64,000 nucleotides of DNA, from contig SLKG01000037.1 in the NCBI GenBank assembly GCA_007134735.1, positions 1 to 64,000 on the forward strand. The letters are read 5' to 3'. Shown here one piece after another: positions 1 to 64,000 of the stretch. The notes beneath the pieces are model-generated. The model was not told the DNA's origin. It ran no database searches and worked only from the letters and a program-made list of their open reading frames with translations. The DNA comes from Kiritimatiellia bacterium (lineage in GTDB: Bacteria; Verrucomicrobiota; Kiritimatiellia; SLAD01). Positions within the stretch are counted from its first letter, which is position 1. Every line of letters starts with the position of its first letter. Made by a program: the position numbers and the translations under genes.

Positions 1-105
1 CCGATGGAAATACGCCGGCGCCGCCCACCCCGCCACCCGCCCGCCCATTCGACTTCACGCGGACGTTCCGGTAGGGTATGATTTCGACGAGAGGAACGGA
101 TCATC

Positions 106-513
106 ATGACGAAAGGCGCCCGAAAAGCCGACGATCCCGAAGTGCGGGTCGAACTGAATTTCCTGGAGGGACTGAATAACCGCTGTCCCGACGATGCCCG
201 GATCCTGAAAGCCCTTGGCGATCTGTACACGGGCGTCGGGGAGCACCAGAAAGGGCTTGAAGTGGACGAGCGACTGGTCCGTCTGTGTCCCGACGAATCC
301 GGGGTCTGGTACAATCTCGGATGCAGTTACGCGTTGCTTGGGAGGAAAGACGACGCGTTCCGGGCGCTGTTCAAGGCGGTGGAACTCGGTTATGTCGATC
401 ATGACTGGATGTTGCGGGACAAGGACCTGGAATCCATCCGCCGGGACACGCGATTCCGGCAATTGTTGAAGCGCGTCATTTCGGGAGACACTGCTTCGCA
501 GGGTTCCAACTGA
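106..513 (+). CDS. TPR-repeat protein
   Basis: A 135-residue soluble protein made of tetratricopeptide-like helical repeats. Residues about 31-64 (ALGDLYTGVGEHQKGLEVDERLVRL is the core) and 65-98 (WYNLGCSYALLGRKDDAFRALFKAVEL) fit the TPR pattern of paired helices with G/Y/A/L at the packing positions. A third, degenerate unit follows. There is no signal peptide or membrane segment. TPRs are protein-interaction scaffolds, so no enzymatic role can be assigned. The gene starts at ATG with AGAGGAACGG upstream and lies 13 bases before rpiB, so the two are probably cotranscribed. Confidence 0.85.
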   Translation: MTKGARKADDPEVRVELNFLEGLNNRCPDDARILKALGDLYTGVGEHQKGLEVDERLVRLCPDESGVWYNLGCSYALLGRKDDAFRALFKAVELGYVDHDWMLRDKDLESIRRDTRFRQLLKRVISGDTASQGSN

Positions 514-526
514 AGAAGGAAGTGGA

Positions 527-964
527 ATGAAAATTGCGCTGGGCACCGATCACGCCGGATACGAATACAAGGAACGGATCAAACAGCATCTGATCGAGCG
601 CGGGCACGAGGTGGTCGATTTCGGAACCGATTCCGCTGAATCCGCGGATTATCCCGTGTTTGTGCGCCCGGCCGCCGAGGCGGTGGCGAAGGGCGAATGC
701 GACCGGGGCATTGTGCTGGGCGGATCCGGTAACGGCGAAGCCATCACGGCCAACCGGGTCAACGGCATCCGCTGTGCGTTATGCTGGAACCTCGAAACAG
801 CCCGGCTGGCGCGTCAACACAACGACGCCAACATGATCTCCATCGGCGCGCGCACGATCGACCTCGACCTGGCCCTGCAGATCGTGGACACATGGCTGAC
901 CACCGGATTCGAGGGCGGCCGCCACGCCCGCCGCATCCGGATGATTGATGAACCCGGCTCATAG
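527..964 (+). CDS. rpiB: Ribose-5-phosphate isomerase B (actinobacterial-type active site)
   Basis: RpiB/LacAB-family sugar-phosphate isomerase, interconverting ribose 5-phosphate and ribulose 5-phosphate in the pentose phosphate pathway. The N-terminus MKIALGTDHAGYEYKE is the family signature. Residues 65-71 read GGSGNGE. In E. coli RpiB this loop is GCGTG with a catalytic cysteine, whereas the mycobacterial type has GGSGNGE, with Ser (here S67) and a nearby Glu (E71) doing the acid-base work. The later H-N-D-A-N-M-I-S-I-G-A-R stretch is also typical. At 145 residues it is normal length. AAGGAAG precedes the ATG. It follows the TPR gene closely and probably shares its transcript. Confidence 0.95.
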   Translation: MKIALGTDHAGYEYKERIKQHLIERGHEVVDFGTDSAESADYPVFVRPAAEAVAKGECDRGIVLGGSGNGEAITANRVNGIRCALCWNLETARLARQHNDANMISIGARTIDLDLALQIVDTWLTTGFEGGRHARRIRMIDEPGS

Positions 965-1149
965 CCGTGTTCGAAAAGGGTATCGCCCTCTGCTTCCCTT
1001 GGTTTTATCGCGCTGATTATAACGGACGGCGCAGGCGTACTCCTGTCGGAGAATCCTTTATCTTGCCCGGCATATGAATAATTAACTTTCATTGTCGTCA
1101 AAATAGAGACGCAATCGAGAGAGGCAGAGATAATTATAAGGAGCAACCC

Positions 1150-1902
1150 GTGAAAAATATCCATCACGCAATCCTTGCTGGAATCATTCTGGCATCGTCT
1201 TCATTCATGGCGCAAACCGCGTCAGCCGATGCCGGCGAATCGCTCAGGCCGAGTCATCCGCCCCCCGTTGTCGTCGGCGATATGTTTCAGTTCGTGGAGG
1301 GCGCCTGGGCCGAGTATGAGGTTTTGGACAAGGCGGATAACACAACCCACACACTGCGCATGTCCATCCTGGGGCAGGAGCAGGTACGGCGCACGATATT
1401 TTCCCGTCGGCGTGCGTACCGCTGGCTCGAACTGGATGTGCGTGTGCCTGATGAACCCCGGGTGGTGATCAACTATTTAGCGCGTGAAACTTCTGAGGGC
1501 CCGGGCGAACCGCATGAGATGATCCTTCAGATTGAAGACTTCGAGGATCCGATTCGATTGGGTCGGAGGTGGCTGCGGGGCGGCGATGAAGAGGTTGTGG
1601 ATGCCGATTATGAGTGGATCCGCCAGGAAGCGGATGAAGAGATCATCACGCATGGGGATCGTTCGTTCACCGCCTGGCGCGTGCAAGCGGAGGCGGAGGA
1701 TGGGACGACCGTGGAGGCCGTTGTCAGCGAGGAGCTTCCCCCTTTTGGGCTGTACTTCGTGGAAACAGCCGAGCAGCGTATGACCCTGCGCGACTGGGGT
1801 ATGGGGGCTCAGAGCACGATTACCGGAGAGCCGATTGGATTGTCCCGTTGGATCGCGCGTCAAGTACGGGGCCACGGTCAAAAAGACTTGCATGAAAAGT
1901 GA
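1150..1902 (+). CDS. Secreted protein of unknown function
   Basis: A 250-residue protein beginning with GTG, 6 bases after an AAGGAG ribosome site at 1138-1143. Residues 1-26 (K-N-I-H then a hydrophobic run ending in TASA) form a signal peptide, so it is exported. The mature part is rich in beta-strand-like acidic segments (FVEGAWAEYEVLDK, VVINYLARETSEG). It looks like the outer-membrane-lipoprotein or DUF-type beta proteins that measure about 200-250 residues, but no family is recognised. It has its own leader (185 bases from rpiB) and converges on the next minus-strand gene, overlapping its 3' end by about 80 bases. That overlap is real in both frames and unusual. Confidence 0.7.
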   Translation: MKNIHHAILAGIILASSSFMAQTASADAGESLRPSHPPPVVVGDMFQFVEGAWAEYEVLDKADNTTHTLRMSILGQEQVRRTIFSRRRAYRWLELDVRVPDEPRVVINYLARETSEGPGEPHEMILQIEDFEDPIRLGRRWLRGGDEEVVDADYEWIRQEADEEIITHGDRSFTAWRVQAEAEDGTTVEAVVSEELPPFGLYFVETAEQRMTLRDWGMGAQSTITGEPIGLSRWIARQVRGHGQKDLHEK

Positions 1903-2410
1903 TGAAGAACAGGCCCATTTGAAATATGGTCCGCAAGCCCGTGGCTTCCGCTTCGCTCAACGTGATGCCCAGTTTCCGGGCGGTTTCCTCCCCTCCGTTC
2001 TTTTTGGAGAGACGAAGGGAATAGGTCCCGTTTTCGGCATTCCGCTGGAATCCGATCAACGTATTACTGTTCCCCGCGGCATGATACAGGCCGCCCCGTT
2101 TACCTCCCGCTTCCATCGCCCGGCCGTCCAGTACGGTCAGGAATTCACAGACGTCCGTGAAGTCCAGTTTGACGGTGATTTTCGAGCCCCAGTCAAATGT
2201 GGCGGGCTGGCGCCCCTCGGGTGTGCGTCCGGCCACGCTCTTCTGCCGCGCCATTTCCAGAAAGAAGCAGTTGTAGCGATCTCCCGGCGCCCGGTTCATG
2301 CGTAATTCAACACGAACGGCACAACCCGTTCCCTTCGCGTTGGGATGGTAATAACAGATGTTTTCGTTTCTCTTGTACGAATCCGTTTTGTTTGCCGATT
2401 TCTCGTTCAT
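1820..2410 (-). CDS. Protein of unknown function next to ssb; possible nucleic-acid-binding beta domain
   Basis: A 196-residue protein. I start it at the ATG at 2410 (MNEKSANKTD), preceded by AAAGGAAA; the longer upstream frame is REP-type intergenic DNA. It is soluble, with alternating beta-strand-like segments (GCAVRVELRMN, YNCFFLEMARQ, KITVKLDFTDVCEFLTVLDGR, TYSLRLSKK) followed by a C-terminal helix (TGLRTIFQMGLFFITFH). That strand-strand-helix layout resembles small single-stranded-nucleic-acid-binding folds such as Whirly or PC4, but I recognise no signature. The gene lies downstream of ssb on the same strand, which fits a DNA-related job. Its 3' end overlaps the convergent secreted-protein gene. 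Confidence 0.6.
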   Translation of the reverse strand: MNEKSANKTDSYKRNENICYYHPNAKGTGCAVRVELRMNRAPGDRYNCFFLEMARQKSVAGRTPEGRQPATFDWGSKITVKLDFTDVCEFLTVLDGRAMEAGGKRGGLYHAAGNSNTLIGFQRNAENGTYSLRLSKKNGGEETARKLGITLSEAEATGLRTIFQMGLFFITFHASLFDRGPVLDARSNGTIQSALR

Positions 2411-2732
2411 GGTGTTGTTTCCTTTGTGCTCTATGCTGTCTCCATTCATTCTCCGGCGGGTCCGTCCGGCTTCGCTCGGAAGCTGCCCCGTGACCGGGCG
2501 GCCCCGCCTTACCAATTTTAAATCCACCGCGGGCAGGTAGGGCGGTCGCGCTGCGACCGCCGAGCCGGGCTGATTCGGCCTGTCACAACCCATTCTCCGG
2601 CGGGTCCAGCGGCCCCGCCCTACCTGTCCCAGATCCACCGCGAGCAGGCAGGCGCCGGGCGGGTCCCGGATGCGCACCGGGACCGCCCCGACGTCCTCGA
2701 CGCCACGCCAACCGTCGAGGGCCGGACCCGGA
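2411..2732. repeat. Intergenic REP-type GC-rich hairpin cluster
   Basis: The 322 bases between ssb and its downstream neighbour hold no convincing gene. They contain two related arms of a REP-like family: GGCGGGTCC...GGCCCCGCC at about 2455-2511 and again at 2594-2622, with GGTAGGGCGGTCGCG facing TGCGACCGCC near 2538-2561. The same words recur at 51602-51686. Confidence 0.7.
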
Positions 2733-3140
2733 TCAGAACGGGTCGTCATCCCCGTCGACTCCGGTTACCGCCGCGACGGCCTCGCCGTTCCGGTCAGCCG
2801 TTTTCCCGTTCTGCCGGCCGAGGAACTGTACCCGCCGGGCCCGGATGCGAAGTTTGCTTCGATTCTCGCCCTGCTCATTTTTCCACTGGTCCAACTGAAG
2901 ACAGCCTTCGACCATGACCGGTGCGCCTTTCTTCAGATATTGGGCGCAGGTCTCCGCCTGGCGCCCCCAGACCACAATGTCGGCATAACAGGTGCGCTCG
3001 ACCTGTTCCCCGTCCTTGTTCCGGTAAGAATCGTCCACGGCCAGACCCAAATCGGATACAGCCGTTCCAGACGGCGTCTGCCGTACTTCCGGATCCCTCG
3101 TCAGGTTCCCCATCAGGAACACATGGTTCATGGAGCTCAT
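2733..3140 (-). CDS. ssb: Single-stranded DNA-binding protein
   Basis: OB-fold SSB that coats single-stranded DNA in replication, recombination and repair. MNHVFLMGNLTRDPEVRQTPSG is the classic SSB N-terminus and the ADIVVWGRQAETCAQYLKKGAPVMVEGCLQ block matches the core. The tail is acidic and ends D-D-D-P-F, the usual C-terminal motif that recruits partner proteins. I start at ATG 3140 because GGAGGAATA sits 4 bases upstream; a longer in-frame start is not supported. At 135 residues it is slightly short, with little linker. A minus-strand gene of unknown function follows. Confidence 0.95.
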   Translation of the reverse strand: MSSMNHVFLMGNLTRDPEVRQTPSGTAVSDLGLAVDDSYRNKDGEQVERTCYADIVVWGRQAETCAQYLKKGAPVMVEGCLQLDQWKNEQGENRSKLRIRARRVQFLGRQNGKTADRNGEAVAAVTGVDGDDDPF

Positions 3141-3442
3141 GATTATTCCTCCTGTGTTTTTGGTTGTGGTTTCGCGATCGGACATCCGCCCGATATCATG
3201 GCTTCCACACCTATAAAGAAACGGGGCCGGGCGAATTCCGGGGAAAAGTGAAAATAAATTCGGGGAGTGGGGAGGGGGAAGGAGATTAGGATTACGATTA
3301 AGATTATGATTAGGATTGAAAATCCGCCACGCGACACCCGCCACCCGCCACGCGACACGGTATGGGGGGGCGGGATTCAGCGCAATTTGCCCTTCCTTTT
3401 TGGGTACCTGTCCCTATGATTCGATCGAAAAGGAGGGTGTGC
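3141..3442. repeat. Intergenic gap with degenerate word repeats
   Basis: This divergent gap between ssb and the sigma-like gene carries no gene. It contains a run of GATTAGG/GATTACGATTAAG words (3283-3319) followed by CCACGCGACAC / CCACCCGC words (3326-3359). Both types belong to the low-complexity intergenic repeats found throughout the window. The regulatory sequences of both flanking genes must lie here, but I cannot pick out a clear promoter. Confidence 0.7.
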
Positions 3443-4315
3443 ATGGGGATCGATTCTGGTACGAGCGGTGAGGCGGCGTGGCGTGAATGGAAGGCGCAAT
3501 GCGCTCTTGACCTGTGTTCGGAACGCACGGCGGCGCATCTGTGCCGGTTTGGACAGAATCGTTTCCGGCGCTATGTGGAGCGTTGCCTGCCCCAAAGCGG
3601 ACCGGTGCGCGTATCCGGCGATCTTCTCTCCCCGCGCAATGCCTGGCATCGATTTGAAATCCATTTGTGCGTGCATGAGACGCGCGCGGGCAAACGCTAC
3701 AAGGATTGGTTGTTTCAGCGGGCAAACAACATGGGAGCCCATTGGGAGCGGATTGTCGAGGCGGGCGCTTCCGTGCTCATGCGTGATGTGGTGCGCGAAT
3801 ATCTGCGTCATGAACATGCCATCCCATGGATGCGATCGCTTCAGGAACCCGTGGCCGTGGCCAACGGGGCGGTGCTCACCGCGGAGGATTTGCTTCCGGG
3901 AACATTGGATCCGTCCGGCGAAGTCGAGCAGAAGGAAATCCAGGAGGCCGCCGATCGCATGGCGGAAGAAGTACTGGCCGGTCTTGTCCCGCGGGAACGA
4001 GTCGCCCTGGCCGCCCGGGCGTCGGGGATGCCTTTGTCTCATGCCGGTGTTCTGAAAGCCGCCGGGTGCGGGAAGACGGTTCTCTATACAGCGTACCAGA
4101 ATATTTTCAGGAAAATTGCCGTTCGCGTGCGGGAAGAAGCGGAAATCGCCGGGGCCGCCGAACAAACCGTTTTTGCCCTGCATGTTTATGAACAAATAAA
4201 AAAAATGGTTCATTCGGAAATATCTCCGGAATTTCGCATGCGGCATTTCTCTATGGATATGGAAGACGTTTCGGTCCGCCGGGGGAAGGCGGGATACGGA
4301 AGTGTGACATCATGA
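3443..4315 (+). CDS. Sigma-factor-like regulatory protein
   Basis: A 290-residue soluble protein started at ATG 3443, five bases after an AGGAGGG site. Residues about 75-130 (RYKDWLFQRAN...GASVLMRDVVREYLRHE) resemble a region-2-like helical segment. Residues about 200-245 (LAGLVPRERVALAARASGMPLSHAGVLKAAGCGKTVLYTAYQNIFRKIA) read like the helix-turn-helix of sigma-70 region 4, where L-x-x-RER-x-AL-x-x-R-A-x-G is usual. The similarity is by eye only. The stop codon overlaps the next start (ATGA), indicating translational coupling to an unknown partner. It could be an extracytoplasmic-function-like sigma with a cognate regulator, or simply a HTH protein. Confidence 0.6.
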   Translation: MGIDSGTSGEAAWREWKAQCALDLCSERTAAHLCRFGQNRFRRYVERCLPQSGPVRVSGDLLSPRNAWHRFEIHLCVHETRAGKRYKDWLFQRANNMGAHWERIVEAGASVLMRDVVREYLRHEHAIPWMRSLQEPVAVANGAVLTAEDLLPGTLDPSGEVEQKEIQEAADRMAEEVLAGLVPRERVALAARASGMPLSHAGVLKAAGCGKTVLYTAYQNIFRKIAVRVREEAEIAGAAEQTVFALHVYEQIKKMVHSEISPEFRMRHFSMDMEDVSVRRGKAGYGSVTS

Positions 4316-5259
4316 CCCGATGGCCATTTATAAAAGTGACGCCGAGTACGCCGGATCAGCGGGAGCGATTGGCCCGTTGGCTGGACGAATGGGCTCTGGA
4401 CCGCCGGCTGCGCGAGAGCGATGGCGGCGTGGATGATTTCCCTGAGCCCGTTTCTTTCCAGGAAGGCAAGGCCGGGGAGGAGGTCCGGCCGGGCGATATC
4501 CGTTTGTTGTATCCGGGGCAGGAAATCCATGACGGTCCCGCGTATGTCGCGGTAACGGAAGCGGCGGGGGACCTGTATCTGATCATTCCTTTCGGCCGTT
4601 TCGAGGAGCCGGCCACGCCGGAGGAATGGCGCACGGAACGGGACGCTTTCCCCCTTCGCGTTTTGTGCCTGTGGAATGCGCGCGCGTTATCCGCCGATGC
4701 ACTGACCCGAAGTTGGCGGGTGGATTGTCTGACGGCCAGGGAGAAAGAGGATGTGCGGATTTTGAATGAGTGGATGGAGTCGGAACGAGCGTTGCCGTCC
4801 GGTCTGGCGCATGCGGTCGGCCCCCCTCTGGTTCATCCTCTCGACCCGCGGCACGATTACCTGGAAGAGGAAACCGGAAGATTGGATCGCGCGTTGGGAA
4901 AGGATTGGTGGGCGGAGCGTGACGGGTATCCCGCATTGAACGAACCAGACGAATCCGCCCTGTTGCTGGCCGCCGATAAACGGGAAACATACGGCGGGGA
5001 AGCCGCCCGGTACCGGGTGCTTCAAACAGCCCTGCGTCTGCAGGTATTCCGGCCGGAAGGCGATCATTGCCGGGTTCGCATATCCGACCGCGCAGGAGAA
5101 ACGGTTACCGACCTGGACGGCGGCATGTTGTACGGGACGGGGGGGACCGTCTCGGATGTCATCCGCAAGGGTTTAACCCGCGTCCCGGTTTCTTTTCTTG
5201 AATCCACCTTCTGGGTTGTCGATCCGCGCGGACGCCGTTACCGTGTGAAGAGAGCATAG
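4312..5259 (+). CDS. Unknown protein coupled to the sigma-like gene
   Basis: A 315-residue soluble protein without signal peptide or membrane helix. I do not recognise the family. It is rich in Trp, Arg and acidic residues, with a segment SWRVDCLTAREKEDVRILNEW in the middle and a C-terminal beta-rich part (DLDGGMLYGTGGTVSDVIRKGLTRVPVSFLESTFWVVDPRGRRYRV). Its ATG overlaps the stop of the sigma-like gene by four bases, so the two are made together. That suggests a partner role, for example an anti-sigma or effector, but it lacks the membrane helix of classical anti-sigma factors. Confidence 0.6.
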   Translation: MTRWPFIKVTPSTPDQRERLARWLDEWALDRRLRESDGGVDDFPEPVSFQEGKAGEEVRPGDIRLLYPGQEIHDGPAYVAVTEAAGDLYLIIPFGRFEEPATPEEWRTERDAFPLRVLCLWNARALSADALTRSWRVDCLTAREKEDVRILNEWMESERALPSGLAHAVGPPLVHPLDPRHDYLEEETGRLDRALGKDWWAERDGYPALNEPDESALLLAADKRETYGGEAARYRVLQTALRLQVFRPEGDHCRVRISDRAGETVTDLDGGMLYGTGGTVSDVIRKGLTRVPVSFLESTFWVVDPRGRRYRVKRA

Positions 5260-5270
5260 GAAACGTGTGC

Positions 5271-7454
5271 GTGGATATGAAACAGAACACCCAATCTCCG
5301 GAGAAATCCGGTTGCCTGCGCAAAATGGTCCTGTATGCGGTGTTGTTCCTGTTGCTTGCGCTGGCATTGAACAACATTCCCGGCTGGTACACGTTTGATA
5401 CCCTGCGCGAAACCTATGATCGTGACAGCCCGGAAGGCGTTGCGCTGGAAGGGCTTGCATCCGGCCGGTTTCGAGCGGAACTGTTCTTTGAGGAAGCGGC
5501 GGTTCAGCAAATCAGCCGCAGTACCCGTTTCAGCATTCCGGCGGGTTCCACGCTGTACCTGGGCGCACATGTCGAAACGCGCACGGATGAACAGGAAAAC
5601 AAGGTCTCTGTGGTGTTCCGCGATGTGCGGGTCGTATCCGACAAACCAATCACCTATAAATATCGCAATCTGCCCCTCGGGGTTTTCAGAATCCTGGAAT
5701 CCGTACCGGACGATCCGAAACACCGAATCCGCGCACGCGGATGGTATCGCATTCCGGGCGCCTTGTTTCACCTTCGGGATTACGGCCGGGCCCGCGGTCC
5801 GAGGCGCGTGTGGCAGATGCCCACGCGGGCCGAGCTCGTCGCCTCAGCGGAACTGAAGCCTGAACACACGTTTGTATTCGAGGACGCGATTGAATTCAGC
5901 ACTTCGGCACGAGCCGGCGCCATCCATATCGAAGATGCGGTATTCGAGAATGACGAATGGCGGGACGGCCAATTAGCCGTTACGCTACATTTGGGAGACG
6001 TATTGCGGTCCGGAAAGGTCGTGTTATCCGGCGTTCAGGACGGCGAGGCGGCGCTGCATGCCGGCCTTGGGCATCGGGGCGGTACGGGTCCGGAACTGAC
6101 CGCGCACGGCCGCATTTCGCTGTCCGCGGCCACCCTGGACTATGACGATCAAACCGCCACGGCACAGTTGTCCCAGGTGCGCGCCCGTCCTCAAGCCACT
6201 CTTATTCTGGCCGAAGAACGCCGGATTCTCCGGGAAGGCGCGATGGTAGAGCTGTCGGGCCGGGTGGGAGACCTGGTGATTGATAACGATCGGGACCGGA
6301 TTTCCATCCCGCTGTTGGATTTACAACAGCCGTTGTTTTCGGTGCGCCTGGACGATGACCATCCGGTGGCCTACCTGCACATGCCGGAACCGTTGAATGT
6401 GCGGGATTTGAATTGGACACGTACACGCGCGCGCGAAACACTTCGTATAGAGAATGCCGGGATACAGCTGGAACCGCTCGTCTATCGCCTGTGCCCGGAA
6501 GAGGGGGGGGCGGGTTCCGATCTGCGGGGCTCGTTGTGGGCGGGATCGGCGCGAATTACCCGGAGGGACGATCAATGGATCGGGGTGGACCAGGCTCCGG
6601 AATTGGAGCTTGCCGCGGAAGCGGTACGCTTTCATGACGGGGAAATCCTGATTCATCACGGCTCGGTCGACGGCCGGGCCGGTCTGTTGGCGACGCAACA
6701 GCGGGATTTCAGCGCCCGTCTTAAAGAGGCCGAAGTAAGCGCCCGGATCAACCGGGAAGAGCCGGATATGTTCACGTACCAGGGCGAAGCCCGCGCGGAT
6801 GGAGGCGGGGATATCCGTATCGAGGGCCGAACGGATGTCCCGGACCTGACCATTACGGTTGTTGCGAAACCGATGGCGTTTGAGGGCGATCCGGATCATA
6901 CGCGCGTCACGTTGCCGGAACTCACATTTTCGGTATCCGGAGACGATCTATTGGCTTTGCTCCGTGAGGCCTTGGATCAGAATCGCGAACGTATCCGTGA
7001 GGAAACCAGAAGGCGAGGCCGCTTTATACTGGATCTACATGATGTCGAATCGATTGAAGTGGGTGATAATGAAGCCGAGGTGTTCATCCGGGGACGGGTG
7101 CGGATGATGGGCCCGCGGATATGGGGTGAGCGCATTCGGATGACACGGAGTTTTACGGTCGGTTTTATTGCGGAATTTGACCTGCCGACGGCGGGACTGC
7201 TGCATGAAGCAGAACTCGGTGTCCGGGTGGAATCCGTCCGCCATCTGGCTTTCAGGGCGTTACCGGATCCTGTTAACCGAATGCTTCCGTACCTGGTTGA
7301 TTATTTGCATGACGGTCCCATCATCCATGAGCGCCGTTCCTTGGATCAATTCATCAGGGATGTTCCCGAGGGCATTCATGTCCATCACATCCGGTTGCAT
7401 GGAGAGGGCCGTCAACCGGCGGTGGAAGTATCCGGGGAATTCGAAATCAGGTAG
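5271..7454 (+). CDS. Large membrane-anchored envelope protein of unknown function
   Basis: About 727 residues. One transmembrane anchor lies near the N-terminus (MVLYAVLFLLLALALNNIPG), preceded by positive charges, so the bulk is probably periplasmic. The body is a long run of alternating beta segments and repeated motif-like stretches (GEAALHAGLGHRGG, ARITRRDDQWIGV, GEILIHHGSVDGRAG). The architecture recalls AsmA/DUF748-type intermembrane lipid-transfer proteins, but I see no decisive signature. The start is uncertain. GTG 5271 has AGGAAA seven bases upstream; GTG 5265 and ATG 5277 are alternatives. It follows the sigma-like pair by 11 bases and is probably in the same operon. Confidence 0.65.
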   Translation: MDMKQNTQSPEKSGCLRKMVLYAVLFLLLALALNNIPGWYTFDTLRETYDRDSPEGVALEGLASGRFRAELFFEEAAVQQISRSTRFSIPAGSTLYLGAHVETRTDEQENKVSVVFRDVRVVSDKPITYKYRNLPLGVFRILESVPDDPKHRIRARGWYRIPGALFHLRDYGRARGPRRVWQMPTRAELVASAELKPEHTFVFEDAIEFSTSARAGAIHIEDAVFENDEWRDGQLAVTLHLGDVLRSGKVVLSGVQDGEAALHAGLGHRGGTGPELTAHGRISLSAATLDYDDQTATAQLSQVRARPQATLILAEERRILREGAMVELSGRVGDLVIDNDRDRISIPLLDLQQPLFSVRLDDDHPVAYLHMPEPLNVRDLNWTRTRARETLRIENAGIQLEPLVYRLCPEEGGAGSDLRGSLWAGSARITRRDDQWIGVDQAPELELAAEAVRFHDGEILIHHGSVDGRAGLLATQQRDFSARLKEAEVSARINREEPDMFTYQGEARADGGGDIRIEGRTDVPDLTITVVAKPMAFEGDPDHTRVTLPELTFSVSGDDLLALLREALDQNRERIREETRRRGRFILDLHDVESIEVGDNEAEVFIRGRVRMMGPRIWGERIRMTRSFTVGFIAEFDLPTAGLLHEAELGVRVESVRHLAFRALPDPVNRMLPYLVDYLHDGPIIHERRSLDQFIRDVPEGIHVHHIRLHGEGRQPAVEVSGEFEIR

Positions 7455-7508
7455 ACGCCTCGTTGTGCGCCGCGGGAACCGAGCGCGGACCGGGTGATGG
7501 TGCCGCTC

Positions 7509-7552
7509 AAAAAAAAAGAGCGAGTATGGGGCTGTTGCCCCATACCCGCTCC
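7509..7552 (-). terminator. Rho-independent terminator of the RRM gene
   Basis: Read on the minus strand, a strong hairpin (GAGCGGGTATGGGG, six-base loop CAACAG, then CCCCATACTCGCTC) is followed by nine T residues. It begins 14 bases past the stop codon of the RRM gene. Its stem is about 14 pairs with one G-T. Confidence 0.92.
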
Positions 7553-7565
7553 AGTATTTCGCGTA

Positions 7566-7856
7566 TTAGCGACGAAAACCGCCGCCGCGACCGCCGCGCG
7601 GACGATCTTCGCGGGGACGTGCTTCGTTGACGGTCAAGGGACGGCCGTCAACCGATTTCCCATTGAATTCAGCAATCGCCTTGTTAGCTTCTTCCTGGGT
7701 GGACATTTCCACAAACCCGAAACCGCGGGACTTGTTCGTGCCCTTATCCATGATAAGCGTGCAACTGGTTACCTGCCCGACCTCTTCGAACATGCGAAGA
7801 AGATCACCTTCGGTGGTTTCGAACGACAGGTTTCCGACATATAACTTCGTGGCCAT
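7566..7856 (-). CDS. RRM-type glycine-rich RNA-binding protein
   Basis: A 96-residue single-RRM protein like the bacterial cold-inducible Rbp proteins. KLYVGNLS near the N-terminus is RNP2 and SRGFGFVEM is RNP1, with the aromatic residues that stack on RNA. After the domain comes a short Arg/Gly tail (RPREDRPRGGRGGGFRR). It binds RNA in the cytoplasm; partners are unknown. The start at 7856 is chosen because AAGGAAAG lies 9-10 bases upstream and the domain begins at residue 4. It is monocistronic: a strong terminator follows, and a 369-base gene-free region precedes it, suggesting a long, possibly regulatory leader. Confidence 0.95.
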   Translation of the reverse strand: MATKLYVGNLSFETTEGDLLRMFEEVGQVTSCTLIMDKGTNKSRGFGFVEMSTQEEANKAIAEFNGKSVDGRPLTVNEARPREDRPRGGRGGGFRR

Positions 7857-8225
7857 ATAACTACTCTTTCCTTCTGCTGCGGGGGAGGTCTGGTGACCGT
7901 TCCCGACTCGTTCGGGTTTCAGATCATCACCAGCACCGACTACTGCGGGCGACTGACAATCTACCATCTCACGTAAGACCTTCTCTCAACTAGCGGATGC
8001 ACCATACCATTCGCGGTTGGAAGATCAACCGCAAATTAACAATATTTCCGACTGCTCCTTGACGGCATAAAGGCGGCGAGTCTAGACTTTTACGCTTCTT
8101 TTAGGCTTTAGGCGGGTTGGGGCCGGGCCCATGGCCGGGAGAGGGATGGGGCATGACCGGGTTATCGGGATTCCGGAATATCATCCGGGAGCTGAACATC
8201 TTATAGACCACGCGAAGGGAGGGAA
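7857..8225. other. Gene-free 369-base divergent region (leader of the RRM gene)
   Basis: No open reading frame here looks real. On the minus strand it would form the leader of the RRM gene. A 7-bp hairpin (GCGGTTG / CAACCGC, positions 8013-8032) sits about 160 bases upstream of that start. The plus-strand gene at 8226 has AAGGGAGGG just before its ATG. No clear sigma-70 promoter could be chosen. Confidence 0.5.
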
Positions 8226-8816
8226 ATGATCGAACGTACACAGGATTGGGATATACGTGCGCGCGGAGAAAGCTGCGGTGATTGCGGACGACCCTTCGCG
8301 GACCGGGAAACATTATATTCGCGGCTGACCTTCGGCTCCGACGGATATCAGCGCGACGACTACTGCGAGCCGTGTTGGAGCCGGCAGAAGGAAGAACCTG
8401 CCTTAAGCGTCTGGCAAAGCGTATTTCGCGTGCCGCCGCCTCCGCCCGAGGAGCCCTTGAAGAAGGAGACGGTCGAATCCCTGCTGCGCAAACTCATGGA
8501 GGAGGGGGCGCCCGGCGCACTCAATACCATCTATATCCTGGCCGTGATGCTCGAACGCCGCCGGCTGCTCACAGAGAAGGATGTTCAGACCCGTGACGAC
8601 GGCATGAAAGTGCGCGTGTACGAACACCGCAAGACGGGGGAAACCTTTCTGATCCCCGATCCGGAACTGAAGCTTTCGGAATTGGAACAGGTCCAGGAGG
8701 AAGTGGTGATCATGCTCGGTGGCGAACCGAGGAACAAGGCGGCAGAAAACGAAGAAGTGTCCGAAAACGAAGACAAGGAAGAGTACGAGGACGAAGAGGA
8801 AGACGAGGACGTATGA
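8226..8816 (+). CDS. Zinc-ribbon protein with acidic tail
   Basis: A 196-residue soluble protein. Two CxxC pairs (C17/C20 and C47/C50) spaced by 26 residues form a probable zinc ribbon. A proline-rich hinge follows (VPPPPPEEPL), then a helical part. The last 25 or so residues are almost all Glu/Asp (NEEVSENEDKEEYEDEEEDEDV). Such tails appear in proteins that bind nucleic-acid-binding or ribosomal partners. I do not recognise the family and assign no function. AAGGGAGGG precedes the ATG. Its TGA overlaps a possible start (8813) for the next gene. Confidence 0.7.
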   Translation: MIERTQDWDIRARGESCGDCGRPFADRETLYSRLTFGSDGYQRDDYCEPCWSRQKEEPALSVWQSVFRVPPPPPEEPLKKETVESLLRKLMEEGAPGALNTIYILAVMLERRRLLTEKDVQTRDDGMKVRVYEHRKTGETFLIPDPELKLSELEQVQEEVVIMLGGEPRNKAAENEEVSENEDKEEYEDEEEDEDV

Positions 8817-8875
8817 CGACCGATGGGTTCATCCCGCCCCACGGGGGTTCGTCCCATCCGTCCCGGGAACCACCC

Positions 8876-10438
8876 ATGACTCTTGACCTCAAAATTACCG
8901 GCGGCGCCGTGTTCGACGGGTTGGGCAACCCGCCGCAACACGTGGATATGGGTGTGCAAGGAGACCGGATCGCAGCGATCGGGGATCTGTCGGGTGTTCC
9001 TGCGGGAGAGGAAATCCGCGCGGATGGCCGATATGTCTGCCCCGGGTTCATTGATGCGCACACGCATTCGGATACGTATGTGTTGATTGAGCCAGATGCG
9101 CGGTCGAAGGTGTTCCAGGGCATCACCACCGAGGTGGTCGGGAATTGCGGCGCCTCTGCCGCGCCGCTCATGGGCGAATACCGGTTGCCGGCGGATTGGG
9201 GGGCTCATGACTATCCCGGCGACTGGAAAAGTGTGGCGGACTATCGAGAGCGCGTGACGGAGGTCGGTCCCGCGGTAAACGTGGTTATGCTGGTCGGGCA
9301 CAACACCTTGCGTGCGGGGGTGATGGGTTACGAGGGTCGTCCGGCAACGCGCGATGAACTGCGCCGTATGTGTGCGGTATTGGAGGAAAGCCTGGAGGAG
9401 GGCGCGCGCGGTTTTAGCACGGGACTGATTTATATTCCGGGCCGGTTTGCCCCGCCGGAAGAGATCGCGGAACTGCTGCGGATTGTTGCCCGGTATGACG
9501 GCCTGTACGCCACGCATATGCGGAGTGAAGGTGACGCCCTGTTGGAGGCGATTGATGAAACACTGGGTTATGCCCGGGCCGCCGGTTGCCGCACGCAGAT
9601 ATCACATTTAAAAACCTCGGGGCGGCAGAACTGGCATAAACTGGATGCCGTATTGGATTCCATCCGTTCGGCTCAGGAGAGCGGCCTCGATATCGCCGCC
9701 GACCGGTATCCGTACACGGCCGGTTGCACCGACTTGGATATTGTGCTGCCCGAATGGGCCTTGAAAGGCGATCATGCCGCCATCCTCGGCCGGATACGCG
9801 ATCCGGATACGCGATCCCGGATTCGGGCGGAACTGCTGGAACAGCATGATCCCGATTATTGGTCGGGCGTACATCTCGGATCGACGCGCCATCCGGATCA
9901 CAAATGTTTCATGGGGCGTCCGATTCCCGAAGTGGCGAAGGAACTGGAATTGGAGCCCGTGGATGTGGTGTTGCGCGTACTCGAGAAGGATGAATTACAG
10001 ACCACCGGTATTTTCTTCGGCCTGAGCGAGGACAACATGTGGCGCATACTTGCCGAACCCTGGGTCATGCTGGGAAGCGACGGGTCCATTCACGCGCCGG
10101 ACGGACCGTTGTCCCATGATCATCCGCACCCGCGCGCATACGGCACGTTTCCCCGTTATGTGCGGGCCGTGTTGGACGGCCGGAGTGTGCCCGTGGAGGA
10201 GGCGGTCCGGAAAATGACCTCATTACCCGCCGAGCGTTTCGGCCTCGGAAATCGGGGGGTACTTCGACCGGGCGCCATGGCGGATGTGGTGCTGTTTGAC
10301 CCGGCTTCGATCGGTGATGCGGCAACCTTTTCCAAGCCACATCAGCTTGCCCGCGGAATCGACGCCCTGGTGGTCAACGGTGTGACGGTCCTGCGCGATG
10401 GCCGGTTGACCGGGCGGCGCGGCGGCCGGTTTCTGTAG
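8876..10438 (+). CDS. N-acyl-D-amino-acid deacylase (D-aminoacylase) family amidohydrolase
   Basis: A 520-residue metal-dependent amidohydrolase that hydrolyses N-acyl-D-amino acids (or related N-acyl substrates) to free amino acid and carboxylate. Metal ligands expected for the family are visible: the HTH of IDAHTHSD (H62, H64), the cysteine of VVGNCGAS (C91), the histidines in YATHMRSEGD and TQISHLKTSG, and the catalytic aspartate in LGSDGSIH. Residues 1-55 and the C-terminal 50 form the small beta-sandwich domain, with PGAMADVVLFDP typical. An upstream start at 8813 (ATGA overlap with the zinc-ribbon gene) would add 21 unconserved residues. I prefer 8876, though its ribosome site is weak. 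Confidence 0.9.
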   Translation: MTLDLKITGGAVFDGLGNPPQHVDMGVQGDRIAAIGDLSGVPAGEEIRADGRYVCPGFIDAHTHSDTYVLIEPDARSKVFQGITTEVVGNCGASAAPLMGEYRLPADWGAHDYPGDWKSVADYRERVTEVGPAVNVVMLVGHNTLRAGVMGYEGRPATRDELRRMCAVLEESLEEGARGFSTGLIYIPGRFAPPEEIAELLRIVARYDGLYATHMRSEGDALLEAIDETLGYARAAGCRTQISHLKTSGRQNWHKLDAVLDSIRSAQESGLDIAADRYPYTAGCTDLDIVLPEWALKGDHAAILGRIRDPDTRSRIRAELLEQHDPDYWSGVHLGSTRHPDHKCFMGRPIPEVAKELELEPVDVVLRVLEKDELQTTGIFFGLSEDNMWRILAEPWVMLGSDGSIHAPDGPLSHDHPHPRAYGTFPRYVRAVLDGRSVPVEEAVRKMTSLPAERFGLGNRGVLRPGAMADVVLFDPASIGDAATFSKPHQLARGIDALVVNGVTVLRDGRLTGRRGGRFL

Positions 10439-10647
10439 CTCCTCCACACGACGGAACGAGGGGCTTGTCATGCCGTTTTCGCATCGTGTTTCGTTCGTAT
10501 ATTCCGCTGTTTCAGGCGTTTTGGCCCAAGCAGCCAAGCTTCCCCCGCAACGTGATCAGCGAATTTCGAGGCCCGTTTTTTATCTGGCACGCGGCCGAAA
10601 ACGGGGGTATGCTTGCAGGGTGGTAATCAGGCAGGGGCCCAGTTCTT

Positions 10648-11748
10648 ATGATCCGGCGAAATACATCCGAAGAAGCCCGCAAAATCACTTTCGAAATCAC
10701 GACCATGACCCCCTTGCCGGTGGGCGAACAGGTATTCATTTCCGGAAATGCCGAGGGCCTGGGCGACTGGAATCCTTCCGGGTTGCCGTTGGCGCGCGAG
10801 GATGATTTCGTTTGGAGTGCATCCATCGTATTGCCGGCGGGCCGGACCGTTGAATACAAGATCACGCGTGGTTCCTGGGACACGGAAGAATGCCGGGTCG
10901 ACGGCGCCATACCGGAAAACTATGAACTGTCCACCGGTCGTGATCGTACCGTAAAGCACCAGGTGCATCAGTGGAAAGATCACCGGATGTCCCCGTCGCG
11001 CATTGCCGGTGATTATCGCGTGCATGACCGGGTCTCCTCGCTCTGTCTTCGCTATAATCGACGGGTCATTATCTGGCTTCCCCCCTCCTACGAACAGGAA
11101 CCCGACCGCCGTTACCCGGTGGTGTACATGCATGACGGGCAACAGGTATTCGATCCCGCCACCTCCACCTGGAACCAGGACTGGGAAGTGGACGAGTGGT
11201 GTACGAAATTGATTGATGAGGACCGCTTGCAGGAAATCATCGTGGTCGGGATTTACAGCACGGATGATCGGTTCGTTGAATACAATCCCTCGCAAATGGG
11301 CCCCGAATACACCCGGTTTGTCGTGGAGGAACTCAAGCCGTGGATCGATCGTGAATACCGGACGTTATCCGGCCGCGATCATACCGTGGTGGCGGGCGCG
11401 TCTTTGGGCGGCAGCATCTCGTTCTATATGGCATGGACGCATCCGGAAGTATTTTGCGGGGCGGCCTGCCTGTCGCCCGCGTTTCGTTTCAACGACGATC
11501 AATTCATGCTGGACGCGGTTCGGGAGGCGGATTCCGTGCCGGATTTGAAGATATACCTGTATGGCGGTCAGGGAGACGAATTAGAACAACAATTGATTGC
11601 CGGGATGCGTGAAATGGCGGCCCTTCTCAAGGGCAAGGGGATGAAGAAAGACCGCCTGTTGGTGGTGGAAGATCCCCGTGCGGAGCATAACGAAGCCGCT
11701 TGGGCGCGTCATACCGATCACTGGCTTCTATACTTTTTTGGGAAATAG
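10648..11748 (+). CDS. Esterase with N-terminal starch-binding-like (CBM20/48) domain
   Basis: A 366-residue protein in two parts. Residues 12-105 (TFEITTMTPLPVGEQVFISGNAEGLGDWNP) match a CBM20-like starch-binding fold. Residues about 125-365 form an alpha/beta-hydrolase of the esterase D / Fes family: NRRVIIWLPPSYEQ, YPVVYMHDGQQVF, and the nucleophile elbow GASLGG with Ser252. The acid-His pair is probably near E-D-P-R-A-E-H-N. There is no signal peptide, so it acts in the cytoplasm. It probably hydrolyses esters of a carbohydrate or siderophore-like substrate; the exact one is unknown. The DUF4380 gene follows after 5 bases. Confidence 0.88.
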   Translation: MIRRNTSEEARKITFEITTMTPLPVGEQVFISGNAEGLGDWNPSGLPLAREDDFVWSASIVLPAGRTVEYKITRGSWDTEECRVDGAIPENYELSTGRDRTVKHQVHQWKDHRMSPSRIAGDYRVHDRVSSLCLRYNRRVIIWLPPSYEQEPDRRYPVVYMHDGQQVFDPATSTWNQDWEVDEWCTKLIDEDRLQEIIVVGIYSTDDRFVEYNPSQMGPEYTRFVVEELKPWIDREYRTLSGRDHTVVAGASLGGSISFYMAWTHPEVFCGAACLSPAFRFNDDQFMLDAVREADSVPDLKIYLYGGQGDELEQQLIAGMREMAALLKGKGMKKDRLLVVEDPRAEHNEAAWARHTDHWLLYFFGK

Positions 11749-11753
11749 ACCGG

Positions 11754-12887
11754 ATGTTCAAATCATTGATCTATGGATGGGCGGCCCTGTGTGTCCTCCT
11801 GTTGGCGCCTTGGGCGACATGGTGTGCGACCGCCGATGACGACATTCCCGTGGCGCCCATATCGGCCGTTGAATTCCGGGGTTGGACCAATGCGTATCGT
11901 TTACGCAACGAGGTGGCCGAAATGGTGATCGTTCCGGAAATCGGCCGCCTGGTGCACTGGGGGTATGTGGGGGAGACGAACCTGTTTCGCCTGGATTCGG
12001 CGTTGTCGAAAGACGCGGCGGATGTGGACGAACCCGGCATCTGGAACAACTTCGGCGGAGACTGGATCTGGCCGGTGGCCCAATCGCATTGGCCTTTATT
12101 CCAGGACGGTGACTGGCCGCCTTCCCGCCTGCTCGACGGACGGCCCTGGACGGGGCGGGCCTGGCGGAGCGCCGATGGAAGCCAGTATGCCCTGATGACC
12201 CAGACATACGGTGAACCTTTACATATCAAGGTCACTCGCACCATCCGATTGGATCGCACCAATGCCATGGCTTCCATTCGCCAGCGCATCGAGCGAACCG
12301 GTCCCTCCGACATACCTGTAACCTTGTGGAACATCAGTCAGATTCGGGATGCCGAATGGGTGGTCATCCCCGTAGATGAAGACTCCGCGTTTTTCGGAGG
12401 ATTCAAGTCGATGAAATTCGAGGAACCGGGCCCGGAACACATCCAGTGGTGCGGTGACACCATTGTGTACGATGCGCAATTGGGCGGAGAACATAAAATC
12501 TGTTCCGATTCAGAGCGTCACTGGATCGCGGCGATGCGGGGCGGAACGGTGCTGTTTGAACGTGTAAAGGAGCGAAATGCGGTGGGCGCCGGGTATCCCG
12601 ACGGGGGATGCCGGATTGAGATGTATGCCCATCGCGGGCTCGGCTACGCCGAGATCGAAACGCTTTCCGAAGAACGAGTCCTGGAACCGGGCGAGACCTT
12701 GGAGAATGCGCTTGTGATGCGTTTGTTTCGGGTGTCGCCGGATCTGGACTCCTGTGCCCTGTCCGACGCTATTCAAATCCGTATCGGTGAAATGGAAAAG
12801 CCGAAACCCGAACCGGAAGAGGAAGAGGAAGAGGAAGAGGAAGACCGGGAAGACGGGGTTGCACAACTGCGTCAAGAACGGCGATAG
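11754..12887 (+). CDS. Exported DUF4380-family protein with acidic tail
   Basis: A 377-residue protein with an N-terminal signal peptide (hydrophobic to about residue 22, WCATADD cleavage region). The body (NEVAEMVIVPEIGRLVHWGY, NFGGDWIWPVAQSHWP) matches the DUF4380 beta-sandwich fold, related to galactose mutarotase-like sugar-binding proteins. The tail from about residue 348 is E-rich and is encoded by repeated GAGGAA at 12819-12843. The family role is unknown; a carbohydrate-related periplasmic role is inferred from fold and from the CBM-esterase neighbour. The start at 11754 follows the upstream stop by 5 bases; no strong ribosome site is visible. Confidence 0.75.
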   Translation: MFKSLIYGWAALCVLLLAPWATWCATADDDIPVAPISAVEFRGWTNAYRLRNEVAEMVIVPEIGRLVHWGYVGETNLFRLDSALSKDAADVDEPGIWNNFGGDWIWPVAQSHWPLFQDGDWPPSRLLDGRPWTGRAWRSADGSQYALMTQTYGEPLHIKVTRTIRLDRTNAMASIRQRIERTGPSDIPVTLWNISQIRDAEWVVIPVDEDSAFFGGFKSMKFEEPGPEHIQWCGDTIVYDAQLGGEHKICSDSERHWIAAMRGGTVLFERVKERNAVGAGYPDGGCRIEMYAHRGLGYAEIETLSEERVLEPGETLENALVMRLFRVSPDLDSCALSDAIQIRIGEMEKPKPEPEEEEEEEEEDREDGVAQLRQERR

Positions 12888-13047
12888 GCGAACCTGCGGA
12901 GTCTGCTCATGCGCTTCGCCTGTTTCACGGCTCGGCAGGGGCTTCGCCCTCCACAAGTAATGATGGTTGTGGAGGGAATCTTGAGGGCGCACACGCGACA
13001 GCGGGATAAGCGGTTTCTTGGCGCAGCCCTTACGGCCCCCGAAAGCA
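12888..13047. repeat. REP fragment between convergent genes
   Basis: A 160-base gap between convergent genes. It contains a half REP element: GGCTCGGCAGGGGCTTCGCCCTCCA at about 12929-12953 matches the right arm of the 109-bp REP units at 30.3-30.7 kb, followed by a partial complement GTGGAGGGAA. No gene. Confidence 0.6.
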
Positions 13048-13911
13048 TTACCGGAACCGAATGACTATCGTTTTGTCGGGATCTTCCACCTGGATGCCCG
13101 GGACACCCTTCTCCTTCAGCTTGTACATGGCGTCGGGATCCTCCGACATCAGGAGTTGCATGGCCTCGGGATCATTCAGGAAGCGATCGAACTCCACATC
13201 CATCAGGGTAATGAGGTTGTCACGACCGGGGGCCGGGTAGTCGGCATTGCTTTCCACGACGGTTCCGTCCACCTGTACCCGCATACGTACCCGCATTCCC
13301 TGGAACAGGTCGCCGAACAGACCTTCCATGCCGTTCAACATCTCCTGGTCATCCATGTCCGGCGTTTCGGTCATGTGGAAATCGTCTTCATCCATTGGTT
13401 CCCTTTCCCGTACCTGGGCGGCGGTATCCGGTCGGGCGGGAATGATGCGTAACGTGGCCGTTTCCCCGGGAGTAAATTGGAACGAATACTGCAATGCGTC
13501 ATCATTGGTCTCGGATATATCCCCGCCGCCCAACCGGATCTGATTGATGTCCGAGAACGCATACATCGCTTCAAATCCTTTCCAGCCCCGCGCGTTCGTT
13601 GTTTCATGAAAGCTGTCAAGCGTGACGCCCGGCCCGTACTCCATCAATTTGGCCATGATCTGTTCCTGGAACAGGCCCGATGCATCCGCTTGCCGATGCG
13701 TATCGTCTTCGTGCTCCTGCGGCATTTCCATCCAGTGCATCTCGTCCGGGAATCCCTCCAGCATGGACATGATCTGGGGCGAATAGAATTCGAGCACCCG
13801 GATGGTTCCGCTTCCGTCCGTTTTGACTTCAACCATCGTGGTGGATTCGATGCAACCGGAGAATATGGCGGGCAGGATGACAAACCCGAGAGTGCGCAGA
13901 AACGGCTTCAT
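13048..13911 (-). CDS. Lipoprotein of unknown function
   Basis: A 287-residue lipoprotein started at ATG 13911, with GGAG nine bases upstream. The signal peptide is MKPFLRTLGFVILPAIFSGC, with lipobox F-S-G-C, so it is acylated at Cys20 and anchored to a membrane. The mature part is rich in Asp, Glu and Met, with a central segment (EQIMAKLMEYGPGVTLDSFHE) and an acidic, Met-rich stretch (MDEDDFHMTETPDMDDQEML). It resembles envelope stress or CHRD-like lipoproteins only in composition. No family is recognised. The next gene downstream is convergent. Confidence 0.75.
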   Translation of the reverse strand: MKPFLRTLGFVILPAIFSGCIESTTMVEVKTDGSGTIRVLEFYSPQIMSMLEGFPDEMHWMEMPQEHEDDTHRQADASGLFQEQIMAKLMEYGPGVTLDSFHETTNARGWKGFEAMYAFSDINQIRLGGGDISETNDDALQYSFQFTPGETATLRIIPARPDTAAQVREREPMDEDDFHMTETPDMDDQEMLNGMEGLFGDLFQGMRVRMRVQVDGTVVESNADYPAPGRDNLITLMDVEFDRFLNDPEAMQLLMSEDPDAMYKLKEKGVPGIQVEDPDKTIVIRFR

Positions 13912-13993
13912 GGAATGCTCCTTATCTTGAGTAACCGGATGCATCATAGGCTTCGGAAACCGGGACGGACAGCAAAAAAATGATGATGTCCGA

Positions 13994-15217
13994 TCAGAAT
14001 TGCAACCCGGCCTGTTTCAATCGCCGGTCCAGTTCCTCGATGACCCGTTCGTCGTCCTCGGTTCCCGCCGATTCAAATGTGGCGGAGAAGCGCAGGTATG
14101 CGCCCGCGTCATCCCATGGAACGGTGGATACGGAACATTCCCGGATCAGGTACTGTGAGGCGTCTTCCGCGCTGTGAAACGCCTGGTTTCCCGCACCTTT
14201 AGGAGCCGGCACGTACAGGTAGAAGGTTCCGCCCGGCATGGACACGTCGAATCCATGCTGCTTCAGGCAGGCCACGAGCCGTTCCAGGCGGGTCCGGTAA
14301 TGAGTGCGAATGGCTTCGGACAGGGCGAGGTCCGCGATTCCCGCGCAGGCAGCCACCTGGATGGCCCTGAATTGACCCGAATCGATGTTGTCCTTCATCT
14401 CGGCGAACGCCTGGACGGCCCGGGATTGTCCCGCGACAAAACCCAGCCGCCATCCGGTCATGTTGTAGCTTTTGCTCATGGAGTGAATTTCCAGCGCCAC
14501 ATCCTTTCCGCCGGGCCGGTTGAATATGGATAGGCGGTCCCGCCCGTAGGTCAACGTGGCATAGGCCGCATCCTGCACAACCAGGATGTTGTGTTTCCCG
14601 GCAAAAGCGATGAGCTCGTCGTAGAACGATTCCGTCGGCGCCGTGCCCGTTGGATTGTTCGGATAGTTGACATAAAACAACTTGGCCCGGTCGGCGACGG
14701 ATGGGTCGATGGAGGAGAGATCGGGAAAAAATCCGTTTTCCTTGAGCAGGGGAAGCTTTATGACCTCGCCGCCCAGGTATCCCGTGTGCGTTGCCAGTAC
14801 CGGATATCCGGGAACCGTGGTGAGCGCCACATCGCCGGGATTCACGAAGCACAGCGGCAGCATGGCCAGCGCCGGTTTGGCCCCGATGCAGTGGTTGATC
14901 TCGGTGTCGGGATCGAGGTCGGTCACTCCGAAGAAATTCTTCATGTACGTCGTGGCGGCCACCCGGAACTCACGGATGCCGTTATCGGCATATCCGCGGT
15001 TGGCGGGATCATCCACGGCCCGTTTCAGCGTTTCGCGAACCGCCTCCGGCGCCATGCGATCCGGTTCGCCCACGCCGAAATCAAGGATTTCCACATCGGG
15101 CCGGGCTTTACGGGCCGCCTGTTTAGCGCGTTTGATCTTTTCAAATTTGTAGATTTCCGTGGCTTCGCCAAATTTTCGGCCACCGATCCGTTCGGCAAAT
15201 AAACTTTGAAGATCCAT
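13994..15217 (-). CDS. dapL: LL-diaminopimelate aminotransferase
   Basis: A fold-type I PLP aminotransferase, 407 residues. It converts tetrahydrodipicolinate and glutamate directly to LL-diaminopimelate, bypassing the acylated intermediates (DapD/C/E route). Diagnostic pieces are FGVGEPDRMAP, the NNPTG substrate loop and the PLP-lysine segment HSMSKSYNMTGWRLGF. Pairs of Asp/Tyr further on fit class I. The start at 15217 is preceded by GAGGGC. dapL occurs in PVC bacteria, plants and some archaea, and it fits with dapF, which lies divergently 307 bases away, and with dapA, dapB and lysA at 49-53 kb. Confidence 0.93.
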   Translation of the reverse strand: MDLQSLFAERIGGRKFGEATEIYKFEKIKRAKQAARKARPDVEILDFGVGEPDRMAPEAVRETLKRAVDDPANRGYADNGIREFRVAATTYMKNFFGVTDLDPDTEINHCIGAKPALAMLPLCFVNPGDVALTTVPGYPVLATHTGYLGGEVIKLPLLKENGFFPDLSSIDPSVADRAKLFYVNYPNNPTGTAPTESFYDELIAFAGKHNILVVQDAAYATLTYGRDRLSIFNRPGGKDVALEIHSMSKSYNMTGWRLGFVAGQSRAVQAFAEMKDNIDSGQFRAIQVAACAGIADLALSEAIRTHYRTRLERLVACLKQHGFDVSMPGGTFYLYVPAPKGAGNQAFHSAEDASQYLIRECSVSTVPWDDAGAYLRFSATFESAGTEDDERVIEELDRRLKQAGLQF

Positions 15218-15523
15218 GTCGCCCTCGTATAATTCGTATGTGCTGTATGGAAGCCAAACGGTAGGAAAACCGGTCAACAACGTCAAACGGAAAGGAAGGC
15301 ATGCGAAATCGGGAGGCCTTCAGCCATGCGTAGTCGCCCCGCATGGGCGGGGTGGGCGGCAGGCCCGGCCGTCGTGATATGAACCGCCACGCCTTATCAG
15401 GCGCGGCTACAACCCCCGAAACCCATAACCTGCCACGTCGGCGGCTCCGCCGCCAAGTGGCCGCTTGCCGCAGTGCGGCGACGCGGCAACCTGTAACCTA
15501 TAACCTATAACCTGCAACCCCAT
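15218..15523. repeat. Gene-free divergent gap with hairpins and CCTATAACC words
   Basis: 306 bases between divergent dapL and dapF. It contains GC-rich inverted repeats (GGCGGCTCCGCCGCC at 15440-15454 and TTGCCGCAGTGCGGCGACGCGGCAA nearby). Just before the dapF start it has a run of AACCTGTAACC / TATAACC words (15488-15518). The word type recurs at 36.7-36.9 kb. Promoters for both genes must lie here but none is clear. Confidence 0.6.
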
Positions 15524-16345
15524 ATGAATATTCCCTTCTACAAAATGCACGGCGCGGCAAATGATTTCATCGTCGCGGATGATCGCGCACAAACCTTTCC
15601 GATCAAGGATCGGGAATGGATCGCCCGTATCTGCTCCCGGAATACCGGGATCGGCAGTGAAGGGGTGTTATTGATTCAGCCGTCTGAACAGGCGGACTTC
15701 CGCATGCGTTTTCTGAATCCCGACGGCGGCGAAGTGGATATGTGCGGAAACGGCGCCCGCTGTATCGCGCGGCTCGCCTGCGAATTGGGTGTGGCGGCGG
15801 AGAAGATGGCGTTTGAGACCCTGGCCGGAATCATCCGGGCCGAAGTATTGGCGGAAGATACGATTCGTTTGCACATGATGCCGCCGAAAGATTGGCGGAT
15901 GGACCAGGCACTCGAACTGGATGGATCGCACCTGGAATACCATTTTATCAACACGGGTGTTCCCCATGTCGTTATACCCCTGGAAGAGGGCCTGGGTGAG
16001 GTGGATGTGGCGGGACGGGGCCGGCGGATACGGAATCACAAGACGTTTGCCCCCGATGGAACCAATGTCAATTTTGTGCAGGTAGCGGGCGGGGATTCCC
16101 TTTATGTGCGCACGTATGAGCGGGGTGTCGAGGCCGAAACGCCTGCTTGTGGTACGGGCATTGTCGCGTGTGGATTGATCGCGGGGCGTCTGCACCTGGT
16201 TTCCGTTCCGGTCAGGATTACCAGCGCGGGCGGGCATGAGTTGGAAGTCGGGTTTACCATAGCGGGCGACGAGGTCGATCATGTCACCCTGACCGGCCCG
16301 GCCGAACACGTCTTCCGGGGAGAAGTGGAATACCGGCCGGGCTGA
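15524..16345 (+). CDS. dapF: Diaminopimelate epimerase
   Basis: Interconverts LL- and meso-diaminopimelate, the last epimerisation before lysine and peptidoglycan. The 273-residue protein contains both catalytic cysteine motifs, MCGNGARCIAR and PACGTGIVACG, on the two related halves, and N-terminal FYKMHGAANDFIV. The length is normal. The ATG at 15524 follows the word-repeat region and no strong ribosome site is seen. It follows dapL divergently and converges on the oligopeptide transporter genes. With dapA, dapB, dapL and lysA it completes lysine synthesis from aspartate semialdehyde in this window. Confidence 0.96.
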   Translation: MNIPFYKMHGAANDFIVADDRAQTFPIKDREWIARICSRNTGIGSEGVLLIQPSEQADFRMRFLNPDGGEVDMCGNGARCIARLACELGVAAEKMAFETLAGIIRAEVLAEDTIRLHMMPPKDWRMDQALELDGSHLEYHFINTGVPHVVIPLEEGLGEVDVAGRGRRIRNHKTFAPDGTNVNFVQVAGGDSLYVRTYERGVEAETPACGTGIVACGLIAGRLHLVSVPVRITSAGGHELEVGFTIAGDEVDHVTLTGPAEHVFRGEVEYRPG

Positions 16346-16360
16346 ATCTGTCCGGCCGTC

Positions 16361-17395
16361 TTATTCGGCGTTTTTTACCTCATCGGCGCGGAAGCAGGCG
16401 CTTTGGCGGGTGGGGTTGTCCTGTAGCGGATCCAGCGGCGGTCTTTCCTTCCAGCACCGGTCGATGGCCAGCGGACAGCGGGGCGCGAATGCGCAGCCGT
16501 TGGCGGGTTTGGGGCGTTCGACGCCTTGTGCATCGAGTTCCACATTTTCGGCATCGGAAGAAAGTGCCAGCCAGTTGGCTTTGGGGTCGGGGATCGGAGC
16601 GGCCGCGATCAGGGTGCGGCTGTAGGGATGCCTGGGTTCTTGAAAGATTTCTTCGCCGTCGGCCACTTCGACAATGCGTCCGCTGTACATCACCGCAACG
16701 CGATCGCAGATATACCGGATGACGCTCAAATCGTGCGCCACGAAGAGGTAGGTCAGTCCCAACTGTTTCTGAAGGCGATTCAGGAGGTTGAGAATCTGTG
16801 CCTGTACCGAGACATCCAGGGCGGATACCGGTTCGTCGGCGACAATCAGCGATGGATTGAGGGCCAGTGCCCGGGCAATGCCGATGCGCTGGCGTTGACC
16901 GCCGCTGAACGCGTGGGGGTATCGGCTCATCAAGCGCGGATCCAACCCGACCAGTTCCATCAGCTCGTGCACCCGTTCGCGCCGTTTCTTGAAGCTCCAT
17001 CCGTGCGCGCGCAGTGGTTCGGCGATCAGGTCCAGCACCGGCATACGCGGATTCAGTGAGGAAAACGGGTCCTGAAAAACCATTTGCATATGGTGGCGGA
17101 TCCCTTTCAATTCCTTTCGGTCCAAAGCGGCGACATCGACCACGTTGCCGTTATGCCGGAACAAAATGCGGCCGTCCGTGGGATCGATGGCCCTCAATAT
17201 GCTTCGGCCCACGGTGGTTTTCCCGCTTCCGCTTTCACCGACCAGTCCGAGCGTTTTACCGCGCGGTATGGAAAAACTGACGTCGTCCACCGCCTTGATG
17301 TATTCGCTTACCCGGCGGAAAAAACCGGCACGGACGGGAAAGTATTTCTTCAGGTTATCCACGCGCAGGATAATCTCTGGAGATAATTCAGGCAT
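16361..17395 (-). CDS. oppF: Oligopeptide ABC transporter ATP-binding protein (OppF-type)
   Basis: A 344-residue ATPase that drives import through OppB/OppC. Walker A is GESGSGKTT, the signature is FSGGQRQR and Walker B is [12 protein letters not shown]. The C-terminal region has the Cys-containing CAFAPRCP...C oligopeptide-transporter domain (probable Fe-S or zinc cluster). The start at 17395 overlaps the upstream oppD stop by 8 bases, so the two are translationally coupled. It is last in a minus-strand operon of binding protein, two permeases and two ATPases. Confidence 0.95.
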
Positions 17396-18428
17396 ACGTA
17401 AGATCCTCCGATTCCCTCGAAATGCCCGACTCCGCGGGCGAATGAATAAAGCAGCGCACATAATGGCCGTCGCCGAGATCCGTCATGCCCGGTTCCCGCG
17501 TCCAGCAGGTTTTACCCACGCGTTTCCGGCACCGCGGATGAAACATGCACCCGGGGGGCAGGGCGGCGCTGTGTGGTACCGTGCCCTCGATATGGGCGAG
17601 TTCCTCCCTTGGCCCCGTCATCTTGGGAATGGAATGAAGAAGATCGATCGTGTAGGGGTGTTTCGGGTTTTCGAACAATTCCCCGACCGGCGCGGCTTCG
17701 ACCACTTCGCCCATGTACATGACATAGACATAATCGACCATGTGCGCAATGACGCCGAGGTCGTGGGTGATCAGCATCAACGAAAGATTAAACTCTTTCT
17801 GTATCTTCTTGATCAGGCGCAGGACCTGGGCCTGGACGGTTACATCCAGCGCGGTGGTCGGTTCGTCGGCAATCAGCAGCCGGGGGTTGGAGGCGAGCGC
17901 CATGGCGATCATGGCACGTTGTCGCATGCCGCCGCTGAACTCGAACGGGTAGGCGTCCGCGCGTTGTTCCGGATCCGGAATTCCGACATGTCCGAGCAGA
18001 TCAACCACCCGTTTCCGGATGGCCTCCTCATCCATGTCCGAATGAATGCGGAGTACTTCGGAAATCTGGTTGTAGAGAGTATGCACGGGGCTGAACGCGG
18101 TCATGGGTTCCTGGAAGATCATCGCGATTTCCCCGCCGCGGATCTGCCGGATCGTTTTGCCCTTCTCGTCCAGTTGTGCCAGGTCGATCGTCTCTCCGTT
18201 CTTGCGTTTGAATCGCAGGGCGCCGCGAACAATTTCGCCGCCGCGGGGCAATATGCGCAACAGGGCATAGGCCGTCATGGTCTTTCCGCATCCGCTTTCT
18301 CCGACCACGCCGACCGATTTTCCGGAGGGAATGGAGAGCGAGACGCCGTTCAGCGGTTTAATTACGCCCTCGTCGCGGTAGAACCGGATAAACAGGTCTT
18401 CGACTTCTACAATATTCTCTTCTTTCAT
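17388..18428 (-). CDS. oppD: Oligopeptide ABC transporter ATP-binding protein (OppD-type)
   Basis: A 346-residue ATPase of the peptide/nickel family. Walker A is GESGCGKTM, signature [10 protein letters not shown], Walker [13 protein letters not shown], with the H-loop in LITHDLGV. The C-terminal segment ([16 protein letters not shown]) is the usual cysteine-rich tail. I use the ATG at 18428, since the 33 preceding residues in frame lie over the oppC 3' end. It overlaps oppF by 8 bases and follows oppC by 31. Confidence 0.95.
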
Positions 18429-18459
18429 AAGCGATACGCCTTTGTTACGGCGTGCCCGG

Positions 18460-19644
18460 CTAGTCCGAATACGGATCGGCCGCGTCACGAAGCCCGTCGC
18501 CGAGTACGTTGAACGCCAGCACCACAATAATCACAAAAAGGCCCGGATACATAAGCCAGGGCGCCATGGCCAGCACCTGGAAATTCTGGGCCTGCTGCAA
18601 AAGGACCCCCCAGCTCACCACCGGGGGCCGCAAGCCGATTCCGAGAAAGCTCAACGCCGTTTCCCCGAGGATCATGCCCGGCACGGCCAGCGTGGCGGAG
18701 GCGATGATATGGCTCAGAAACGAAGGAACCATGTGCCGGAAAATGATCGACGTCTCGTGGGTGCCGCACAACCGGGCGGCCACGACGAAGTCCTCTTCCC
18801 GGAGCGCGAGGAACTTCCCGCGCACCACGCGGGCCAGGCCGGTCCACCCGAGAAACGAAAGGATCACGGTGATGCCGAAATAGATGCGCAGGGCGGACCA
18901 ATGGCCGGGAAGGGCGGCGCTCAAGGCCATCCAGAGCGGCAAGTGCGGAATGCAGATGAGCACCTCGATAATTCGCTGGATGACGTTATCGGTAATTCCC
19001 CCAAAATAGCCCGCGATGCCGCCCAGCAAAATGCCGATGACAAAAGTCAGGAGGACGCCGATCAGGCCGATGGTCAGGGATATGCGGGAACCGTAGATGG
19101 TACGGCTCAACACATCGCGCCCCAGTTGATCGGTGCCCATCAGGTAGGCGCGGCCGTGTTCCAAACCGAACAGACGGCGTTCCATGGGAATCAGGTTCCA
19201 GAGTTTGTACGGCTCCCCCCGGGGGAAGAATACGATCGGTCTTCGGTCCTCGGTGTCCGGGGTGTACAGGCGCCGCCAGGTTTCGGAATCGATTTCCATG
19301 CGATAGCCGTACACGAATGGGCGCAGATGAAACCGGCCGTCCTCATCCACAAACCGGATGGTTTGGGGCGGCGCGAGAATGTGCGTCACATCGCGCGTTG
19401 AGGGATCATAAGGCGCGAAAAACTCGCAGAAGGCCGCGACGATATAGAAAATGAACATAATGACACCGCCGATGAGGGCGAGCTTGTGTTTCCGAAAGCG
19501 CCACCACATCAGCTTCCACTGCGATGCAAACACCACCCGGCTTTCTTCCGGCGGCGCCCCGGAATCGTCGACACCGGCGGCGTCGCCTGCGTCGGCCGGT
19601 GCTCCCGGGGGAATCGGCAAGTTGGTTGTTTCGTCGTTGTTCAT
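18460..19644 (-). CDS. oppC: Oligopeptide ABC permease (OppC-type), with enlarged loop
   Basis: A 394-residue inner-membrane permease. N-terminal cytoplasmic residues about 1-45 lead into the first helix (HKLALIGGVIMFIFYIVAAFCEFFAPYDP). The C-terminal half carries the EAA loop region (VAARLCGTHETSIIFRHMVP) and the usual five further helices. The loop between helix 1 and GTDQLGRDVLSR is about 100 residues long, rich in Arg, Phe and Tyr, which is longer than in ordinary OppC. It probably sits on the periplasmic side. The start at 19644 is uncertain: the ribosome site is weak and the gap to the oppB stop is only 10 bases. Confidence 0.93.
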   Translation of the reverse strand: MNNDETTNLPIPPGAPADAGDAAGVDDSGAPPEESRVVFASQWKLMWWRFRKHKLALIGGVIMFIFYIVAAFCEFFAPYDPSTRDVTHILAPPQTIRFVDEDGRFHLRPFVYGYRMEIDSETWRRLYTPDTEDRRPIVFFPRGEPYKLWNLIPMERRLFGLEHGRAYLMGTDQLGRDVLSRTIYGSRISLTIGLIGVLLTFVIGILLGGIAGYFGGITDNVIQRIIEVLICIPHLPLWMALSAALPGHWSALRIYFGITVILSFLGWTGLARVVRGKFLALREEDFVVAARLCGTHETSIIFRHMVPSFLSHIIASATLAVPGMILGETALSFLGIGLRPPVVSWGVLLQQAQNFQVLAMAPWLMYPGLFVIIVVLAFNVLGDGLRDAADPYSD

Positions 19645-19654
19645 AATTTCGGCA

Positions 19655-20638
19655 TCAATCGTAACGAATTCTCGGATCCAATGCGGCCAGCGCAAGGTCG
19701 GATATCAGGGTGCCCAGCACCGTCAACGTGCTCATGATCATAATAAGACTTCCCGCGAGAAACATATCCTGCGTCATCAATGAACTCAGAAGAAGAGGCC
19801 CGATGGTGGGGAGATTGAGCACCACCCCGACGATGGCGTCACCCGAGAAGATCATGGGCAACATCCAGCCGATGGTGCTGATGAAGGGGTTGATGGCGAT
19901 CCGGACGGGGTACTTGAAGATCAGCCGCAAGCTTCCGACGCCCTTGGCCCGGGCCGTGACGACATACGGTTTCTGGAGTTCATCCAGCAGGTTGGCCCGC
20001 ATCACGCGCACCAGGCCCGCCGTGCCGGCCATGCCCACGACCACCATGGGGATCCAGAGATGCTTAAGCAGATCGACGAATTTTCCAAAAGAGAACGGTT
20101 CCCCCATGTATTCCGGCGAGAACAAGCCGCCAATCGTCGTCCCGAAATAGCGGTGCCCCAGATACATGAGTCCCAGTGCGAGCAGAAAATTGGGTGTGGC
20201 CATACCCAGAAAGGCAATGATGGTGAAGGTGTAATCGGACGCGGAATATTGACGGATGGCGGAATAGAAACCAATGGGGAAACCGATGACCCAGGTGAAC
20301 AGAACACAGGAAATTGCAATGAGCACGGTATATCCAAGGCGGTCGTACACGAGGACATTGACGGGTTGTTCCTGGACGATGGAGTAACCGAAATCACCGC
20401 GCAGAAATCCGGTAACCCAGCGAAAATATTGAACGGGCATCGGGTCATCCAGGTGAAAACGCGCGCGCAGGGCGGCGATTTGCGCCTCGGAAACCTCCGC
20501 TCCTTCGGCGTGCAGTTCCGCAAGACGGGACGTAATGGCGTCACCGGGCGGCAGCTGGATCAGAAAGAATACCAGCATGGAGATCGCCACCAGGGTGGGG
20601 ATCATCACCATCAAACGTCTTAGAATAAAGTGTACCAT
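19655..20638 (-). CDS. oppB: Oligopeptide ABC permease (OppB-type)
   Basis: A 327-residue inner-membrane permease with six hydrophobic segments, starting MVHFILRRLMVMIPTLVAISMLVFFL. The EAA-type loop is in the segment YVVTARAKGVGSLRLIFKYPVRIAINP. It pairs with OppC to form the channel for periplasmic oligopeptides. It lies 47 bases after the binding-protein gene and 10 before oppC, in one operon. Confidence 0.95.
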   Translation of the reverse strand: MVHFILRRLMVMIPTLVAISMLVFFLIQLPPGDAITSRLAELHAEGAEVSEAQIAALRARFHLDDPMPVQYFRWVTGFLRGDFGYSIVQEQPVNVLVYDRLGYTVLIAISCVLFTWVIGFPIGFYSAIRQYSASDYTFTIIAFLGMATPNFLLALGLMYLGHRYFGTTIGGLFSPEYMGEPFSFGKFVDLLKHLWIPMVVVGMAGTAGLVRVMRANLLDELQKPYVVTARAKGVGSLRLIFKYPVRIAINPFISTIGWMLPMIFSGDAIVGVVLNLPTIGPLLLSSLMTQDMFLAGSLIMIMSTLTVLGTLISDLALAALDPRIRYD

Positions 20639-20685
20639 GATTGTCCTACTGATCAGGACCGGGTTCCCGGTTCCTGTGTACTATC

Positions 20686-22767
20686 TCATTCCTCCGCCTC
20701 CAAATACCAGCTTTCCGCATAATAGGGTGTAGTCCATCGGTTATCCCAGCCCCAATACCCCCGCGTCGGGACATTGCGCAGCCGGGTGCTGACCACGAGA
20801 GGTTGGGGCGCGAGGCCCACGGTGCCGATGACCCACAGATTCTCCGCCTGGGCGCCCAGGATTTTTCTCCCCAGTTCGAGGCGGCGCTCCGGATCCATGC
20901 TCATTCGGAATTCCCGATACCAATCCAGAACCTGGCGGGCTTCCGGAATCGGTTCCTCCCCGCTTTCGCCGTCGGACCGATACCATTCGACCCAGAGCGG
21001 CCAGATGCTGACTTGCCAATCCCTCAAAATCGGAACAAACCAGATGGGCTCGGTCGTGAACAGAATGTCGGTAGTCCGGTCCGCGTGCCAGAGCGTGGCC
21101 TCCATCATATTGCCCACGGAACGCGAATGTTGAAGAGAGGCGCTGATTTCGCGCAGACTGACATGTATGCCGATATCGCGCCAATGGGCCGTCACCAGTT
21201 CCATGGTCTCCATCTTGGGTGTTTCCAGTGCCAGCCATTCCAGCGTGATGTTCAAGGGACGGCCATTGGGGCGGTTGCGGCGGCCGTCCCCGGTCTGATC
21301 GACCAGGCCCATTTCGTCCAGGAGCCGGTTGGCTTCCTCCGGGTCATAGTACGCATAAGCGCTCGCGAATTCCTCGTCGAAGAAGATGCTGGACGAACTG
21401 ACCGTCGCCTGGCGTGGGGTGGCCCGGCCGAAATAGATCACCTCGTTGATTTCATCGCGATCGATGGCGATGGACAGGGCCCGGCGGAATCGCACATCGC
21501 GGAAGATTTCCCGCAGCACCGGATCGGGCGTGGTCAGGTTGAACTGGAGTATCACGTCCGACGCGTGGAGGCGGTTCCAGATAAAGGTTTCGTGTTTGCC
21601 GGCCGTTTCACCGAGCTTGAACAACGGGATGTCCGATGTCCGTAATCGCATGCCTTCAACCGTGATTTCGCCCGTGCCGGCCCGCGCGGTGAGCACTTCC
21701 TCGTCCAGGTCCTTGTGCATTTCAAAACGATCGATATACGGCAACTGGCGTCCTTCCGGATCGACTTTCGGGTAGTAGGGATTGCGCTCGAAGACGTCCA
21801 CCTGCATGGTGATGGATTTGAGACGGAAAGGGGTAATGACCGGGGTGCCCAGCACTTCCCGGGAATGGCGGCCGCCGTACACGCTCCAGAAATAGCCGAT
21901 CCAGTCCTGGTAACCCAATTGCCGTGCCCGGGCGCGCAATTCCTGGCGCTCGACAAAGTCAACATGATGATGCTTGAGGAAGTGTCGCGGCGCCACGTAG
22001 CGCTCGCTGACATGCGCCAGGTGTTCCCGGATGAAGGGTTGCGGTGTTTCGAAACGGTACTGGAACGTGGTCTCATCGATTACAATGCACTCGGCCTCGT
22101 TCAAGGGAGCCGGTTGTATCGGCGTTAATTCTTCATTTCTAAAAACATGGTCAAAATAGAATTTGAAATCAGCGGACGTGTACGGGTGCCCGTCCGACCA
22201 TTTCAGCCCTTCGCGGAGCTTGATGGTGGCGACGCGCCCGTCTTCGCTCACCTCCACCGATTCGGCCAGATTGGGAATGGCGCGTCGGGATTCCGGCCCG
22301 ATGCGCAACAGGGATTCCGGTGGATTCAGAATCCAATGATCCACCACCGTGGCCGTGCCGCCGTATCGCCCGACACCTTCATAGGGATGAATGACAATGG
22401 GATCGACGGGCAGTCGCTCTTCCACGGGCGGCAGTTCTCCTCGCTCGACGAGTTCCTTGAGCATCGGCGCTTCCTGGAAGGCGGTAATGCCCATTTCCGA
22501 CGCCGTCCGGGGCGGCTTGAACCATTCCGCCGGCCATGAATCCGGGGGAATCGAGCCGTCCGGTTCCGTGGCGGGCATTGGGTCGGAACGGCGTTCAAAC
22601 TCCACGCGGGGCGGTTCGGCAACCCGGTCCAATAACCATCCCAGAAACCAGATAGCGGCGATCAACAGGATAATCGCTTGAACCGCACCGCGCATTCGTT
22701 CCCAGAGGGATTGTGAACCGCGTGGACCGACGGGTTTGCGTTTCTTCTTTTCTCGTTTCCTGAACAT
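20686..22767 (-). CDS. Membrane-anchored oligopeptide-binding protein (SBP family 5)
   Basis: About 693 residues. The N-terminus is strongly basic (MFRKREKKKRKPVGPRG) and followed by one helix (AVQAIILLIAAIWFLGWLLDR) with no lipobox, so it is probably an uncleaved anchor. The body matches SBP_bac_5: VATIKLREGLKWSDGHPYTSADFKFYFDHV, SIAIDRDEINEVIYFG, and the C-terminal SWYLEAEE. It would bind oligopeptides for OppB/C/D/F encoded immediately downstream. I start at 22767 (AAGGAAACG upstream); the longer frame runs through tRNA-Arg and tandem repeats and is spurious. An uncleaved anchor is unusual compared with secreted or lipoprotein OppA. Confidence 0.93.
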   Translation of the reverse strand: MFRKREKKKRKPVGPRGSQSLWERMRGAVQAIILLIAAIWFLGWLLDRVAEPPRVEFERRSDPMPATEPDGSIPPDSWPAEWFKPPRTASEMGITAFQEAPMLKELVERGELPPVEERLPVDPIVIHPYEGVGRYGGTATVVDHWILNPPESLLRIGPESRRAIPNLAESVEVSEDGRVATIKLREGLKWSDGHPYTSADFKFYFDHVFRNEELTPIQPAPLNEAECIVIDETTFQYRFETPQPFIREHLAHVSERYVAPRHFLKHHHVDFVERQELRARARQLGYQDWIGYFWSVYGGRHSREVLGTPVITPFRLKSITMQVDVFERNPYYPKVDPEGRQLPYIDRFEMHKDLDEEVLTARAGTGEITVEGMRLRTSDIPLFKLGETAGKHETFIWNRLHASDVILQFNLTTPDPVLREIFRDVRFRRALSIAIDRDEINEVIYFGRATPRQATVSSSSIFFDEEFASAYAYYDPEEANRLLDEMGLVDQTGDGRRNRPNGRPLNITLEWLALETPKMETMELVTAHWRDIGIHVSLREISASLQHSRSVGNMMEATLWHADRTTDILFTTEPIWFVPILRDWQVSIWPLWVEWYRSDGESGEEPIPEARQVLDWYREFRMSMDPERRLELGRKILGAQAENLWVIGTVGLAPQPLVVSTRLRNVPTRGYWGWDNRWTTPYYAESWYLEAEE

Positions 22768-22813
22768 GTAAGAACGTTTCCTTGCTGACAACCATCCGGC
22801 CGGCGCGCTCGAC

Positions 22814-22947
22814 TCGACAGGACCCCGCACATGCGGGGCAAGCTCGAACGCTGTTCTCGCCCTGTCTCGTGCTGGCGCACTCGACAGAACCCCGCACATG
22901 CGGGGCAAGCTCGAACGTTGTTCTCGCCCTGTCTCGTGCTGGCGCAC
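22814..22947. repeat. Two 67-bp tandem repeats seeded by the tRNA-Arg 3' end
   Basis: Two 67-bp units begin TCGACAGGACCCC (22814) and TCGACAGAACCCC (22881), and a third copy of the first 11 bases occurs inside tRNA-Arg at 22948. Each unit contains a CCCCGCACATGCGGGG hairpin, GCTCGAACG.TGTTCTCGCCCTGTCTCGTGC, and ends GGCGCAC, which is the tRNA acceptor/CCA end. They lie directly downstream of the tRNA and before the binding-protein gene. Confidence 0.85.
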
Positions 22948-23016
22948 TCGACAGGACTCGAACCTGTAACCCTCTGATCCGAAGTCAGATGCTCTATCCA
23001 ATTGAGCTACGAGTGC
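22940..23016 (-). tRNA. tRNA-Arg (anticodon TCG)
   Basis: A cloverleaf is readable on the minus strand: acceptor GCACTCG / CGAGTGC, D arm AGCTCAATTGGATAGAGC, anticodon stem TCTGA-CTTCGGA-TCAGA giving anticodon TCG (reads CGA arginine codons), and T arm with GGTTCGAGTCC. CCA is encoded (22940-22942). The 3' end is repeated downstream in tandem. Confidence 0.93.
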
Positions 23017-23152
23017 CTCAATACTCGGCCGTAGTATGATTTCCAGCGAATGCGATGTCAAATCGTGTTATCAATGTCTTTGCGCCCGTGCCGCCCCGGT
23101 TCCGGGGCGCGATGGCGCTCCCGCGGAGGGCCCAATTCTTTTCTCCGTGATC

Positions 23153-23845
23153 TTACCCGTTCGCCATCAAACACTTTTCCATCGCCGCGTGTAGTTCCCG
23201 CAGCGATTCGAATACCGGCACGCCACAGGCTCCCAGGCGGTCGCGGTGCTGATTCCCGGCCGCCACCAGTGCGCATTGAGCCCCCATGGCGCGCGCCACC
23301 TCGTAATCGTGTTCGGTGTCGCCGATCATCAGGATTTCCTTCGGGGCGTATCCGGTGGAGGCCGCCCACGCCCGGCCCTTGTCCAGTTTGCCCGCCGCGT
23401 AATGATCGTCATTGCCGATGACGTCATCGAAATAATGGCGTACGCCGAAATGTGCAAGCAGGGTTTCCAGCGTCTCGTGTTTATAGGCCGACAGAACCGA
23501 TTGACGTATTCCGGCGCGATATATCGCATCCAGGAGTTCCGTGGCATGGGGGTGTAATCCGCTTTCCAGTCGCCGCCGTTCGTATTCAAGAATGAATTCC
23601 GTGCCGACTTCCGCGAACGATTCCCGGGCCAGGTCCACGCCGGCCGCCCGGTAGAAGTTTTCGACCGGAAATCCGAATGTGTGCAGATAGCGGGCCATGG
23701 TCAATGCGGGCAATCCGCGCCGTTGCAACATGTTGTTGAACACATCGAGACACAACGCCGCGTCATCAAACAACGTACCGTTCCAGTCCCAGGCGATATG
23801 CCGGATCGGTGCGGCGAATGCGAATTTGGAATCGGTATCTTGCAT
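23153..23845 (-). CDS. HAD-superfamily hydrolase (phosphoglycolate-phosphatase-like)
   Basis: A 230-residue haloacid-dehalogenase-fold phosphatase. Motif I is DWNGTLFDD, where the usual DxDGT has Asn at the third position (D20 nucleophile, N22); this variant is common in Gph-like proteins. The last motif is MIGDTEHDYEVARAMGAQ. The cap region lies between. The likely substrate is a small phosphate ester, by similarity to phosphoglycolate phosphatases; the exact one is unknown. It lies divergent to the GH20 gene, 62 bases away, and its 3' end is about 135 bases from the tRNA-Arg gene. Confidence 0.88.
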   Translation of the reverse strand: MQDTDSKFAFAAPIRHIAWDWNGTLFDDAALCLDVFNNMLQRRGLPALTMARYLHTFGFPVENFYRAAGVDLARESFAEVGTEFILEYERRRLESGLHPHATELLDAIYRAGIRQSVLSAYKHETLETLLAHFGVRHYFDDVIGNDDHYAAGKLDKGRAWAASTGYAPKEILMIGDTEHDYEVARAMGAQCALVAAGNQHRDRLGACGVPVFESLRELHAAMEKCLMANG

Positions 23846-23870
23846 GTATTTAAGTAGTCCATGCTATAAT
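23840..23870 (+). promoter_or_regulatory. Probable sigma-70 promoter of the GH20 gene
   Basis: An exact TATAAT at 23865-23870 preceded by TGC (extended -10), with TTGCAT at 23840-23845 (19-bp spacing). It lies 38 bases before the ATG at 23908, which has GGAGGA seven bases upstream. Confidence 0.6.
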
Positions 23871-23907
23871 GGAAAACGTGATGGAACAAGGGTTGGAGGA
23901 ATAATCC

Positions 23908-25779
23908 ATGAACCAACAACCACATGACCCTATACCGAAACCCATTTACTGGGACCCCTCCGCGACCCCGCCGGATGTGGCCGGCGCACTGGATGCGCTG
24001 GCCGAAGAATATCCCCTGGCGGCCGGGGAGGGCCCGTCTTCCGGCGCGTTACGGCGCGTCACCTTTGAGCCGGGATTCGGGGATTCCGGCGTAGATGTCT
24101 CGGAGGAGGGCGCCCGCACCGTAATCCGGTACGGCCGTTTGGCCGACGCGTTGCGCGGAGTCGGAGGGCTCTTGTCGGGCCTCGCGCGCCGGGAAGGCAC
24201 CTCGTTTCAATCCTTGGGGCTGATGCTCGATTGCTCGCGCAATGCGGTGATGAAGCCCGAACACGTGCAACGCTGGATGCGGCGTATGGCTTTGCTGGGA
24301 TACAACCGGCTTATGCTCTACACCGAAGACACCTATGCCCTGCCCGGAGAAGACTATTTCGGGTATTTGCGCGGGGGCTATACGGAGGATGAACTGAAAC
24401 AGTTGGATGCGTACGCGTCGCGCCTGGGCATCGAACTGATCGGATGCATCCAGACGCTCGGGCATCTCGAACAGATGTTGAAATGGTCCGCCTACGCCGA
24501 CATCAGGGATACGGCGTCCGTATTATTGGTGGATGAAGACCGGACCTATGAATTGATTGAAAAGATGATTGCGCGGTGCGCGGATTGTTATCGGTCCCGC
24601 CGCTTGCATGTGGGGATGGACGAAGCGCACGGTCTGGGGCGCGGCCGCTTCATGGACCGGCACGGATACGAACGCGCGTACGATTTGTTCAACCGGCACT
24701 TGAAACGCGTATGCGGAATCTGCCGGCGCCACGGCCTGGAGCCCATGATCTGGTCCGACATGTTTTTCCGCATGGGCAATTCCCGGCAAAGTTATTACGA
24801 CCCGGAAACCGTCATACCCGACGAGGTCAAGCAGGGCATTCCGAAAGACGTTCGGCTCGTATATTGGGACTATGAACACGAGGAGCCGGCTTTCTATGAG
24901 GACTGGATCGCGCGTCATCGCGCGTTGGGGTTCGAGCCGGTCATGGCGTCCGGCCTTCATATCTGGGGGGCGCATCTGTGGTATGGGCATGATACCACGA
25001 CGCGCCGCATGCTTCCGTGTGTGAGCGCCTGCCGCAACGCCGGTGTCCAGGATATCTTCTTCACGTTGTGGGGCGACGACGGCGCCTATGCGGAATACGA
25101 TTCCGCGTTGGCGGGCGTGGTCCTGGCGGCGGAAAGCGCGTATGGGGGCGATGCCGGCGGGGAAGAAGTGGCCGCGCAATTCGCCGCCGTATGCGGCGCC
25201 GATTTCAAGGCCGTACTACAGGGCGCGGACATTCAGAAACGCATCCGGGCGGGATTACTGCTCTGGGACGATCCCCTGTTGAAGATCTACTGGAAGAATG
25301 AACGGCTTCAAACCCAACGCATCTGGGACCGGGTGTTGCGGGATTACAACGGATTGTTGCGGCGATTAAAGCCGTTCCGGGACCTGACGGAGCCGGTCGA
25401 CTTTCACCATATAGGCACCGTCCTCACTTTTCTGCGCGACAAGATCAAGGTTCAACTCGCCGTGGAGCAGGCGTATGCCGCCCGGGATGCCGAGGCATTG
25501 TTTTCCGCGTGCCGGAAAGCCCGTCGCATGGCGCGCCGCACCGACGACTTGGAACAGACCTTCCGGCGGCAATGGATGCGCCGCAACAAACCGCATGGGT
25601 TCGAGACCATCCAGATCCGGCTGGGGGGACAGCGTCAGCGCTGGCGGGAACTGGCCGCGCGGTTGGAGGAGCTTACGGAAGGCCGAATCGACGCCATTCC
25701 CGAGCTTGACGAAACCCCGGCTGCTCCCATCACCCTGCTGTCCCGCTGGCGCGATATCGCGGGAGGAGGGATTGTGTGA
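23908..25779 (+). CDS. GH20-family beta-N-acetylhexosaminidase-like glycosidase
   Basis: A 623-residue glycoside hydrolase. Residues about 100-460 form the TIM barrel: LGLMLDCSRNAVMKPEHVQRWMRRMALLGYNRLMLYTED, and the Asp-Glu catalytic pair in HVGMDEAHGLG (D238, E239), the acetamido-anchimeric mechanism of GH20. An N-terminal alpha/beta domain and a C-terminal helical domain (LTEPVDFHHIG onwards) flank it. There is no signal peptide, so it acts on imported amino-sugar oligosaccharides or on peptidoglycan/chitin fragments in the cytoplasm. It has a clear promoter and GGAGGA ribosome site. Confidence 0.88.
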   Translation: MNQQPHDPIPKPIYWDPSATPPDVAGALDALAEEYPLAAGEGPSSGALRRVTFEPGFGDSGVDVSEEGARTVIRYGRLADALRGVGGLLSGLARREGTSFQSLGLMLDCSRNAVMKPEHVQRWMRRMALLGYNRLMLYTEDTYALPGEDYFGYLRGGYTEDELKQLDAYASRLGIELIGCIQTLGHLEQMLKWSAYADIRDTASVLLVDEDRTYELIEKMIARCADCYRSRRLHVGMDEAHGLGRGRFMDRHGYERAYDLFNRHLKRVCGICRRHGLEPMIWSDMFFRMGNSRQSYYDPETVIPDEVKQGIPKDVRLVYWDYEHEEPAFYEDWIARHRALGFEPVMASGLHIWGAHLWYGHDTTTRRMLPCVSACRNAGVQDIFFTLWGDDGAYAEYDSALAGVVLAAESAYGGDAGGEEVAAQFAAVCGADFKAVLQGADIQKRIRAGLLLWDDPLLKIYWKNERLQTQRIWDRVLRDYNGLLRRLKPFRDLTEPVDFHHIGTVLTFLRDKIKVQLAVEQAYAARDAEALFSACRKARRMARRTDDLEQTFRRQWMRRNKPHGFETIQIRLGGQRQRWRELAARLEELTEGRIDAIPELDETPAAPITLLSRWRDIAGGGIV

Positions 25780-25919
25780 GCCGGGGGAGAATGACCTCTG
25801 CGCTTGACTATCGCCGCCGGGGGGCGGATTAATAGGAGCGCACAAGGCACGCCGCGCGACAGCCCTCCGGCTTCTCGCGTGGCGGGCATGATGTTGGAGC
25901 GTGTTTTGGAACCCGCTCT

Positions 25920-25993
25920 CGGGGCGTAGCGCAGCCTGGTAGCGCGTCAGCTTTGGGAGCTGAAAGTCGCCGGTTCAAATCCGGCCGCCCCGA
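25920..25993 (+). tRNA. tRNA-Pro (anticodon TGG)
   Basis: Acceptor CGGGGCG / CGCCCCG with C1-G72 typical of tRNA-Pro, discriminator A, D arm AGCGCAGCCTGGTAGCGC, anticodon stem TCAGC-TTTGGGA-GCTGA giving TGG, and T arm GCCGG-TTCAAAT-CCGGC. CCA is not encoded. Confidence 0.95.
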
Positions 25994-26005
25994 TAGCGGG
26001 TTTCA

Positions 26006-26096
26006 TGGCGGAGAGGGAGGGATTCGAACCCCCGAGACGCTCATCACGTCTACGCGAACTCCAATCGCGCGCATTAGTCCACTCTGCCACCTCTCC
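26006..26096 (-). tRNA. tRNA-Ser (anticodon GGA)
   Basis: On the minus strand: acceptor GGAGAGG / CCTCTCC, anticodon stem CGCGA-TTGGAGT-TCGCG giving GGA, a long variable arm (TAGACGTGATGAGCGTCT region) as expected for serine tRNA, and T arm GGGGG-TTCGAAT-CCCTC. CCA is encoded (26006-26008). Confidence 0.95.
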
Positions 26097-26174
26097 CCGG
26101 GGATTCCGTAATTTGCCTGTGACGCCGTGTTCTGTCAACCTCCGGGCGGGCGGGGCGTTCGTTCCCGGAACGCA

Positions 26175-27950
26175 TTATCGTGCCCGGTTCTTTTTTAGCC
26201 GGTGAAAGAAATTCCGCCATTCATCCGAGAGTTCGGTGTCGTCGGAAATGTGCGGGCCGATGTCTTCAAGCGCCTTGAGCAACGCCCCGAAAATGGCATT
26301 GGTTTGAAGGTATATCCGGTTTTTGGGCAGGATTTCGCGCATGCGCGCTTCGGTGATCACGCGGGTCGACTGCGGTTGTATGCCGCACAGGTACAACGTT
26401 CCCCCGTTGCGATCAAAGGCCCGGGCAAAATCGAACAGGGCGCTCCAGCAGGAGGAATCAATGGAATGCGCACGGCGCAGCCGCAAAAGCAGATGACGGG
26501 GCTGTTGTTCCCGGGCAATTTCATTCAACTGGGCGCGCAGTTCGTGCGCCACCCCGAAGAACAGATTGCCCGATACGCTCATGGCCACGACATCGCTTTT
26601 GTCGTGACGCGTCAGCGGCGCATACGGGCGCTCTTCAAACCCGCCCCCCGGCAGCGGGATCAGCTCCACCATGTGGAGTTCGCAGGCGCGATTCAGAAAG
26701 ATGATCATGGACGCCAGGATGCCCGCAAATATTCCGTATTCAATGCGGCCGAAAACCGTGACGGCAAACGTCAGTACAAGGACGAATAAATCGGCGCGGG
26801 ATGTGGCCCGGACCTGTCGGATGCGTGACGGGTCAATGAGCCGTGTGCCGAGAAACAACAGCAGCCCGGCCAGCGCCGTTACGGGAATGCGATTGAGCAG
26901 ACCGGGAATCAGGACGATCAGCAGCGCGGTATGCAGGCCGAACGCAATATTGGCCATGCGCGAGCGCGCACCGCATTGTGCCAGCAGGGTGGATCGCACA
27001 AAGGAACCCGAACCCGGAAAACACTGAAAGAAAGCGGCCACGATCTGGCTGACACCCTGGCCGAAGAAATCCTGGTTGAAGTTCACGTGACGCCCTGTGC
27101 GAAGCGCCAGGTACTGCCCGACAACGGCGGCTTCGATCAGGCCGATGACGGAAATCGCCAAAGCCAGGGGAATCAGCGCCGGTATTTCGGCCCGTGCTAT
27201 TCCGGGAAAAGCCGGCGCGGGCAGGGTGCGCGTTAACGGGGCGATATCCTGGACCAACGCTACGCCGCTGTCTTCTCCCAGCACGAAAACGATTGCGGTC
27301 GCCGAGAGAATGACGATCAACGCCGCCGGCAGGCGCCGGGCGTACCGGTTCAGCGCTACCATCAATCCAAAAGCGCCCAAACCCACGATGAAGGTCGCAA
27401 CGTGCAGGTCCGGCGTTTGAATAATGACATCCGTAAATCGCCGGATAAACCATCGATGCGTGGAGGCATCCACGCCGAACAGGTGATGGAGCTGTCCGAA
27501 AGCGATCAGTACGCCGGCCCCGACCATGAATCCGAGGAACGCCGGTTCCGGCACAAACCGGACCAGCGCGCCCATTCTCAGCAGCCCCATGAGCAGGCGA
27601 AATATGCCCACCAACAGGGCCAGGGTGAACACGACGGAAAACAGATCGGGATGCGACGCGAGCGGCACGGCCACCGCCGCGGTCAGCAGGGCGGCGGAAT
27701 TGGTCGGGCCCGTGTTCAGCAGTCCGGAATGACAGAACAGGGCCGCGGTAATGGACATGACAATGGCCGTATAGAGTCCGTACGCAGGCGGCAGTCCGGC
27801 CAGCACCGCGTAGGCCATGACCTGTGGAATGGCGAAAATCGCCACGGTCAACCCGGCCAGCAGGTCCAGGCGCAGGGACCCGACACCGTAATGACGCCAA
27901 TCCGGACGCCAGGCCCGAAGAAGGACCCGGTTCTGAAAGGGATGGATCAT
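26175..27950 (-). CDS. SulP-family anion transporter with STAS domain
   Basis: A 591-residue membrane transporter started at ATG 27950. The N-terminal part has about 12 hydrophobic segments; the SulP signature region is AIPQVMAYAVLAGLPPAYGLYTAIV and STGPTNS-like TGPTNSAALLTAAVAVPL. Motifs VGAGVLIAFGQL and FGQGVSQIVAAFFQCFPGSGSFVRS are family typical. The C-terminal STAS domain (about 450-575) includes LLLRLRRAHSIDSSCWSALFDFARAF. It imports sulfate or another anion such as bicarbonate. Placed just after a PLP beta-replacement enzyme (80 bases apart, same strand), sulfate is favoured here as inference. Confidence 0.9.
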   Translation of the reverse strand: MIHPFQNRVLLRAWRPDWRHYGVGSLRLDLLAGLTVAIFAIPQVMAYAVLAGLPPAYGLYTAIVMSITAALFCHSGLLNTGPTNSAALLTAAVAVPLASHPDLFSVVFTLALLVGIFRLLMGLLRMGALVRFVPEPAFLGFMVGAGVLIAFGQLHHLFGVDASTHRWFIRRFTDVIIQTPDLHVATFIVGLGAFGLMVALNRYARRLPAALIVILSATAIVFVLGEDSGVALVQDIAPLTRTLPAPAFPGIARAEIPALIPLALAISVIGLIEAAVVGQYLALRTGRHVNFNQDFFGQGVSQIVAAFFQCFPGSGSFVRSTLLAQCGARSRMANIAFGLHTALLIVLIPGLLNRIPVTALAGLLLFLGTRLIDPSRIRQVRATSRADLFVLVLTFAVTVFGRIEYGIFAGILASMIIFLNRACELHMVELIPLPGGGFEERPYAPLTRHDKSDVVAMSVSGNLFFGVAHELRAQLNEIAREQQPRHLLLRLRRAHSIDSSCWSALFDFARAFDRNGGTLYLCGIQPQSTRVITEARMREILPKNRIYLQTNAIFGALLKALEDIGPHISDDTELSDEWRNFFHRLKKNRAR

Positions 27951-28030
27951 GGCGGTATTATAGGGTACCGGACAGGAGAATGGGAGCGCGAAAAAACGGT
28001 ATGTGTGCGAACGGCGCCTTCCGAACCCGT

Positions 28031-29515
28031 TCACAGGGCGTTCAGCAATCCCGTCGCCTCATTAAATTCATTGATTAACGCGTCCCATTCGCGGACCTGT
28101 TCCGCCGAGAACAGTTCCTTCCAGAAATCCTCGTCCCAGAGCCGGTTCAGGTCGTCGGAGGATTTGCCCTGCTGTTCCACCCAGGTGAAATACTTGAAGT
28201 TGTGCAGGGCCTTGCGATCGAAATACGTCAGTTCGCGCACGTAGTCCGGCGTCATGCCGGCGAGATAGCGTTCGAAATGGCCAATGGCCGTTTCGGTCTT
28301 GTACGCCCCGTGCTGTTCGCGCATTTCGTCCATGCGTGAGTTGTACAACTCCATGGAATCCGTCAGCGGCAGAAAGATCACGTCCCGCGAATCCATGTCA
28401 TAGTATTTCGCTGTTTTAACGGCGGCAACCAGGTTGCAGATACAGGAAATACCCAGCCGGTCGAGGCGCTTGACGGTTTCCTCGTCCACGCCGCGTTTAA
28501 CGAGGTATTCCCGGCCCGCGGATTCGTTGAACAGGCGCATCAATTGCATGGTTTGCTCATCGTCCACGGCGATGACCATGTCCGTGTTGCGCACGTTGTG
28601 AATCCACGGAATGTGCTTATCGCCGATGCCTTCGATCCGGTGCGCTCCGAACCCGAACTGGTACAGGGTCGGGCATTGCAGGGCTTCCACGGCCACGACT
28701 CGAATCGAAGGGTGGCGGGTCCGCAGGAAATCACCGGCCGCGATGGTGCCGGCTGAACCCGTCGCACTGATGAAGGCCGACAGGCGACTGCGATCGTTCT
28801 TGTAGTGGTTCTCGTAAATCTCGTCGATGACGCCGCCGGTCATGTTGTAATGCCACACGGAATTCCCGAATTCATCGAACTGGTTGAAGATCACAATCTG
28901 GTCCCCGCGTTCGCGCCGCAGTTCCCAGCATTTATCGTAGATCTCCTTTACATTCGATTCGGTGCCGGGGGTGCCGATGATTTCGTCCGTGCCGATTTCC
29001 CTCAACCACTCAAAGCGTTCCCGGCTCATGCCCTCGGGGAGTATGGCCACAGCGGGGCAATCGAGCAGGGCGCAATCGTAGGCGCCGCCCCGGCAATAGT
29101 TTCCCGTGGACGGCCAGACGGCCTTTTGTGTCGTCGGATCGAAGTTGCCGGATACCAGCCGCGGCACCAGGCATCCGTAGGCGGCGCCGACTTTGTGGGC
29201 GCCGGTGGGAAACCATTTGCCGATCAGGCCGACGATCCGCGCTTCAACACCGGTCAACTCGGGAGGGAATTCAAGCCAGTTGCCTTCCCCGAACCCGCCG
29301 CCGGAGAGCGTGGGCTCGTTTTTCCAGGTAATCCGGAACAGGTTCAGCGGGTTGATATCCCAGAGTCCGACCTCCTTCAGCTTGTCCTTGATTTTTTCGG
29401 GTATTTTGGAGGGATCCCGCTGTTGTTCGAACGTTGGAAGAATCACGCCCCGTTCACGGGCTCGTTCGATGGATTTTTGCAACACGTCCTGGTTGATGGA
29501 TTCAATGATCTTCAT
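28031..29515 (-). CDS. PLP-dependent cysteine-synthase-like / TrpB-like protein
   Basis: A 494-residue fold-type II PLP enzyme. The probable PLP lysine is in FPTGAHKVGAAYGC, with the substrate/phosphate loops PSTGNYCRGGAYD and ATGSAGTIAAGD. Members of this subgroup are longer than CysK/CysM (about 310) and have an extra C-terminal region. They catalyse beta-replacement on O-acetylserine/phosphoserine, though the substrate of this subgroup is not settled. I start at ATG 29515; upstream in-frame sequence is REP DNA. It precedes the SulP gene on the same strand and is divergent from the ferredoxin/ThiS-like pair. Confidence 0.8.
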   Translation of the reverse strand: MKIIESINQDVLQKSIERARERGVILPTFEQQRDPSKIPEKIKDKLKEVGLWDINPLNLFRITWKNEPTLSGGGFGEGNWLEFPPELTGVEARIVGLIGKWFPTGAHKVGAAYGCLVPRLVSGNFDPTTQKAVWPSTGNYCRGGAYDCALLDCPAVAILPEGMSRERFEWLREIGTDEIIGTPGTESNVKEIYDKCWELRRERGDQIVIFNQFDEFGNSVWHYNMTGGVIDEIYENHYKNDRSRLSAFISATGSAGTIAAGDFLRTRHPSIRVVAVEALQCPTLYQFGFGAHRIEGIGDKHIPWIHNVRNTDMVIAVDDEQTMQLMRLFNESAGREYLVKRGVDEETVKRLDRLGISCICNLVAAVKTAKYYDMDSRDVIFLPLTDSMELYNSRMDEMREQHGAYKTETAIGHFERYLAGMTPDYVRELTYFDRKALHNFKYFTWVEQQGKSSDDLNRLWDEDFWKELFSAEQVREWDALINEFNEATGLLNAL

Positions 29516-29879
29516 GAGCGCCTCGTATGCGTATGTGATTGAATCGTAAATCGTAGCGAATTCGGGTGGGAACGTCAATGACCGGGCGGTGCAACAAGCA
29601 GATAGGCACGACCCGGAATAATCTATCCTTTTATTCATTTCTTCCGGAGGGGCGCGCTTTCGCGCGTCCAGGTCACGCAGAAGCGTGCCCCTCCAGAAGA
29701 AGGCGCCCGGATAAACAAGAACCTGGAGGGTCACGCTTCCGCGTGACCCGGATACGCGGACCTCGCATGGGCGGGCAAAAGTCGTGCCCCTCCAGCGAGC
29801 GCCCATGGGACACCTCCAAGCCGGGCGGGTCGGCCTATGATTTTTTTGCCTATCGGAAATCAGGTGGTATGCTGTTGCC
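29516..29879. repeat. REP hairpins (GGAGGGGCACGC family) in a divergent gap
   Basis: 364 gene-free bases between divergent genes. Two hairpins of the second REP family are present: about 29646-29693 (GGAGGGGCGCGC ... GCGTGCCCCTCC) and 29725-29792 (GGAGGGTCACGCTTCCGCGTGACCC ... GTGCCCCTCC). The same family occurs once at 45710-45757. No gene is supported. Confidence 0.75.
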
Positions 29880-30083
29880 ATGAAAGTTCGTGTGGACCAA
29901 TCGATCTGTACCGGATGCGAGCTCTGTGCCGCCATCAGTCCCGATCTCTTCGAGATGAACGGCGAGGGGCTTTCCCAGGTTAAATCCGAAGCCGTTCCGG
30001 AAGACCGGACCGAGGAATGCCGGGATACCGCGGACACGTGTCCGGTCGAAGCGATCCGGGTGGAAGAACAAGATGAAGGTTAA
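29880..30083 (+). CDS. Small [4Fe-4S]-type ferredoxin
   Basis: A 67-residue ferredoxin. Cys10-x2-Cys13-x2-Cys16 and the CP motif at Cys54 ligate a single cubane, with an additional Cys47; the pattern (CxGCxLC ... TCPVEAI) is that of bacterial single-cluster ferredoxins. It carries electrons in the cytoplasm. Its last 11 bases overlap the ThiS/MoaD-like gene, so the two are cotranslated. Which reductase uses it is not visible. Confidence 0.9.
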   Translation: MKVRVDQSICTGCELCAAISPDLFEMNGEGLSQVKSEAVPEDRTEECRDTADTCPVEAIRVEEQDEG

Positions 30084-30306
30084 AGTCGAACATGTGGCCA
30101 TGTTGCATTGCGACCGCCTTGCGGCGGATGGAATGGTGGAATTGAGCGAGCCGGCCACGATTCTCGATTTACTGAATGCCCTGGGCATCCGACCGGACCA
30201 TCAAAACGTCGTGGTTCCGTTCATCAACAGCGAGCGCGCCAAACGAACCAGCTCCTTGAGCGATGGAGATGAGGTCTTTCTCACGCTCGCCATCGGCGGC
30301 GGATGA
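30073..30306 (+). CDS. ThiS/MoaD-family sulfur-carrier protein ending GGG
   Basis: A 77-residue ubiquitin-fold protein. Strands and helix (VKVEHVAML, ELSEPATILDLLNALGI, VVVPFINSERAK, LSDGDEVFLTLAIGGG) match ThiS/MoaD/CysO. These proteins are activated at a C-terminal Gly-Gly to carry a thiocarboxylate. Here the end is Gly-Gly-Gly, which may need trimming or differs from the canonical end. The gene overlaps the ferredoxin stop by 11 bases. It could serve molybdopterin, thiamine or cysteine/homocysteine synthesis; there is no moaE or thi gene beside it. Confidence 0.82.
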   Translation: MKVKVEHVAMLHCDRLAADGMVELSEPATILDLLNALGIRPDHQNVVVPFINSERAKRTSSLSDGDEVFLTLAIGGG

Positions 30307-30675
30307 TGGGGGGCGAGGCTTCCGCCGAGCCGGATTCCGTTCAGCGGTCCCGCCTTACTCGCGGCTCAGCAGGAGCTTCGCCCTCCAGGCTTCCCGAGTT
30401 CTGTTATTCGCGTGGTGGAGGGCGAGGCTCCCGCCGAGCCGGATTCCGTTCAGCTGCCCCGCCTTACTCGCGGCTCAGCAGGAGCTTCGCCCTCCAGGCT
30501 TCCCAAGTTCTGTTATTCGCGTGGTGGAGGGCGAGGCTCCCGCCGAGCCGGATTCCGTTCAGCTGCCCCGCCTTTCTTACGGCTCAGCAGGAGCTTCGCC
30601 CTCCAGGTTTGCCGAGTTGCGTTATTCGCGTGATGGAGGGCGAGGCTCCCGCCGAGCCGGGATCCACCCGTGCGC
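30307..30675. repeat. 109-bp REP tandem array (about 3.3 copies)
   Basis: Three full units and a fourth partial one (left arms near 30311, 30421, 30530 and 30639, period 109-110) make up the gap after the ThiS-like gene. Each unit has GAGGGCGAGGCTCCCGCCGAGCC, then CCGGATTCCGTTCAGC, then GGCTCAGCAGGAGCTTCGCCCTC, forming a long hairpin, and a short AT-containing linker (TTCTGTTATTCGCGTGGT). One isolated copy lies at 52592-52674 and a fragment at 12929-12953. Confidence 0.92.
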
Positions 30676-31560
30676 TTAATCTCCCGGCGCCCAATAATCG
30701 AGCATTTCCGCGAACAGGTCGAACGCCGGCTTGCTGAATCCGTATGGCGTTTCGAAGTGCACGCCGAGGGGGAATCCCCGTTCCCGGACGCCATCCACGA
30801 TCCGCCGGTACAGATCGAGCAACAACGGTTTCTTCTCCTTCAGATTCCATTCGGCGAGGCGCCGGACAAAGGCCTGCTCTTTTTCCGCGATCGGGTTGCC
30901 CGGGTCCTGGATCAACCACTGAATGATTTTCAAGCGGGTTTCCACCTGGGGGACATAACCGAAAGAAAGCAGGATCTCGGGTCGATGGGGATAACGATCG
31001 GCGAAGTCCGCGAGAAACCGGACGATGGAATCGGAAAAGAGCAGTTGGGTCAGCGCGAACGTGGCGCCCTGTTCACATTTGAAACCGAACCGTTCGATTT
31101 CATCCGCCCGTGTCGGTATCAGGATGACGCCCCGATGCGGTACCTGTTCCTGGAATCGCGCGAGCGCGTCGGTCGGCGACACGCCGTCCCCGTCGCCGTC
31201 GGTCATCGTGCGCGGGACGCCTACAAAAACGACCCCCTCAATCCCGGCCTCCAGCAGATTTTGAAAGCGGAATTGCAGTTGATCGGCATCAAGAAATGAG
31301 GTGACCTGGGTGCACAGGCCTTGAAGCCCGGGGAGTTCAGGCGCCGCGGCCTTCCATACGTCGAGCGGATCCATCCGGGGCTGCATCGGCACGGGCCGAT
31401 CGTCGTCCTCGTCGATCATACCCGGGATCACCAGGCTGTTGACCCGGTCCTCCATCCCAAAAGACCGGGAAAGTTCGCGCAGTTTCTGCGCGTTTTCCTT
31501 GACCCGATCCACACCGCCCTCAACGGTCGGAGGCACAAATTCCAATGCGATTCGATTCAT
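30676..31560 (-). CDS. Methylenetetrahydrofolate-reductase-like protein
   Basis: A 294-residue TIM-barrel protein. MNRIALEFVPPTVEGGVDR and the later CTQVTSFLDADQLQFRFQNLLEAGIEGVVFVGVPR resemble the MetF/MTHFR barrel, in which a flavin reduces methylenetetrahydrofolate. Several canonical residues are hard to place, so it may be an atypical member or only a relative. The start at 31560 is supported by homology; the ribosome site is weak. It converges on the REP array behind the ferredoxin/ThiS-like pair. Confidence 0.65.
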   Translation of the reverse strand: MNRIALEFVPPTVEGGVDRVKENAQKLRELSRSFGMEDRVNSLVIPGMIDEDDDRPVPMQPRMDPLDVWKAAAPELPGLQGLCTQVTSFLDADQLQFRFQNLLEAGIEGVVFVGVPRTMTDGDGDGVSPTDALARFQEQVPHRGVILIPTRADEIERFGFKCEQGATFALTQLLFSDSIVRFLADFADRYPHRPEILLSFGYVPQVETRLKIIQWLIQDPGNPIAEKEQAFVRRLAEWNLKEKKPLLLDLYRRIVDGVRERGFPLGVHFETPYGFSKPAFDLFAEMLDYWAPGD

Positions 31561-31729
31561 ATTACTTCCTGCTCCGCCAAGCCGGGGTGGAGGGTGACAG
31601 GAAACAGCAGAAATCACAAGTCCGAACCGGTGAATTCCCGGAAAGAAACATTGCTATCAGGGAGCGAAATGGCCAGACTGAAGTGGAGAACGATATACAC
31701 GGAACCGGATACAAAGAGAGGGGTGTATC

Positions 31730-32323
31730 ATGAAGAAAGCCCGTTACGTGTTCATCGCCGGTCTCCTGGCCATGACCCTGCCCGTACAGACGGTCGAAGC
31801 CGAACTGCTCCGCAATACCCGCTTCGATTCGCCTCCCATCCGGCGTCATCAGAAGGATACGGTTCCAGACGGCTGGCTTGTTTTTTCAAGCGCCGGCCGG
31901 GCCAACCGTGTGACAATGACCCGTTCGGTTTCGCATGAAGGCCGGCAGTCCGTGCGCATGCAGGCACAGAAGCAGCCCATGGCCTTCCAGGGCATATGCC
32001 AGGCGGTCCGCGTTCAGCGGGAAAGGGAGTACGAGTTCGTCGTGCATGTCTATATTGATGAGTCGGAGCCGCTGGAAGGGGCGGTACACGGCCAGATGGT
32101 CATCGAATGGCTTGACCGGGATGAGGCCGAGATCAGCCGCGATCTGGGGCCGGAATGGGATCATGAGCTGGAACCCGGGGAATGGCATTGTTTCCGTTTC
32201 ACGGTGCAGGCGCCCGAAGATGCCGTGGCGGCCGTTTTCAGCATTATACAGCACGACGGCCGCACCGGAACCGGATCGGGAACCTTCTATGTGGATGCCG
32301 TGTCCGTGCAACGATCCCGGTAG
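31730..32323 (+). CDS. Secreted beta-sandwich protein, probably carbohydrate-binding-like
   Basis: A 197-residue exported protein. Signal peptide: MKKARYVFIAGLLAMTLPVQTVEA. The mature part, GWLVFSSAGRANRVTMTRSVSHEGRQSVRMQAQ onwards, has the look of a galactose-binding-like (CBM4/9-type) jelly roll: 'D-G-W' near the start, 'H-x-G-x-x-S-V-R-M' and 'F-Y-V-D-A-V-S-V' at the end. No catalytic domain is attached. Stands alone; the next gene is convergent. Confidence 0.72.
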   Translation: MKKARYVFIAGLLAMTLPVQTVEAELLRNTRFDSPPIRRHQKDTVPDGWLVFSSAGRANRVTMTRSVSHEGRQSVRMQAQKQPMAFQGICQAVRVQREREYEFVVHVYIDESEPLEGAVHGQMVIEWLDRDEAEISRDLGPEWDHELEPGEWHCFRFTVQAPEDAVAAVFSIIQHDGRTGTGSGTFYVDAVSVQRSR

Positions 32324-32379
32324 ATCGCGTCCATGTCCGGGTCGTTTTTTCGGAAAGCGCGTTTCCGGCATCGGAATTT

Positions 32380-32820
32380 CTAGTAGCTGTACACCCCGCG
32401 CATGAGCGCGTCCCGTATCGCAGAAACCATCTTGGCGGAGCGCATCGTGGCGGCGGTAAGCCCGTCCACATCATCCGCAATGTTTTCCGGCCTGTACAGG
32501 TCCGTGAGGTGGGTTCGAATATCCCGGCCTTCGAGATATTCGATCAGCTTGACATACTCGTCGCGCAACCGGGCCTCCTTCGTGCCGTTCTCGGCGTGCA
32601 GATATTCGTCGCCCTGGGCCTGAAGGTGTCGGAACCCGATTTGAGTGACGCGGTGGTCCCGCAGGGTGAATTCAATGCCGACCTGGATTTCATCCCTGTC
32701 GATGAAGACGCCGCGATAGGTGCCGTCCTCGTATACCGGAAGCGCTTCGGGATGCCTGGCGCACCCGGCCAGATATCCGAGTGAGAGCAACGCGATGAGA
32801 GTTATGATGCTGTATTTCAT
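32380..32820 (-). CDS. FMN-binding-domain lipoprotein
   Basis: A 146-residue lipoprotein (MKYSIITLIALLSLGYLAGC, lipobox L-A-G-C) followed by an FMN-binding domain (PF04205 type). The DGLTAATMRSAKMVSAI stretch corresponds to the family motif in which a Thr or Ser carries covalently linked FMN (compare SGATxTS in NqrC/RnfG). It is therefore a membrane-tethered flavoprotein able to take electrons outside the cytoplasm. It lies 73 bases after the molybdenum-hydroxylase large subunit on the same strand and is probably the last gene of that operon. Confidence 0.82.
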   Translation of the reverse strand: MKYSIITLIALLSLGYLAGCARHPEALPVYEDGTYRGVFIDRDEIQVGIEFTLRDHRVTQIGFRHLQAQGDEYLHAENGTKEARLRDEYVKLIEYLEGRDIRTHLTDLYRPENIADDVDGLTAATMRSAKMVSAIRDALMRGVYSY

Positions 32821-32892
32821 ATTCCATCTCCTGTAATTCACCTGTCACGCCGGGTGGGGGAGATCCACGACGCAAGGCCGCATTGCTCCCGG

Positions 32893-35235
32893 CTATTCGC
32901 TTTTCACTTCGGGCAGGTTCCCGTTCAGGCCCTGCCAGACTTTTTCGGCCGTGAAGGGGCCGGACCGCAACCGAACGCCGCAGGCGTTGTAAATCGCGTT
33001 GCCGATGGCCGGCATGGGGCCGTTGATTCCGATCTCCGCGATGCTCTTCGCGCCGTACGGCCCGGTTTTCTCATAACTCGGAACGAGAATGGTCTTCATC
33101 TCGGGCAGATCGCGTAGCGTGAACAGCTTGTACTCTCCGAAGCCCGGGTTCGTCATGCGCCCCTTATCGTTGAAGAGGTATTGCTCCGTCATCGCGTAGG
33201 TAATGCCGTTCATCACGGCGCCTTCGACCTGGCCTTCCGCGAGTTTGGGGTGGATCGGCGTGCCGCAATCGGCGGCGGCGACGTACTTGATCAGTTGCAC
33301 CCGGCCGGTCAGCGTGTCCACTTCCACCTCGGCGAAATGCGCGGCGAAGGGCGGCGGCGAGTGATGCACGATCTTGGATGAGATATCCCCGATCTGGAAC
33401 TGGTTCGTGTTGTACATGGAGTACAGCGCGATTTCCGAGAAGGAGACCTGTCCTTCGCCGTTCTTTTCCACGACCTTTGAATCCTGCACGGTGACTTCGG
33501 AGGGTTTCCGGTCCAGCATCTCCGCGCCCACCTTGAGGATCTGTTTGCGGACCTTCTCCGCCACGTTCTGCACGGCCTGACCGCTCAAGTACGTGGTGCT
33601 CGACGCGTAGGCGCCGACGTCGAAGGGCGTCATGTCGGTGTCGGATGAATAGACGATGATCTGTTCGAGATCCGTGCCGAGCGTTTCGGCGGCGATCTGG
33701 GCGAGCACGGTATCGCTCCCGGTGCCGAGATCGGTCGCTCCCAGGAGCAGGTTGAACGATCCGTCCTCGTTCATCTTCAGCGTGGCGGCGCCCATGTCGA
33801 TTTCCGGAATGGCGGAACCCTGCATAAGGCAGGCCATACCCAGGCCGCGGCGGAACCGGCCCTTCTTGTCGGAGTGCGGTTTGCGTTTGCGCCAGCCGAT
33901 TTCGCGGGCGCCCGCCTTGATGCAACGGGCCAGCTCGCAACTGGTGATGGCCTGGTCCACGCCCTCGCGTCCTTCGCCGAGCGCGCGGAATATGGGCGAG
34001 GTGTCGCCGGACTTGATGTGGTTCATGGCGCGGAATTCGAGCGGATCCATCCCGATCTTCTCGGCGACCTCGTCCATCGCGCATTCCAGGGCGAAAGCGG
34101 CCTGGGTCGCGCCGTACCCGCGGTAGGCGCCCCCGGCGGGCAGGTTCGTGTACACTACCGTTCCATTGAAGTGTATATGTTCGCACCGGTACAGCGGCAG
34201 TACCTTGCTCCCGCAATTGCACACCACGGTCAACCCCTGGCTCCCGTTCCAACCGGTATTCGAGAGGCAGTCGAGACCGAGCGCCGTGATGGTGCCGTCA
34301 CGTTTCGCGCCGATCCGGATTCGCATGAGCATGGGATGGCGCGTGCGCGCGCTGATGAATTCCTCCTTGCGCGTGTATTCCCAGTACACCGGCTTTCGCG
34401 TGCGCAGGGCCATCATGGCCACGACGTCTTCCAGCACGATTTCCTGCTTGGCGCCGAACCCGCCCCCGATGCGGGGCTTGATCACACGCACCCGGCGCAC
34501 GGGGATGCCCAGTGTCTGCGCGACAATGCGCCGGCAATGGAACGGCACCTGCGTGCTCGTCGTGATGATGATCCGGTCCTCCCGGTCCACCCACGCCATC
34601 GAAACGTGCGGCTCGACCGGACAATGCTGTCCGTAGTGATTGTAGAAGCGGTGATCGACCGTGGCGTCCGCCTCCGCCATGCCCTTTTCGAATTCCCCGA
34701 TGTCCATGTCCACCTTCGCGGCCATGTTGCGGTCCTTGTCGTACGGGACGGGAATCACGGCGCGCGCCTCCGGTTCGTCGTGAATCACCGGCGCGCCTTC
34801 CTTCATGGCGTCCTCGATGTGAAGCACGGCCGGCAGGACCTCGTATTCCACCTTGATGGCCTTCAGGGCGGCTTCCGCGATCTTCTCGGTCTCCGCGGCC
34901 ACGGCGGCCACGCGGTCGCCGACAAAGCGCATCTTGCTGTCGAACATAAAGGTGTCGTAAGGCGACGGCTCCGGATATCCCTGTCCGGCGGTGGTATGCA
35001 CGATGCGCGGCACGTTGCCGTAATAGAGCACGGCATGCACGCCCGGCATCTGTTCCGCTTCCGAGATGTCGATGGACGTAATGCGCGCGTGCGCATGCGG
35101 GCTCGTGAGCATCTTGATGATCAAGGCGTCCCTCGGTTTCAGGTCGCCGACATAGGACGGCTTTCCCAGCGCCAGTGTCATGGCGTCGATCTTGCGAAGC
35201 GGTTTATTGACGACTTTGAAATTTCTCTTTTTCAT
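32893..35235 (-). CDS. Xanthine dehydrogenase-family molybdopterin subunit
   Basis: A 780-residue molybdenum-binding subunit. The N-terminal part (KPSYVGDLKPRDALIIKMLTSPHAHARI) and GGGFGAKQEIVLEDVVAMMAL are cofactor-contact motifs; PAGGAYRGYGATQAAFALECAMDEVAE matches the R-G-(Y/F)-G block; AKSIAEIGINGPMPAIGNAIYNACGVR carries the expected catalytic Glu (of SIAE). The last motif is typical of selenium-linked purine/xanthine hydroxylases. It works with the 2Fe-2S and FAD subunits encoded just upstream. The AYRGYGA form is close to, but not identical to, the usual AFRGFG. Confidence 0.9.
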   Translation of the reverse strand: MKKRNFKVVNKPLRKIDAMTLALGKPSYVGDLKPRDALIIKMLTSPHAHARITSIDISEAEQMPGVHAVLYYGNVPRIVHTTAGQGYPEPSPYDTFMFDSKMRFVGDRVAAVAAETEKIAEAALKAIKVEYEVLPAVLHIEDAMKEGAPVIHDEPEARAVIPVPYDKDRNMAAKVDMDIGEFEKGMAEADATVDHRFYNHYGQHCPVEPHVSMAWVDREDRIIITTSTQVPFHCRRIVAQTLGIPVRRVRVIKPRIGGGFGAKQEIVLEDVVAMMALRTRKPVYWEYTRKEEFISARTRHPMLMRIRIGAKRDGTITALGLDCLSNTGWNGSQGLTVVCNCGSKVLPLYRCEHIHFNGTVVYTNLPAGGAYRGYGATQAAFALECAMDEVAEKIGMDPLEFRAMNHIKSGDTSPIFRALGEGREGVDQAITSCELARCIKAGAREIGWRKRKPHSDKKGRFRRGLGMACLMQGSAIPEIDMGAATLKMNEDGSFNLLLGATDLGTGSDTVLAQIAAETLGTDLEQIIVYSSDTDMTPFDVGAYASSTTYLSGQAVQNVAEKVRKQILKVGAEMLDRKPSEVTVQDSKVVEKNGEGQVSFSEIALYSMYNTNQFQIGDISSKIVHHSPPPFAAHFAEVEVDTLTGRVQLIKYVAAADCGTPIHPKLAEGQVEGAVMNGITYAMTEQYLFNDKGRMTNPGFGEYKLFTLRDLPEMKTILVPSYEKTGPYGAKSIAEIGINGPMPAIGNAIYNACGVRLRSGPFTAEKVWQGLNGNLPEVKSE

Positions 35236-35398
35236 GGCTGAAATTTCCCGTTGAGGTTTGGATGGACTGTGGCGTTTGTATATCGATATGACATCTGGAA
35301 AACGGGGGGCCGACCCACGTCCTCTCCCCGCTCCCCGGGGAGAGGGGGAGATGGTTGATGGGTTTGATCGAGAACAGTGTTTTCATCACATAATCATT

Positions 35399-35869
35399 TC
35401 AGGACTCGGCGCGCGCGCCTGCCGAGCAGCTCAACAGGGCGTCCCGGATTTTTACATAGCCGGTACAGCGGCACAGGTTGCCGTCCAGATGCCGCCGGAA
35501 ATCCTCCTCGCCGGCATCCGGCTTCTGGTCGAGCAGGGCCTTGGCGGCCATCACCATGCCGGGCGTGCAATAGCCGCACTGCACCGCGCCTGCGTCCGCC
35601 ATGGCCGTCTGCAACGGGTGCGGACGGTCGAAATCGCCGATGCCTTCGATGGTCTCCACGATGCGTCCGGCCACCTGGAAAGCGAACAGGATGCAGGAAT
35701 TGACAGCCCGCCCGTCCACGATAACCGTGCACGATCCGCACATCCCGTTATCGCATCCGCACTTCGTGCCCGTCAGCCCCGAGCGGCGGAGCAGGTCGAG
35801 GAACCGTTCGTCCGGCTCGATATCGAACGAGCGTTCCCGGCCATTCAAGGTAAAGGTAATGGATTTCAT
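35399..35869 (-). CDS. Xanthine dehydrogenase-family 2Fe-2S subunit
   Basis: A 156-residue iron-sulfur subunit with both expected clusters: N-terminal plant-type C39-x4-C44-x2-C47 ... C59 and C-terminal C98-x2-C101 ... C133-x-C135 (QCGYCTPG, LCRCTGY). It passes electrons between the molybdenum centre and FAD. Its start overlaps the FAD-subunit stop by four bases. A 163-base gap with an inverted repeat (GGGGAG... CTCCCC, 35322-35350) separates it from the large subunit. Confidence 0.95.
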   Translation of the reverse strand: MKSITFTLNGRERSFDIEPDERFLDLLRRSGLTGTKCGCDNGMCGSCTVIVDGRAVNSCILFAFQVAGRIVETIEGIGDFDRPHPLQTAMADAGAVQCGYCTPGMVMAAKALLDQKPDAGEEDFRRHLDGNLCRCTGYVKIRDALLSCSAGARAES

Positions 35870-36711
35870 GATCGTTCTCCCTTTGCTTCTTCATAAGCTT
35901 GTGTGAGGACATCCACGATGCGCACCGAGGCGAGATGCCGGATATAGTCGTCCGACAAACCGGCTGAACCTCTCCAGCGAACTTCCTCCAACCCGGCCTC
36001 GGCGGCCTCCGCGAATTTCTTCGGTCCGGGCCGCGCGCCCACGAGCGCTTTTTCAACAGCGGTCAGACGTGTCGGCAGCGGGACGCCCGAACCGGCGGCT
36101 ATCCGGAGTCCGCCGACGCGCCCTTCGCGCACGTCCAACCGTGCCGCCAGCGTCAGCCGGCTGAAATCACTGCCGGTTCGACGTTCCTTGTGATAACCGA
36201 ACCCTTCGCCTGCGACGAGGGGGGGGACGCGGATGGCCGTCAACAGGTCACCCGGCTGGAAGTGATGAAACGGCTGTGAGGCGAAATACGTGTCCGCGTC
36301 CACTACGCGATCCGAATCGCCGGTGATGATCATGGAGGCGTTCAGCACCAGCAGGGCCACGGGAAAATCGGACCAGGGGAAGGTGCGCACGATGGAGCCG
36401 CCGACGGTGGCTGCGTTGCGCACGGTTTGACTCACGAACGCGTCGGCGACCCGGTCGAGCACCCAGCCGTCGTCGCGGAATTCCAAAAGCTCCGCAACCC
36501 GCGTGGTCGCGCCGATCTCGAAGTTACCCTCCTCGCGGCGGATGCCGTCCAGGCCAAGCCGTGTGATATCCACGGCGATTCGGGGTGTTTCATCCCGCAG
36601 GAATACGTGCAGGGTGGATCCGGCGACCGGCACGGCCGCGTCGCCCAGTTCCTTGAGCAGGGCTCGGGCTTCATCGAGCCGGGTTGGTGTTTTGAAGTCG
36701 GTATAGTTCAT
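35866..36711 (-). CDS. Xanthine dehydrogenase-family FAD subunit
   Basis: A 281-residue FAD-binding subunit. AVPVAGSTLHVFLRDE is the first flavin-loop segment and AATVGGSIVRTFPWSDFPVALLVLNA the second (usual TxGG(S/N)). C-terminal CO_deh_flav_C-like part ends LTQAYEEAKGERS. Reoxidation of NAD+ or another acceptor would occur here. GGAGG lies six bases before ATG 36711. It overlaps the 2Fe-2S gene by four bases. The upstream gap (36712-36907) carries an array of TTTCCAA words. Confidence 0.93.
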   Translation of the reverse strand: MNYTDFKTPTRLDEARALLKELGDAAVPVAGSTLHVFLRDETPRIAVDITRLGLDGIRREEGNFEIGATTRVAELLEFRDDGWVLDRVADAFVSQTVRNAATVGGSIVRTFPWSDFPVALLVLNASMIITGDSDRVVDADTYFASQPFHHFQPGDLLTAIRVPPLVAGEGFGYHKERRTGSDFSRLTLAARLDVREGRVGGLRIAAGSGVPLPTRLTAVEKALVGARPGPKKFAEAAEAGLEEVRWRGSAGLSDDYIRHLASVRIVDVLTQAYEEAKGERS

Positions 36712-36738
36712 GATGGACCTCCGGTGTGGGAGAGCGGT

Positions 36739-36904
36739 TGTAGGTTTTGGGTTATAGGTTTTAGGAAGGGTGTGAGGAAAGGCGGGTTTCCAATGATTGG
36801 AAACGGGAACAGTAATTCTTTCCAACGATTGGGAAAACGACACCGAAAACTTTCCAACGATTGGATGTTCTTCCCTGGAACCTGTAACCCAAAACCTAAA
36901 ACCT
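36739..36904. repeat. Word array: three TTTCCAAYGATTGG boxes with 32-bp period inside an inverted repeat
   Basis: Three near-identical palindromic boxes TTTCCAA(T/C)GATTGG begin at 36787, 36819 and 36851, an exact 32-base spacing. They are enclosed by TAGGTTTTGGGTTATAGGTTTTAGG (36740-36765) and its near complement near 36880-36904. The element lies between the deaminase stop and the FAD-subunit start within the operon. Confidence 0.85.
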
Positions 36905-36907
36905 TCC

Positions 36908-38323
36908 TCATCGGTACTTCACCCCCAGTTTATCCTCCGTCGCCTTCAGCATCCGTTCCGCGATTTCGTTGGCGCGGTGGAAGAGGGCTTGCTCGTCCAG
37001 GTCCACCAATTGCCCGTGACGGACCAGGATACGGCCGTTGACCATGGTCAGGTCCGCGCGCGGTCCGGCCCCGCAGAAGAGGAGGGCATGGGCCGGATCG
37101 GCCATGGCCCCGGCATAATCGATGCGGTCGAGCCGGAACATGGCCAGGTCGGCGGCGGCGCCGGGCTTGATCCGGCCGATTTCCGGCTGACCCAGAATGG
37201 CGGCGCCGCCCGTGGTGGCCATTTCCAGCACACGCCGCGGCGGCATGGATTCCACGGATGTACCCACCCGGTGCACCAGCAAGGCCATCTGCAGTTCACG
37301 GGCGAGATTGGATGAATCGTTGCTGGCGCTGCCGTCCACCGCGAGCCCCACGGGCACGCCGGCCTGCCGCATGGCCGGGATCGGCGCGATGCCGGATCCC
37401 AGGCGCAGGTTGGAAGAGGGGCAATGCGCAATGCCGGTCCGGGTATCGGCCAGGCGCCGGATTTCGTCCTCGTTGAAATAAATGCCGTGGGCAAACCAGA
37501 CGTCGTCGCCGATCCAGCCGACCTCCGCCATGTAATCGAGCGGGCGTTTTCCGTACACCTCCAGGCAATATTTCTCTTCGTCCAGGGTCTCGCACAGGTG
37601 CGTATGACAACGCACCCCGCGGCGCCGCGCGACCTGTATGGTTTCCTCCAGCAGTTCCGTGGTGACCGAAAACGGGGAGCAGGGCGCCAGAATGATCCGG
37701 CACATGGAGTGGGGGGCGGGGTCGTGGTATTTATCAATGACCCGCTCGCAGTCGGCCAGGATCGCTTCCGGTTTCTGAACGAGATCGTCCGGCGGCAGAC
37801 CGCCCTCGGATTTGCCGCGGCTCATACTGCCGCGCGTAGGATGAAAGCGGACGCCCATTTTCCGGGCCGTCTCGATTTCCACGTCGAGCAGTTCGGCCGA
37901 GGCTTTGTTCGGAAAGACGTAAAAATGATCGGTCGTCGTCGTACAGCCGTACAGCAACAACTCCCCGACGCCCACCTGCGTGCTGACTTCCACCGCTTCC
38001 TCGCGCAATTCGCGCCAGACTTCGTAGAGGCCGATCAGCCAGTCAAACAATTTGGCGTTCTGAACCCGGGGAATATTGCGGGTCAGCGTTTGGTACAGGT
38101 GGTGATGCGTATTAATGAAACCCGGATAGACGACGCAATGGGATCCGTCGATGATTTCGAGGTTTTCCTGTTTGAGCCGTGTATTGAGCCGATCGGATTG
38201 ATCGGCGGGGATGATTTCGGAAATCCGTCCGTCTTCAATCAGGAGATGAGCCCCGCGCAGGTCCGGTTCACCGTCAACCATGGTGACCAGTGTGTGAATA
38301 TCGCGGATAAGATAATGACTCAT
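36908..38323 (-). CDS. Amidohydrolase, 8-oxoguanine-deaminase/AtzB-like
   Basis: A 471-residue metal-dependent deaminase. Metal and active-site motifs are FINTHHHLYQTLTR (HxH), CHTHLCETLDE (His), FAHGIYF (His) and the aspartate of VDGSASNDSSN. The SASNDSSN signature is that of 8-oxoguanine deaminases, which convert 8-oxoguanine to urate with loss of ammonia, though related members act on triazines or guanine. It sits between an SsnA-like hydrolase and the molybdenum-hydroxylase subunits, so a purine role is likely. The start at 38323 has a GGGATAA site; an upstream ATG at 38365 is less likely. Confidence 0.85.
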   Translation of the reverse strand: MSHYLIRDIHTLVTMVDGEPDLRGAHLLIEDGRISEIIPADQSDRLNTRLKQENLEIIDGSHCVVYPGFINTHHHLYQTLTRNIPRVQNAKLFDWLIGLYEVWRELREEAVEVSTQVGVGELLLYGCTTTTDHFYVFPNKASAELLDVEIETARKMGVRFHPTRGSMSRGKSEGGLPPDDLVQKPEAILADCERVIDKYHDPAPHSMCRIILAPCSPFSVTTELLEETIQVARRRGVRCHTHLCETLDEEKYCLEVYGKRPLDYMAEVGWIGDDVWFAHGIYFNEDEIRRLADTRTGIAHCPSSNLRLGSGIAPIPAMRQAGVPVGLAVDGSASNDSSNLARELQMALLVHRVGTSVESMPPRRVLEMATTGGAAILGQPEIGRIKPGAAADLAMFRLDRIDYAGAMADPAHALLFCGAGPRADLTMVNGRILVRHGQLVDLDEQALFHRANEIAERMLKATEDKLGVKYR

Positions 38324-38506
38324 CTTATTATCCCAATCGGTACTGCGGCATATGTGATCAACCATAACTCTAGGCCGGGAGCGAGCGCAGGGTCAAGGAA
38401 AAGGCGTGGGGGCTGATCGTCGGACCCCGGCGTTCGCAACCCACTCTTTCACCGGCAACGTCTCCCGGAACGATCGGGGTGAGAGCATGTGCCCTGAATA
38501 CGAGTT

Positions 38507-39829
38507 TTACTGGATCCGGCTCCAGACGCCTTTTGCGCGCTCCACGCAGTGGGCGCGGACGGCTTCTTCGTCGATGCCGGTCATGCGGCCGTTTTCGACG
38601 ATGATTCTGCCGCGCGCGATGGTGGTGCCGACGCGGGCGAAGCTCAGCCCGTAGAGCAGGTGCCCGTAAAAGGTGTCCTTGTTGAGGGGTGTAAAGGGCA
38701 CATAATCGGGAATGATGACATCGGCCAGTGCGCCGGGCGTCAGGGTGCCGCGTGGTTTTTTGAAGATCCGGTTGCAGATTTCCCGATTGTTCTTGAGCAG
38801 GATTTCCGCCGCTTCGACGAAGGCTACGCGGGGATCGCGCCGGTATGCGCGTTGAAGCAGGTAGAGCGCGCGCGCCTGGGAGATCATGTGCGAGGACATT
38901 CCGTCGGTGCCGAGCCCCACGGGAACCCCCCGTTGCAGCAGTTCAAGGATGGGGGTTATCCCGAGCCCGTTGTTCATGTTGGATTCGGGGTTGTTGACCA
39001 GGATGGAATCCGTGGTTTTGAGCAGGTCCATTTCACGCGCTCCAAAGTGGATGCCGTGCGCGAAGATGGTCTGGGGACCCGGGATGCCGAAATCGTTGAA
39101 GCGATCCATGACGCGCCGCTGGTATTTTTCGTAGGCGATATCCACATCGATTTCCGCCTCCGCCACGTGGGCGTGAAAACCGGTATCCAGCTCATGACCG
39201 ATTTCGGAACAGCGCTCCAGGGTCGGGGTGCTCAGGGTCATGAGCGCATGCAGGCCGAACAGCGCGGTGATTTGGTCGTCGTCCGTTTCCCGGCATTTCC
39301 GGATGAACCGTTCGTTTTCTTCAATGCCGTGCCCCTGTTCGTTGCGGTCTGAAACCTCGTAGCACAGGCACCCGTTTAACCCGACCTCTCGAAAGGCCTT
39401 TTCGACAAGATCCAGGCTCCCGTCGGCACAGGACGGTGATGCGTGGTGGTCGATGATGGTGGTGCAGCCGGCGCGGGCGGCGTACATGACCGCGATGAGC
39501 GCCGAGTAATACACGTCTTCCGGGTCCAGGGCGCGATCCAGTTTCCACCACAACCGTTCGAGGATCTCCTTGAAGTTGCGCGCCGGTTCGCCCGGCGGGG
39601 TGAATCCCCGGGCAAAGGTGGAATAGAGGTGGTGATGTGCATTGATCAGGCCGGGCATGACCAGGTTTCCGCCGGCATCGATCTCGCGGTCGGCCGGGTA
39701 CTGGTCATCGGGGAAAACACCGGCGTCGACGATGGTATCGTCTTCGATATACACGCTGCCTCCGGCGATCATGTCGTCATCATGGTTGAGGGTGACCACC
39801 ACGCCGTTCTTAATCAGTAATGAGCTCAT
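38507..39829 (-). CDS. ssnA: SsnA-like amidohydrolase
   Basis: A 440-residue amidohydrolase resembling SsnA, a protein encoded with selenium-dependent molybdenum hydroxylases in E. coli and clostridia. Landmarks are LVMPGLINAHHHLYSTFARG, LWWKLDRALDPEDVYYSALI, TTIIDHHASPSCADGSLDLVEKAFREVGL, NPESNMNNGLG and LGTDGMSS, all matching the SsnA pattern known to me. Its own reaction is not established; it may deaminate a purine derivative. GGAGG lies six bases before the ATG at 39829. It is the first gene of the minus-strand purine operon. Confidence 0.85.
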   Translation of the reverse strand: MSSLLIKNGVVVTLNHDDDMIAGGSVYIEDDTIVDAGVFPDDQYPADREIDAGGNLVMPGLINAHHHLYSTFARGFTPPGEPARNFKEILERLWWKLDRALDPEDVYYSALIAVMYAARAGCTTIIDHHASPSCADGSLDLVEKAFREVGLNGCLCYEVSDRNEQGHGIEENERFIRKCRETDDDQITALFGLHALMTLSTPTLERCSEIGHELDTGFHAHVAEAEIDVDIAYEKYQRRVMDRFNDFGIPGPQTIFAHGIHFGAREMDLLKTTDSILVNNPESNMNNGLGITPILELLQRGVPVGLGTDGMSSHMISQARALYLLQRAYRRDPRVAFVEAAEILLKNNREICNRIFKKPRGTLTPGALADVIIPDYVPFTPLNKDTFYGHLLYGLSFARVGTTIARGRIIVENGRMTGIDEEAVRAHCVERAKGVWSRIQ

Positions 39830-40085
39830 GCCGTGCCTCCAAAACTATTTATAATTGATCAACTAACCGGTATTGTAGCAACACATGGAAGTATTGTACG
39901 GTTTTTTGCGGATCATGAGCATCATTATTTTTTCCCAGACTCTTGTAGCCGCGCCTGTTCCGGCGCGGCGGAGCGATCGGGAGGGCCGGTCACCGCTTAT
40001 CCGCCTTCGCGCGGGCTTCGCCTGCGCTACGGCGCGACAGGTCAGCGACGGCTATGGGACGCGTATTCTCAAACGAGTCCGGATT

Positions 40086-40952
40086 ATGGGAGGGCTTTTG
40101 GGGGTATGGCTTCTGGCGGGCTTCATGAGCCACCAGGTTTACGCGGCGAATTTGGAGTACACGGTTCAGGCCGGCGACACCTTGAGCGGCATTGCCCAGC
40201 GGGAGGGGGTCAGCGCGGATCTGATTCAGCGGTACAACAACCTGGCCCATCCGGACCGGCTGCGCGTCGGACAGGTTCTGCGGATTCCGCCCGGTCCGGA
40301 CGCGCCGGTTCCCTACGAGGTTCGCCGCGGCGAATCGCTGAGCGTGATTGCGCGCCGCCATGGGATGACGACCGGGGAACTTGCGGAATACAACGACATC
40401 GGCGATCCCGATCAACTGCGCGCGGGTCAGATTATCCAGGTGCCCGCGCGGGCGGCCCTGCGGCATACGCCGTTGCCGCCGGATGTGCGGCGTGCGCTGG
40501 ACCGGATTCGGGTCCGGCCGGGATGGCGGGTGATTGTGCTTCATCACAGCGGCGTGAACCGGGGCAACATGAAGGACATGGACCGGTACCATCGCGAACA
40601 GCGCCGGATGCAGAACGGCCTGGCGTATCATTTCGTCATCGGCAACGGGCGCGGCGGCATGCGGGACGGGGAGATCGGCATCACGCATCGCTGGCGCCGG
40701 CAACTTGACGGGGGGCATCTCCGCAGCGCGGCGCAGAATCAATACAGCATCGGGATCTGTTTGATCGGCAATTTCGAAGTGGATCGGCCCACGCCGAGGC
40801 AGATGGAAAGCCTGCGCGCGCTGGTGCAATACCTGCAAAGCCGAACGGACATCGGGATCGATGGTGTGCGAACACATCAACAGGTTAATCCCCGGCCCAC
40901 GCAGTGTCCGGGCCGGCATTTTCCGACGGCGCAATTCGTGGGGAGCTTGTAG
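40086..40952 (+). CDS. LysM-containing N-acetylmuramoyl-L-alanine amidase
   Basis: A 288-residue cell-wall amidase. Signal peptide MGGLLGVWLLAGFMSHQVYA. Two LysM repeats follow (YTVQAGDTLSGIAQREGVSADLIQRYN and YEVRRGESLSVIARRHGMTTGELAEYN) that bind glycan strands. The rest is an Amidase_2/PGRP domain with VIVLHHSGVN, YHFVIGNG and a C-terminal C-P-G-R-H motif (zinc ligands H, H, C). It would cleave peptide from muramic acid in the envelope. Start 40086 fits the signal peptide; the region upstream is GC-rich hairpin DNA. Confidence 0.9.
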   Translation: MGGLLGVWLLAGFMSHQVYAANLEYTVQAGDTLSGIAQREGVSADLIQRYNNLAHPDRLRVGQVLRIPPGPDAPVPYEVRRGESLSVIARRHGMTTGELAEYNDIGDPDQLRAGQIIQVPARAALRHTPLPPDVRRALDRIRVRPGWRVIVLHHSGVNRGNMKDMDRYHREQRRMQNGLAYHFVIGNGRGGMRDGEIGITHRWRRQLDGGHLRSAAQNQYSIGICLIGNFEVDRPTPRQMESLRALVQYLQSRTDIGIDGVRTHQQVNPRPTQCPGRHFPTAQFVGSL

Positions 40953-40957
40953 GGGCG

Positions 40958-41152
40958 ATGTTAAAAACCCTTTATTCCATAGTACGCCTGGTGGCTTATG
41001 TGTCCGGGATTGCGGGGTTGGTGCTCATATTGGTGGCCCGCCGGACCGCCGGTCCGGGCATAGGCCTGGCCGAGGTGGGGTTTATCCTGCTGGTGATTAT
41101 GTTTGTGTGCTTCGTAATCTCTTATTTTGTGTATTTTATAAAGCGGGGTTGA
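40958..41152 (+). CDS. Small two-helix membrane protein
   Basis: 64 residues, two hydrophobic segments (IVRLVAYVSGIAGLVLILVA and GFILLVIMFVCFVISYFVYFI) joined by a short loop RRTAGPGIGLAEV. AGGGGC precedes the ATG; it starts 5 bases after the amidase stop. A small envelope protein; no family recognised. The rplM promoter overlaps its 3' end. Confidence 0.65.
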   Translation: MLKTLYSIVRLVAYVSGIAGLVLILVARRTAGPGIGLAEVGFILLVIMFVCFVISYFVYFIKRG

Positions 41153-41177
41153 CAGGGCCCCCCTCCTTGGCTATGTT
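41148..41177 (+). promoter_or_regulatory. Sigma-70 promoter of rplM-rpsI
   Basis: A perfect TTGACA at 41148-41153 and TATGTT at 41172-41177, spaced by 18 bases. It would start transcription near 41184, giving a short leader of about 30 bases before the rplM ATG. The -35 box overlaps the stop codon of the small membrane protein. Confidence 0.7.
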
Positions 41178-41212
41178 TCGCCCCTCATCCCCCGAAAAGG
41201 GCGTATTTGAAC

Positions 41213-41644
41213 ATGAAAACCACATTGGTCAAAGAGAACGAGATTACCCGGTCGTGGCATCTGGTGGATGCCGCGGATCAACCTGTCGGCCGGGTGGCGG
41301 TGCGTGTTGCGCGGTTATTGCGGGGCAAGGACAAGGTTACGTTTGCGCCGCATATCGACCAGGGCGATTTTGTTGTCGTGATCAACGCCGCGAAGGCGAA
41401 ACTGACGGGTTCCAAGGAAGCGCAGAAAATATACAAGCATTACACCGGGTATCCGAGTGGGCTGAGGGAATTCTCCGCGGCGCTGATTCGTGAAAAGAAT
41501 CCCACCCGATTGATCATGCAGGCGGTGGGTGGTATGCTGCCCAAGAACAAGCAGGGCCGTCAGATGATTCGGCGTCTGCGTGTGTATGCGGGGTCGGAGC
41601 ATCCTCACGAGGCGCAGCATCCGGAACCCGTTCAACGGGGATAG
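41213..41644 (+). CDS. rplM: Ribosomal protein L13
   Basis: Large-subunit ribosomal protein L13, 143 residues. WHLVDAADQPVGRVAVRVARLLRGKDK and VVVINAAKAKLTGSKEAQKIYKHYTGYPSG are conserved blocks; AVGGMLPKNKQGRQMIRRLRVYAGSEHPHEAQHP is the standard C-terminal. The ATG at 41213 is preferred to a TTG six bases upstream. It is followed after 11 bases by rpsI, the usual L13-S9 operon. Confidence 0.98.
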   Translation: MKTTLVKENEITRSWHLVDAADQPVGRVAVRVARLLRGKDKVTFAPHIDQGDFVVVINAAKAKLTGSKEAQKIYKHYTGYPSGLREFSAALIREKNPTRLIMQAVGGMLPKNKQGRQMIRRLRVYAGSEHPHEAQHPEPVQRG

Positions 41645-41655
41645 GAAAACAGGAC

Positions 41656-42060
41656 ATGGCCGTACAGACAAAAATTGCTGAATACATGGCGACCGGCCGG
41701 CGAAAGACCGCGGTGGCGCGGGTGCGCCTGGCGCTGGGTGTGGGGAAGATGATCATAAACGGCCGGGACGTGGATCGTTATTTCAACAGCGAGGCCCTGA
41801 CCCGGTATATCCAGCAGCCGTTTCAAGTGGCCGATGCCGTTAAACGATATGATGTGCTGGCCAACGTGCATGGCGGCGGCCTGGCCAGCCAGGCGGGCGC
41901 CCTCCGGCACGGTATTTCCCGGGCCTTGGTGGAAGCCGATCCCGATCTCAAGGCCGCCCTCAAGGAGGCGGGTTGCCTGACCCGCGATTCGCGTATGAAG
42001 GAGCGCAAGAAAGCCGGACAACCAGGGGCGCGCAAGCGATTCCAGTTCTCCAAGCGCTGA
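41656..42060 (+). CDS. rpsI: Ribosomal protein S9
   Basis: Small-subunit protein S9, 134 residues. YMATGRRKTAVARVRL, INGRDVDRYFN and DVLANVHGGGLASQAGALRHGISRAL are conserved, and the C-terminus KKAGQPGARKRFQFSKR is the tail that reaches the P-site tRNA. It shares a transcript with rplM and ends 23 bases before a strong terminator. Confidence 0.98.
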   Translation: MAVQTKIAEYMATGRRKTAVARVRLALGVGKMIINGRDVDRYFNSEALTRYIQQPFQVADAVKRYDVLANVHGGGLASQAGALRHGISRALVEADPDLKAALKEAGCLTRDSRMKERKKAGQPGARKRFQFSKR

Positions 42061-42083
42061 TACGGGTATTTCTTATTGCTTGT

Positions 42084-42121
42084 CGACCCCGAATGTGTTT
42101 AGCGTTCGGGGTCGTTTTTTT
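42084..42121 (+). terminator. Rho-independent terminator of rplM-rpsI
   Basis: GACCCCGAA, an 11-base loop, then TTCGGGGTC followed by G and seven T. A 9-bp stem plus T-run, 24 bases past the rpsI stop. Confidence 0.93.
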
Positions 42122-42235
42122 GTGTGAGAAGAAGGTCTTTCGTGTCGCGTATCAGGTGTCGGGTGTCGGGGGTAAGAATTGGGGAGCCGATTGATCTGAT
42201 TTGAGCGTAATGGCGATAAACGGTTGCGGACGAAC

Positions 42236-43432
42236 ATGAAATCTACTGTACGGGATGACAACGTATTGCCGGCCGGATTCAAGGCGGCGGGCGTTCGGGC
42301 GGGTATCAAGAGGCGGACAGCCAAGGATATGGCCCTGCTCGTTTCGGATTTGCCGGCCACGGTGGCGGGCGTGTTTACGTCCAACCGGGTCGCGGCCGCG
42401 CCGGTCCATCTGTGCCGGGAGCGGGTGCGGGGCGGTACGGCCTGCGCGGTCATCGTCAACAGCGGAAACGCGAATGCCTGCACGGGCAAGGCGGGCATGG
42501 CGGACGCGAAGAAGATGGCCGGCTTTGCCGCGAAAGGATTGGGCGTCAAGGCGGAAACGGTATTCGTCTGTTCGACCGGTCATATCGGCGTGAGACTTCC
42601 CATGGACGTGATCGAGCGGGGCGTGGAGAAGTTGCTGGGCGAATTGTCCGAACGGGGCGGAAGGAATGCCGCCGAGGCTATCATGACGACGGATGTGCGG
42701 CCCAAATACCGGACCGTCCGGCTGCGTATTGACGGAAAGCCCGTTACGATTTCCGGCCTTGCCAAAGGATCCGGCATGATCGAACCGAACATGGCCACGA
42801 TGCTGTGTTTTCTGATGACCGACGCGGCCGTGGAGCGGAAAGCCCTGCAAACGGCCTTGAAAGAGGCGGTTGATCAGAGTTTCAACCGGATCACGGTGGA
42901 CGGCGACGAAAGCACAAACGACACGGTCCTTTTCATGGCCAACGGCGCGGCGGGCAACAGGCCCTTGAACAGGAAGCATCCTGACTGGGCGAAGTTTACG
43001 GCGGCGCTCCACGGGATCGCCCTGGAACTGGCCCTGGCTATTGTGGGCGACGGCGAGGGCGCCACGAAGATTATCACGGTGCAGGTGCGCGGCGCCGCGG
43101 ACGACCGGGATGCGGACCGGGCTGCCCGGGCGATCGCGAACTCGTTCCTGGTGAAAACCTCCTGGGCGGGGAAGCGACCCAATTGGGGGCGGATCATGGA
43201 CGCCGTCGGTTATTCCGGCGCGCGGGTCGATCCGGAGAAGGTGGATATCTTTTTCGGGGAAATCCAGGCTACCCGAAACGGGGTCGCCGCGGGAGCGGAT
43301 ATCGAAGATCTGAAATCCGTGATTGCGGGGGATGAATTCACCATTACCGTGGACCTGGATCTCGGCGAGGGGGCGGCGGTGATCTATACCTGTGAAATCA
43401 CGGAGGAATACGTGCGGATCAACGTAAAGTGA
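42236..43432 (+). CDS. argJ: Bifunctional glutamate N-acetyltransferase/ornithine acetyltransferase
   Basis: A 398-residue enzyme of the cyclic arginine pathway. It transfers the acetyl group between acetylornithine and glutamate (and may also use acetyl-CoA). KGSGMIEPNMATML is the autocleavage and nucleophile region (cleavage before Thr). VNSGNANACTGKAG and TVDGDESTNDT are also typical. ATG 42236 is preferred to a TTG at 42224. argB follows with a 4-base overlap. Confidence 0.97.
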   Translation: MKSTVRDDNVLPAGFKAAGVRAGIKRRTAKDMALLVSDLPATVAGVFTSNRVAAAPVHLCRERVRGGTACAVIVNSGNANACTGKAGMADAKKMAGFAAKGLGVKAETVFVCSTGHIGVRLPMDVIERGVEKLLGELSERGGRNAAEAIMTTDVRPKYRTVRLRIDGKPVTISGLAKGSGMIEPNMATMLCFLMTDAAVERKALQTALKEAVDQSFNRITVDGDESTNDTVLFMANGAAGNRPLNRKHPDWAKFTAALHGIALELALAIVGDGEGATKIITVQVRGAADDRDADRAARAIANSFLVKTSWAGKRPNWGRIMDAVGYSGARVDPEKVDIFFGEIQATRNGVAAGADIEDLKSVIAGDEFTITVDLDLGEGAAVIYTCEITEEYVRINVK

Positions 43433-44340
43433 ATGTTATGGCCAGGATTCAAAACAAGACCATGCAGAATGTCATCGAAAAGGCCGCCGTTCTGATTGAG
43501 GCGTTGCCTTATATCCAGCGGTTCCGTGGGGAAACCGTGGTGGTCAAATTCGGCGGCAGCATCATGGATGATGAGACGGGTGTGAGCAATATCCTGAAGG
43601 ATGTGGCTTTCATGGAATGCGTGGGGTTGCGGCCGGTGATCGTCCACGGCGGCGGCAAGGCGATATCGCGGAAGATGAAGGAACGGGGGTTGAAACCCGC
43701 TTTTTTGAACGGGCTTCGAGTGACGGACGAGGCGGCGATCGGACTGGTGGAACATGTGTTGAACCACGAAGTGAACCCCCGGCTTGTATCCGTCCTGCAG
43801 ACGTTTGAATGCAAGGCGCGCGGAATGCATGGCGATGATCTTCTTCGGGTGGTTCGGCATACCGAGAAGGACGAAAAAACCGGCAAGGAACGGGATTGGG
43901 GGTATGTCGGTGATGTGACGGAAGTGGATACCACGCCCCTGGACGCGTTTCTCCGCGCCGGGATCACGCCGGTGGTCACCCCGCTGGGTCGTGGGGAGGA
44001 CCGGAAGATTTATAATGTGAACGCGGACGATGCCGCCGCGGCGCTGGCGCGGGCCTTGAAGGCGCGGAAACTGGTGTTTCTTTCGGACGTGCCGGGCCTG
44101 TTGGCCGATCCTTCGGATCCGGAGTCGCGTATTTCCACGGTCAAGGTCCAGGAGGTGGAATCGCTGATTCATCGAAAGGTGATTGACGGCGGGATGTTGC
44201 CGAAGATTTCGGGCGCGGTCAAAGCGCTCAAGGAAGGGGTGCGCAAAACGCACATCATCGATGCGGCCATGCCGCATTCGTTGCTGCTCGAGCTGTTCAC
44301 GGACAAGGGCGTCGGCACGGAGATCGTGCAAGAGTTGTGA
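43429..44340 (+). CDS. argB: Acetylglutamate kinase
   Basis: An amino-acid kinase of about 300 residues that phosphorylates N-acetylglutamate. VVVKFGGSIMDDE and VIVHGGGKAIS are the ATP-binding motifs; NVNADDAAAALARALKARKLVFLSDVPGLL and GGMLPKISGAVKALKEGV complete the fold. The GTG at 43429 overlaps the argJ stop (GTGA); an ATG at 43438 is an alternative. argD follows 54 bases after the stop. In many species ArgB is the arginine-regulated step. Confidence 0.97.
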   Translation: MNVMARIQNKTMQNVIEKAAVLIEALPYIQRFRGETVVVKFGGSIMDDETGVSNILKDVAFMECVGLRPVIVHGGGKAISRKMKERGLKPAFLNGLRVTDEAAIGLVEHVLNHEVNPRLVSVLQTFECKARGMHGDDLLRVVRHTEKDEKTGKERDWGYVGDVTEVDTTPLDAFLRAGITPVVTPLGRGEDRKIYNVNADDAAAALARALKARKLVFLSDVPGLLADPSDPESRISTVKVQEVESLIHRKVIDGGMLPKISGAVKALKEGVRKTHIIDAAMPHSLLLELFTDKGVGTEIVQEL

Positions 44341-44393
44341 CCGTGAGCGATGACGACGAATCCCGGGTACAATACAAAAATAAAGAGGTGCGC

Positions 44394-45596
44394 ATGAGCC
44401 GGGCTGATGAAATCAGGAATCTCCATCAGGACTACGTCATGCCGACGTATGCGCCCGGCTTGGCGTTGGTCCGGGGCAAGGGATCAAAAGTGTGGGACGC
44501 GGATGGAAACGGGTACCTGGATTTCCTGTCCGGCATATCCGTGGTGAACGTCGGGCATTGTCATCCCCGGGTGGTACGGGCCATACGGGCCCAGGCGGGA
44601 ACGCTCATGCATGTATCCAACCTGTACTTCAACGAACATCAACCCCGGCTCGCCAAGGAGTTGGCGGCGCGGTCCCTGGGCGGGAAGTGCTTCTTCTGTA
44701 ATTCGGGCGCGGAGGCCAATGAGGCGCTGATCAAGCTGGCCCGGTTGTGGGGACACGAGAGCGGCCGGTACGAAATCATCACCTTTCGGAACTCCTTTCA
44801 CGGGCGGACGCTGGCTACGCTGACGGCGACCGGTCAAGCCAAGGTGCAAGACGGGTTTGAACCGTTGCCCGCCGGTTTCGTATACGCCGATTACAACGAC
44901 CTGGATTCCGTCCGGGCGGCCGTCACGGACAAGACCGTAGCCGTGCTGGTGGAGGCGGTGCAGGGGGAGGGCGGCGTGCGGCCCGCAACCGGGGCCTTCA
45001 TGTCCGGATTGCGCGCGCTCTGCGATGAAAAGGATTTGTTGCTGTTTTGCGACGAGGTACAGTGCGGCATGGGCCGGACGGGAACATGGTTCGGCTATCA
45101 GCTTTATGACATGGAGCCCGATGCCATTTCACTGGCAAAAGGATTGGGCGGCGGGTTTCCCATTGGGGCCATCGTGAGCAACCGGAAACTGGCGGATGTG
45201 TTTCAGCCGGGCCGGCACGCCACCACGTTTGGCGGAACCCCGCTGGCCTGCGCGGCGGCATGCGCCGTGATCGAGGTGATCGAAGAGGAAGGGCTTCTGG
45301 AAAACGCTTCGGACATGGGCGACCTGTTCCGGGAACTTCTCGAAAAAACGGCCCGGAAACACGATTTTATCCGCGAGGTTCGGGGCGCCGGGTTGATGAT
45401 CGGCATGGTCCTGGACCGGCCGGCCAAGCCTTTGGAAACCCTTTTGCAGGAAAAGGGACTGCTTGGGCTGGCCACGTCGGAAAACGTGCTCCGGTTTCTT
45501 CCGCCCCTCAACGTAAAGGCCGCCGAAGTCCGCAAGGCCGCCCGCCTTGTGGGAAAAGCGTGTGCGGAGTGGGATAAAACCCTGCACGCATCCTAG
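44394..45596 (+). CDS. argD: Acetylornithine aminotransferase
   Basis: A 400-residue class-III PLP aminotransferase that makes N-acetylornithine from the semialdehyde, with glutamate as donor. CNSGAEANEALIKLAR, FHGRT, FCDEVQCGMGRTG and LAKGLGGGFPIGA (PLP lysine) are visible. AGAGGTG precedes ATG 44394; a longer frame from 44337 is not supported. It ends the argJ-argB-argD run. argG starts only at 47937, beyond an accessory insert. Confidence 0.95.
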   Translation: MSRADEIRNLHQDYVMPTYAPGLALVRGKGSKVWDADGNGYLDFLSGISVVNVGHCHPRVVRAIRAQAGTLMHVSNLYFNEHQPRLAKELAARSLGGKCFFCNSGAEANEALIKLARLWGHESGRYEIITFRNSFHGRTLATLTATGQAKVQDGFEPLPAGFVYADYNDLDSVRAAVTDKTVAVLVEAVQGEGGVRPATGAFMSGLRALCDEKDLLLFCDEVQCGMGRTGTWFGYQLYDMEPDAISLAKGLGGGFPIGAIVSNRKLADVFQPGRHATTFGGTPLACAAACAVIEVIEEEGLLENASDMGDLFRELLEKTARKHDFIREVRGAGLMIGMVLDRPAKPLETLLQEKGLLGLATSENVLRFLPPLNVKAAEVRKAARLVGKACAEWDKTLHAS

Positions 45597-45670
45597 CGCA
45601 AGTTCGACCGTAGTTCTTTAAGCGGAAGGAACATCTACTGTCGGATCGATGCCCCATCATGCCGTGTGGG

Positions 45671-45811
45671 TGGGTCGCGGTCGGCGAGTCCGCCGACCCT
45701 CCCGAAGATGGAGGGGCACGCTTCCGCGTGACCCGGACGCGCGGAAGCGCGTCCCTCCATTATTCAAGAAACTAGCTTATCCGGCGGGAGGCCTCCCGCC
45801 GGATAAGCCCA
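45671..45811. repeat. REP hairpins and a perfect 34-bp palindrome
   Basis: Between argD and the Rrf2 gene. A GGGTCGCGGTCGGC hairpin at 45671-45700, the second REP-family unit (GAGGGGCACGCTTCC...GCGTCCCTC) at 45710-45757, and a perfect 17+17 palindrome at 45775-45808 (GCTTATCCGGCGGGAGG and its complement) that ends three bases before the Rrf2 stop at 45812. Confidence 0.88.
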
Positions 45812-46261
45812 TCAGCGCTGTTTTCCCGGTATGTCGGACAGGCGCAAATTATTCGATTTGATCTGATCGGCCACGCGCGACAGGCGGGCCTCTTTGAAGA
45901 GCTTCTTGAGGCGGCGCCTTTGCACGGCCCACTGCTTGTGCACCGGACAAGGTGTTTGCTCACCGCAAGCCGGAAGCCCGAGCAGGCAGGAATCGAACAA
46001 ATCATTTCCGTCCAATACCACAATCACATCCAGCATGCTGATCCTCGCCGCGGGACGGGCCAGGCCCACCCCTCCGGCCGGGCCTCTCCAGGATTTCATC
46101 AGCCCGCCCTCGGTCAATTGCTGAATGATCTTGGTTAGAAAATGAAAGGAAATATTGAGCCGCTCAGAAATTTCCCGGATCGGCACATAGGGACGATCCT
46201 CCCCGTGGGCGGCCACATAAATGATCGCCCGCAATCCGTATACACACGCTCGTGAAAACAT
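45812..46261 (-). CDS. Rrf2-family (IscR-like) transcription regulator
   Basis: A 149-residue winged-helix regulator. ISERLNISFHFLTKIIQQLTEGGLMKSWRGPAGGVGLARP is the Rrf2 HTH and wing. Three cysteines at 92, 99 and 105 (SCLLGLPACGEQTPCPVH) are placed as the three Cys that hold the [2Fe-2S] cluster in IscR (C92, C98, C104). It would sense Fe-S status, oxidant or NO. No isc/suf gene is near; targets are unknown. It stands in the accessory insert between argD and argG, next to a nucleotidyltransferase-fold gene. Confidence 0.9.
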   Translation of the reverse strand: MFSRACVYGLRAIIYVAAHGEDRPYVPIREISERLNISFHFLTKIIQQLTEGGLMKSWRGPAGGVGLARPAARISMLDVIVVLDGNDLFDSCLLGLPACGEQTPCPVHKQWAVQRRRLKKLFKEARLSRVADQIKSNNLRLSDIPGKQR

Positions 46262-46273
46262 GGCTTATCCTTT

Positions 46274-46798
46274 CTATTCCGTTTCCGTGCGCAACTCCGG
46301 GGGCAGTTTGGTTGTCAGTTCGGGATGGGTTTCGACCAGCCTCAGGATGTCCGCGAGATCTTTTTGTCGCTTGCTCCTGCGTCGAGTTTGGTCCGAATAC
46401 GCCCAGATTTTCCCTTGAAGGACGTCGTGAAGCGAAGCCACATACAACTCATAACCCAACACCGGTTGTTTGCAGGCCCGGGCGGGAAAAGGTTGGTAAC
46501 GCGGATCGGTCTGGAGTTGCACGCGGAGATCCGAACCGGACATGGACAAATTCACGCTGTGTTCAAAATGCTCCACGGAAAATCCCCGGGACGAGGCCGC
46601 TTCAATGATTCGGGGGATATTTTCAGACACGACGACCAGGTCGAGGTCAAGACTGACCACCGGCTCGGCATAGGCATTCACGGCCAAACCACCGATTACG
46701 CAGTAGGGGGTTTCGGTTTCGTGTAAAATGTCGAGCAAGGTCTTGAGGATATCCACCTCTCCCCCGCCCACCGAATTTAGAAATTCCTTACCGGTCAT
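46274..46798 (-). CDS. Nucleotidyltransferase-fold protein
   Basis: A 174-residue protein. CVIGGLAVNAYAEPVVSLDLDLVV matches the NTase core (GG-x-A then paired acidic residues D-x-D) of the AbiEii/DUF6036 group. A helical C-terminus with ARRRSKRQKDLADILRL follows. In related systems such proteins act as nucleotidyl-transferring toxins or partners of an antitoxin, but no AbiEi-like gene is adjacent. It precedes the Rrf2 gene by 13 bases on the same strand. The function is unproven. Confidence 0.7.
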   Translation of the reverse strand: MTGKEFLNSVGGGEVDILKTLLDILHETETPYCVIGGLAVNAYAEPVVSLDLDLVVVSENIPRIIEAASSRGFSVEHFEHSVNLSMSGSDLRVQLQTDPRYQPFPARACKQPVLGYELYVASLHDVLQGKIWAYSDQTRRRSKRQKDLADILRLVETHPELTTKLPPELRTETE

Positions 46799-47109
46799 GA
46801 TCTATCTCCCGACCAAGCAGTATATCATGAGGCATTAAGAAGAGACAGGGTTTTGTATAAAGATATTGATTTACGAGCCGGTGCGGTGACAATGCACGAT
46901 GAGAGTGCGAATGGGCTACTTGGAAGAGCGCCCTGCTGGCTGCGGAGTGACAGGGGTGCGATCAGGATTTTATAAACAGTATGAAAGCAGGGCCGTTCGG
47001 TTGACGACTACGGCGACGACTACGGATTACGAAAGGATAAATTCTAAATCGTCTACCGTTGTCGTCGCCGTAGTCGTCAACCGAAATGGATCACGCAGCG
47101 AGGTGTAAC
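46799..47109. repeat. Gap with ACTACGGCGACGACTACGG words (left repeat of the four-helix-bundle gene)
   Basis: 311 gene-free bases. The right part holds GACGACTACGGCGACGACTACGGATTACGAAAGGATA at about 47003-47038, then an inverted version (GTCGTCGCCGTAGTCGTCAACCG near 47061-47083). The first is repeated almost exactly at 47879-47913, after the gene. Confidence 0.8.
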
Positions 47110-47922
47110 GTGCAAGCAGAGTTGTCTCACGAGCGACTTGACATCTACAAGGTGTATCTCGATGCCGCGAGTTTATGCGGAGATATCGTATCATGCGCGG
47201 CGGCGCCGATCGTGGCCCTTGACCATCTGGACAGAGCCATAGAGAGCATCGGGGTCAATTTCATGCATGCGAACAGGTTGCCCTTTGGATCGCCGCAGCG
47301 GGCGTCCTACCTGGACGTTTCGATGGCCTCTACGCATGAATGCGCTGCTTCGCTGGATGTGTGCTTAGCCCGGGGAGTGGTTGAATCGCGCGCGCATACG
47401 GACGCATTGGGCAAGCTTTGGCGAATACGGGGGATGTTGCTGGGGTTGAAGCGAGTGGGAGGCAACCGTTTGAGGGAGGTGTCCGAGGTCTACGGCGGCG
47501 CCCGGTTCCCGTTTGCAGAGTTGGACTTGTATCAGGTGGCCCTCGACGGGGTACGATGGACACACGAATTGCTGGAAGAACTGGAGCCGAAGGCAAGAGT
47601 CGAACGGAAATTCGACGCAAGCACCACGGGCACCGTGCTGAATGTGGCCGAAGGCCATGGTAGGGCGAGTATTGCCGATCAAAACCGGTTTATGAATATG
47701 GCGCGGAACCATGCCTGTCAGACGCTACTACTACTCGACTTGTCGGTTGCCAGGAAGGAGATCTCGGTATCCCGTGTTGCCGAGGGTAAGGCCATGCAGG
47801 TCAGGGTCATCTCAATGCTCCATGCCTGGGGTGCCCGTAATGAGACGAAACAGGAAACAGAACATAAGAATCGGTTTACGACTACGGCGACGACTACGGA
47901 TTACGAAAGGATATATAGCTGA
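47110..47922 (+). CDS. Tandem (double) four-helix-bundle protein
   Basis: A 270-residue protein made of two copies of the small four-helix-bundle fold (IVS/TIGR02436-type). The first copy is about 6-110 ([53 protein letters not shown]). The second is about 140-245 ([48 protein letters not shown]). Single-copy relatives are found inside 23S rRNA intervening sequences; no function is known. GTG 47110 follows GAGGTG by five bases; ATG 47086 is an alternative. The gene is bracketed by near-exact direct repeats (47003-47038 and 47879-47913). Confidence 0.8.
47879..47913. repeat. Right direct repeat flanking the four-helix-bundle gene
   Basis: ACGACTACGGCGACGACTACGG then ATTACGAAAGGATAT, matching the copy at about 47003-47038. 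It overlaps the 3' end of the four-helix-bundle gene and ends about 20 bases before argG. Confidence 0.85.
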
Positions 47923-47936
47923 AGAAGGATAAAGAT

Positions 47937-49130
47937 ATGAAGGTAGTGTTGGCTTATTCAGGCGGATTGGACACGTCGGTCATTATCCAGTGGCTGATGG
48001 ATGAGTACAAGGCGGACGTCATCGCGTTTGCGGCCGATCTTGGGCAGGAAGAGGAACTGAGCGGATTGGACGAGAAGGCGAAGAAATCCGGCGCGGTCAA
48101 GGTCTATATCGACGACTTGCGCGAGGAATTCGCTCGGGATTTCGTGTTTCCCATGATCCGGGCGGGTGCGGTGTACGAATCGGGCTACCTGCTCGGCACC
48201 TCGATTGCTCGGCCCCTGATTGCCAAGCGCATGGTCGAGATTGCGCGGAAAAACCGGGCGGAAGCCATCAGCCACGGCGCCACGGGCAAGGGGAACGACC
48301 AGGTCCGGTTCGAGGTGACGGCCTATGCGCTGGAACCCGATATCCGGATTATCGCGCCTTGGCGCGAATGGTCGTTCAACTCGCGGACGGACCTGATCAA
48401 CTACGCGAAACAGCACGACATACCCGTGCCGGTAACAACGGAAAAACCGTACAGCATGGATCGCAACCTGTTGCATATCAGCTATGAGGGCGGCATCCTG
48501 GAGGATCCCTGGGCCGAACCGCCGAAGGACATGTTTAAACTGACGGCGGCACCCGAGGATGCGCCGGACGAAGCCGAGGAGGTGACCCTCGACTTTAAGG
48601 CGGGCGATGCCGTGGCTGTAAACGGGAAGCAAATGGACCCGCTGGAAGTCATGCAGACGCTGAACCGGCTTGGGGGTCGGCACGGAGTGGGCCGGATCGA
48701 CCTGGTCGAGAACCGTTTTGTCGGCATGAAGAGCCGGGGGGTGTACGAAACGCCGGGCGGGACGATCCTGCACCGGGCGCGGGAGGCGGTGGAACAGCTC
48801 ACGATGGACCGGGAAGTGATGCACCTGCGGAATTCGCTGGTGCCGCAATATGCGAAGCTGGTGTACGACGGGTTCTGGTACGCGCCGGAACGCGAGATGC
48901 TGCAGAAGGCGATGGACGAGGCGGCTTCGGCGGTGACGGGGACGGCGCGGGTGAAACTGTTCAAGGGCAGTTGTACGGTCGTCGGCCGGAAAGCGGATCG
49001 GTCGTTGTACGATCCGGAGATTTCGACGTTCGAAGCCGGTGACGCGTATAATCAAAAGGACGCGGAAGGGTTCATCAAGCTCAATGCCCTGCGATTGCGG
49101 ATCAGGGCGGCGGGAAAGAAAATGGAGTGA
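47937..49130 (+). CDS. argG: Argininosuccinate synthase
   Basis: A 397-residue ATP-dependent ligase joining citrulline and aspartate. [18 protein letters not shown] is the PP-loop; [16 protein letters not shown] and [16 protein letters not shown] are the next family motifs. Normal length. AAGAAGGATAAAG precedes the ATG. It is separated from argD by the 2.3-kb accessory insert and followed by an inverted-repeat gap and lysA. Confidence 0.97.
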
Positions 49131-49247
49131 TGGAGTGCTGGAGTACTGGAGTATTGGAGGAATGGAGGAATGAAGTAATGGCGGGAGGCTGATCCGAACG
49201 AAGTTCCTACAGCACTCCTTCACTCCAGTACTCCATCACTCCCAATC
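49121..49247. repeat. TGGAGTACTGGAG word inverted repeat
   Basis: Words TGGAGTGATGGAGTGCTGGAG... at 49124-49176 face CAGCACTCCTTCACTCC... at 49209-49244, giving a long imperfect stem between argG and lysA. Confidence 0.8.
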
Positions 49248-49259
49248 TTCGAAGGGATT

Positions 49260-50537
49260 ATGTTGTCATCTTTACACATACAGGAATTTCCCTATCAAAA
49301 CGGCGAACTCTACGCTGAAGACGTGCCGGTACGCGCGTTGGCGGAACAGTACGGCACGCCGCTCTATCTCTACAGCCGCTCGCATTTGCGGCGGCAATAC
49401 CATGCGTTGGTTTCCGCGTTGCGCGCGATCAATCCGGAAATCTTTTTTGCGGTCAAATCCAATTCCAATCTTGCGGTGATCCGCGCCTTGGCGGATGAGG
49501 GCGCGGGTGCGGATGTGGTGTCCGGCGGCGAATTGTTCCGGGCGCGGCGGGCCGGCGTGGAAGCATCCCGGATCGTCTTCGCCGGTGTCGGCAAGACGGA
49601 GGAGGAAATCGATTACGCCCTGCGGGAAAACATCCGTTTCTTTACGGTGGAATCCGAACCGGAACTGGAACGCATTTCGCAACGAGCCGAGGCACTCGGG
49701 GCGGTCGGCCGCATAGCCGTCCGGGTGAATCCCGACGTGGACCCGAACACGCACCGGTACACGATGACCGGCAAGGCGGAAAACAAATTCGGCGTTGATG
49801 TGGACCGAGCGGTAAAAGCGTACGAACGGGCCGACCGGCTGCCCGCCATCGAAATCGCGGGTTTGCACATGCATTTGGGCTCGCCCATCATGACCCCGCA
49901 GCCCTACGTTGAGGCGCTGGAAAAAGTCCGTCCCTTGTGCGAAGAACTGAAGGGACGGTATGAAACCTTCCGCCATCTCGATATTGGCGGAGGGATGGGG
50001 ATTCCGTATCGACCCGATGAGCAGGGGTTGAATCCCCGCGATTTAGCCATGGCGATTTTCCCGGTCCTGAATGGGCTCGATCTGGCCGTGGCCCTAGAAC
50101 CGGGCCGCTTTCTAACCGGCCATGCGGGGATCCTGGTCGCCCGGGTCCAGTACGTGAAGGAGAATTCCCTGAAGAAATTCATCATTGTGGATGCCGGTAT
50201 GAATGACCTGATTCGCCCCGCCCTGTATGAGGCGCATCATGAGATCGTGCCCGTGCGCGAGACGGGTGGGACCCTGTTCGGCGACGTGGTCGGGCCGGTA
50301 TGCGAATCCGGCGATTTCCTGGCGGTCGATCGTGATCTGCCGGCGGTTGAGCAGGGTGATCTGCTGGCCGTGATGGGGGCGGGCGCCTATGGGTTTGTCA
50401 TGTCCTCCAATTATAACAGTCGTGCCCGCGCGGCGGAAATCATGGTCGACGGCTCCGAAGTGCGTGTGGTGCGGGAACGGGAAACGCCCGAGGATATGAT
50501 ACGGGGCGAATCGATTCCGGAATGGACAAAGCGCTGA
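49260..50537 (+). CDS. lysA: Diaminopimelate decarboxylase
   Basis: A 425-residue PLP enzyme that makes lysine from meso-DAP. FAVKSNSNLAVIRALADEGAGADVVSGGEL carries the PLP lysine; HLDIGGGMGIPY and CESGDFLA (active-site Cys) are family motifs. Normal length. Follows argG and its inverted-repeat gap, and is followed by a GGGATACGGGATGC word run and dapA. Confidence 0.97.
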   Translation: MLSSLHIQEFPYQNGELYAEDVPVRALAEQYGTPLYLYSRSHLRRQYHALVSALRAINPEIFFAVKSNSNLAVIRALADEGAGADVVSGGELFRARRAGVEASRIVFAGVGKTEEEIDYALRENIRFFTVESEPELERISQRAEALGAVGRIAVRVNPDVDPNTHRYTMTGKAENKFGVDVDRAVKAYERADRLPAIEIAGLHMHLGSPIMTPQPYVEALEKVRPLCEELKGRYETFRHLDIGGGMGIPYRPDEQGLNPRDLAMAIFPVLNGLDLAVALEPGRFLTGHAGILVARVQYVKENSLKKFIIVDAGMNDLIRPALYEAHHEIVPVRETGGTLFGDVVGPVCESGDFLAVDRDLPAVEQGDLLAVMGAGAYGFVMSSNYNSRARAAEIMVDGSEVRVVRERETPEDMIRGESIPEWTKR

Positions 50538-50672
50538 AGAAGTGGGAGTAATAACGGGATACGGGATACGGGATGCGAGATACGGGATGCGGGGTGTTAT
50601 TCTGAACGTGGTCATAACCGGCATTATCGCGGATCCCGTAACACGTAACGCGCATCAGGAGGGAATCTCAAC
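50538..50672. repeat. GGGATACGGGATGC word run
   Basis: Between lysA and dapA: ACGGGATACGGGATACGGGATGCGAGATACGGGATGCGG at 50552-50592, followed by GCGGATCCCGTAACACG as a partial complement. No gene. Confidence 0.75.
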
Positions 50673-51539
50673 ATGTTCAAAGGTTGCTACACAGCCATGG
50701 TCACCCCGTTCGCGAAGGACGGCTCGGTGGATTATGACCGTTTTGGCGAGCTGATCGAATTCCAGGTCGAGGGTGGTGTGGACGGGATCGTGCCGGTCGG
50801 GACGACGGGGGAATCGCCCACGCTGGACGTCCGCGAACATCACCGCGTTATTGAATATGCCGTTAAAGCGGCGGCCGGCCGGATCAAGGTGATCGCCGGA
50901 ACCGGCGGGAATTCCACGGCGGAAGCCCTGGAGCTGACGGCGCATGCGCGCGAAGCGGGCGCCGACGGGACCCTGCAGGTGACACCCTATTACAACAAGC
51001 CGAACCAGAAGGGATTGATTCAACATTTCTCCGCGGTGGCGGATGTCGGTTTGCCCGTGGTGCTCTATAATATTCCGGGTCGGACCTCGCGCGAGATTGC
51101 CTTGGAGACGGTCGTGGAGCTGGCCGGTCATGAACACGTTGTGGCGATTAAGGAAGCGGCCGGCGACGTGGACCGGGTGAGTCGGTATGTGCATGCCTGC
51201 GATATCGAGGTGTTGTCGGGCGATGATCCGTTGACCGTGCCGATGATGGCGGTGGGCGCGATTGGCGTCATCAGCGTCGCCAGCAATGTCATCCCCCGGG
51301 AGATTGCGGCGATGGTTCATGCCGCGCTGGACGGAAAATGGGATGAGGCCCGGGCGTGCCATCGGAAATGGTACGGGCTCTTCAACGCGCTGTTCGTGGA
51401 TACCAATCCCATTCCGGTCAAGGCGGCGCTGGCCATGATGGGCCGGGTCGAAGAGGTGTACCGGCTCCCGCTGTGTTCCATGGATGAGGCGAAGAAGGAT
51501 GCGTTGCGGGAGATGTTAAAGGAGATGGGATTGATTTAG
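50673..51539 (+). CDS. dapA: 4-hydroxy-tetrahydrodipicolinate synthase
   Basis: A 288-residue TIM-barrel lyase condensing pyruvate with aspartate semialdehyde. T45 (VGTTGES), Y132 and R137 (YNIPGRT) and the Schiff-base K160 (AIKEAAG) are all present. Normal length. GGAGGGAA precedes the ATG. Followed by a REP gap and dapB. Confidence 0.97.
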   Translation: MFKGCYTAMVTPFAKDGSVDYDRFGELIEFQVEGGVDGIVPVGTTGESPTLDVREHHRVIEYAVKAAAGRIKVIAGTGGNSTAEALELTAHAREAGADGTLQVTPYYNKPNQKGLIQHFSAVADVGLPVVLYNIPGRTSREIALETVVELAGHEHVVAIKEAAGDVDRVSRYVHACDIEVLSGDDPLTVPMMAVGAIGVISVASNVIPREIAAMVHAALDGKWDEARACHRKWYGLFNALFVDTNPIPVKAALAMMGRVEEVYRLPLCSMDEAKKDALREMLKEMGLI

Positions 51540-51743
51540 CGCGGTCGGGCATCGGGCGCTGTATGCGCCGTGAACGTATGATCCGGACGTGTATGGTGAT
51601 GAACGGCGGGTCCGGCGGCCCCGCTCCACCCGTCCCGAATCACCTTGGGTAGGTAGGGCGGTCGCGCCGCGACCGCCGGGACGCTTGTACCGCATTGACG
51701 GTGAAAAATCGGCCGGGGAGCTTAACCAAATACTGGAAATATC
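51540..51743. repeat. REP gap (third family) between dapA and dapB
   Basis: 204 bases without a gene. GGCGGGTCCGGCGGCCCCGC (51603-51622) and GGTAGGGCGGTCGCGCCGCGACCGCC (51653-51678) repeat the elements seen at 2.4-2.7 kb. Confidence 0.75.
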
Positions 51744-52556
51744 ATGAATAATCTCGTCATCATCGGCGCCGGAGGGCGCATGGGAAAGGCCATTACCCGG
51801 TGTGTGCTTTCGGGCGTGGTGCCGGATCTGCGTCTGGTGGGCGCGGTGGATGTGCCGGAGTGCCCGGAGTACGGGAAGGATGTCGGTCTGGCCGCCGGCC
51901 TGCCGGAAGCGGGCGTGTTGATTTCGTCCGAATTGGAAGCGGTGGCGTCCCAGGCGGATGTTTTGATTGATTTCAGTTTTCACACCGCAACCGCGGACCA
52001 TGCGGTGCGCGCCGCGAAATGGGGCCGGGCCCTGGTAACCGGAACAACCGGGTTCACGGAGGAAGAAAAGAAGGCGCTGGCAAACGCCGCGGAAGCGGTG
52101 CCCATGGTCATGGCCCCCAATATGAGCCTGGGCGTGAACCTCTTGTTCTCGCTGGTGGCGGAAGCGGCCCGGGCCCTGAAGGATCGGGGATATGACGTGG
52201 AGATTGTGGAACGTCATCACCGGCGCAAGAAGGATGCGCCGAGCGGGACCGCCCTGCGCCTTGGGGAGATGGCCGCGGAAGGGCTGGGTTTGAATCTTCG
52301 GAATGCCGCGGTTCACGGGCGTGAAGGGATATCGGAGAGCGAAAGGGAGTTGGGTCAGATAGGATTTCATGCCATACGCGCCGGTGATTTTGTGGGCGAT
52401 CATACGGTGCTTTTTGCCGCGGAGGGGGAATCGATCGAATTGTCCCACCGGGCGACCAGCCGCGACACGTTCGCCATCGGCGCCCTGCGCGCCGCCGCCT
52501 GGGTCAAGGGACGTCCGGCGGGAATGTATTCCATGCGGGACGTGTTGGGGGTGTAG
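51744..52556 (+). CDS. dapB: 4-hydroxy-tetrahydrodipicolinate reductase
   Basis: A 270-residue NAD(P)H-dependent reductase. VIIGAGGRMGKAI is the nucleotide-binding loop and VERHHRRKKDAPSGTALRLGE the catalytic His-Lys signature. Normal length. It completes dapA, dapB, dapL, dapF and lysA in this window. Confidence 0.97.
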   Translation: MNNLVIIGAGGRMGKAITRCVLSGVVPDLRLVGAVDVPECPEYGKDVGLAAGLPEAGVLISSELEAVASQADVLIDFSFHTATADHAVRAAKWGRALVTGTTGFTEEEKKALANAAEAVPMVMAPNMSLGVNLLFSLVAEAARALKDRGYDVEIVERHHRRKKDAPSGTALRLGEMAAEGLGLNLRNAAVHGREGISESERELGQIGFHAIRAGDFVGDHTVLFAAEGESIELSHRATSRDTFAIGALRAAAWVKGRPAGMYSMRDVLGV

Positions 52557-52591
52557 ATTCGGACAATTCCCCCAACACGCGTGTATCCGGG

Positions 52592-52674
52592 ATGGAGGGC
52601 GAGGCTCCGGCCGAGCCGGAATCAACCCATACTCCTCGCCATGGTCGCGGCTCAGCAGGAGCTTCGCCCTCCAT
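52592..52674. repeat. Isolated REP unit upstream of folK
   Basis: ATGGAGGGCGAGGCTCCGGCC...GGAGCTTCGCCCTCCAT is a single copy of the 109-bp REP unit. It makes an in-frame extension upstream of folK that translates as EGEAPAEP / GSAGASPS and is not coding. Confidence 0.85.
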
Positions 52675-52720
52675 GGATGAAATCTCTTCCGCCCATCCAT
52701 GGTTATTATCCGGGGGTGTC

Positions 52721-53221
52721 ATGGAAGTCGGATTGAGTTTGGGTAGCAATCAAGGGGATCGCCTGGCGCATATGAAAGCGGCCCGGGATCGCATTCTGTC
52801 CGCGTCCGATGTGCGATTCGTGGCGCAGTCCCCCCTCTACGAAACCGAGCCCGTGGGCGTACGGGACGAATTCCGGGATTTGAAATTTCTGAATGCCGTG
52901 CTCGTGATGGAAAGCGCCCGCCTCCCCGAACGGTGGTTGGCAAATTTGCGCGAACTCGAATACGACATGGGGCGCCTGCGCGGGGCCGACCGCAATGCGC
53001 CGCGCCCGATTGACGTTGATATTCTATATATCGACGATCAATGCATTGACAGCGGTGGTTTGGTGGTTCCGCATCCGCGATGGGCGGAGCGATGCTTTGT
53101 CGTGCAACCGCTTGCGGATGTCCGGCCCGATCTCGTCCTGCCCGGCATGGGACGGTCCGTTCGGCAGGTGCTGGGTGACCTTGGAAAACAAGGGGTCGTC
53201 CTGTTTGCCCGGGATTGGTAA
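52721..53221 (+). CDS. folK: 2-amino-4-hydroxy-6-hydroxymethyldihydropteridine diphosphokinase
   Basis: A 166-residue HPPK that transfers pyrophosphate from ATP to the pterin in folate synthesis. VGLSLGSNQGDR and NAPRPIDVDILYID are the family signatures. I start at ATG 52721, since the 43 residues upstream are REP DNA. Follows dapB, presumably fortuitously. Confidence 0.95.
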   Translation: MEVGLSLGSNQGDRLAHMKAARDRILSASDVRFVAQSPLYETEPVGVRDEFRDLKFLNAVLVMESARLPERWLANLRELEYDMGRLRGADRNAPRPIDVDILYIDDQCIDSGGLVVPHPRWAERCFVVQPLADVRPDLVLPGMGRSVRQVLGDLGKQGVVLFARDW

Positions 53222-53262
53222 GCGGGCCCGCAGGACGGGTATTCCTGTTATCGCCGTCTCTT

Positions 53263-56007
53263 CTACGGGACCCGTACGCGCACACGATAGTAGCGGAAAT
53301 CATTCGTGGCCGGAGGCGCATTCGAGGTCGGCCATTGCGTGAGGGTGTCACCACCCTGAAATTCGCCGCCCGCCGCAATCCATTCGCCTTCTTCCGTCAG
53401 TTTGGCGTCCCGGTATAGAACCTGGTACAGGCGGCCCGTGCTGGACACGAAGGAAAAAGCGTCCAGTTCCGTGCCGGATCGAACCGGATTGAAGATATGG
53501 AAGAAGCTGTCCGCATCGGTCGGGTCGGTATCGGCGATATATTCCGCCAGATTTGTCGTTCCGTCACCGTCCGCATCGGCATCGGCCACGGCGCCGGTGG
53601 AAGAGCCGAAATGAACGTATTCCCACCAGTCCGGGATGCCGTCGTCATCGGTGTCCGTATATACCCGGATCCGGACGATCTCGCTGTTCAGCCGTTCCCC
53701 GCCGTCACCGAAGGCAACGGCCTGTAACTCAATCACACCGGCGCCGCTGGTCGAAGTATCCCAGATGAATTCATGCGGTTCGCTTTCCGATACGTCCACC
53801 AGCCATCCATTGGCGGAAAAAGCGACGGAGGTAATCGCGCCGGGCGAAAGCGTCGCGGTGACTTCGGCGGTAACGATCGTACCGGCCTTGAACATGGCCG
53901 GAGGCGCCGGGTTCTCAATGACGCAGGAACCGTTGACGTTGCTGACGATAAACGGGATCACGGCGTGGCCCTGTGTTTCCAGGGAAGACCCCTCATAGGC
54001 GACCGCGCGCAGGGTATGCGGTCCATCCGCGAGACCGGCCGTATCCAATGTGTAGCCGGCCGACACTTCATCCGCGCCCCGGCTCAGGAAGATCATGCCG
54101 CGCGCGCCGATGACGTCTTCGTTCCCGGTCAGCTTCCCCTCGTAGGCGCCGGTTACTTCCGTTCCAATGGCCTCAAAATGGATCTCCACGTGGTAACCTT
54201 CCCACGTGTTGGTGCGCGAACCCACCCACGCTTCGACCGTGTTTCCGACGGTGCGCACATTGAACACCTCCACGCCCGTAACACCCTGTAGGCCGGAATC
54301 GGCGTTCACCTGGTTGCGCAGGGCCGTCATCATGTCGGACAGGCTGGTTTCCGATGAAGCCGTAACGGTGTTGCTGACCACCACGTGGTCCAGGCGGGTC
54401 ACCACAAGCCGGAACACGTCGTCCTCCTGTAGCGTGCCGGTGGCCGAGATCATCTGTCGCGCGGGAAACGGTGTTTCCATCAGGTTGGTTCCGGGCGTAT
54501 GGGCGAACAGGACCGGAGGCCCCGGAGACGAGGTGGTTCCTGCGGTATAGGTGATATGCGCGCCCGCTTCGCCCAACGCGGTTTGAGTCAATTCGATCCG
54601 GTCCGAATGGGCGTACGCGGTAACCGGTGTGAAGAGGGGCGGCGGGGCAACCGACGCATTGATGGCCTCGGCGAGGCCTTGTGCCGCGTCGGCGAGGGTA
54701 TCGCCCGGCTGAATTTCGTACGCGCGTTTTTCCCCGTTGATTTCAGCAAAGATCTCGTCTCCCGCCCGGAGCGCGATATTGGTCAGCGTGGTTACCAACA
54801 GATCGTCAATGAAAAGATCGATCCGGTCCACGGTTCGATCCACGCGCGAGGCCGTGGCCGTAAACGCGATATTCACCAGGCCCTCAAGCACCTCGCCGGG
54901 TTCCAAGCCGTAGACGGCGATGCCGGGCGGCACGGCGTACGGTGCGGTAAGTGGATCGCCGATCACGACGCCCTGGTAAGGGTTCCGCAGGGACATATAA
55001 TAGCTTTCCCCGAGATTGAATCCGCGCGCGTACCAGAAATGCACGCGGGCCTGTGGAAACTTGTTGGTGAACGCACACGGTTCCGTCACGGTGCCGTACG
55101 AACCCGATGCCCCGGCGGAAACCCAGTCGAGAATGGACATTTGAGCGGAATCGAACAGCCGTCCCCCGAAGGAGGTCATGTGATCGGCCAGGGCGCCGGG
55201 CGCGTAATGATTATCCGCCAGGTCGTTGACGCTGCTCAAGCCGGTCAGGTATCCCATGATGTTGGTCTGTCCGGAGAGGGTGTTGGCCCTGAGAATATGA
55301 CTGGTGACGGACGGGTCGAGGAAAAGGGAGAGAAAGGCCGACCGGTCGAATTGCGGCCATCGGACATTGCGCGCGGTGCTGCTGGTGAACATGTAGAAGA
55401 TGTTGGCCTGGGGCGCGGTCTGATCGGCCGACGCACTTCGATCAATCAATCGCCGGTTGTCGTCATCGTTCCAGGCCGTGAGCATGGTGGTGATATAGTA
55501 GCGGCCGTCGCTGGGCCATCCGGAATGGGTGAACGCGATTTCCGTTTCAAAGTAATCGCTTTCGGTATCCACTCCGAGATTGCAGGAATGCGGGGGTTGC
55601 GGCCAGGCCGGCGGCGAAAATTTGTAGTCATAGAACATGGCTGAAGTGAGGGCATTCATATTGGTGCCCCCGCTTCCGAGCTGAACCCGGGAAGGGATGT
55701 CGCGCGAAAATACGATATAGTCGATCTGACTGCCGAGACCGGCCGCGTCGATGTAGTTCAGGATGGGATTGCGGACCTGGTTGCTGAACACGGTTGTGTT
55801 GATCGTGTAGTTGGTGGTTACGTTGATCCGGAACAGGTTGCGGCTGGGAATCCCGCGGATTTCTCGGTAGTAGTTGCCTAGGTCGAGCGAGTGGGGACTT
55901 GCCTCATTTACAACGACCAGCACGTTCTGGGGGCCGCCCCCCGCCCATACGGTGGCGGTCATCAACCACAGAGATAGAAACGGCAGCCAACGGATTTTCA
56001 TTTGCAT
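53263..56007 (-). CDS. TIGR03790-family secreted protein with calcium-type repeats
   Basis: About 914 residues. Signal peptide (MQMKIRWLPFLSLWLMTATVWAGG), then VLVVVNEASPHSLDLGNYYREIRGIPSRN, the TIGR03790 N-terminal signature. The middle has beta-sandwich and Ig-like parts. Near the C-terminus DTDDDGIPDWWEYVHFG and DADADGDGTTNLAEYIADTDPTDADS are thrombospondin-3-like calcium-binding repeats, common in PVC envelope proteins. Probably surface or extracellular; no catalytic activity can be claimed. The ATG at 56007 or 56001 is likely; ribosome site weak. Confidence 0.85.
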   Translation of the reverse strand: MQMKIRWLPFLSLWLMTATVWAGGGPQNVLVVVNEASPHSLDLGNYYREIRGIPSRNLFRINVTTNYTINTTVFSNQVRNPILNYIDAAGLGSQIDYIVFSRDIPSRVQLGSGGTNMNALTSAMFYDYKFSPPAWPQPPHSCNLGVDTESDYFETEIAFTHSGWPSDGRYYITTMLTAWNDDDNRRLIDRSASADQTAPQANIFYMFTSSTARNVRWPQFDRSAFLSLFLDPSVTSHILRANTLSGQTNIMGYLTGLSSVNDLADNHYAPGALADHMTSFGGRLFDSAQMSILDWVSAGASGSYGTVTEPCAFTNKFPQARVHFWYARGFNLGESYYMSLRNPYQGVVIGDPLTAPYAVPPGIAVYGLEPGEVLEGLVNIAFTATASRVDRTVDRIDLFIDDLLVTTLTNIALRAGDEIFAEINGEKRAYEIQPGDTLADAAQGLAEAINASVAPPPLFTPVTAYAHSDRIELTQTALGEAGAHITYTAGTTSSPGPPVLFAHTPGTNLMETPFPARQMISATGTLQEDDVFRLVVTRLDHVVVSNTVTASSETSLSDMMTALRNQVNADSGLQGVTGVEVFNVRTVGNTVEAWVGSRTNTWEGYHVEIHFEAIGTEVTGAYEGKLTGNEDVIGARGMIFLSRGADEVSAGYTLDTAGLADGPHTLRAVAYEGSSLETQGHAVIPFIVSNVNGSCVIENPAPPAMFKAGTIVTAEVTATLSPGAITSVAFSANGWLVDVSESEPHEFIWDTSTSGAGVIELQAVAFGDGGERLNSEIVRIRVYTDTDDDGIPDWWEYVHFGSSTGAVADADADGDGTTNLAEYIADTDPTDADSFFHIFNPVRSGTELDAFSFVSSTGRLYQVLYRDAKLTEEGEWIAAGGEFQGGDTLTQWPTSNAPPATNDFRYYRVRVRVP

Positions 56008-56161
56008 CAGCCGACAATTACAGGTACTGATCGTACCAGCCAATATAAGTCAACATGAGGCGTCCGTCAATGCGTGCCTCCCGTGCCGATGCTTGACCTG
56101 GCCGCGACGGATGTTTAGAGTTGCGAACCGCTTGATAAGGGGAAACCCGGGAGAACAGCAT

Positions 56162-56908
56162 ATGGTTGTAAAGTCAGACGTCGAAGAACATCCTAAAGGA
56201 ACGGAAACCGGCGTGGAGGAACAAGGTTCCCCTTACGCGCTTCTATTTGAACTGGAGGGGGTGGCGATTGAGGCGCGCAAGGCCGAATTCGAGGTATTGC
56301 AGAGCCTGCTTCGCGAACACAAGGTTGATGTGACGGCGCATCATTTCTCAAAGCACTGCCTGAACACCAGCCCGCGGCACTATCTTCCGGATCTACTGGA
56401 GCTTCTGGGCGCCCGGAAGATCTCCGCGAACAAACTGGCGGAGGAAATCGACAGCGGGATGGCGCTGTATTTTTCTTCGAGCGAGGCGGTGTTGAGGTCG
56501 ACCCTGCAAGCGGTACTGGCGGCCGCGGCGGAGAGAGACATGCCGTTGGCCATGCTGACCGCCATCAAACCTTCCACGGCCGAATCGCTGATGAAGCAGT
56601 TGGGTTTGGATCAATGGAATGTGCAGTTGTTTGATTTTGAGCGTCAGGACCGGGTCTTTCCGCGGGCTGATAGTTGGCTGAAGATGGCCAAGTCCCTTTC
56701 CCGCACCCCCCGACAGTGCCTGGCGCTGGCGGGAAGCATGGTTTCAAGCAAATCGGCATTGTCCGCCGGCATGCGCTGTGTGGTGATTCCGGATGAATTT
56801 ACCCTGTTTCAGGATTTCGGCGGCGCGGACGTGGTGGTGGATTCGGATGCGGAGCTTGATCCGAATGAATTGCTCGACATGCTGTGTCCGCTCGAAAGAC
56901 CGTTTTGA
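56162..56908 (+). CDS. Degenerate HAD-like hydrolase
   Basis: A 248-residue HAD-fold protein. The segment LLFELEGVAIEARKAEF aligns with HAD motif I (DxDG), but both aspartates are Glu (E30, E32), so the nucleophile is missing. Later segments (AMLTAIKPSTAESLMKQLGL and QCLALAGSMVSSKSALSAGM) keep the fold. It is probably a non-catalytic relative, or acts by another mechanism. CGGGAGAAC precedes the ATG. It is followed by mazG after 97 bases. Confidence 0.75.
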   Translation: MVVKSDVEEHPKGTETGVEEQGSPYALLFELEGVAIEARKAEFEVLQSLLREHKVDVTAHHFSKHCLNTSPRHYLPDLLELLGARKISANKLAEEIDSGMALYFSSSEAVLRSTLQAVLAAAAERDMPLAMLTAIKPSTAESLMKQLGLDQWNVQLFDFERQDRVFPRADSWLKMAKSLSRTPRQCLALAGSMVSSKSALSAGMRCVVIPDEFTLFQDFGGADVVVDSDAELDPNELLDMLCPLERPF

Positions 56909-57005
56909 AGCCGGGAATATTGCGAATGCGCGGCGGCGGCCCGGACGAAAATATTCCCGGCAGGCGCCGCACTTCCCTGTAAACCATGCCTGATGATGTG
57001 TTCCT

Positions 57006-57788
57006 ATGAAGGCCCCGAAACAATCCGATCCGGTCAAGCGGCTTCTCGAAATCATGCGGATTCTGCGATCCGGGGAAGGGTGCCCGTGGGACCGTGAACA
57101 ATCCCTGGAAACGTTGAGACCGCATCTGGTCGAGGAAAGTTATGAAGTACTCGATGCCATGGAGAGCGGGGACCGTGAGAAATTAAAAGAGGAGCTGGGG
57201 GATTTGCTCCTGCAGATTGTATTTCAATCCCAGATCTGTTCGGAGGAAGGCTCCTTCACGTTTGAGGATGTGGCCGGCCGCATTGCCGATAAACTGGTGC
57301 ATCGCCATCCGCACGTATTTGGCGATGTACAGGTGTCCGGTTCCGGGGAAGTGCTCAAGAACTGGGAGCGTATCAAGCGGGATGAGAAAGAAGAAGGTCC
57401 GCGCTCGGTAACCGAAGGCATTCCCCGCCACCTGCCCGCCTTGCACAAGGCCGAGGAGGTTCAGAAACGCGCGGCACGCGTTGGTTTCGACTGGTGCGAG
57501 ACGGAACAGGTCATGGCAAAGCTGGACGAGGAAGTGGCCGAACTCAAGGAGGCGATGGCCGGCGGAGATCCCGCGCGGGTGCGCGACGAATTGGGTGATG
57601 TGCTGTTCACCGTGGTCAATCTGGCACGCTTCGAAAAACTCCATGCCGAACAGGTTTTGAATGACGCAGTTACGCGTTTCTCCGAACGTTTCCGCCGGAT
57701 CGAAAACCATGTTCACGAACAGGGCCGGGCGCTGACCGACTACACACTGGACGAACTCGAGACCCTGTGGCAGGAGGGGAAGAGGTAG
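57006..57788 (+). CDS. mazG: Nucleoside triphosphate pyrophosphohydrolase MazG
   Basis: A 260-residue MazG with two all-alpha NTPase domains. CPWDREQSLETLRPHLVEESYEVLDAM and EELGDLLLQIVF form the first metal site (ExxE...ExxD), and LDEEVAELKEAM/RDELGDVLFTVVNLARF the second. It hydrolyses NTPs to NMP and pyrophosphate, for example limiting (p)ppGpp-related or damaged nucleotides. Normal length. Confidence 0.96.
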   Translation: MKAPKQSDPVKRLLEIMRILRSGEGCPWDREQSLETLRPHLVEESYEVLDAMESGDREKLKEELGDLLLQIVFQSQICSEEGSFTFEDVAGRIADKLVHRHPHVFGDVQVSGSGEVLKNWERIKRDEKEEGPRSVTEGIPRHLPALHKAEEVQKRAARVGFDWCETEQVMAKLDEEVAELKEAMAGGDPARVRDELGDVLFTVVNLARFEKLHAEQVLNDAVTRFSERFRRIENHVHEQGRALTDYTLDELETLWQEGKR

Positions 57789-57965
57789 GAAGTGTTCAGT
57801 AATCAGTGATCAGTATTCAGTAATTAGTAATCAGTATTCAGTGTTCGGTATGGAAGAGGAATGGAGGGAATATCCTTAATAGTCGACCATGCCGGACACC
57901 GCGCCATCATCGCACGATCGAAGTAACGCCCCACTGAATACTGATTACTGAACACTTCTTACTTC
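57788..57965. repeat. CAGTAATCAGTATTCAGT word inverted repeat
   Basis: GTGTTCAGTAATCAGTGATCAGTATTCAG... at 57792-57845 faces CTGAATACTGATTACTGAACACTT at 57934-57957 (the complement), a long stem between the convergent mazG and cysteine-cluster genes. Confidence 0.85.
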
Positions 57966-58382
57966 TTACTTTCCCTCCGGCTTCGGCCGCCGCTTGTATC
58001 GCCAATCGATTTTCTTGCGGTCGAGATACCGTTCATATTCCTCCGGGCGGCTGAACCGGGCCTTGTAGGGCGAGGCAAAGTGTTCGCATGTGCCGACGGG
58101 CCACCCGTGGTCCCGGCAGATCTGCGGCCGGGTGTCGTATTCCCGGCACTGGTGATGGTCCGTGAGGGAGCGGCATCGGGCTCGTAGCTCGACGTGCCAT
58201 GCGTTCTCGTGATCAATGAATACGTTGACGTCCTCGTGCAGCAGGTACCAACGAATATCATCGTATTCCCGCTTGGTTTTCGGCGTGTCGATTTCAATGG
58301 CCATATAGCGGCAGCATTCCGCGCCGCATTCCCGGCAGGGCAGTGATTTTCGCGATGTACGGCAGTTTTTCTTTCTTGTCAT
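57966..58382 (-). CDS. YkgJ-family cysteine-cluster protein
   Basis: A 138-residue protein. CRECGAECCRYM gives the CxxCxxxCC pattern of YkgJ/PF03692 proteins, thought to bind zinc or Fe-S. Further Cys (ARCRSLTDHHQCREYDTRPQICRDHGWPVGTCEHF) complete it. Basic at both ends. The role is unknown. It diverges from the membrane protein gene at 58485. Confidence 0.88.
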   Translation of the reverse strand: MTRKKNCRTSRKSLPCRECGAECCRYMAIEIDTPKTKREYDDIRWYLLHEDVNVFIDHENAWHVELRARCRSLTDHHQCREYDTRPQICRDHGWPVGTCEHFASPYKARFSRPEEYERYLDRKKIDWRYKRRPKPEGK

Positions 58383-58484
58383 GCGGTGTTCCTCGAATTA
58401 CCGGGCAATACTATACGGGTTTATCACGATGCATCACGCCAAAAAAGTTCGCAAATTAACGGCAAACAGGGTTTAGTTCTCCGC

Positions 58485-60080
58485 ATGAAGAAAAGACGTA
58501 TTGTTTTCTGGCTGCTTCTACTTTTGTTTGCGGGCCTGGTATGCCTCTGGCTGTTTCATGTGCCTTACCGGCCGAACCGCATGTATCGCTTGATCCCCGC
58601 CCATGCGACTTTTGTGAGCACGCATATCGACCTGGCGGCGCACCGGGACGACTTCTTTGGAAATCCCATTGTCATGAGCTTGTTCCGGGTGATGGGGTTG
58701 GACATGACCGAGTGGCAACAGGAATGGAGTGAACCCGGAACGGCGTACTGGATTGATAAACTGCTGGCGGACCGGACGGTGATGGCTCATGTGCCCGCGC
58801 TGGGCCGCACGGGGGCGCCCGCCTGGATCGGGGTAAGTTGGGTCGGGGCCGAAAGCATAAAACTCCGGTGGATGCTTAAACGGGGCCGCTTGGAGGATAT
58901 GACGAGGGTGGATCATCATGCGGGCGGGATGTTCTGGCGCGTTGATGGAGAACCCGGCGACCGGGAGTTCCTGTCCCTGGCCGTTGTGGAAGGCATGGTC
59001 GTGGCGGCCTGGTCCCCGGATCGGAACGCTGTGCAATATGCCTTGGACGCCTATAACGGGACCATTCGGTCGATAGCCTCCGGACGGGGCGGCATCGAGC
59101 AGGGATTGGCTCCGGGGAACGGGTTCGATCCGCGATGCACGGAATCGGCGATGAGCTGGGGTTGGTATGATCCGGGCGCGGACCCTGCCGGATATTTCCC
59201 ATTGTATTTCTCATTTGACCGAATTGATTCCGACGGCATGCGGGGCGCGGTCTGCGCGGCGCGGCCGGAGCGTTGGGAGCGGATTCCCCTGGTGGGGATT
59301 GAGGCACTGGGCCAATTGCTGGGACCGTTGCCCTTCACGTTGGTGGGAGCGCATCCGGACGGATTCTGGGCCTTATGGGATCAATTTGCCCCGGAAGCCT
59401 GGAACGCGGCGATCGAGCACACGCTGCGCGCCGTACCGATTGAAGGTCCGGTAATCGTATCCGTCATGGGGAATGAATATGGCGGGCGTTTTTTCGGGAT
59501 CGGGGTGCCCTCGTTGTTGCTGGCCGCGTACGTGGGGGACGAGGAAACCGGCATCCGGGCCGCCAAGGAAACGCTGGATCGGTTAAACGCGCAATATCGA
59601 TGGGGATTGGTTCCGGAAACCGGTCACGTCGGTGATCAGCCGATCTATGTGGTCGAAAGCACGTCGGACACCGCGTATGCCCGGTTCCGCTATCGTGATC
59701 GGATCGCGTACACGCAGCGGAACGGCTGGTTCCTGGCGGCCAGCCATGCCGATGCCTTGATGAAGCTGATGTCGCGATCCGAGCGTATCGAGGCCGTGGT
59801 GGAAGCCGACGAAGGGCCGTGGCGGACGGGCCTCATGGAGGCCGAAGACGCCGCTTACGGCTGGATCGATTTGAGCAGCGCCGCGACCGTGATCCGGACG
59901 GCCCTCATGGCCTGGTCCCTGAAGCTTTTGTTTGAAGACCCCGTGGAAACGGAAGACACCCGTCGGCATTTGAATGAGGCACGGGCCTGGGTGGACGCCA
60001 TGGCCCCCATGCTCCGCATGCAGTTGTGGCTCGACGCCGACGGCGAAATGAAAACGCTGAAGTTTGAATTAGGAGAATAA
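58485..60080 (+). CDS. Membrane-anchored protein of unknown function
   Basis: 531 residues. N-terminal anchor MKKRRIVFWLLLLLFAGLVCLWLF, then a soluble domain on the outer face (RLIPAHATFVSTHIDLAAHRDDFF). It has features of DUF3352-like envelope proteins: 'P-x-x-A' start, repeated beta/alpha modules (GPVIVSVMGNEYGGRFFGIG; AAKETLDRLNAQYRWGL). Not recognised. The ATG at 58485 is chosen for the anchor; no strong ribosome site. Confidence 0.65.
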   Translation: MKKRRIVFWLLLLLFAGLVCLWLFHVPYRPNRMYRLIPAHATFVSTHIDLAAHRDDFFGNPIVMSLFRVMGLDMTEWQQEWSEPGTAYWIDKLLADRTVMAHVPALGRTGAPAWIGVSWVGAESIKLRWMLKRGRLEDMTRVDHHAGGMFWRVDGEPGDREFLSLAVVEGMVVAAWSPDRNAVQYALDAYNGTIRSIASGRGGIEQGLAPGNGFDPRCTESAMSWGWYDPGADPAGYFPLYFSFDRIDSDGMRGAVCAARPERWERIPLVGIEALGQLLGPLPFTLVGAHPDGFWALWDQFAPEAWNAAIEHTLRAVPIEGPVIVSVMGNEYGGRFFGIGVPSLLLAAYVGDEETGIRAAKETLDRLNAQYRWGLVPETGHVGDQPIYVVESTSDTAYARFRYRDRIAYTQRNGWFLAASHADALMKLMSRSERIEAVVEADEGPWRTGLMEAEDAAYGWIDLSSAATVIRTALMAWSLKLLFEDPVETEDTRRHLNEARAWVDAMAPMLRMQLWLDADGEMKTLKFELGE

Positions 60081-60152
60081 AAAACTTTCGATTCCGATTT
60101 TTGATTGTTAGAAGGCCAGAAATGATCTCGCAAAGGCGCAGAGATCGCAAAG
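60081..60152. repeat. AAATCG / CGCAAAGGCGCAGAG words before the GxxExxY remnant
   Basis: Intergenic words CGATTCCGATTTTTGATTG and TCGCAAAGGCGCAGAGATCGCAAAG (60128-60152). The complement of the second (TTTGCGATCTTGGCGGCTTGGCGAGAG) follows the remnant at 60301-60327. Confidence 0.75.
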
Positions 60153-60293
60153 ATGGATGAAAACAGTATAGGCAGGGAAATCGTCGACGCTGCGCTGAAG
60201 CTCACCGGCATGAAACTCGGTTACCTGCTGAACTTCGGCGAGGCGTTGATGAAAAACGGAATCACGCGAACAGTCAATGGTCTTTCCTGTTGA
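60153..60293 (+). pseudogene. Internally deleted GxxExxY-family gene
   Basis: A 46-residue frame from ATG 60153 joins the N-terminus MDENSIGREIVDAAL to the C-terminal end KLGYLLNFGEALMKNGITRTVNGL of the GxxExxY family (normally about 120-130 residues). The middle is missing, so this looks like an in-frame internal deletion. It is flanked by inverted CGCAAAG words, and a four-helix-bundle remnant follows. Confidence 0.8.
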
Positions 60294-60404
60294 GGAATTT
60301 CTTTGCGATCTTGGCGGCTTGGCGAGAGAAGAATATTCGAACAAGCCTCCGGGCGTACACCGCTTCGCGGCGCCGCTCAAGGGCGACGATGAAGGGGGGC
60401 CAGC

Positions 60405-60683
60405 ATGATCGAGGCGGAACTGAAGGAGCGCACGAAGAAGTTCGAATTGCGCGCCATTGATGTGGTTGAGGCCCTGCCGGGCGGTATGGCGTCCGAGATC
60501 ATAGCGCGTCAATTGGTTGGTGCCGCGACGACTGTTGGGGCGAATTATCGTGCCGTATGCCGTTCGAAATCGGATGCCGATTTCATCTATAAGCTGACGG
60601 TTGTAGAAGAAGAAGCGGATGAAAGCGGTTTTGGGTTGGAGATCATATCGAAAATCGAAAATCTAAAATCAAAAATGGAGTAG
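60405..60683 (+). pseudogene. C-terminally truncated four-helix-bundle protein
   Basis: 92 residues. FELRAIDVVEALPGGMASEIIARQLVGAATTVGANYRAVCRSKSDADFIYKLTVVEEEADESGFGLE is a four-helix-bundle (TIGR02436/S23-type) protein, normally about 120 residues. Its end runs into AAAATCGAAAATCTAAAATC words, giving the tail ISKIENLKSKME. It may be functional but appears truncated. It starts at ATG 60405 just after GGGGGG. Confidence 0.75.
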
Positions 60684-60696
60684 GGATCCCCGCATT

Positions 60697-61203
60697 ATGC
60701 AAAAAACCCCCATTAGCACGAGAATGACCGTGGCTTTTGCCACGGGTTTCGGTCTGGGATTGAGCCCGGTCATGTCGGGTACGGTAGGCAGTCTATGGGG
60801 CGTGGTCCTGGTGCTGGCCATGGCGCCGCTATCCGTGCCGTGGTATGCACTGACCGCTTTTCTGCTGGTCCTGCTGGCCGTTCCCGTTTGCGATGTGGCC
60901 GAGCGTTATTTCCAGAAAAAGGACGATGGACGAATCGTGGCCGATGAATTCATGACGTTTCCGATTTGCATGATCGGCCTTCCGGTAAGTCTCGAATTCT
61001 GGTGGGTCCTGCCCATGGCCTTTGTGACCAACCGGATGTTCGATATATTTAAACTGCCGCCCGCCCGGCAATTCGAGCGTATGGGAGGGGGTGCGGGAGT
61101 GGTGTTCGACGACGCCGCCGCATCGGCGTACAGCCTGATCCTCAATCACGCCCTGTTTCGCCTCATAGTCGGGCTGGGGATTGTCGAATATCTGCTTGGA
61201 TAG
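60697..61203 (+). CDS. pgpA: Phosphatidylglycerophosphatase A
   Basis: A 168-residue membrane phosphatase that makes phosphatidylglycerol. GFGLGLSPVMSGTVGSLWG, GRIVADEFMTF (the D-E motif) and NRMFDIFKLPPARQFERMGGGAGVVFDDAAASAYS are the conserved blocks. Three or four hydrophobic segments. Normal length; it begins 13 bases after the truncated four-helix-bundle gene. Confidence 0.95.
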   Translation: MQKTPISTRMTVAFATGFGLGLSPVMSGTVGSLWGVVLVLAMAPLSVPWYALTAFLLVLLAVPVCDVAERYFQKKDDGRIVADEFMTFPICMIGLPVSLEFWWVLPMAFVTNRMFDIFKLPPARQFERMGGGAGVVFDDAAASAYSLILNHALFRLIVGLGIVEYLLG

Positions 61204-61320
61204 GATGGATCCGGGCGGTGATGTCCCGGCCGGCCTTATGGGTTGCGTCCGTGGGGGCCGCGTGGTATGTGTATTCCATCAGCCGGACGGGATGAGTCCC
61301 CGTTCGATGACCGTCGGACG

Positions 61321-61397
61321 GTGGGTGTAGCTCAGCTGGTTAGAGCGCCAGGTTGTGGCCCTGGAGGCCGCGGGTTCAAGTCCCGTCACTCACCCCA
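61321..61397 (+). tRNA. tRNA-His (anticodon GTG)
   Basis: Acceptor GTGGGTG / CACTCAC, D arm AGCTCAGCTGGTTAGAGC, anticodon stem CCAGG-TTGTGGC-CCTGG giving GTG, T arm GCGGG-TTCAAGT-CCCGT. The preceding G (61320) can pair with C73, the tRNA-His identity feature. CCA is encoded (61395-61397). Confidence 0.96.
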
Positions 61398-61479
61398 TCC
61401 CCGCATGTTCTTCCTTTTCCTTGCTGGGAGCTCATGCCGGTGTATGGGATCCGTCCGGATTCAAGGGGAAGCCGTCTTT

Positions 61480-62403
61480 ATGCCGATGATGAAACCATCC
61501 TGTCCCACGCTTGCGCTGCTTTTATTCGGATTGATCGCATGTGCGGCTCCGGCGCAGGGCGGATCTCCGGCGCGGCGCGTTGTAAGCCTTGCGCCCAGCC
61601 TGACCGAACTGATTTTCGATCTTGGATTGGAAGCCCACCTGGTCGGCCGGTCAAGTGCCTGTGATTATCCCCCGGAGGCGCTGGCCCTTCCGGTAGCCGG
61701 CCCGTTCGGCAAGCCCAATACCGAACAGTTGCAGTATTTGCGCGCGGACCTTGTGCTCGCCACGGATCTGGAACGTCCCGGATTATTGCAGGCGCTTCGG
61801 CGCGCCGGCACGGAGACGCTTGTGCTTCCTTGTGAGAGCTGGGATCAGTTGATGGTTGCGGCGGTAACCATAGCCGAAGCGTTGGGTGATCCGGAAGCCG
61901 GTCGGACATGGTCCGGGGAGATGAACGGTCGGCGCCAGGCACTCGAAAGGCGCGTGAACGCGTTTTACGAATCACGCGAGCGGCCGCGCGTATATCTGGA
62001 GATTTGGGGGCGTCCGCCGACAACGGCCGGCGCCGGCACGATATTGAACGAGACCGTGACCATGGCCGGGGGGCGCAATATAGCGGGCGGGTTGCGGACG
62101 GGGTACCGGCCCATAAGCAGCGAATGGGTGATTCGCGAAGATCCGGACGTGATTGTTTTCGCTTATATGCTTCCGGGACACGAACCGGCTGAAGCCCTGC
62201 GGACGCGTAAGGGATGGTCCTCCCTGCGCGCGGTACGGAAAGGTGCGATGTGTGACGGGATCCCTCCTGATTGGCTTCTCCGGCCGGGTCCACGGCTGAT
62301 ACGGGGTGCGGAAGCCCTGGCGCAATGCCTGATGGACATGTCGGAAGAAAGGGAACATGCCGGGGGCGATGGAAACAGGCAAACGGTCGACCCGGGAGAG
62401 TGA
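61480..62403 (+). CDS. Metal-chelate/cobalamin ABC transporter binding lipoprotein (BtuF/FecB-like)
   Basis: A 307-residue periplasmic binding protein. The signal ends LLLFGLIAC, a plausible lipobox, so it may be lipid-anchored. ARRVVSLAPSLTELIFDLGLEAHLVGRSSACDYP is the BtuF-like N-terminus. The helical-backbone fold receives corrinoids or iron chelates. AAGGGGAAG precedes ATG 61480. The permease and ATPase genes follow, so the three form one importer; no cobalamin riboswitch is visible upstream, so the ligand is open. Confidence 0.85.
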   Translation: MPMMKPSCPTLALLLFGLIACAAPAQGGSPARRVVSLAPSLTELIFDLGLEAHLVGRSSACDYPPEALALPVAGPFGKPNTEQLQYLRADLVLATDLERPGLLQALRRAGTETLVLPCESWDQLMVAAVTIAEALGDPEAGRTWSGEMNGRRQALERRVNAFYESRERPRVYLEIWGRPPTTAGAGTILNETVTMAGGRNIAGGLRTGYRPISSEWVIREDPDVIVFAYMLPGHEPAEALRTRKGWSSLRAVRKGAMCDGIPPDWLLRPGPRLIRGAEALAQCLMDMSEEREHAGGDGNRQTVDPGE

Positions 62404-62456
62404 ATGCCGCTTTGGCGCTTTCTTGAAGGCCGGGTCCGTGTTATTCCGGTTGGATC

Positions 62457-63434
62457 ATGCAATACAAACGTAATCGTGCCTTTCGGCTTGTGCTGGTGTT
62501 GAGCCCGCCCCTTATTGTGTTGGCGGTGTTTCTCGGCGACGAATGGCATCGGCCCTGGATGCTGTTGGAGGCCGAACGCGCGGGCATACTCGAACTCCGC
62601 GCCTGGCGCGTATTGCTTGGGGGGGTGGTGGGCGCTTCACTGGCGGTATCGGGCGCGGTTCTGCAGACCTTGTTGCGCAATCCGCTGGCCGAACCTTATG
62701 TGCTGGGGCTGTCGTCCGGTGCGGGACTGGCCACGGTCGTGGCGCTGGTTGCGGGAGCCGCCGCGTGGGGAGTCTTCGCGTTGCCCGCCGCCGGCTTTCT
62801 GGGGGCGCTGATCAGCCTGGCGGTTGTGTACCGGCTGGCCCGGTCGGGCGCCACGACCACGTCCCATACCTTGATCCTGGCCGGGGTTATCTGGGGTTCC
62901 CTCTGCGGCAGTGTCCTGATGTTTCTGGTGTCGCAGTCCACCGCGGAAGGGTTGCGCGCCGTCATGTGGTGGATGCTGGGCGATCTGCAGGTATACGACA
63001 CACGCCTGCTCCAGGCGGTGGCCTGCCTGAACGGCGCGGCCCTGCTGGGTCTCCTGCTCATGGCCCGGGATCTCAATGTAATGTGGCTGGGCGATGAAGC
63101 GGCCGGCCATATCGGGCTGAATCCCGAACGGCTGAAGGTAATGGCCCTGGGCGGGGCGGCCGTGTTGGCGGCTTCCGCGGTAAGCGTGAGCGGATTGATC
63201 GCGTTTGTAGGGCTGGTCGCGCCGCATGCCGTACGGGCGCTGGTAGGGCCGGATCATCGCCGGTTGATTCCGGCCTGCGCGTTGGCGGGGGCCGTATTCC
63301 TGGTCTGGGCGGATGGGATCGGGCGGACCATCCTGTTCCCGATCGAAGTGCCGGTGGGCGTGTTGACCGCTCTCACGGGGGCGCCTTTCTTTCTTGTATT
63401 GCTCCGGCGCCGGCATCGGACGATGTGGAAATAA
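62457..63434 (+). CDS. FecCD/BtuC-type permease
   Basis: A 325-residue inner-membrane permease with eight to ten hydrophobic segments. LRAWRVLLGGVVGASLAVSGAVLQTLLRNPLAEPYVLGLSSGAGLATVVAL is the FecCD signature and GLIAFVGLVAPHAVRALVGPDHRRLIP the ATPase-contact loop. Pairs with the upstream binding protein and the ATPase, whose ATG comes 4 bases after this stop. Confidence 0.95.
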   Translation: MQYKRNRAFRLVLVLSPPLIVLAVFLGDEWHRPWMLLEAERAGILELRAWRVLLGGVVGASLAVSGAVLQTLLRNPLAEPYVLGLSSGAGLATVVALVAGAAAWGVFALPAAGFLGALISLAVVYRLARSGATTTSHTLILAGVIWGSLCGSVLMFLVSQSTAEGLRAVMWWMLGDLQVYDTRLLQAVACLNGAALLGLLLMARDLNVMWLGDEAAGHIGLNPERLKVMALGGAAVLAASAVSVSGLIAFVGLVAPHAVRALVGPDHRRLIPACALAGAVFLVWADGIGRTILFPIEVPVGVLTALTGAPFFLVLLRRRHRTMWK

Positions 63435-63438
63435 GGAA

Positions 63439-64000
63439 ATGACGGATAATAGTCACAGCCTGCCGAAGAATTCCGGGATGTCTCCGGATGAGCCGGCCTC
63501 GGCCCTCGAAGTGCGCGACGTAACGGCCGGATACGGGGACCGGATGGTGTTACGGAATCTTTCCTGCCGCATGCCGAGCGGAGGTTGCAGTGGGATTATT
63601 GGGCCGAACGGCTCGGGCAAGACGACCTTGTTGCGCGTATTGAGCGGCGCGCTGGTCCCTGTTTCGGGATGGGTCGGGCTGGAAGGGCGGCTTCTCCGCG
63701 ATATGCCCCGGCGCGCATTGGCGCGGCGAATGGCCTGTGTTCCGCAATTCCTGGATATTCCGGTTTCGTTTACCGTGGAAGAACTGGTGGCACTCGGACG
63801 GACGCCGCACGTGTCGCCCCTGCGCGCATTGGGGGAGCATGACCGGCTCGTTATCCGCGAGGCCATGCACATGACCGATCTGACCGGCCGCGAAGACCGG
63901 CTGATGGATGAGTTGAGCGGCGGAGAGCGCCACCGATGCCGTATCGCCATGGCGCTGGCGCAGGAACCGGAGTGGTTGCTGTTGGATGAACCCACGGCTC
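63439..64000 (+). CDS. Metal-chelate/cobalamin ABC transporter ATP-binding protein (partial)
   Basis: The first 187 residues of an ATPase, cut by the window end. Walker A is GPNGSGKTTLL, the signature ELSGGERHRCRIAMALAQ and Walker B WLLLDEPTA. The N-terminal 24 residues (MTDNSHSLPKNSGMSPDEPA) are an unusual polar extension. It powers the permease just upstream. ATAAGGA precedes ATG 63439. Confidence 0.95.
   Translation, partial: MTDNSHSLPKNSGMSPDEPASALEVRDVTAGYGDRMVLRNLSCRMPSGGCSGIIGPNGSGKTTLLRVLSGALVPVSGWVGLEGRLLRDMPRRALARRMACVPQFLDIPVSFTVEELVALGRTPHVSPLRALGEHDRLVIREAMHMTDLTGREDRLMDELSGGERHRCRIAMALAQEPEWLLLDEPTA

Follow-up and report, generated by a model that had tools for sequence, protein, structure and literature searches.

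Tandem hairpin-bearing pieces behind a bacterial tRNA-Arg gene look like vestiges of a poorly known family of selfish elements at tRNA genes

At the tyrT locus of Escherichia coli, 178-bp units, each with part of the tRNA 3′ end, are repeated in tandem downstream of the tRNA (the tyrT repeats, associated with RtT RNA). Homing elements of the Allomyces atp6 type keep a mitochondrial protein gene whole and carry a displaced 3′ piece of it behind the nuclease gene. Mitochondrial genomes are also invaded by double-hairpin and repetitive hairpin elements, as outlined in the part of that source drawn on here (PMC2800124). For tRNA genes, a precedent is SegB, a GIY-YIG enzyme of T-even phages which – according to the portion of the report used here – cuts inside tRNA genes, prefers the motif RAWTSGAAC and is required for a tRNA locus of phage T6 to become amplified in tandem (PMC13096335). 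The reverse complement of this motif, GTTCSAWTY, can be read as close to the T loop.

The locus considered here lies in a stretch of 64,000 nucleotides (the window) from a Kiritimatiellia bacterium, where an intact tRNA-Arg(tcg) gene is followed by two short repeats:

22940-23016, minus strand: intact tRNA-Arg(tcg) gene (ARAGORN; Rfam RF00005, 71.6 bits)
22957-22963, minus strand: T-loop heptamer GTTCGAG of the intact tRNA-Arg (from the sequence)
22879-22945, minus strand: proximal 67-bp unit, of which 22940-22945 still belong to the tRNA, as its last 6 nt
22910-22916, minus strand: T-loop heptamer GTTCGAG of the proximal unit (from the sequence)
22890-22909, minus strand: 20-nt insert of the proximal unit, CTTG + CCCCGC-ATGT-GCGGGG, between tRNA positions 60 and 61; the same insert form occurs at tRNA-Asp
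22812-22878, minus strand: distal 67-bp unit, its far end altered to GAGTCGAGCGCGCC in place of GAGTGCGCCA
22843-22849, minus strand: T-loop heptamer GTTCGAG of the distal unit (from the sequence)
22823-22842, minus strand: 20-nt insert of the distal unit, CTTG + CCCCGC-ATGT-GCGGGG, between tRNA positions 60 and 61

The two tandem repeats behind tRNA-Arg that a first-pass annotation had pointed out are real: they have a spacing of 67 and are 97% identical. Everything reads on the minus strand, so they follow the 3′ end of the tRNA, without a spacer. That annotation also had each unit end in the acceptor/CCA sequence, which holds for the proximal unit (ending GCGCCA) but not for the distal one. 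On the tRNA strand, each unit runs from GTTCGAG through CTTG and the hairpin CCCCGC-ATGT-GCGGGG to T(T/C)CTGTCGAGT; on the forward strand the hairpin reads CCCCGC-ACAT-GCGGGG, at 22823-22838 and 22890-22905. The units had been described as the T-arm/acceptor side of the tRNA, and GTTCGAG and TCCTGTCGAGTGCGCCA are indeed recognisable as such, but together they make up just ~24 of the 67 nt. The hairpin reported within them is present in both, not as a part of the tRNA end but as a precise T-arm insertion: the 20-nt insert separates GTTCGAG from TCCTGTCGAGTGCGCCA exactly at the 60/61 position. A 12-nt part of the unit, ACTCGACAGGAC, is found again within tRNA-Arg itself (22946-22957).

Because the proximal unit folds unusually well (-33.0 kcal/mol, z = -3.2, with a closing stem present) and its T-arm half recurs at the tRNA-Asp locus of the same genome (E = 1.5e-5 and 3.4e-4), the units are not a product of chance. 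Since the entire 67-bp unit is repeated, the hairpin was no longer considered a CRISPR feature. An Rfam scan of 22500-23300 returned the tRNA and two sub-threshold matches only, with RtT RNA absent up to E = 5. Of the flanking genes, three were tested: one encodes a solute-binding protein, one a HAD phosphatase and one a glycoside hydrolase, and no integrase is found among them; the first of these, a family 5 solute-binding protein gene (20686-22767, minus strand; PF00496, E 3.4e-60), starts ~45 bp behind the distal unit.

A search for further copies, covering the flanks of about 45 tRNAs of the same genome, revealed hairpin-armed pieces at eight other tRNAs. Nine tRNAs in all – Arg-tcg, Asp, Pro-cgg, Pro-ggg, Leu-taa, Tyr, Asn, Met and Val – are scarred in this way, with partial copies on the same strand whose arms, in all nine loci, bear GC-rich palindromes at defined positions. 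Upstream copies start at the first bases of the tRNA and break off at an arm, being nearly whole at Asp and Pro-cgg, while downstream copies are 3′ parts of the tRNA. The tRNA-Asp locus holds two broken tRNA-Asp copies with hairpins on both sides of GTTCGAG, one of which also has hairpins on both sides of the D-arm sequence GTTAGAG. Tandem 3′ arrays resembling that of the window, and likewise nuclease-less, are found at tRNA-Val (six 30-bp units) and tRNA-Met. Within this genome, the core AAGTTNNAGCTTGNCCC occurs at 0 or 1 mismatch in broken tRNA copies only (Asp three times, Pro-ggg, Pro-cgg and the proximal unit of the window), and the distal unit differs from it by 2 mismatches; the genome has 24 CCCGCC-GGCGGG hairpins, many of them in tRNA pieces and several elsewhere. 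At tRNA-Met and tRNA-Val of this genome (L084, L116), inverted repeats around the intact tRNA lengthen the acceptor stem (ccccgcagg..aaggtggtg / ccaccacctttcctctgcgggg).

Three of the scarred loci of this genome – Asp, Tyr and Leu-taa – also contain small GIY-YIG genes. All four non-UvrC GIY-YIG matches of the genome lie at scarred tRNAs, as does a cut-off fifth at tRNA-Asp; the remaining match, a 506-aa frame, is taken for UvrC. Six of the nine scarred tRNAs have no adjoining nuclease, and tRNA-Arg is one of them: a whole-genome PF01541 search gave nothing on the window's contig. The small ORFs (~80-100 aa) match the GIY-YIG catalytic domain (PF01541, E 1e-8 to 4e-14), with Y, Y-x-G, R, H and E as invariant alignment columns, and no DNA-binding domain was found beside the catalytic one. 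The SegB protein is longer.

In the full version of the arrangement, an intact tRNA is accompanied by a small same-strand GIY-YIG gene and by an incomplete copy of that tRNA, extending to the CCA end from an anticodon arm or a T arm. Some loci add 5′ tRNA pieces upstream, and many of the incomplete copies have palindrome-bearing arms. In relative G267, the order of intact tRNA, GIY-YIG gene and tRNA 3′ piece is found at tRNA-Ser, Gly, Asp and Met, with tRNA-Ser versions also in relatives G215, G056 and G175 (inserts of another form are present at tRNA-Ser in G056 and G215). Behind tRNA-Leu(taa) of relative G228 there are about seven near-identical ~379-bp units, each comprising the nuclease gene, a hairpin-armed anticodon arm and a tRNA 3′ half. 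A tRNA piece of at least 11-13 nt was not seen at many of the relatives' nuclease loci, above all in the Pro/Ala/Val clade. Some loci (L128, L133, L144, L229) have a palindromic spacer (e.g. gccttcgctcgc...gcgagcgaaggc) directly after the tRNA CCA, ahead of the GIY-YIG gene, and in others (L123, L132, L219, L225, L227) the order is reversed, with the gene just upstream of the tRNA on the same strand. GIY-YIG genes by tRNA-Ser were also observed in other phyla, in Ligilactobacillus ruminis DSM 20403 (L230) and a Proteobacteria MAG (L229).

Across the class, the nuclease genes are associated with tRNAs. The cleanest figure comes from the best-scoring 30 loci among 116 class genomes, which have a tRNA in 24 cases. 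In a wider pool – a non-random draw with non-independent tandem copies, assembled from six chosen genomes, the 30 loci of best matches in the 116 genomes, 20 regions picked from the same match list (partly for tandem copies or long contigs) and one G196 locus – a tRNA lies within the fetched locus for 55 of 74 distinct ORFs, on the same strand in 55 of 55 cases, and the ORF mostly lies 10-270 bp past the tRNA 3′ end; with such a pool, calculated probabilities overstate the association. A second class, that of G196, with no genomes from the window's class, has a tRNA at 15 of 29 loci, all on the same strand. In eleven genomes reached via other loci, all 8 matches scoring over 51 bits lie by a tRNA and none of the 10 lower-scoring ones does, with the cut noticed post hoc.

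On the nuclease tree, which has 79 columns and few resolved forks, tRNA isotype is clustered (24 changes versus 39.8 on average after shuffling; 0 of 200 shuffles), near-copies adding to the clustering. Nuclease lineages for Asp, Leu-taa, Pro, Thr and Met each span more than one host family; those of Ala and Val show no isotype clustering. The nuclease genes are under purifying selection, with pairwise dN/dS of 0.04-0.16 in those diverged pairs that allowed a computation; the value for two young Asp copies is 0.57, based on few changes.

Among the relatives, the units of the window have a narrow distribution. The tRNA-Arg query matched in 32 of the 38 genomes searched (the window's genome included), and no 67-bp-type unit is present in the 29 relatives' loci read from these matches, 17 of which hold tRNA-Arg(tcg) and which include a member of the same family, G212. 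The possibility that the repeats are an old duplication fixed in all relatives can thus be set aside. A strict 23-mer pattern, run over 195 genomes of the phylum, matches only the window's genome. Twelve GTDB matches to AAGTTCGAGCTTGNCCCGC were obtained, two of which, in Lentisphaerae records (L030, L033), adjoin tRNAs; the other ten are taken as chance, since their flanks have no hairpin arms and eight of the loci have no tRNA.

In the known examples, the palindromes are almost completely paired. In two hand-compiled alignments of armed arms (8 and 12 sequences, chosen for their hairpins and including related copies), 100% and 98.8% of stem cells are paired; 13 and 17 cells, respectively, are changed on both sides and none on one side only, and there is no G-U pair in 259 cells. 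That G-U pairs are absent speaks for palindromes at the DNA level, or for copying from arm to arm, more than for selection on an RNA. In G267, dispersed repeats with paired hairpins of the same form flanking a 7-nt centre (TGTAGCGGCG...CGCCGCTACA; L074-L077) lie away from tRNA genes.

On balance, we think it somewhat probable that the units of the window represent the downstream half of chromosomal, tRNA-targeting, homing-type elements, copied without the GIY-YIG nuclease that characterises this family. The locus would belong to this family by the resemblance of its units, not by full anatomy, as tRNA-Arg has neither a GIY-YIG gene nor a 5′ tRNA piece upstream. The SegB precedent and the T-loop motif – the intact T-loop region of the window, GACTCGAAC, agrees with GTTCSAWTY at 8 of 9 positions, and the insert breaks the motif – suggest how such elements may work. 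The nuclease would cut tRNA genes close to a motif of the T loop or anticodon loop, and the break would be repaired from an element-bearing copy, so that an intact tRNA is supplied and the old one left as pieces. Inserted palindromes might shield these pieces from renewed cutting or recombination, and further breaks, or unequal recombination between pieces, could produce tandem arrays. The short array at tRNA-Arg would then be what is left after loss of the nuclease gene, unless that gene was never there. It is only tentatively that we propose the mechanism in its entirety, in which isotype-specific GIY-YIG nucleases split tRNA genes as their way of spreading, supply an intact copy and tag the leftovers with loop palindromes, which would serve as immunity tags or recombination sites and start tandem arrays. 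Points against the preferred reading, besides the missing nuclease gene and 5′ piece at tRNA-Arg, are the six scarred tRNAs without an adjoining nuclease, the relatives' nuclease loci without a tRNA piece or with inserts of another form, the small size of the ORFs with no DNA-binding domain found, and the lack of an account of why the intact tRNA of a cell with the nuclease is not itself cut.

Other origins of the units deserve consideration. Replication slippage that simply duplicated the tRNA 3′ end in tandem, with a hairpin arisen by chance or acquired once beforehand, would suit units that are tandem, short and adjacent; the six tRNA-Val units resemble slippage products, and the tyrT repeats, too, contain part of a tRNA 3′ end. 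We nevertheless regard it as unlikely, given the same insert form at the same tRNA position at tRNA-Asp, the similar debris at eight other tRNAs and, for a tyrT-like origin, the lack of an RtT match in Rfam. Independent palindromic elements (REP-, RPE- or RHE-like) might instead have entered spare tRNA pieces, the link to the nuclease being a separate matter; this, too, seems rather unlikely. In its favour, the hairpins are perfect palindromes with varied stems and loops, the same paired-hairpin form is found in the non-tRNA repeats of G267, and hairpin elements that invade mitochondrial genomes have been described, as far as the part of the source used here goes (PMC2800124). Yet cores with at most 1 mismatch occur, in this genome, in tRNA pieces alone and at defined positions – several CCCGCC hairpins elsewhere notwithstanding – and hairpins also occur within the nuclease units of another family, that of G228.

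That the units are transcribed and processed as functional small tRNA-like RNAs is improbable. The alternative frame of the proximal unit (22873-22939), which starts with GCAC at the base right after the tRNA and ends GCGCCA, and its stable, closed fold would be in keeping with such a role, but the distal unit has no CCA end, the units are not seen in relatives, and the 30 two-sided and 0 one-sided changes without G-U pairs in related armed pieces are unlike RNA selection. Least credible, and very improbable in our view, are remnant attachment sites of a tyrosine-integrase island: although tRNA 3′ ends are common integration sites and 3′-end copies do lie downstream of the tRNA, precise T-arm hairpin inserts are foreign to the integrase mechanism. 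The first-pass annotation noted that tRNA 3′ ends are usual integration targets, but a tyrosine-integrase attachment site, the usual sense of this, is not supported: the three neighbouring genes tested are ordinary, and it is a small GIY-YIG nuclease gene that accompanies such units elsewhere. Its idea of repeated recombination, or of a small element copying the tRNA end, fits the similar units at eight other tRNAs and in relatives, so that its interpretation as a whole is partly supported.

Compared with the described systems, the nuclease-dependent reading departs from each in some respect. The tyrT units, though also tandem, downstream and carrying part of a 3′ end, are longer and have no armed T arm. 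The atp6 element shares the whole host gene and the 3′ piece displaced behind a nuclease gene, but concerns a mitochondrial protein gene rather than tRNA genes, arrays and hairpins. Tyrosine-integrase islands likewise repeat a tRNA 3′ end downstream, but here the repeated arm has hairpins inside and the flanking genes include no integrase. SegB is similar as a GIY-YIG nuclease by tRNA genes, in a motif resembling the T-loop complement and in tandem amplification, yet belongs to phages and, in the portion of the source used, comes with no description of hairpin-armed tRNA pieces (PMC13096335), whereas here bacterial chromosomes and isotype-specific lineages are involved. The mitochondrial hairpin elements resemble the present ones in their short paired hairpins, as far as the source drawn on describes them (PMC2800124), but here these occupy defined positions in tRNA pieces and are linked to GIY-YIG genes.

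A description of chromosomal GIY-YIG/tRNA arrays was not found in the literature searched, a scope that excluded most subscription papers. If the preferred reading is true, tRNA-targeting GIY-YIG homing would extend from phages to bacterial chromosomes of at least two classes, and tandem repeats of tRNA ends, which tend to be overlooked, would have an explanation; a clear test system would be at hand in related bacteria, some of which have units at a given tRNA and some of which do not. Perfect palindromes without G-U pairs also raise the question of how hairpins come to be installed in the DNA of gene remnants and stay faultless there. Near tRNA-Pro genes (L103, L014), there is, in addition, a dispersed repeat, GGCTCAGC(A/G)GGAGCTTCGCCCTCC.
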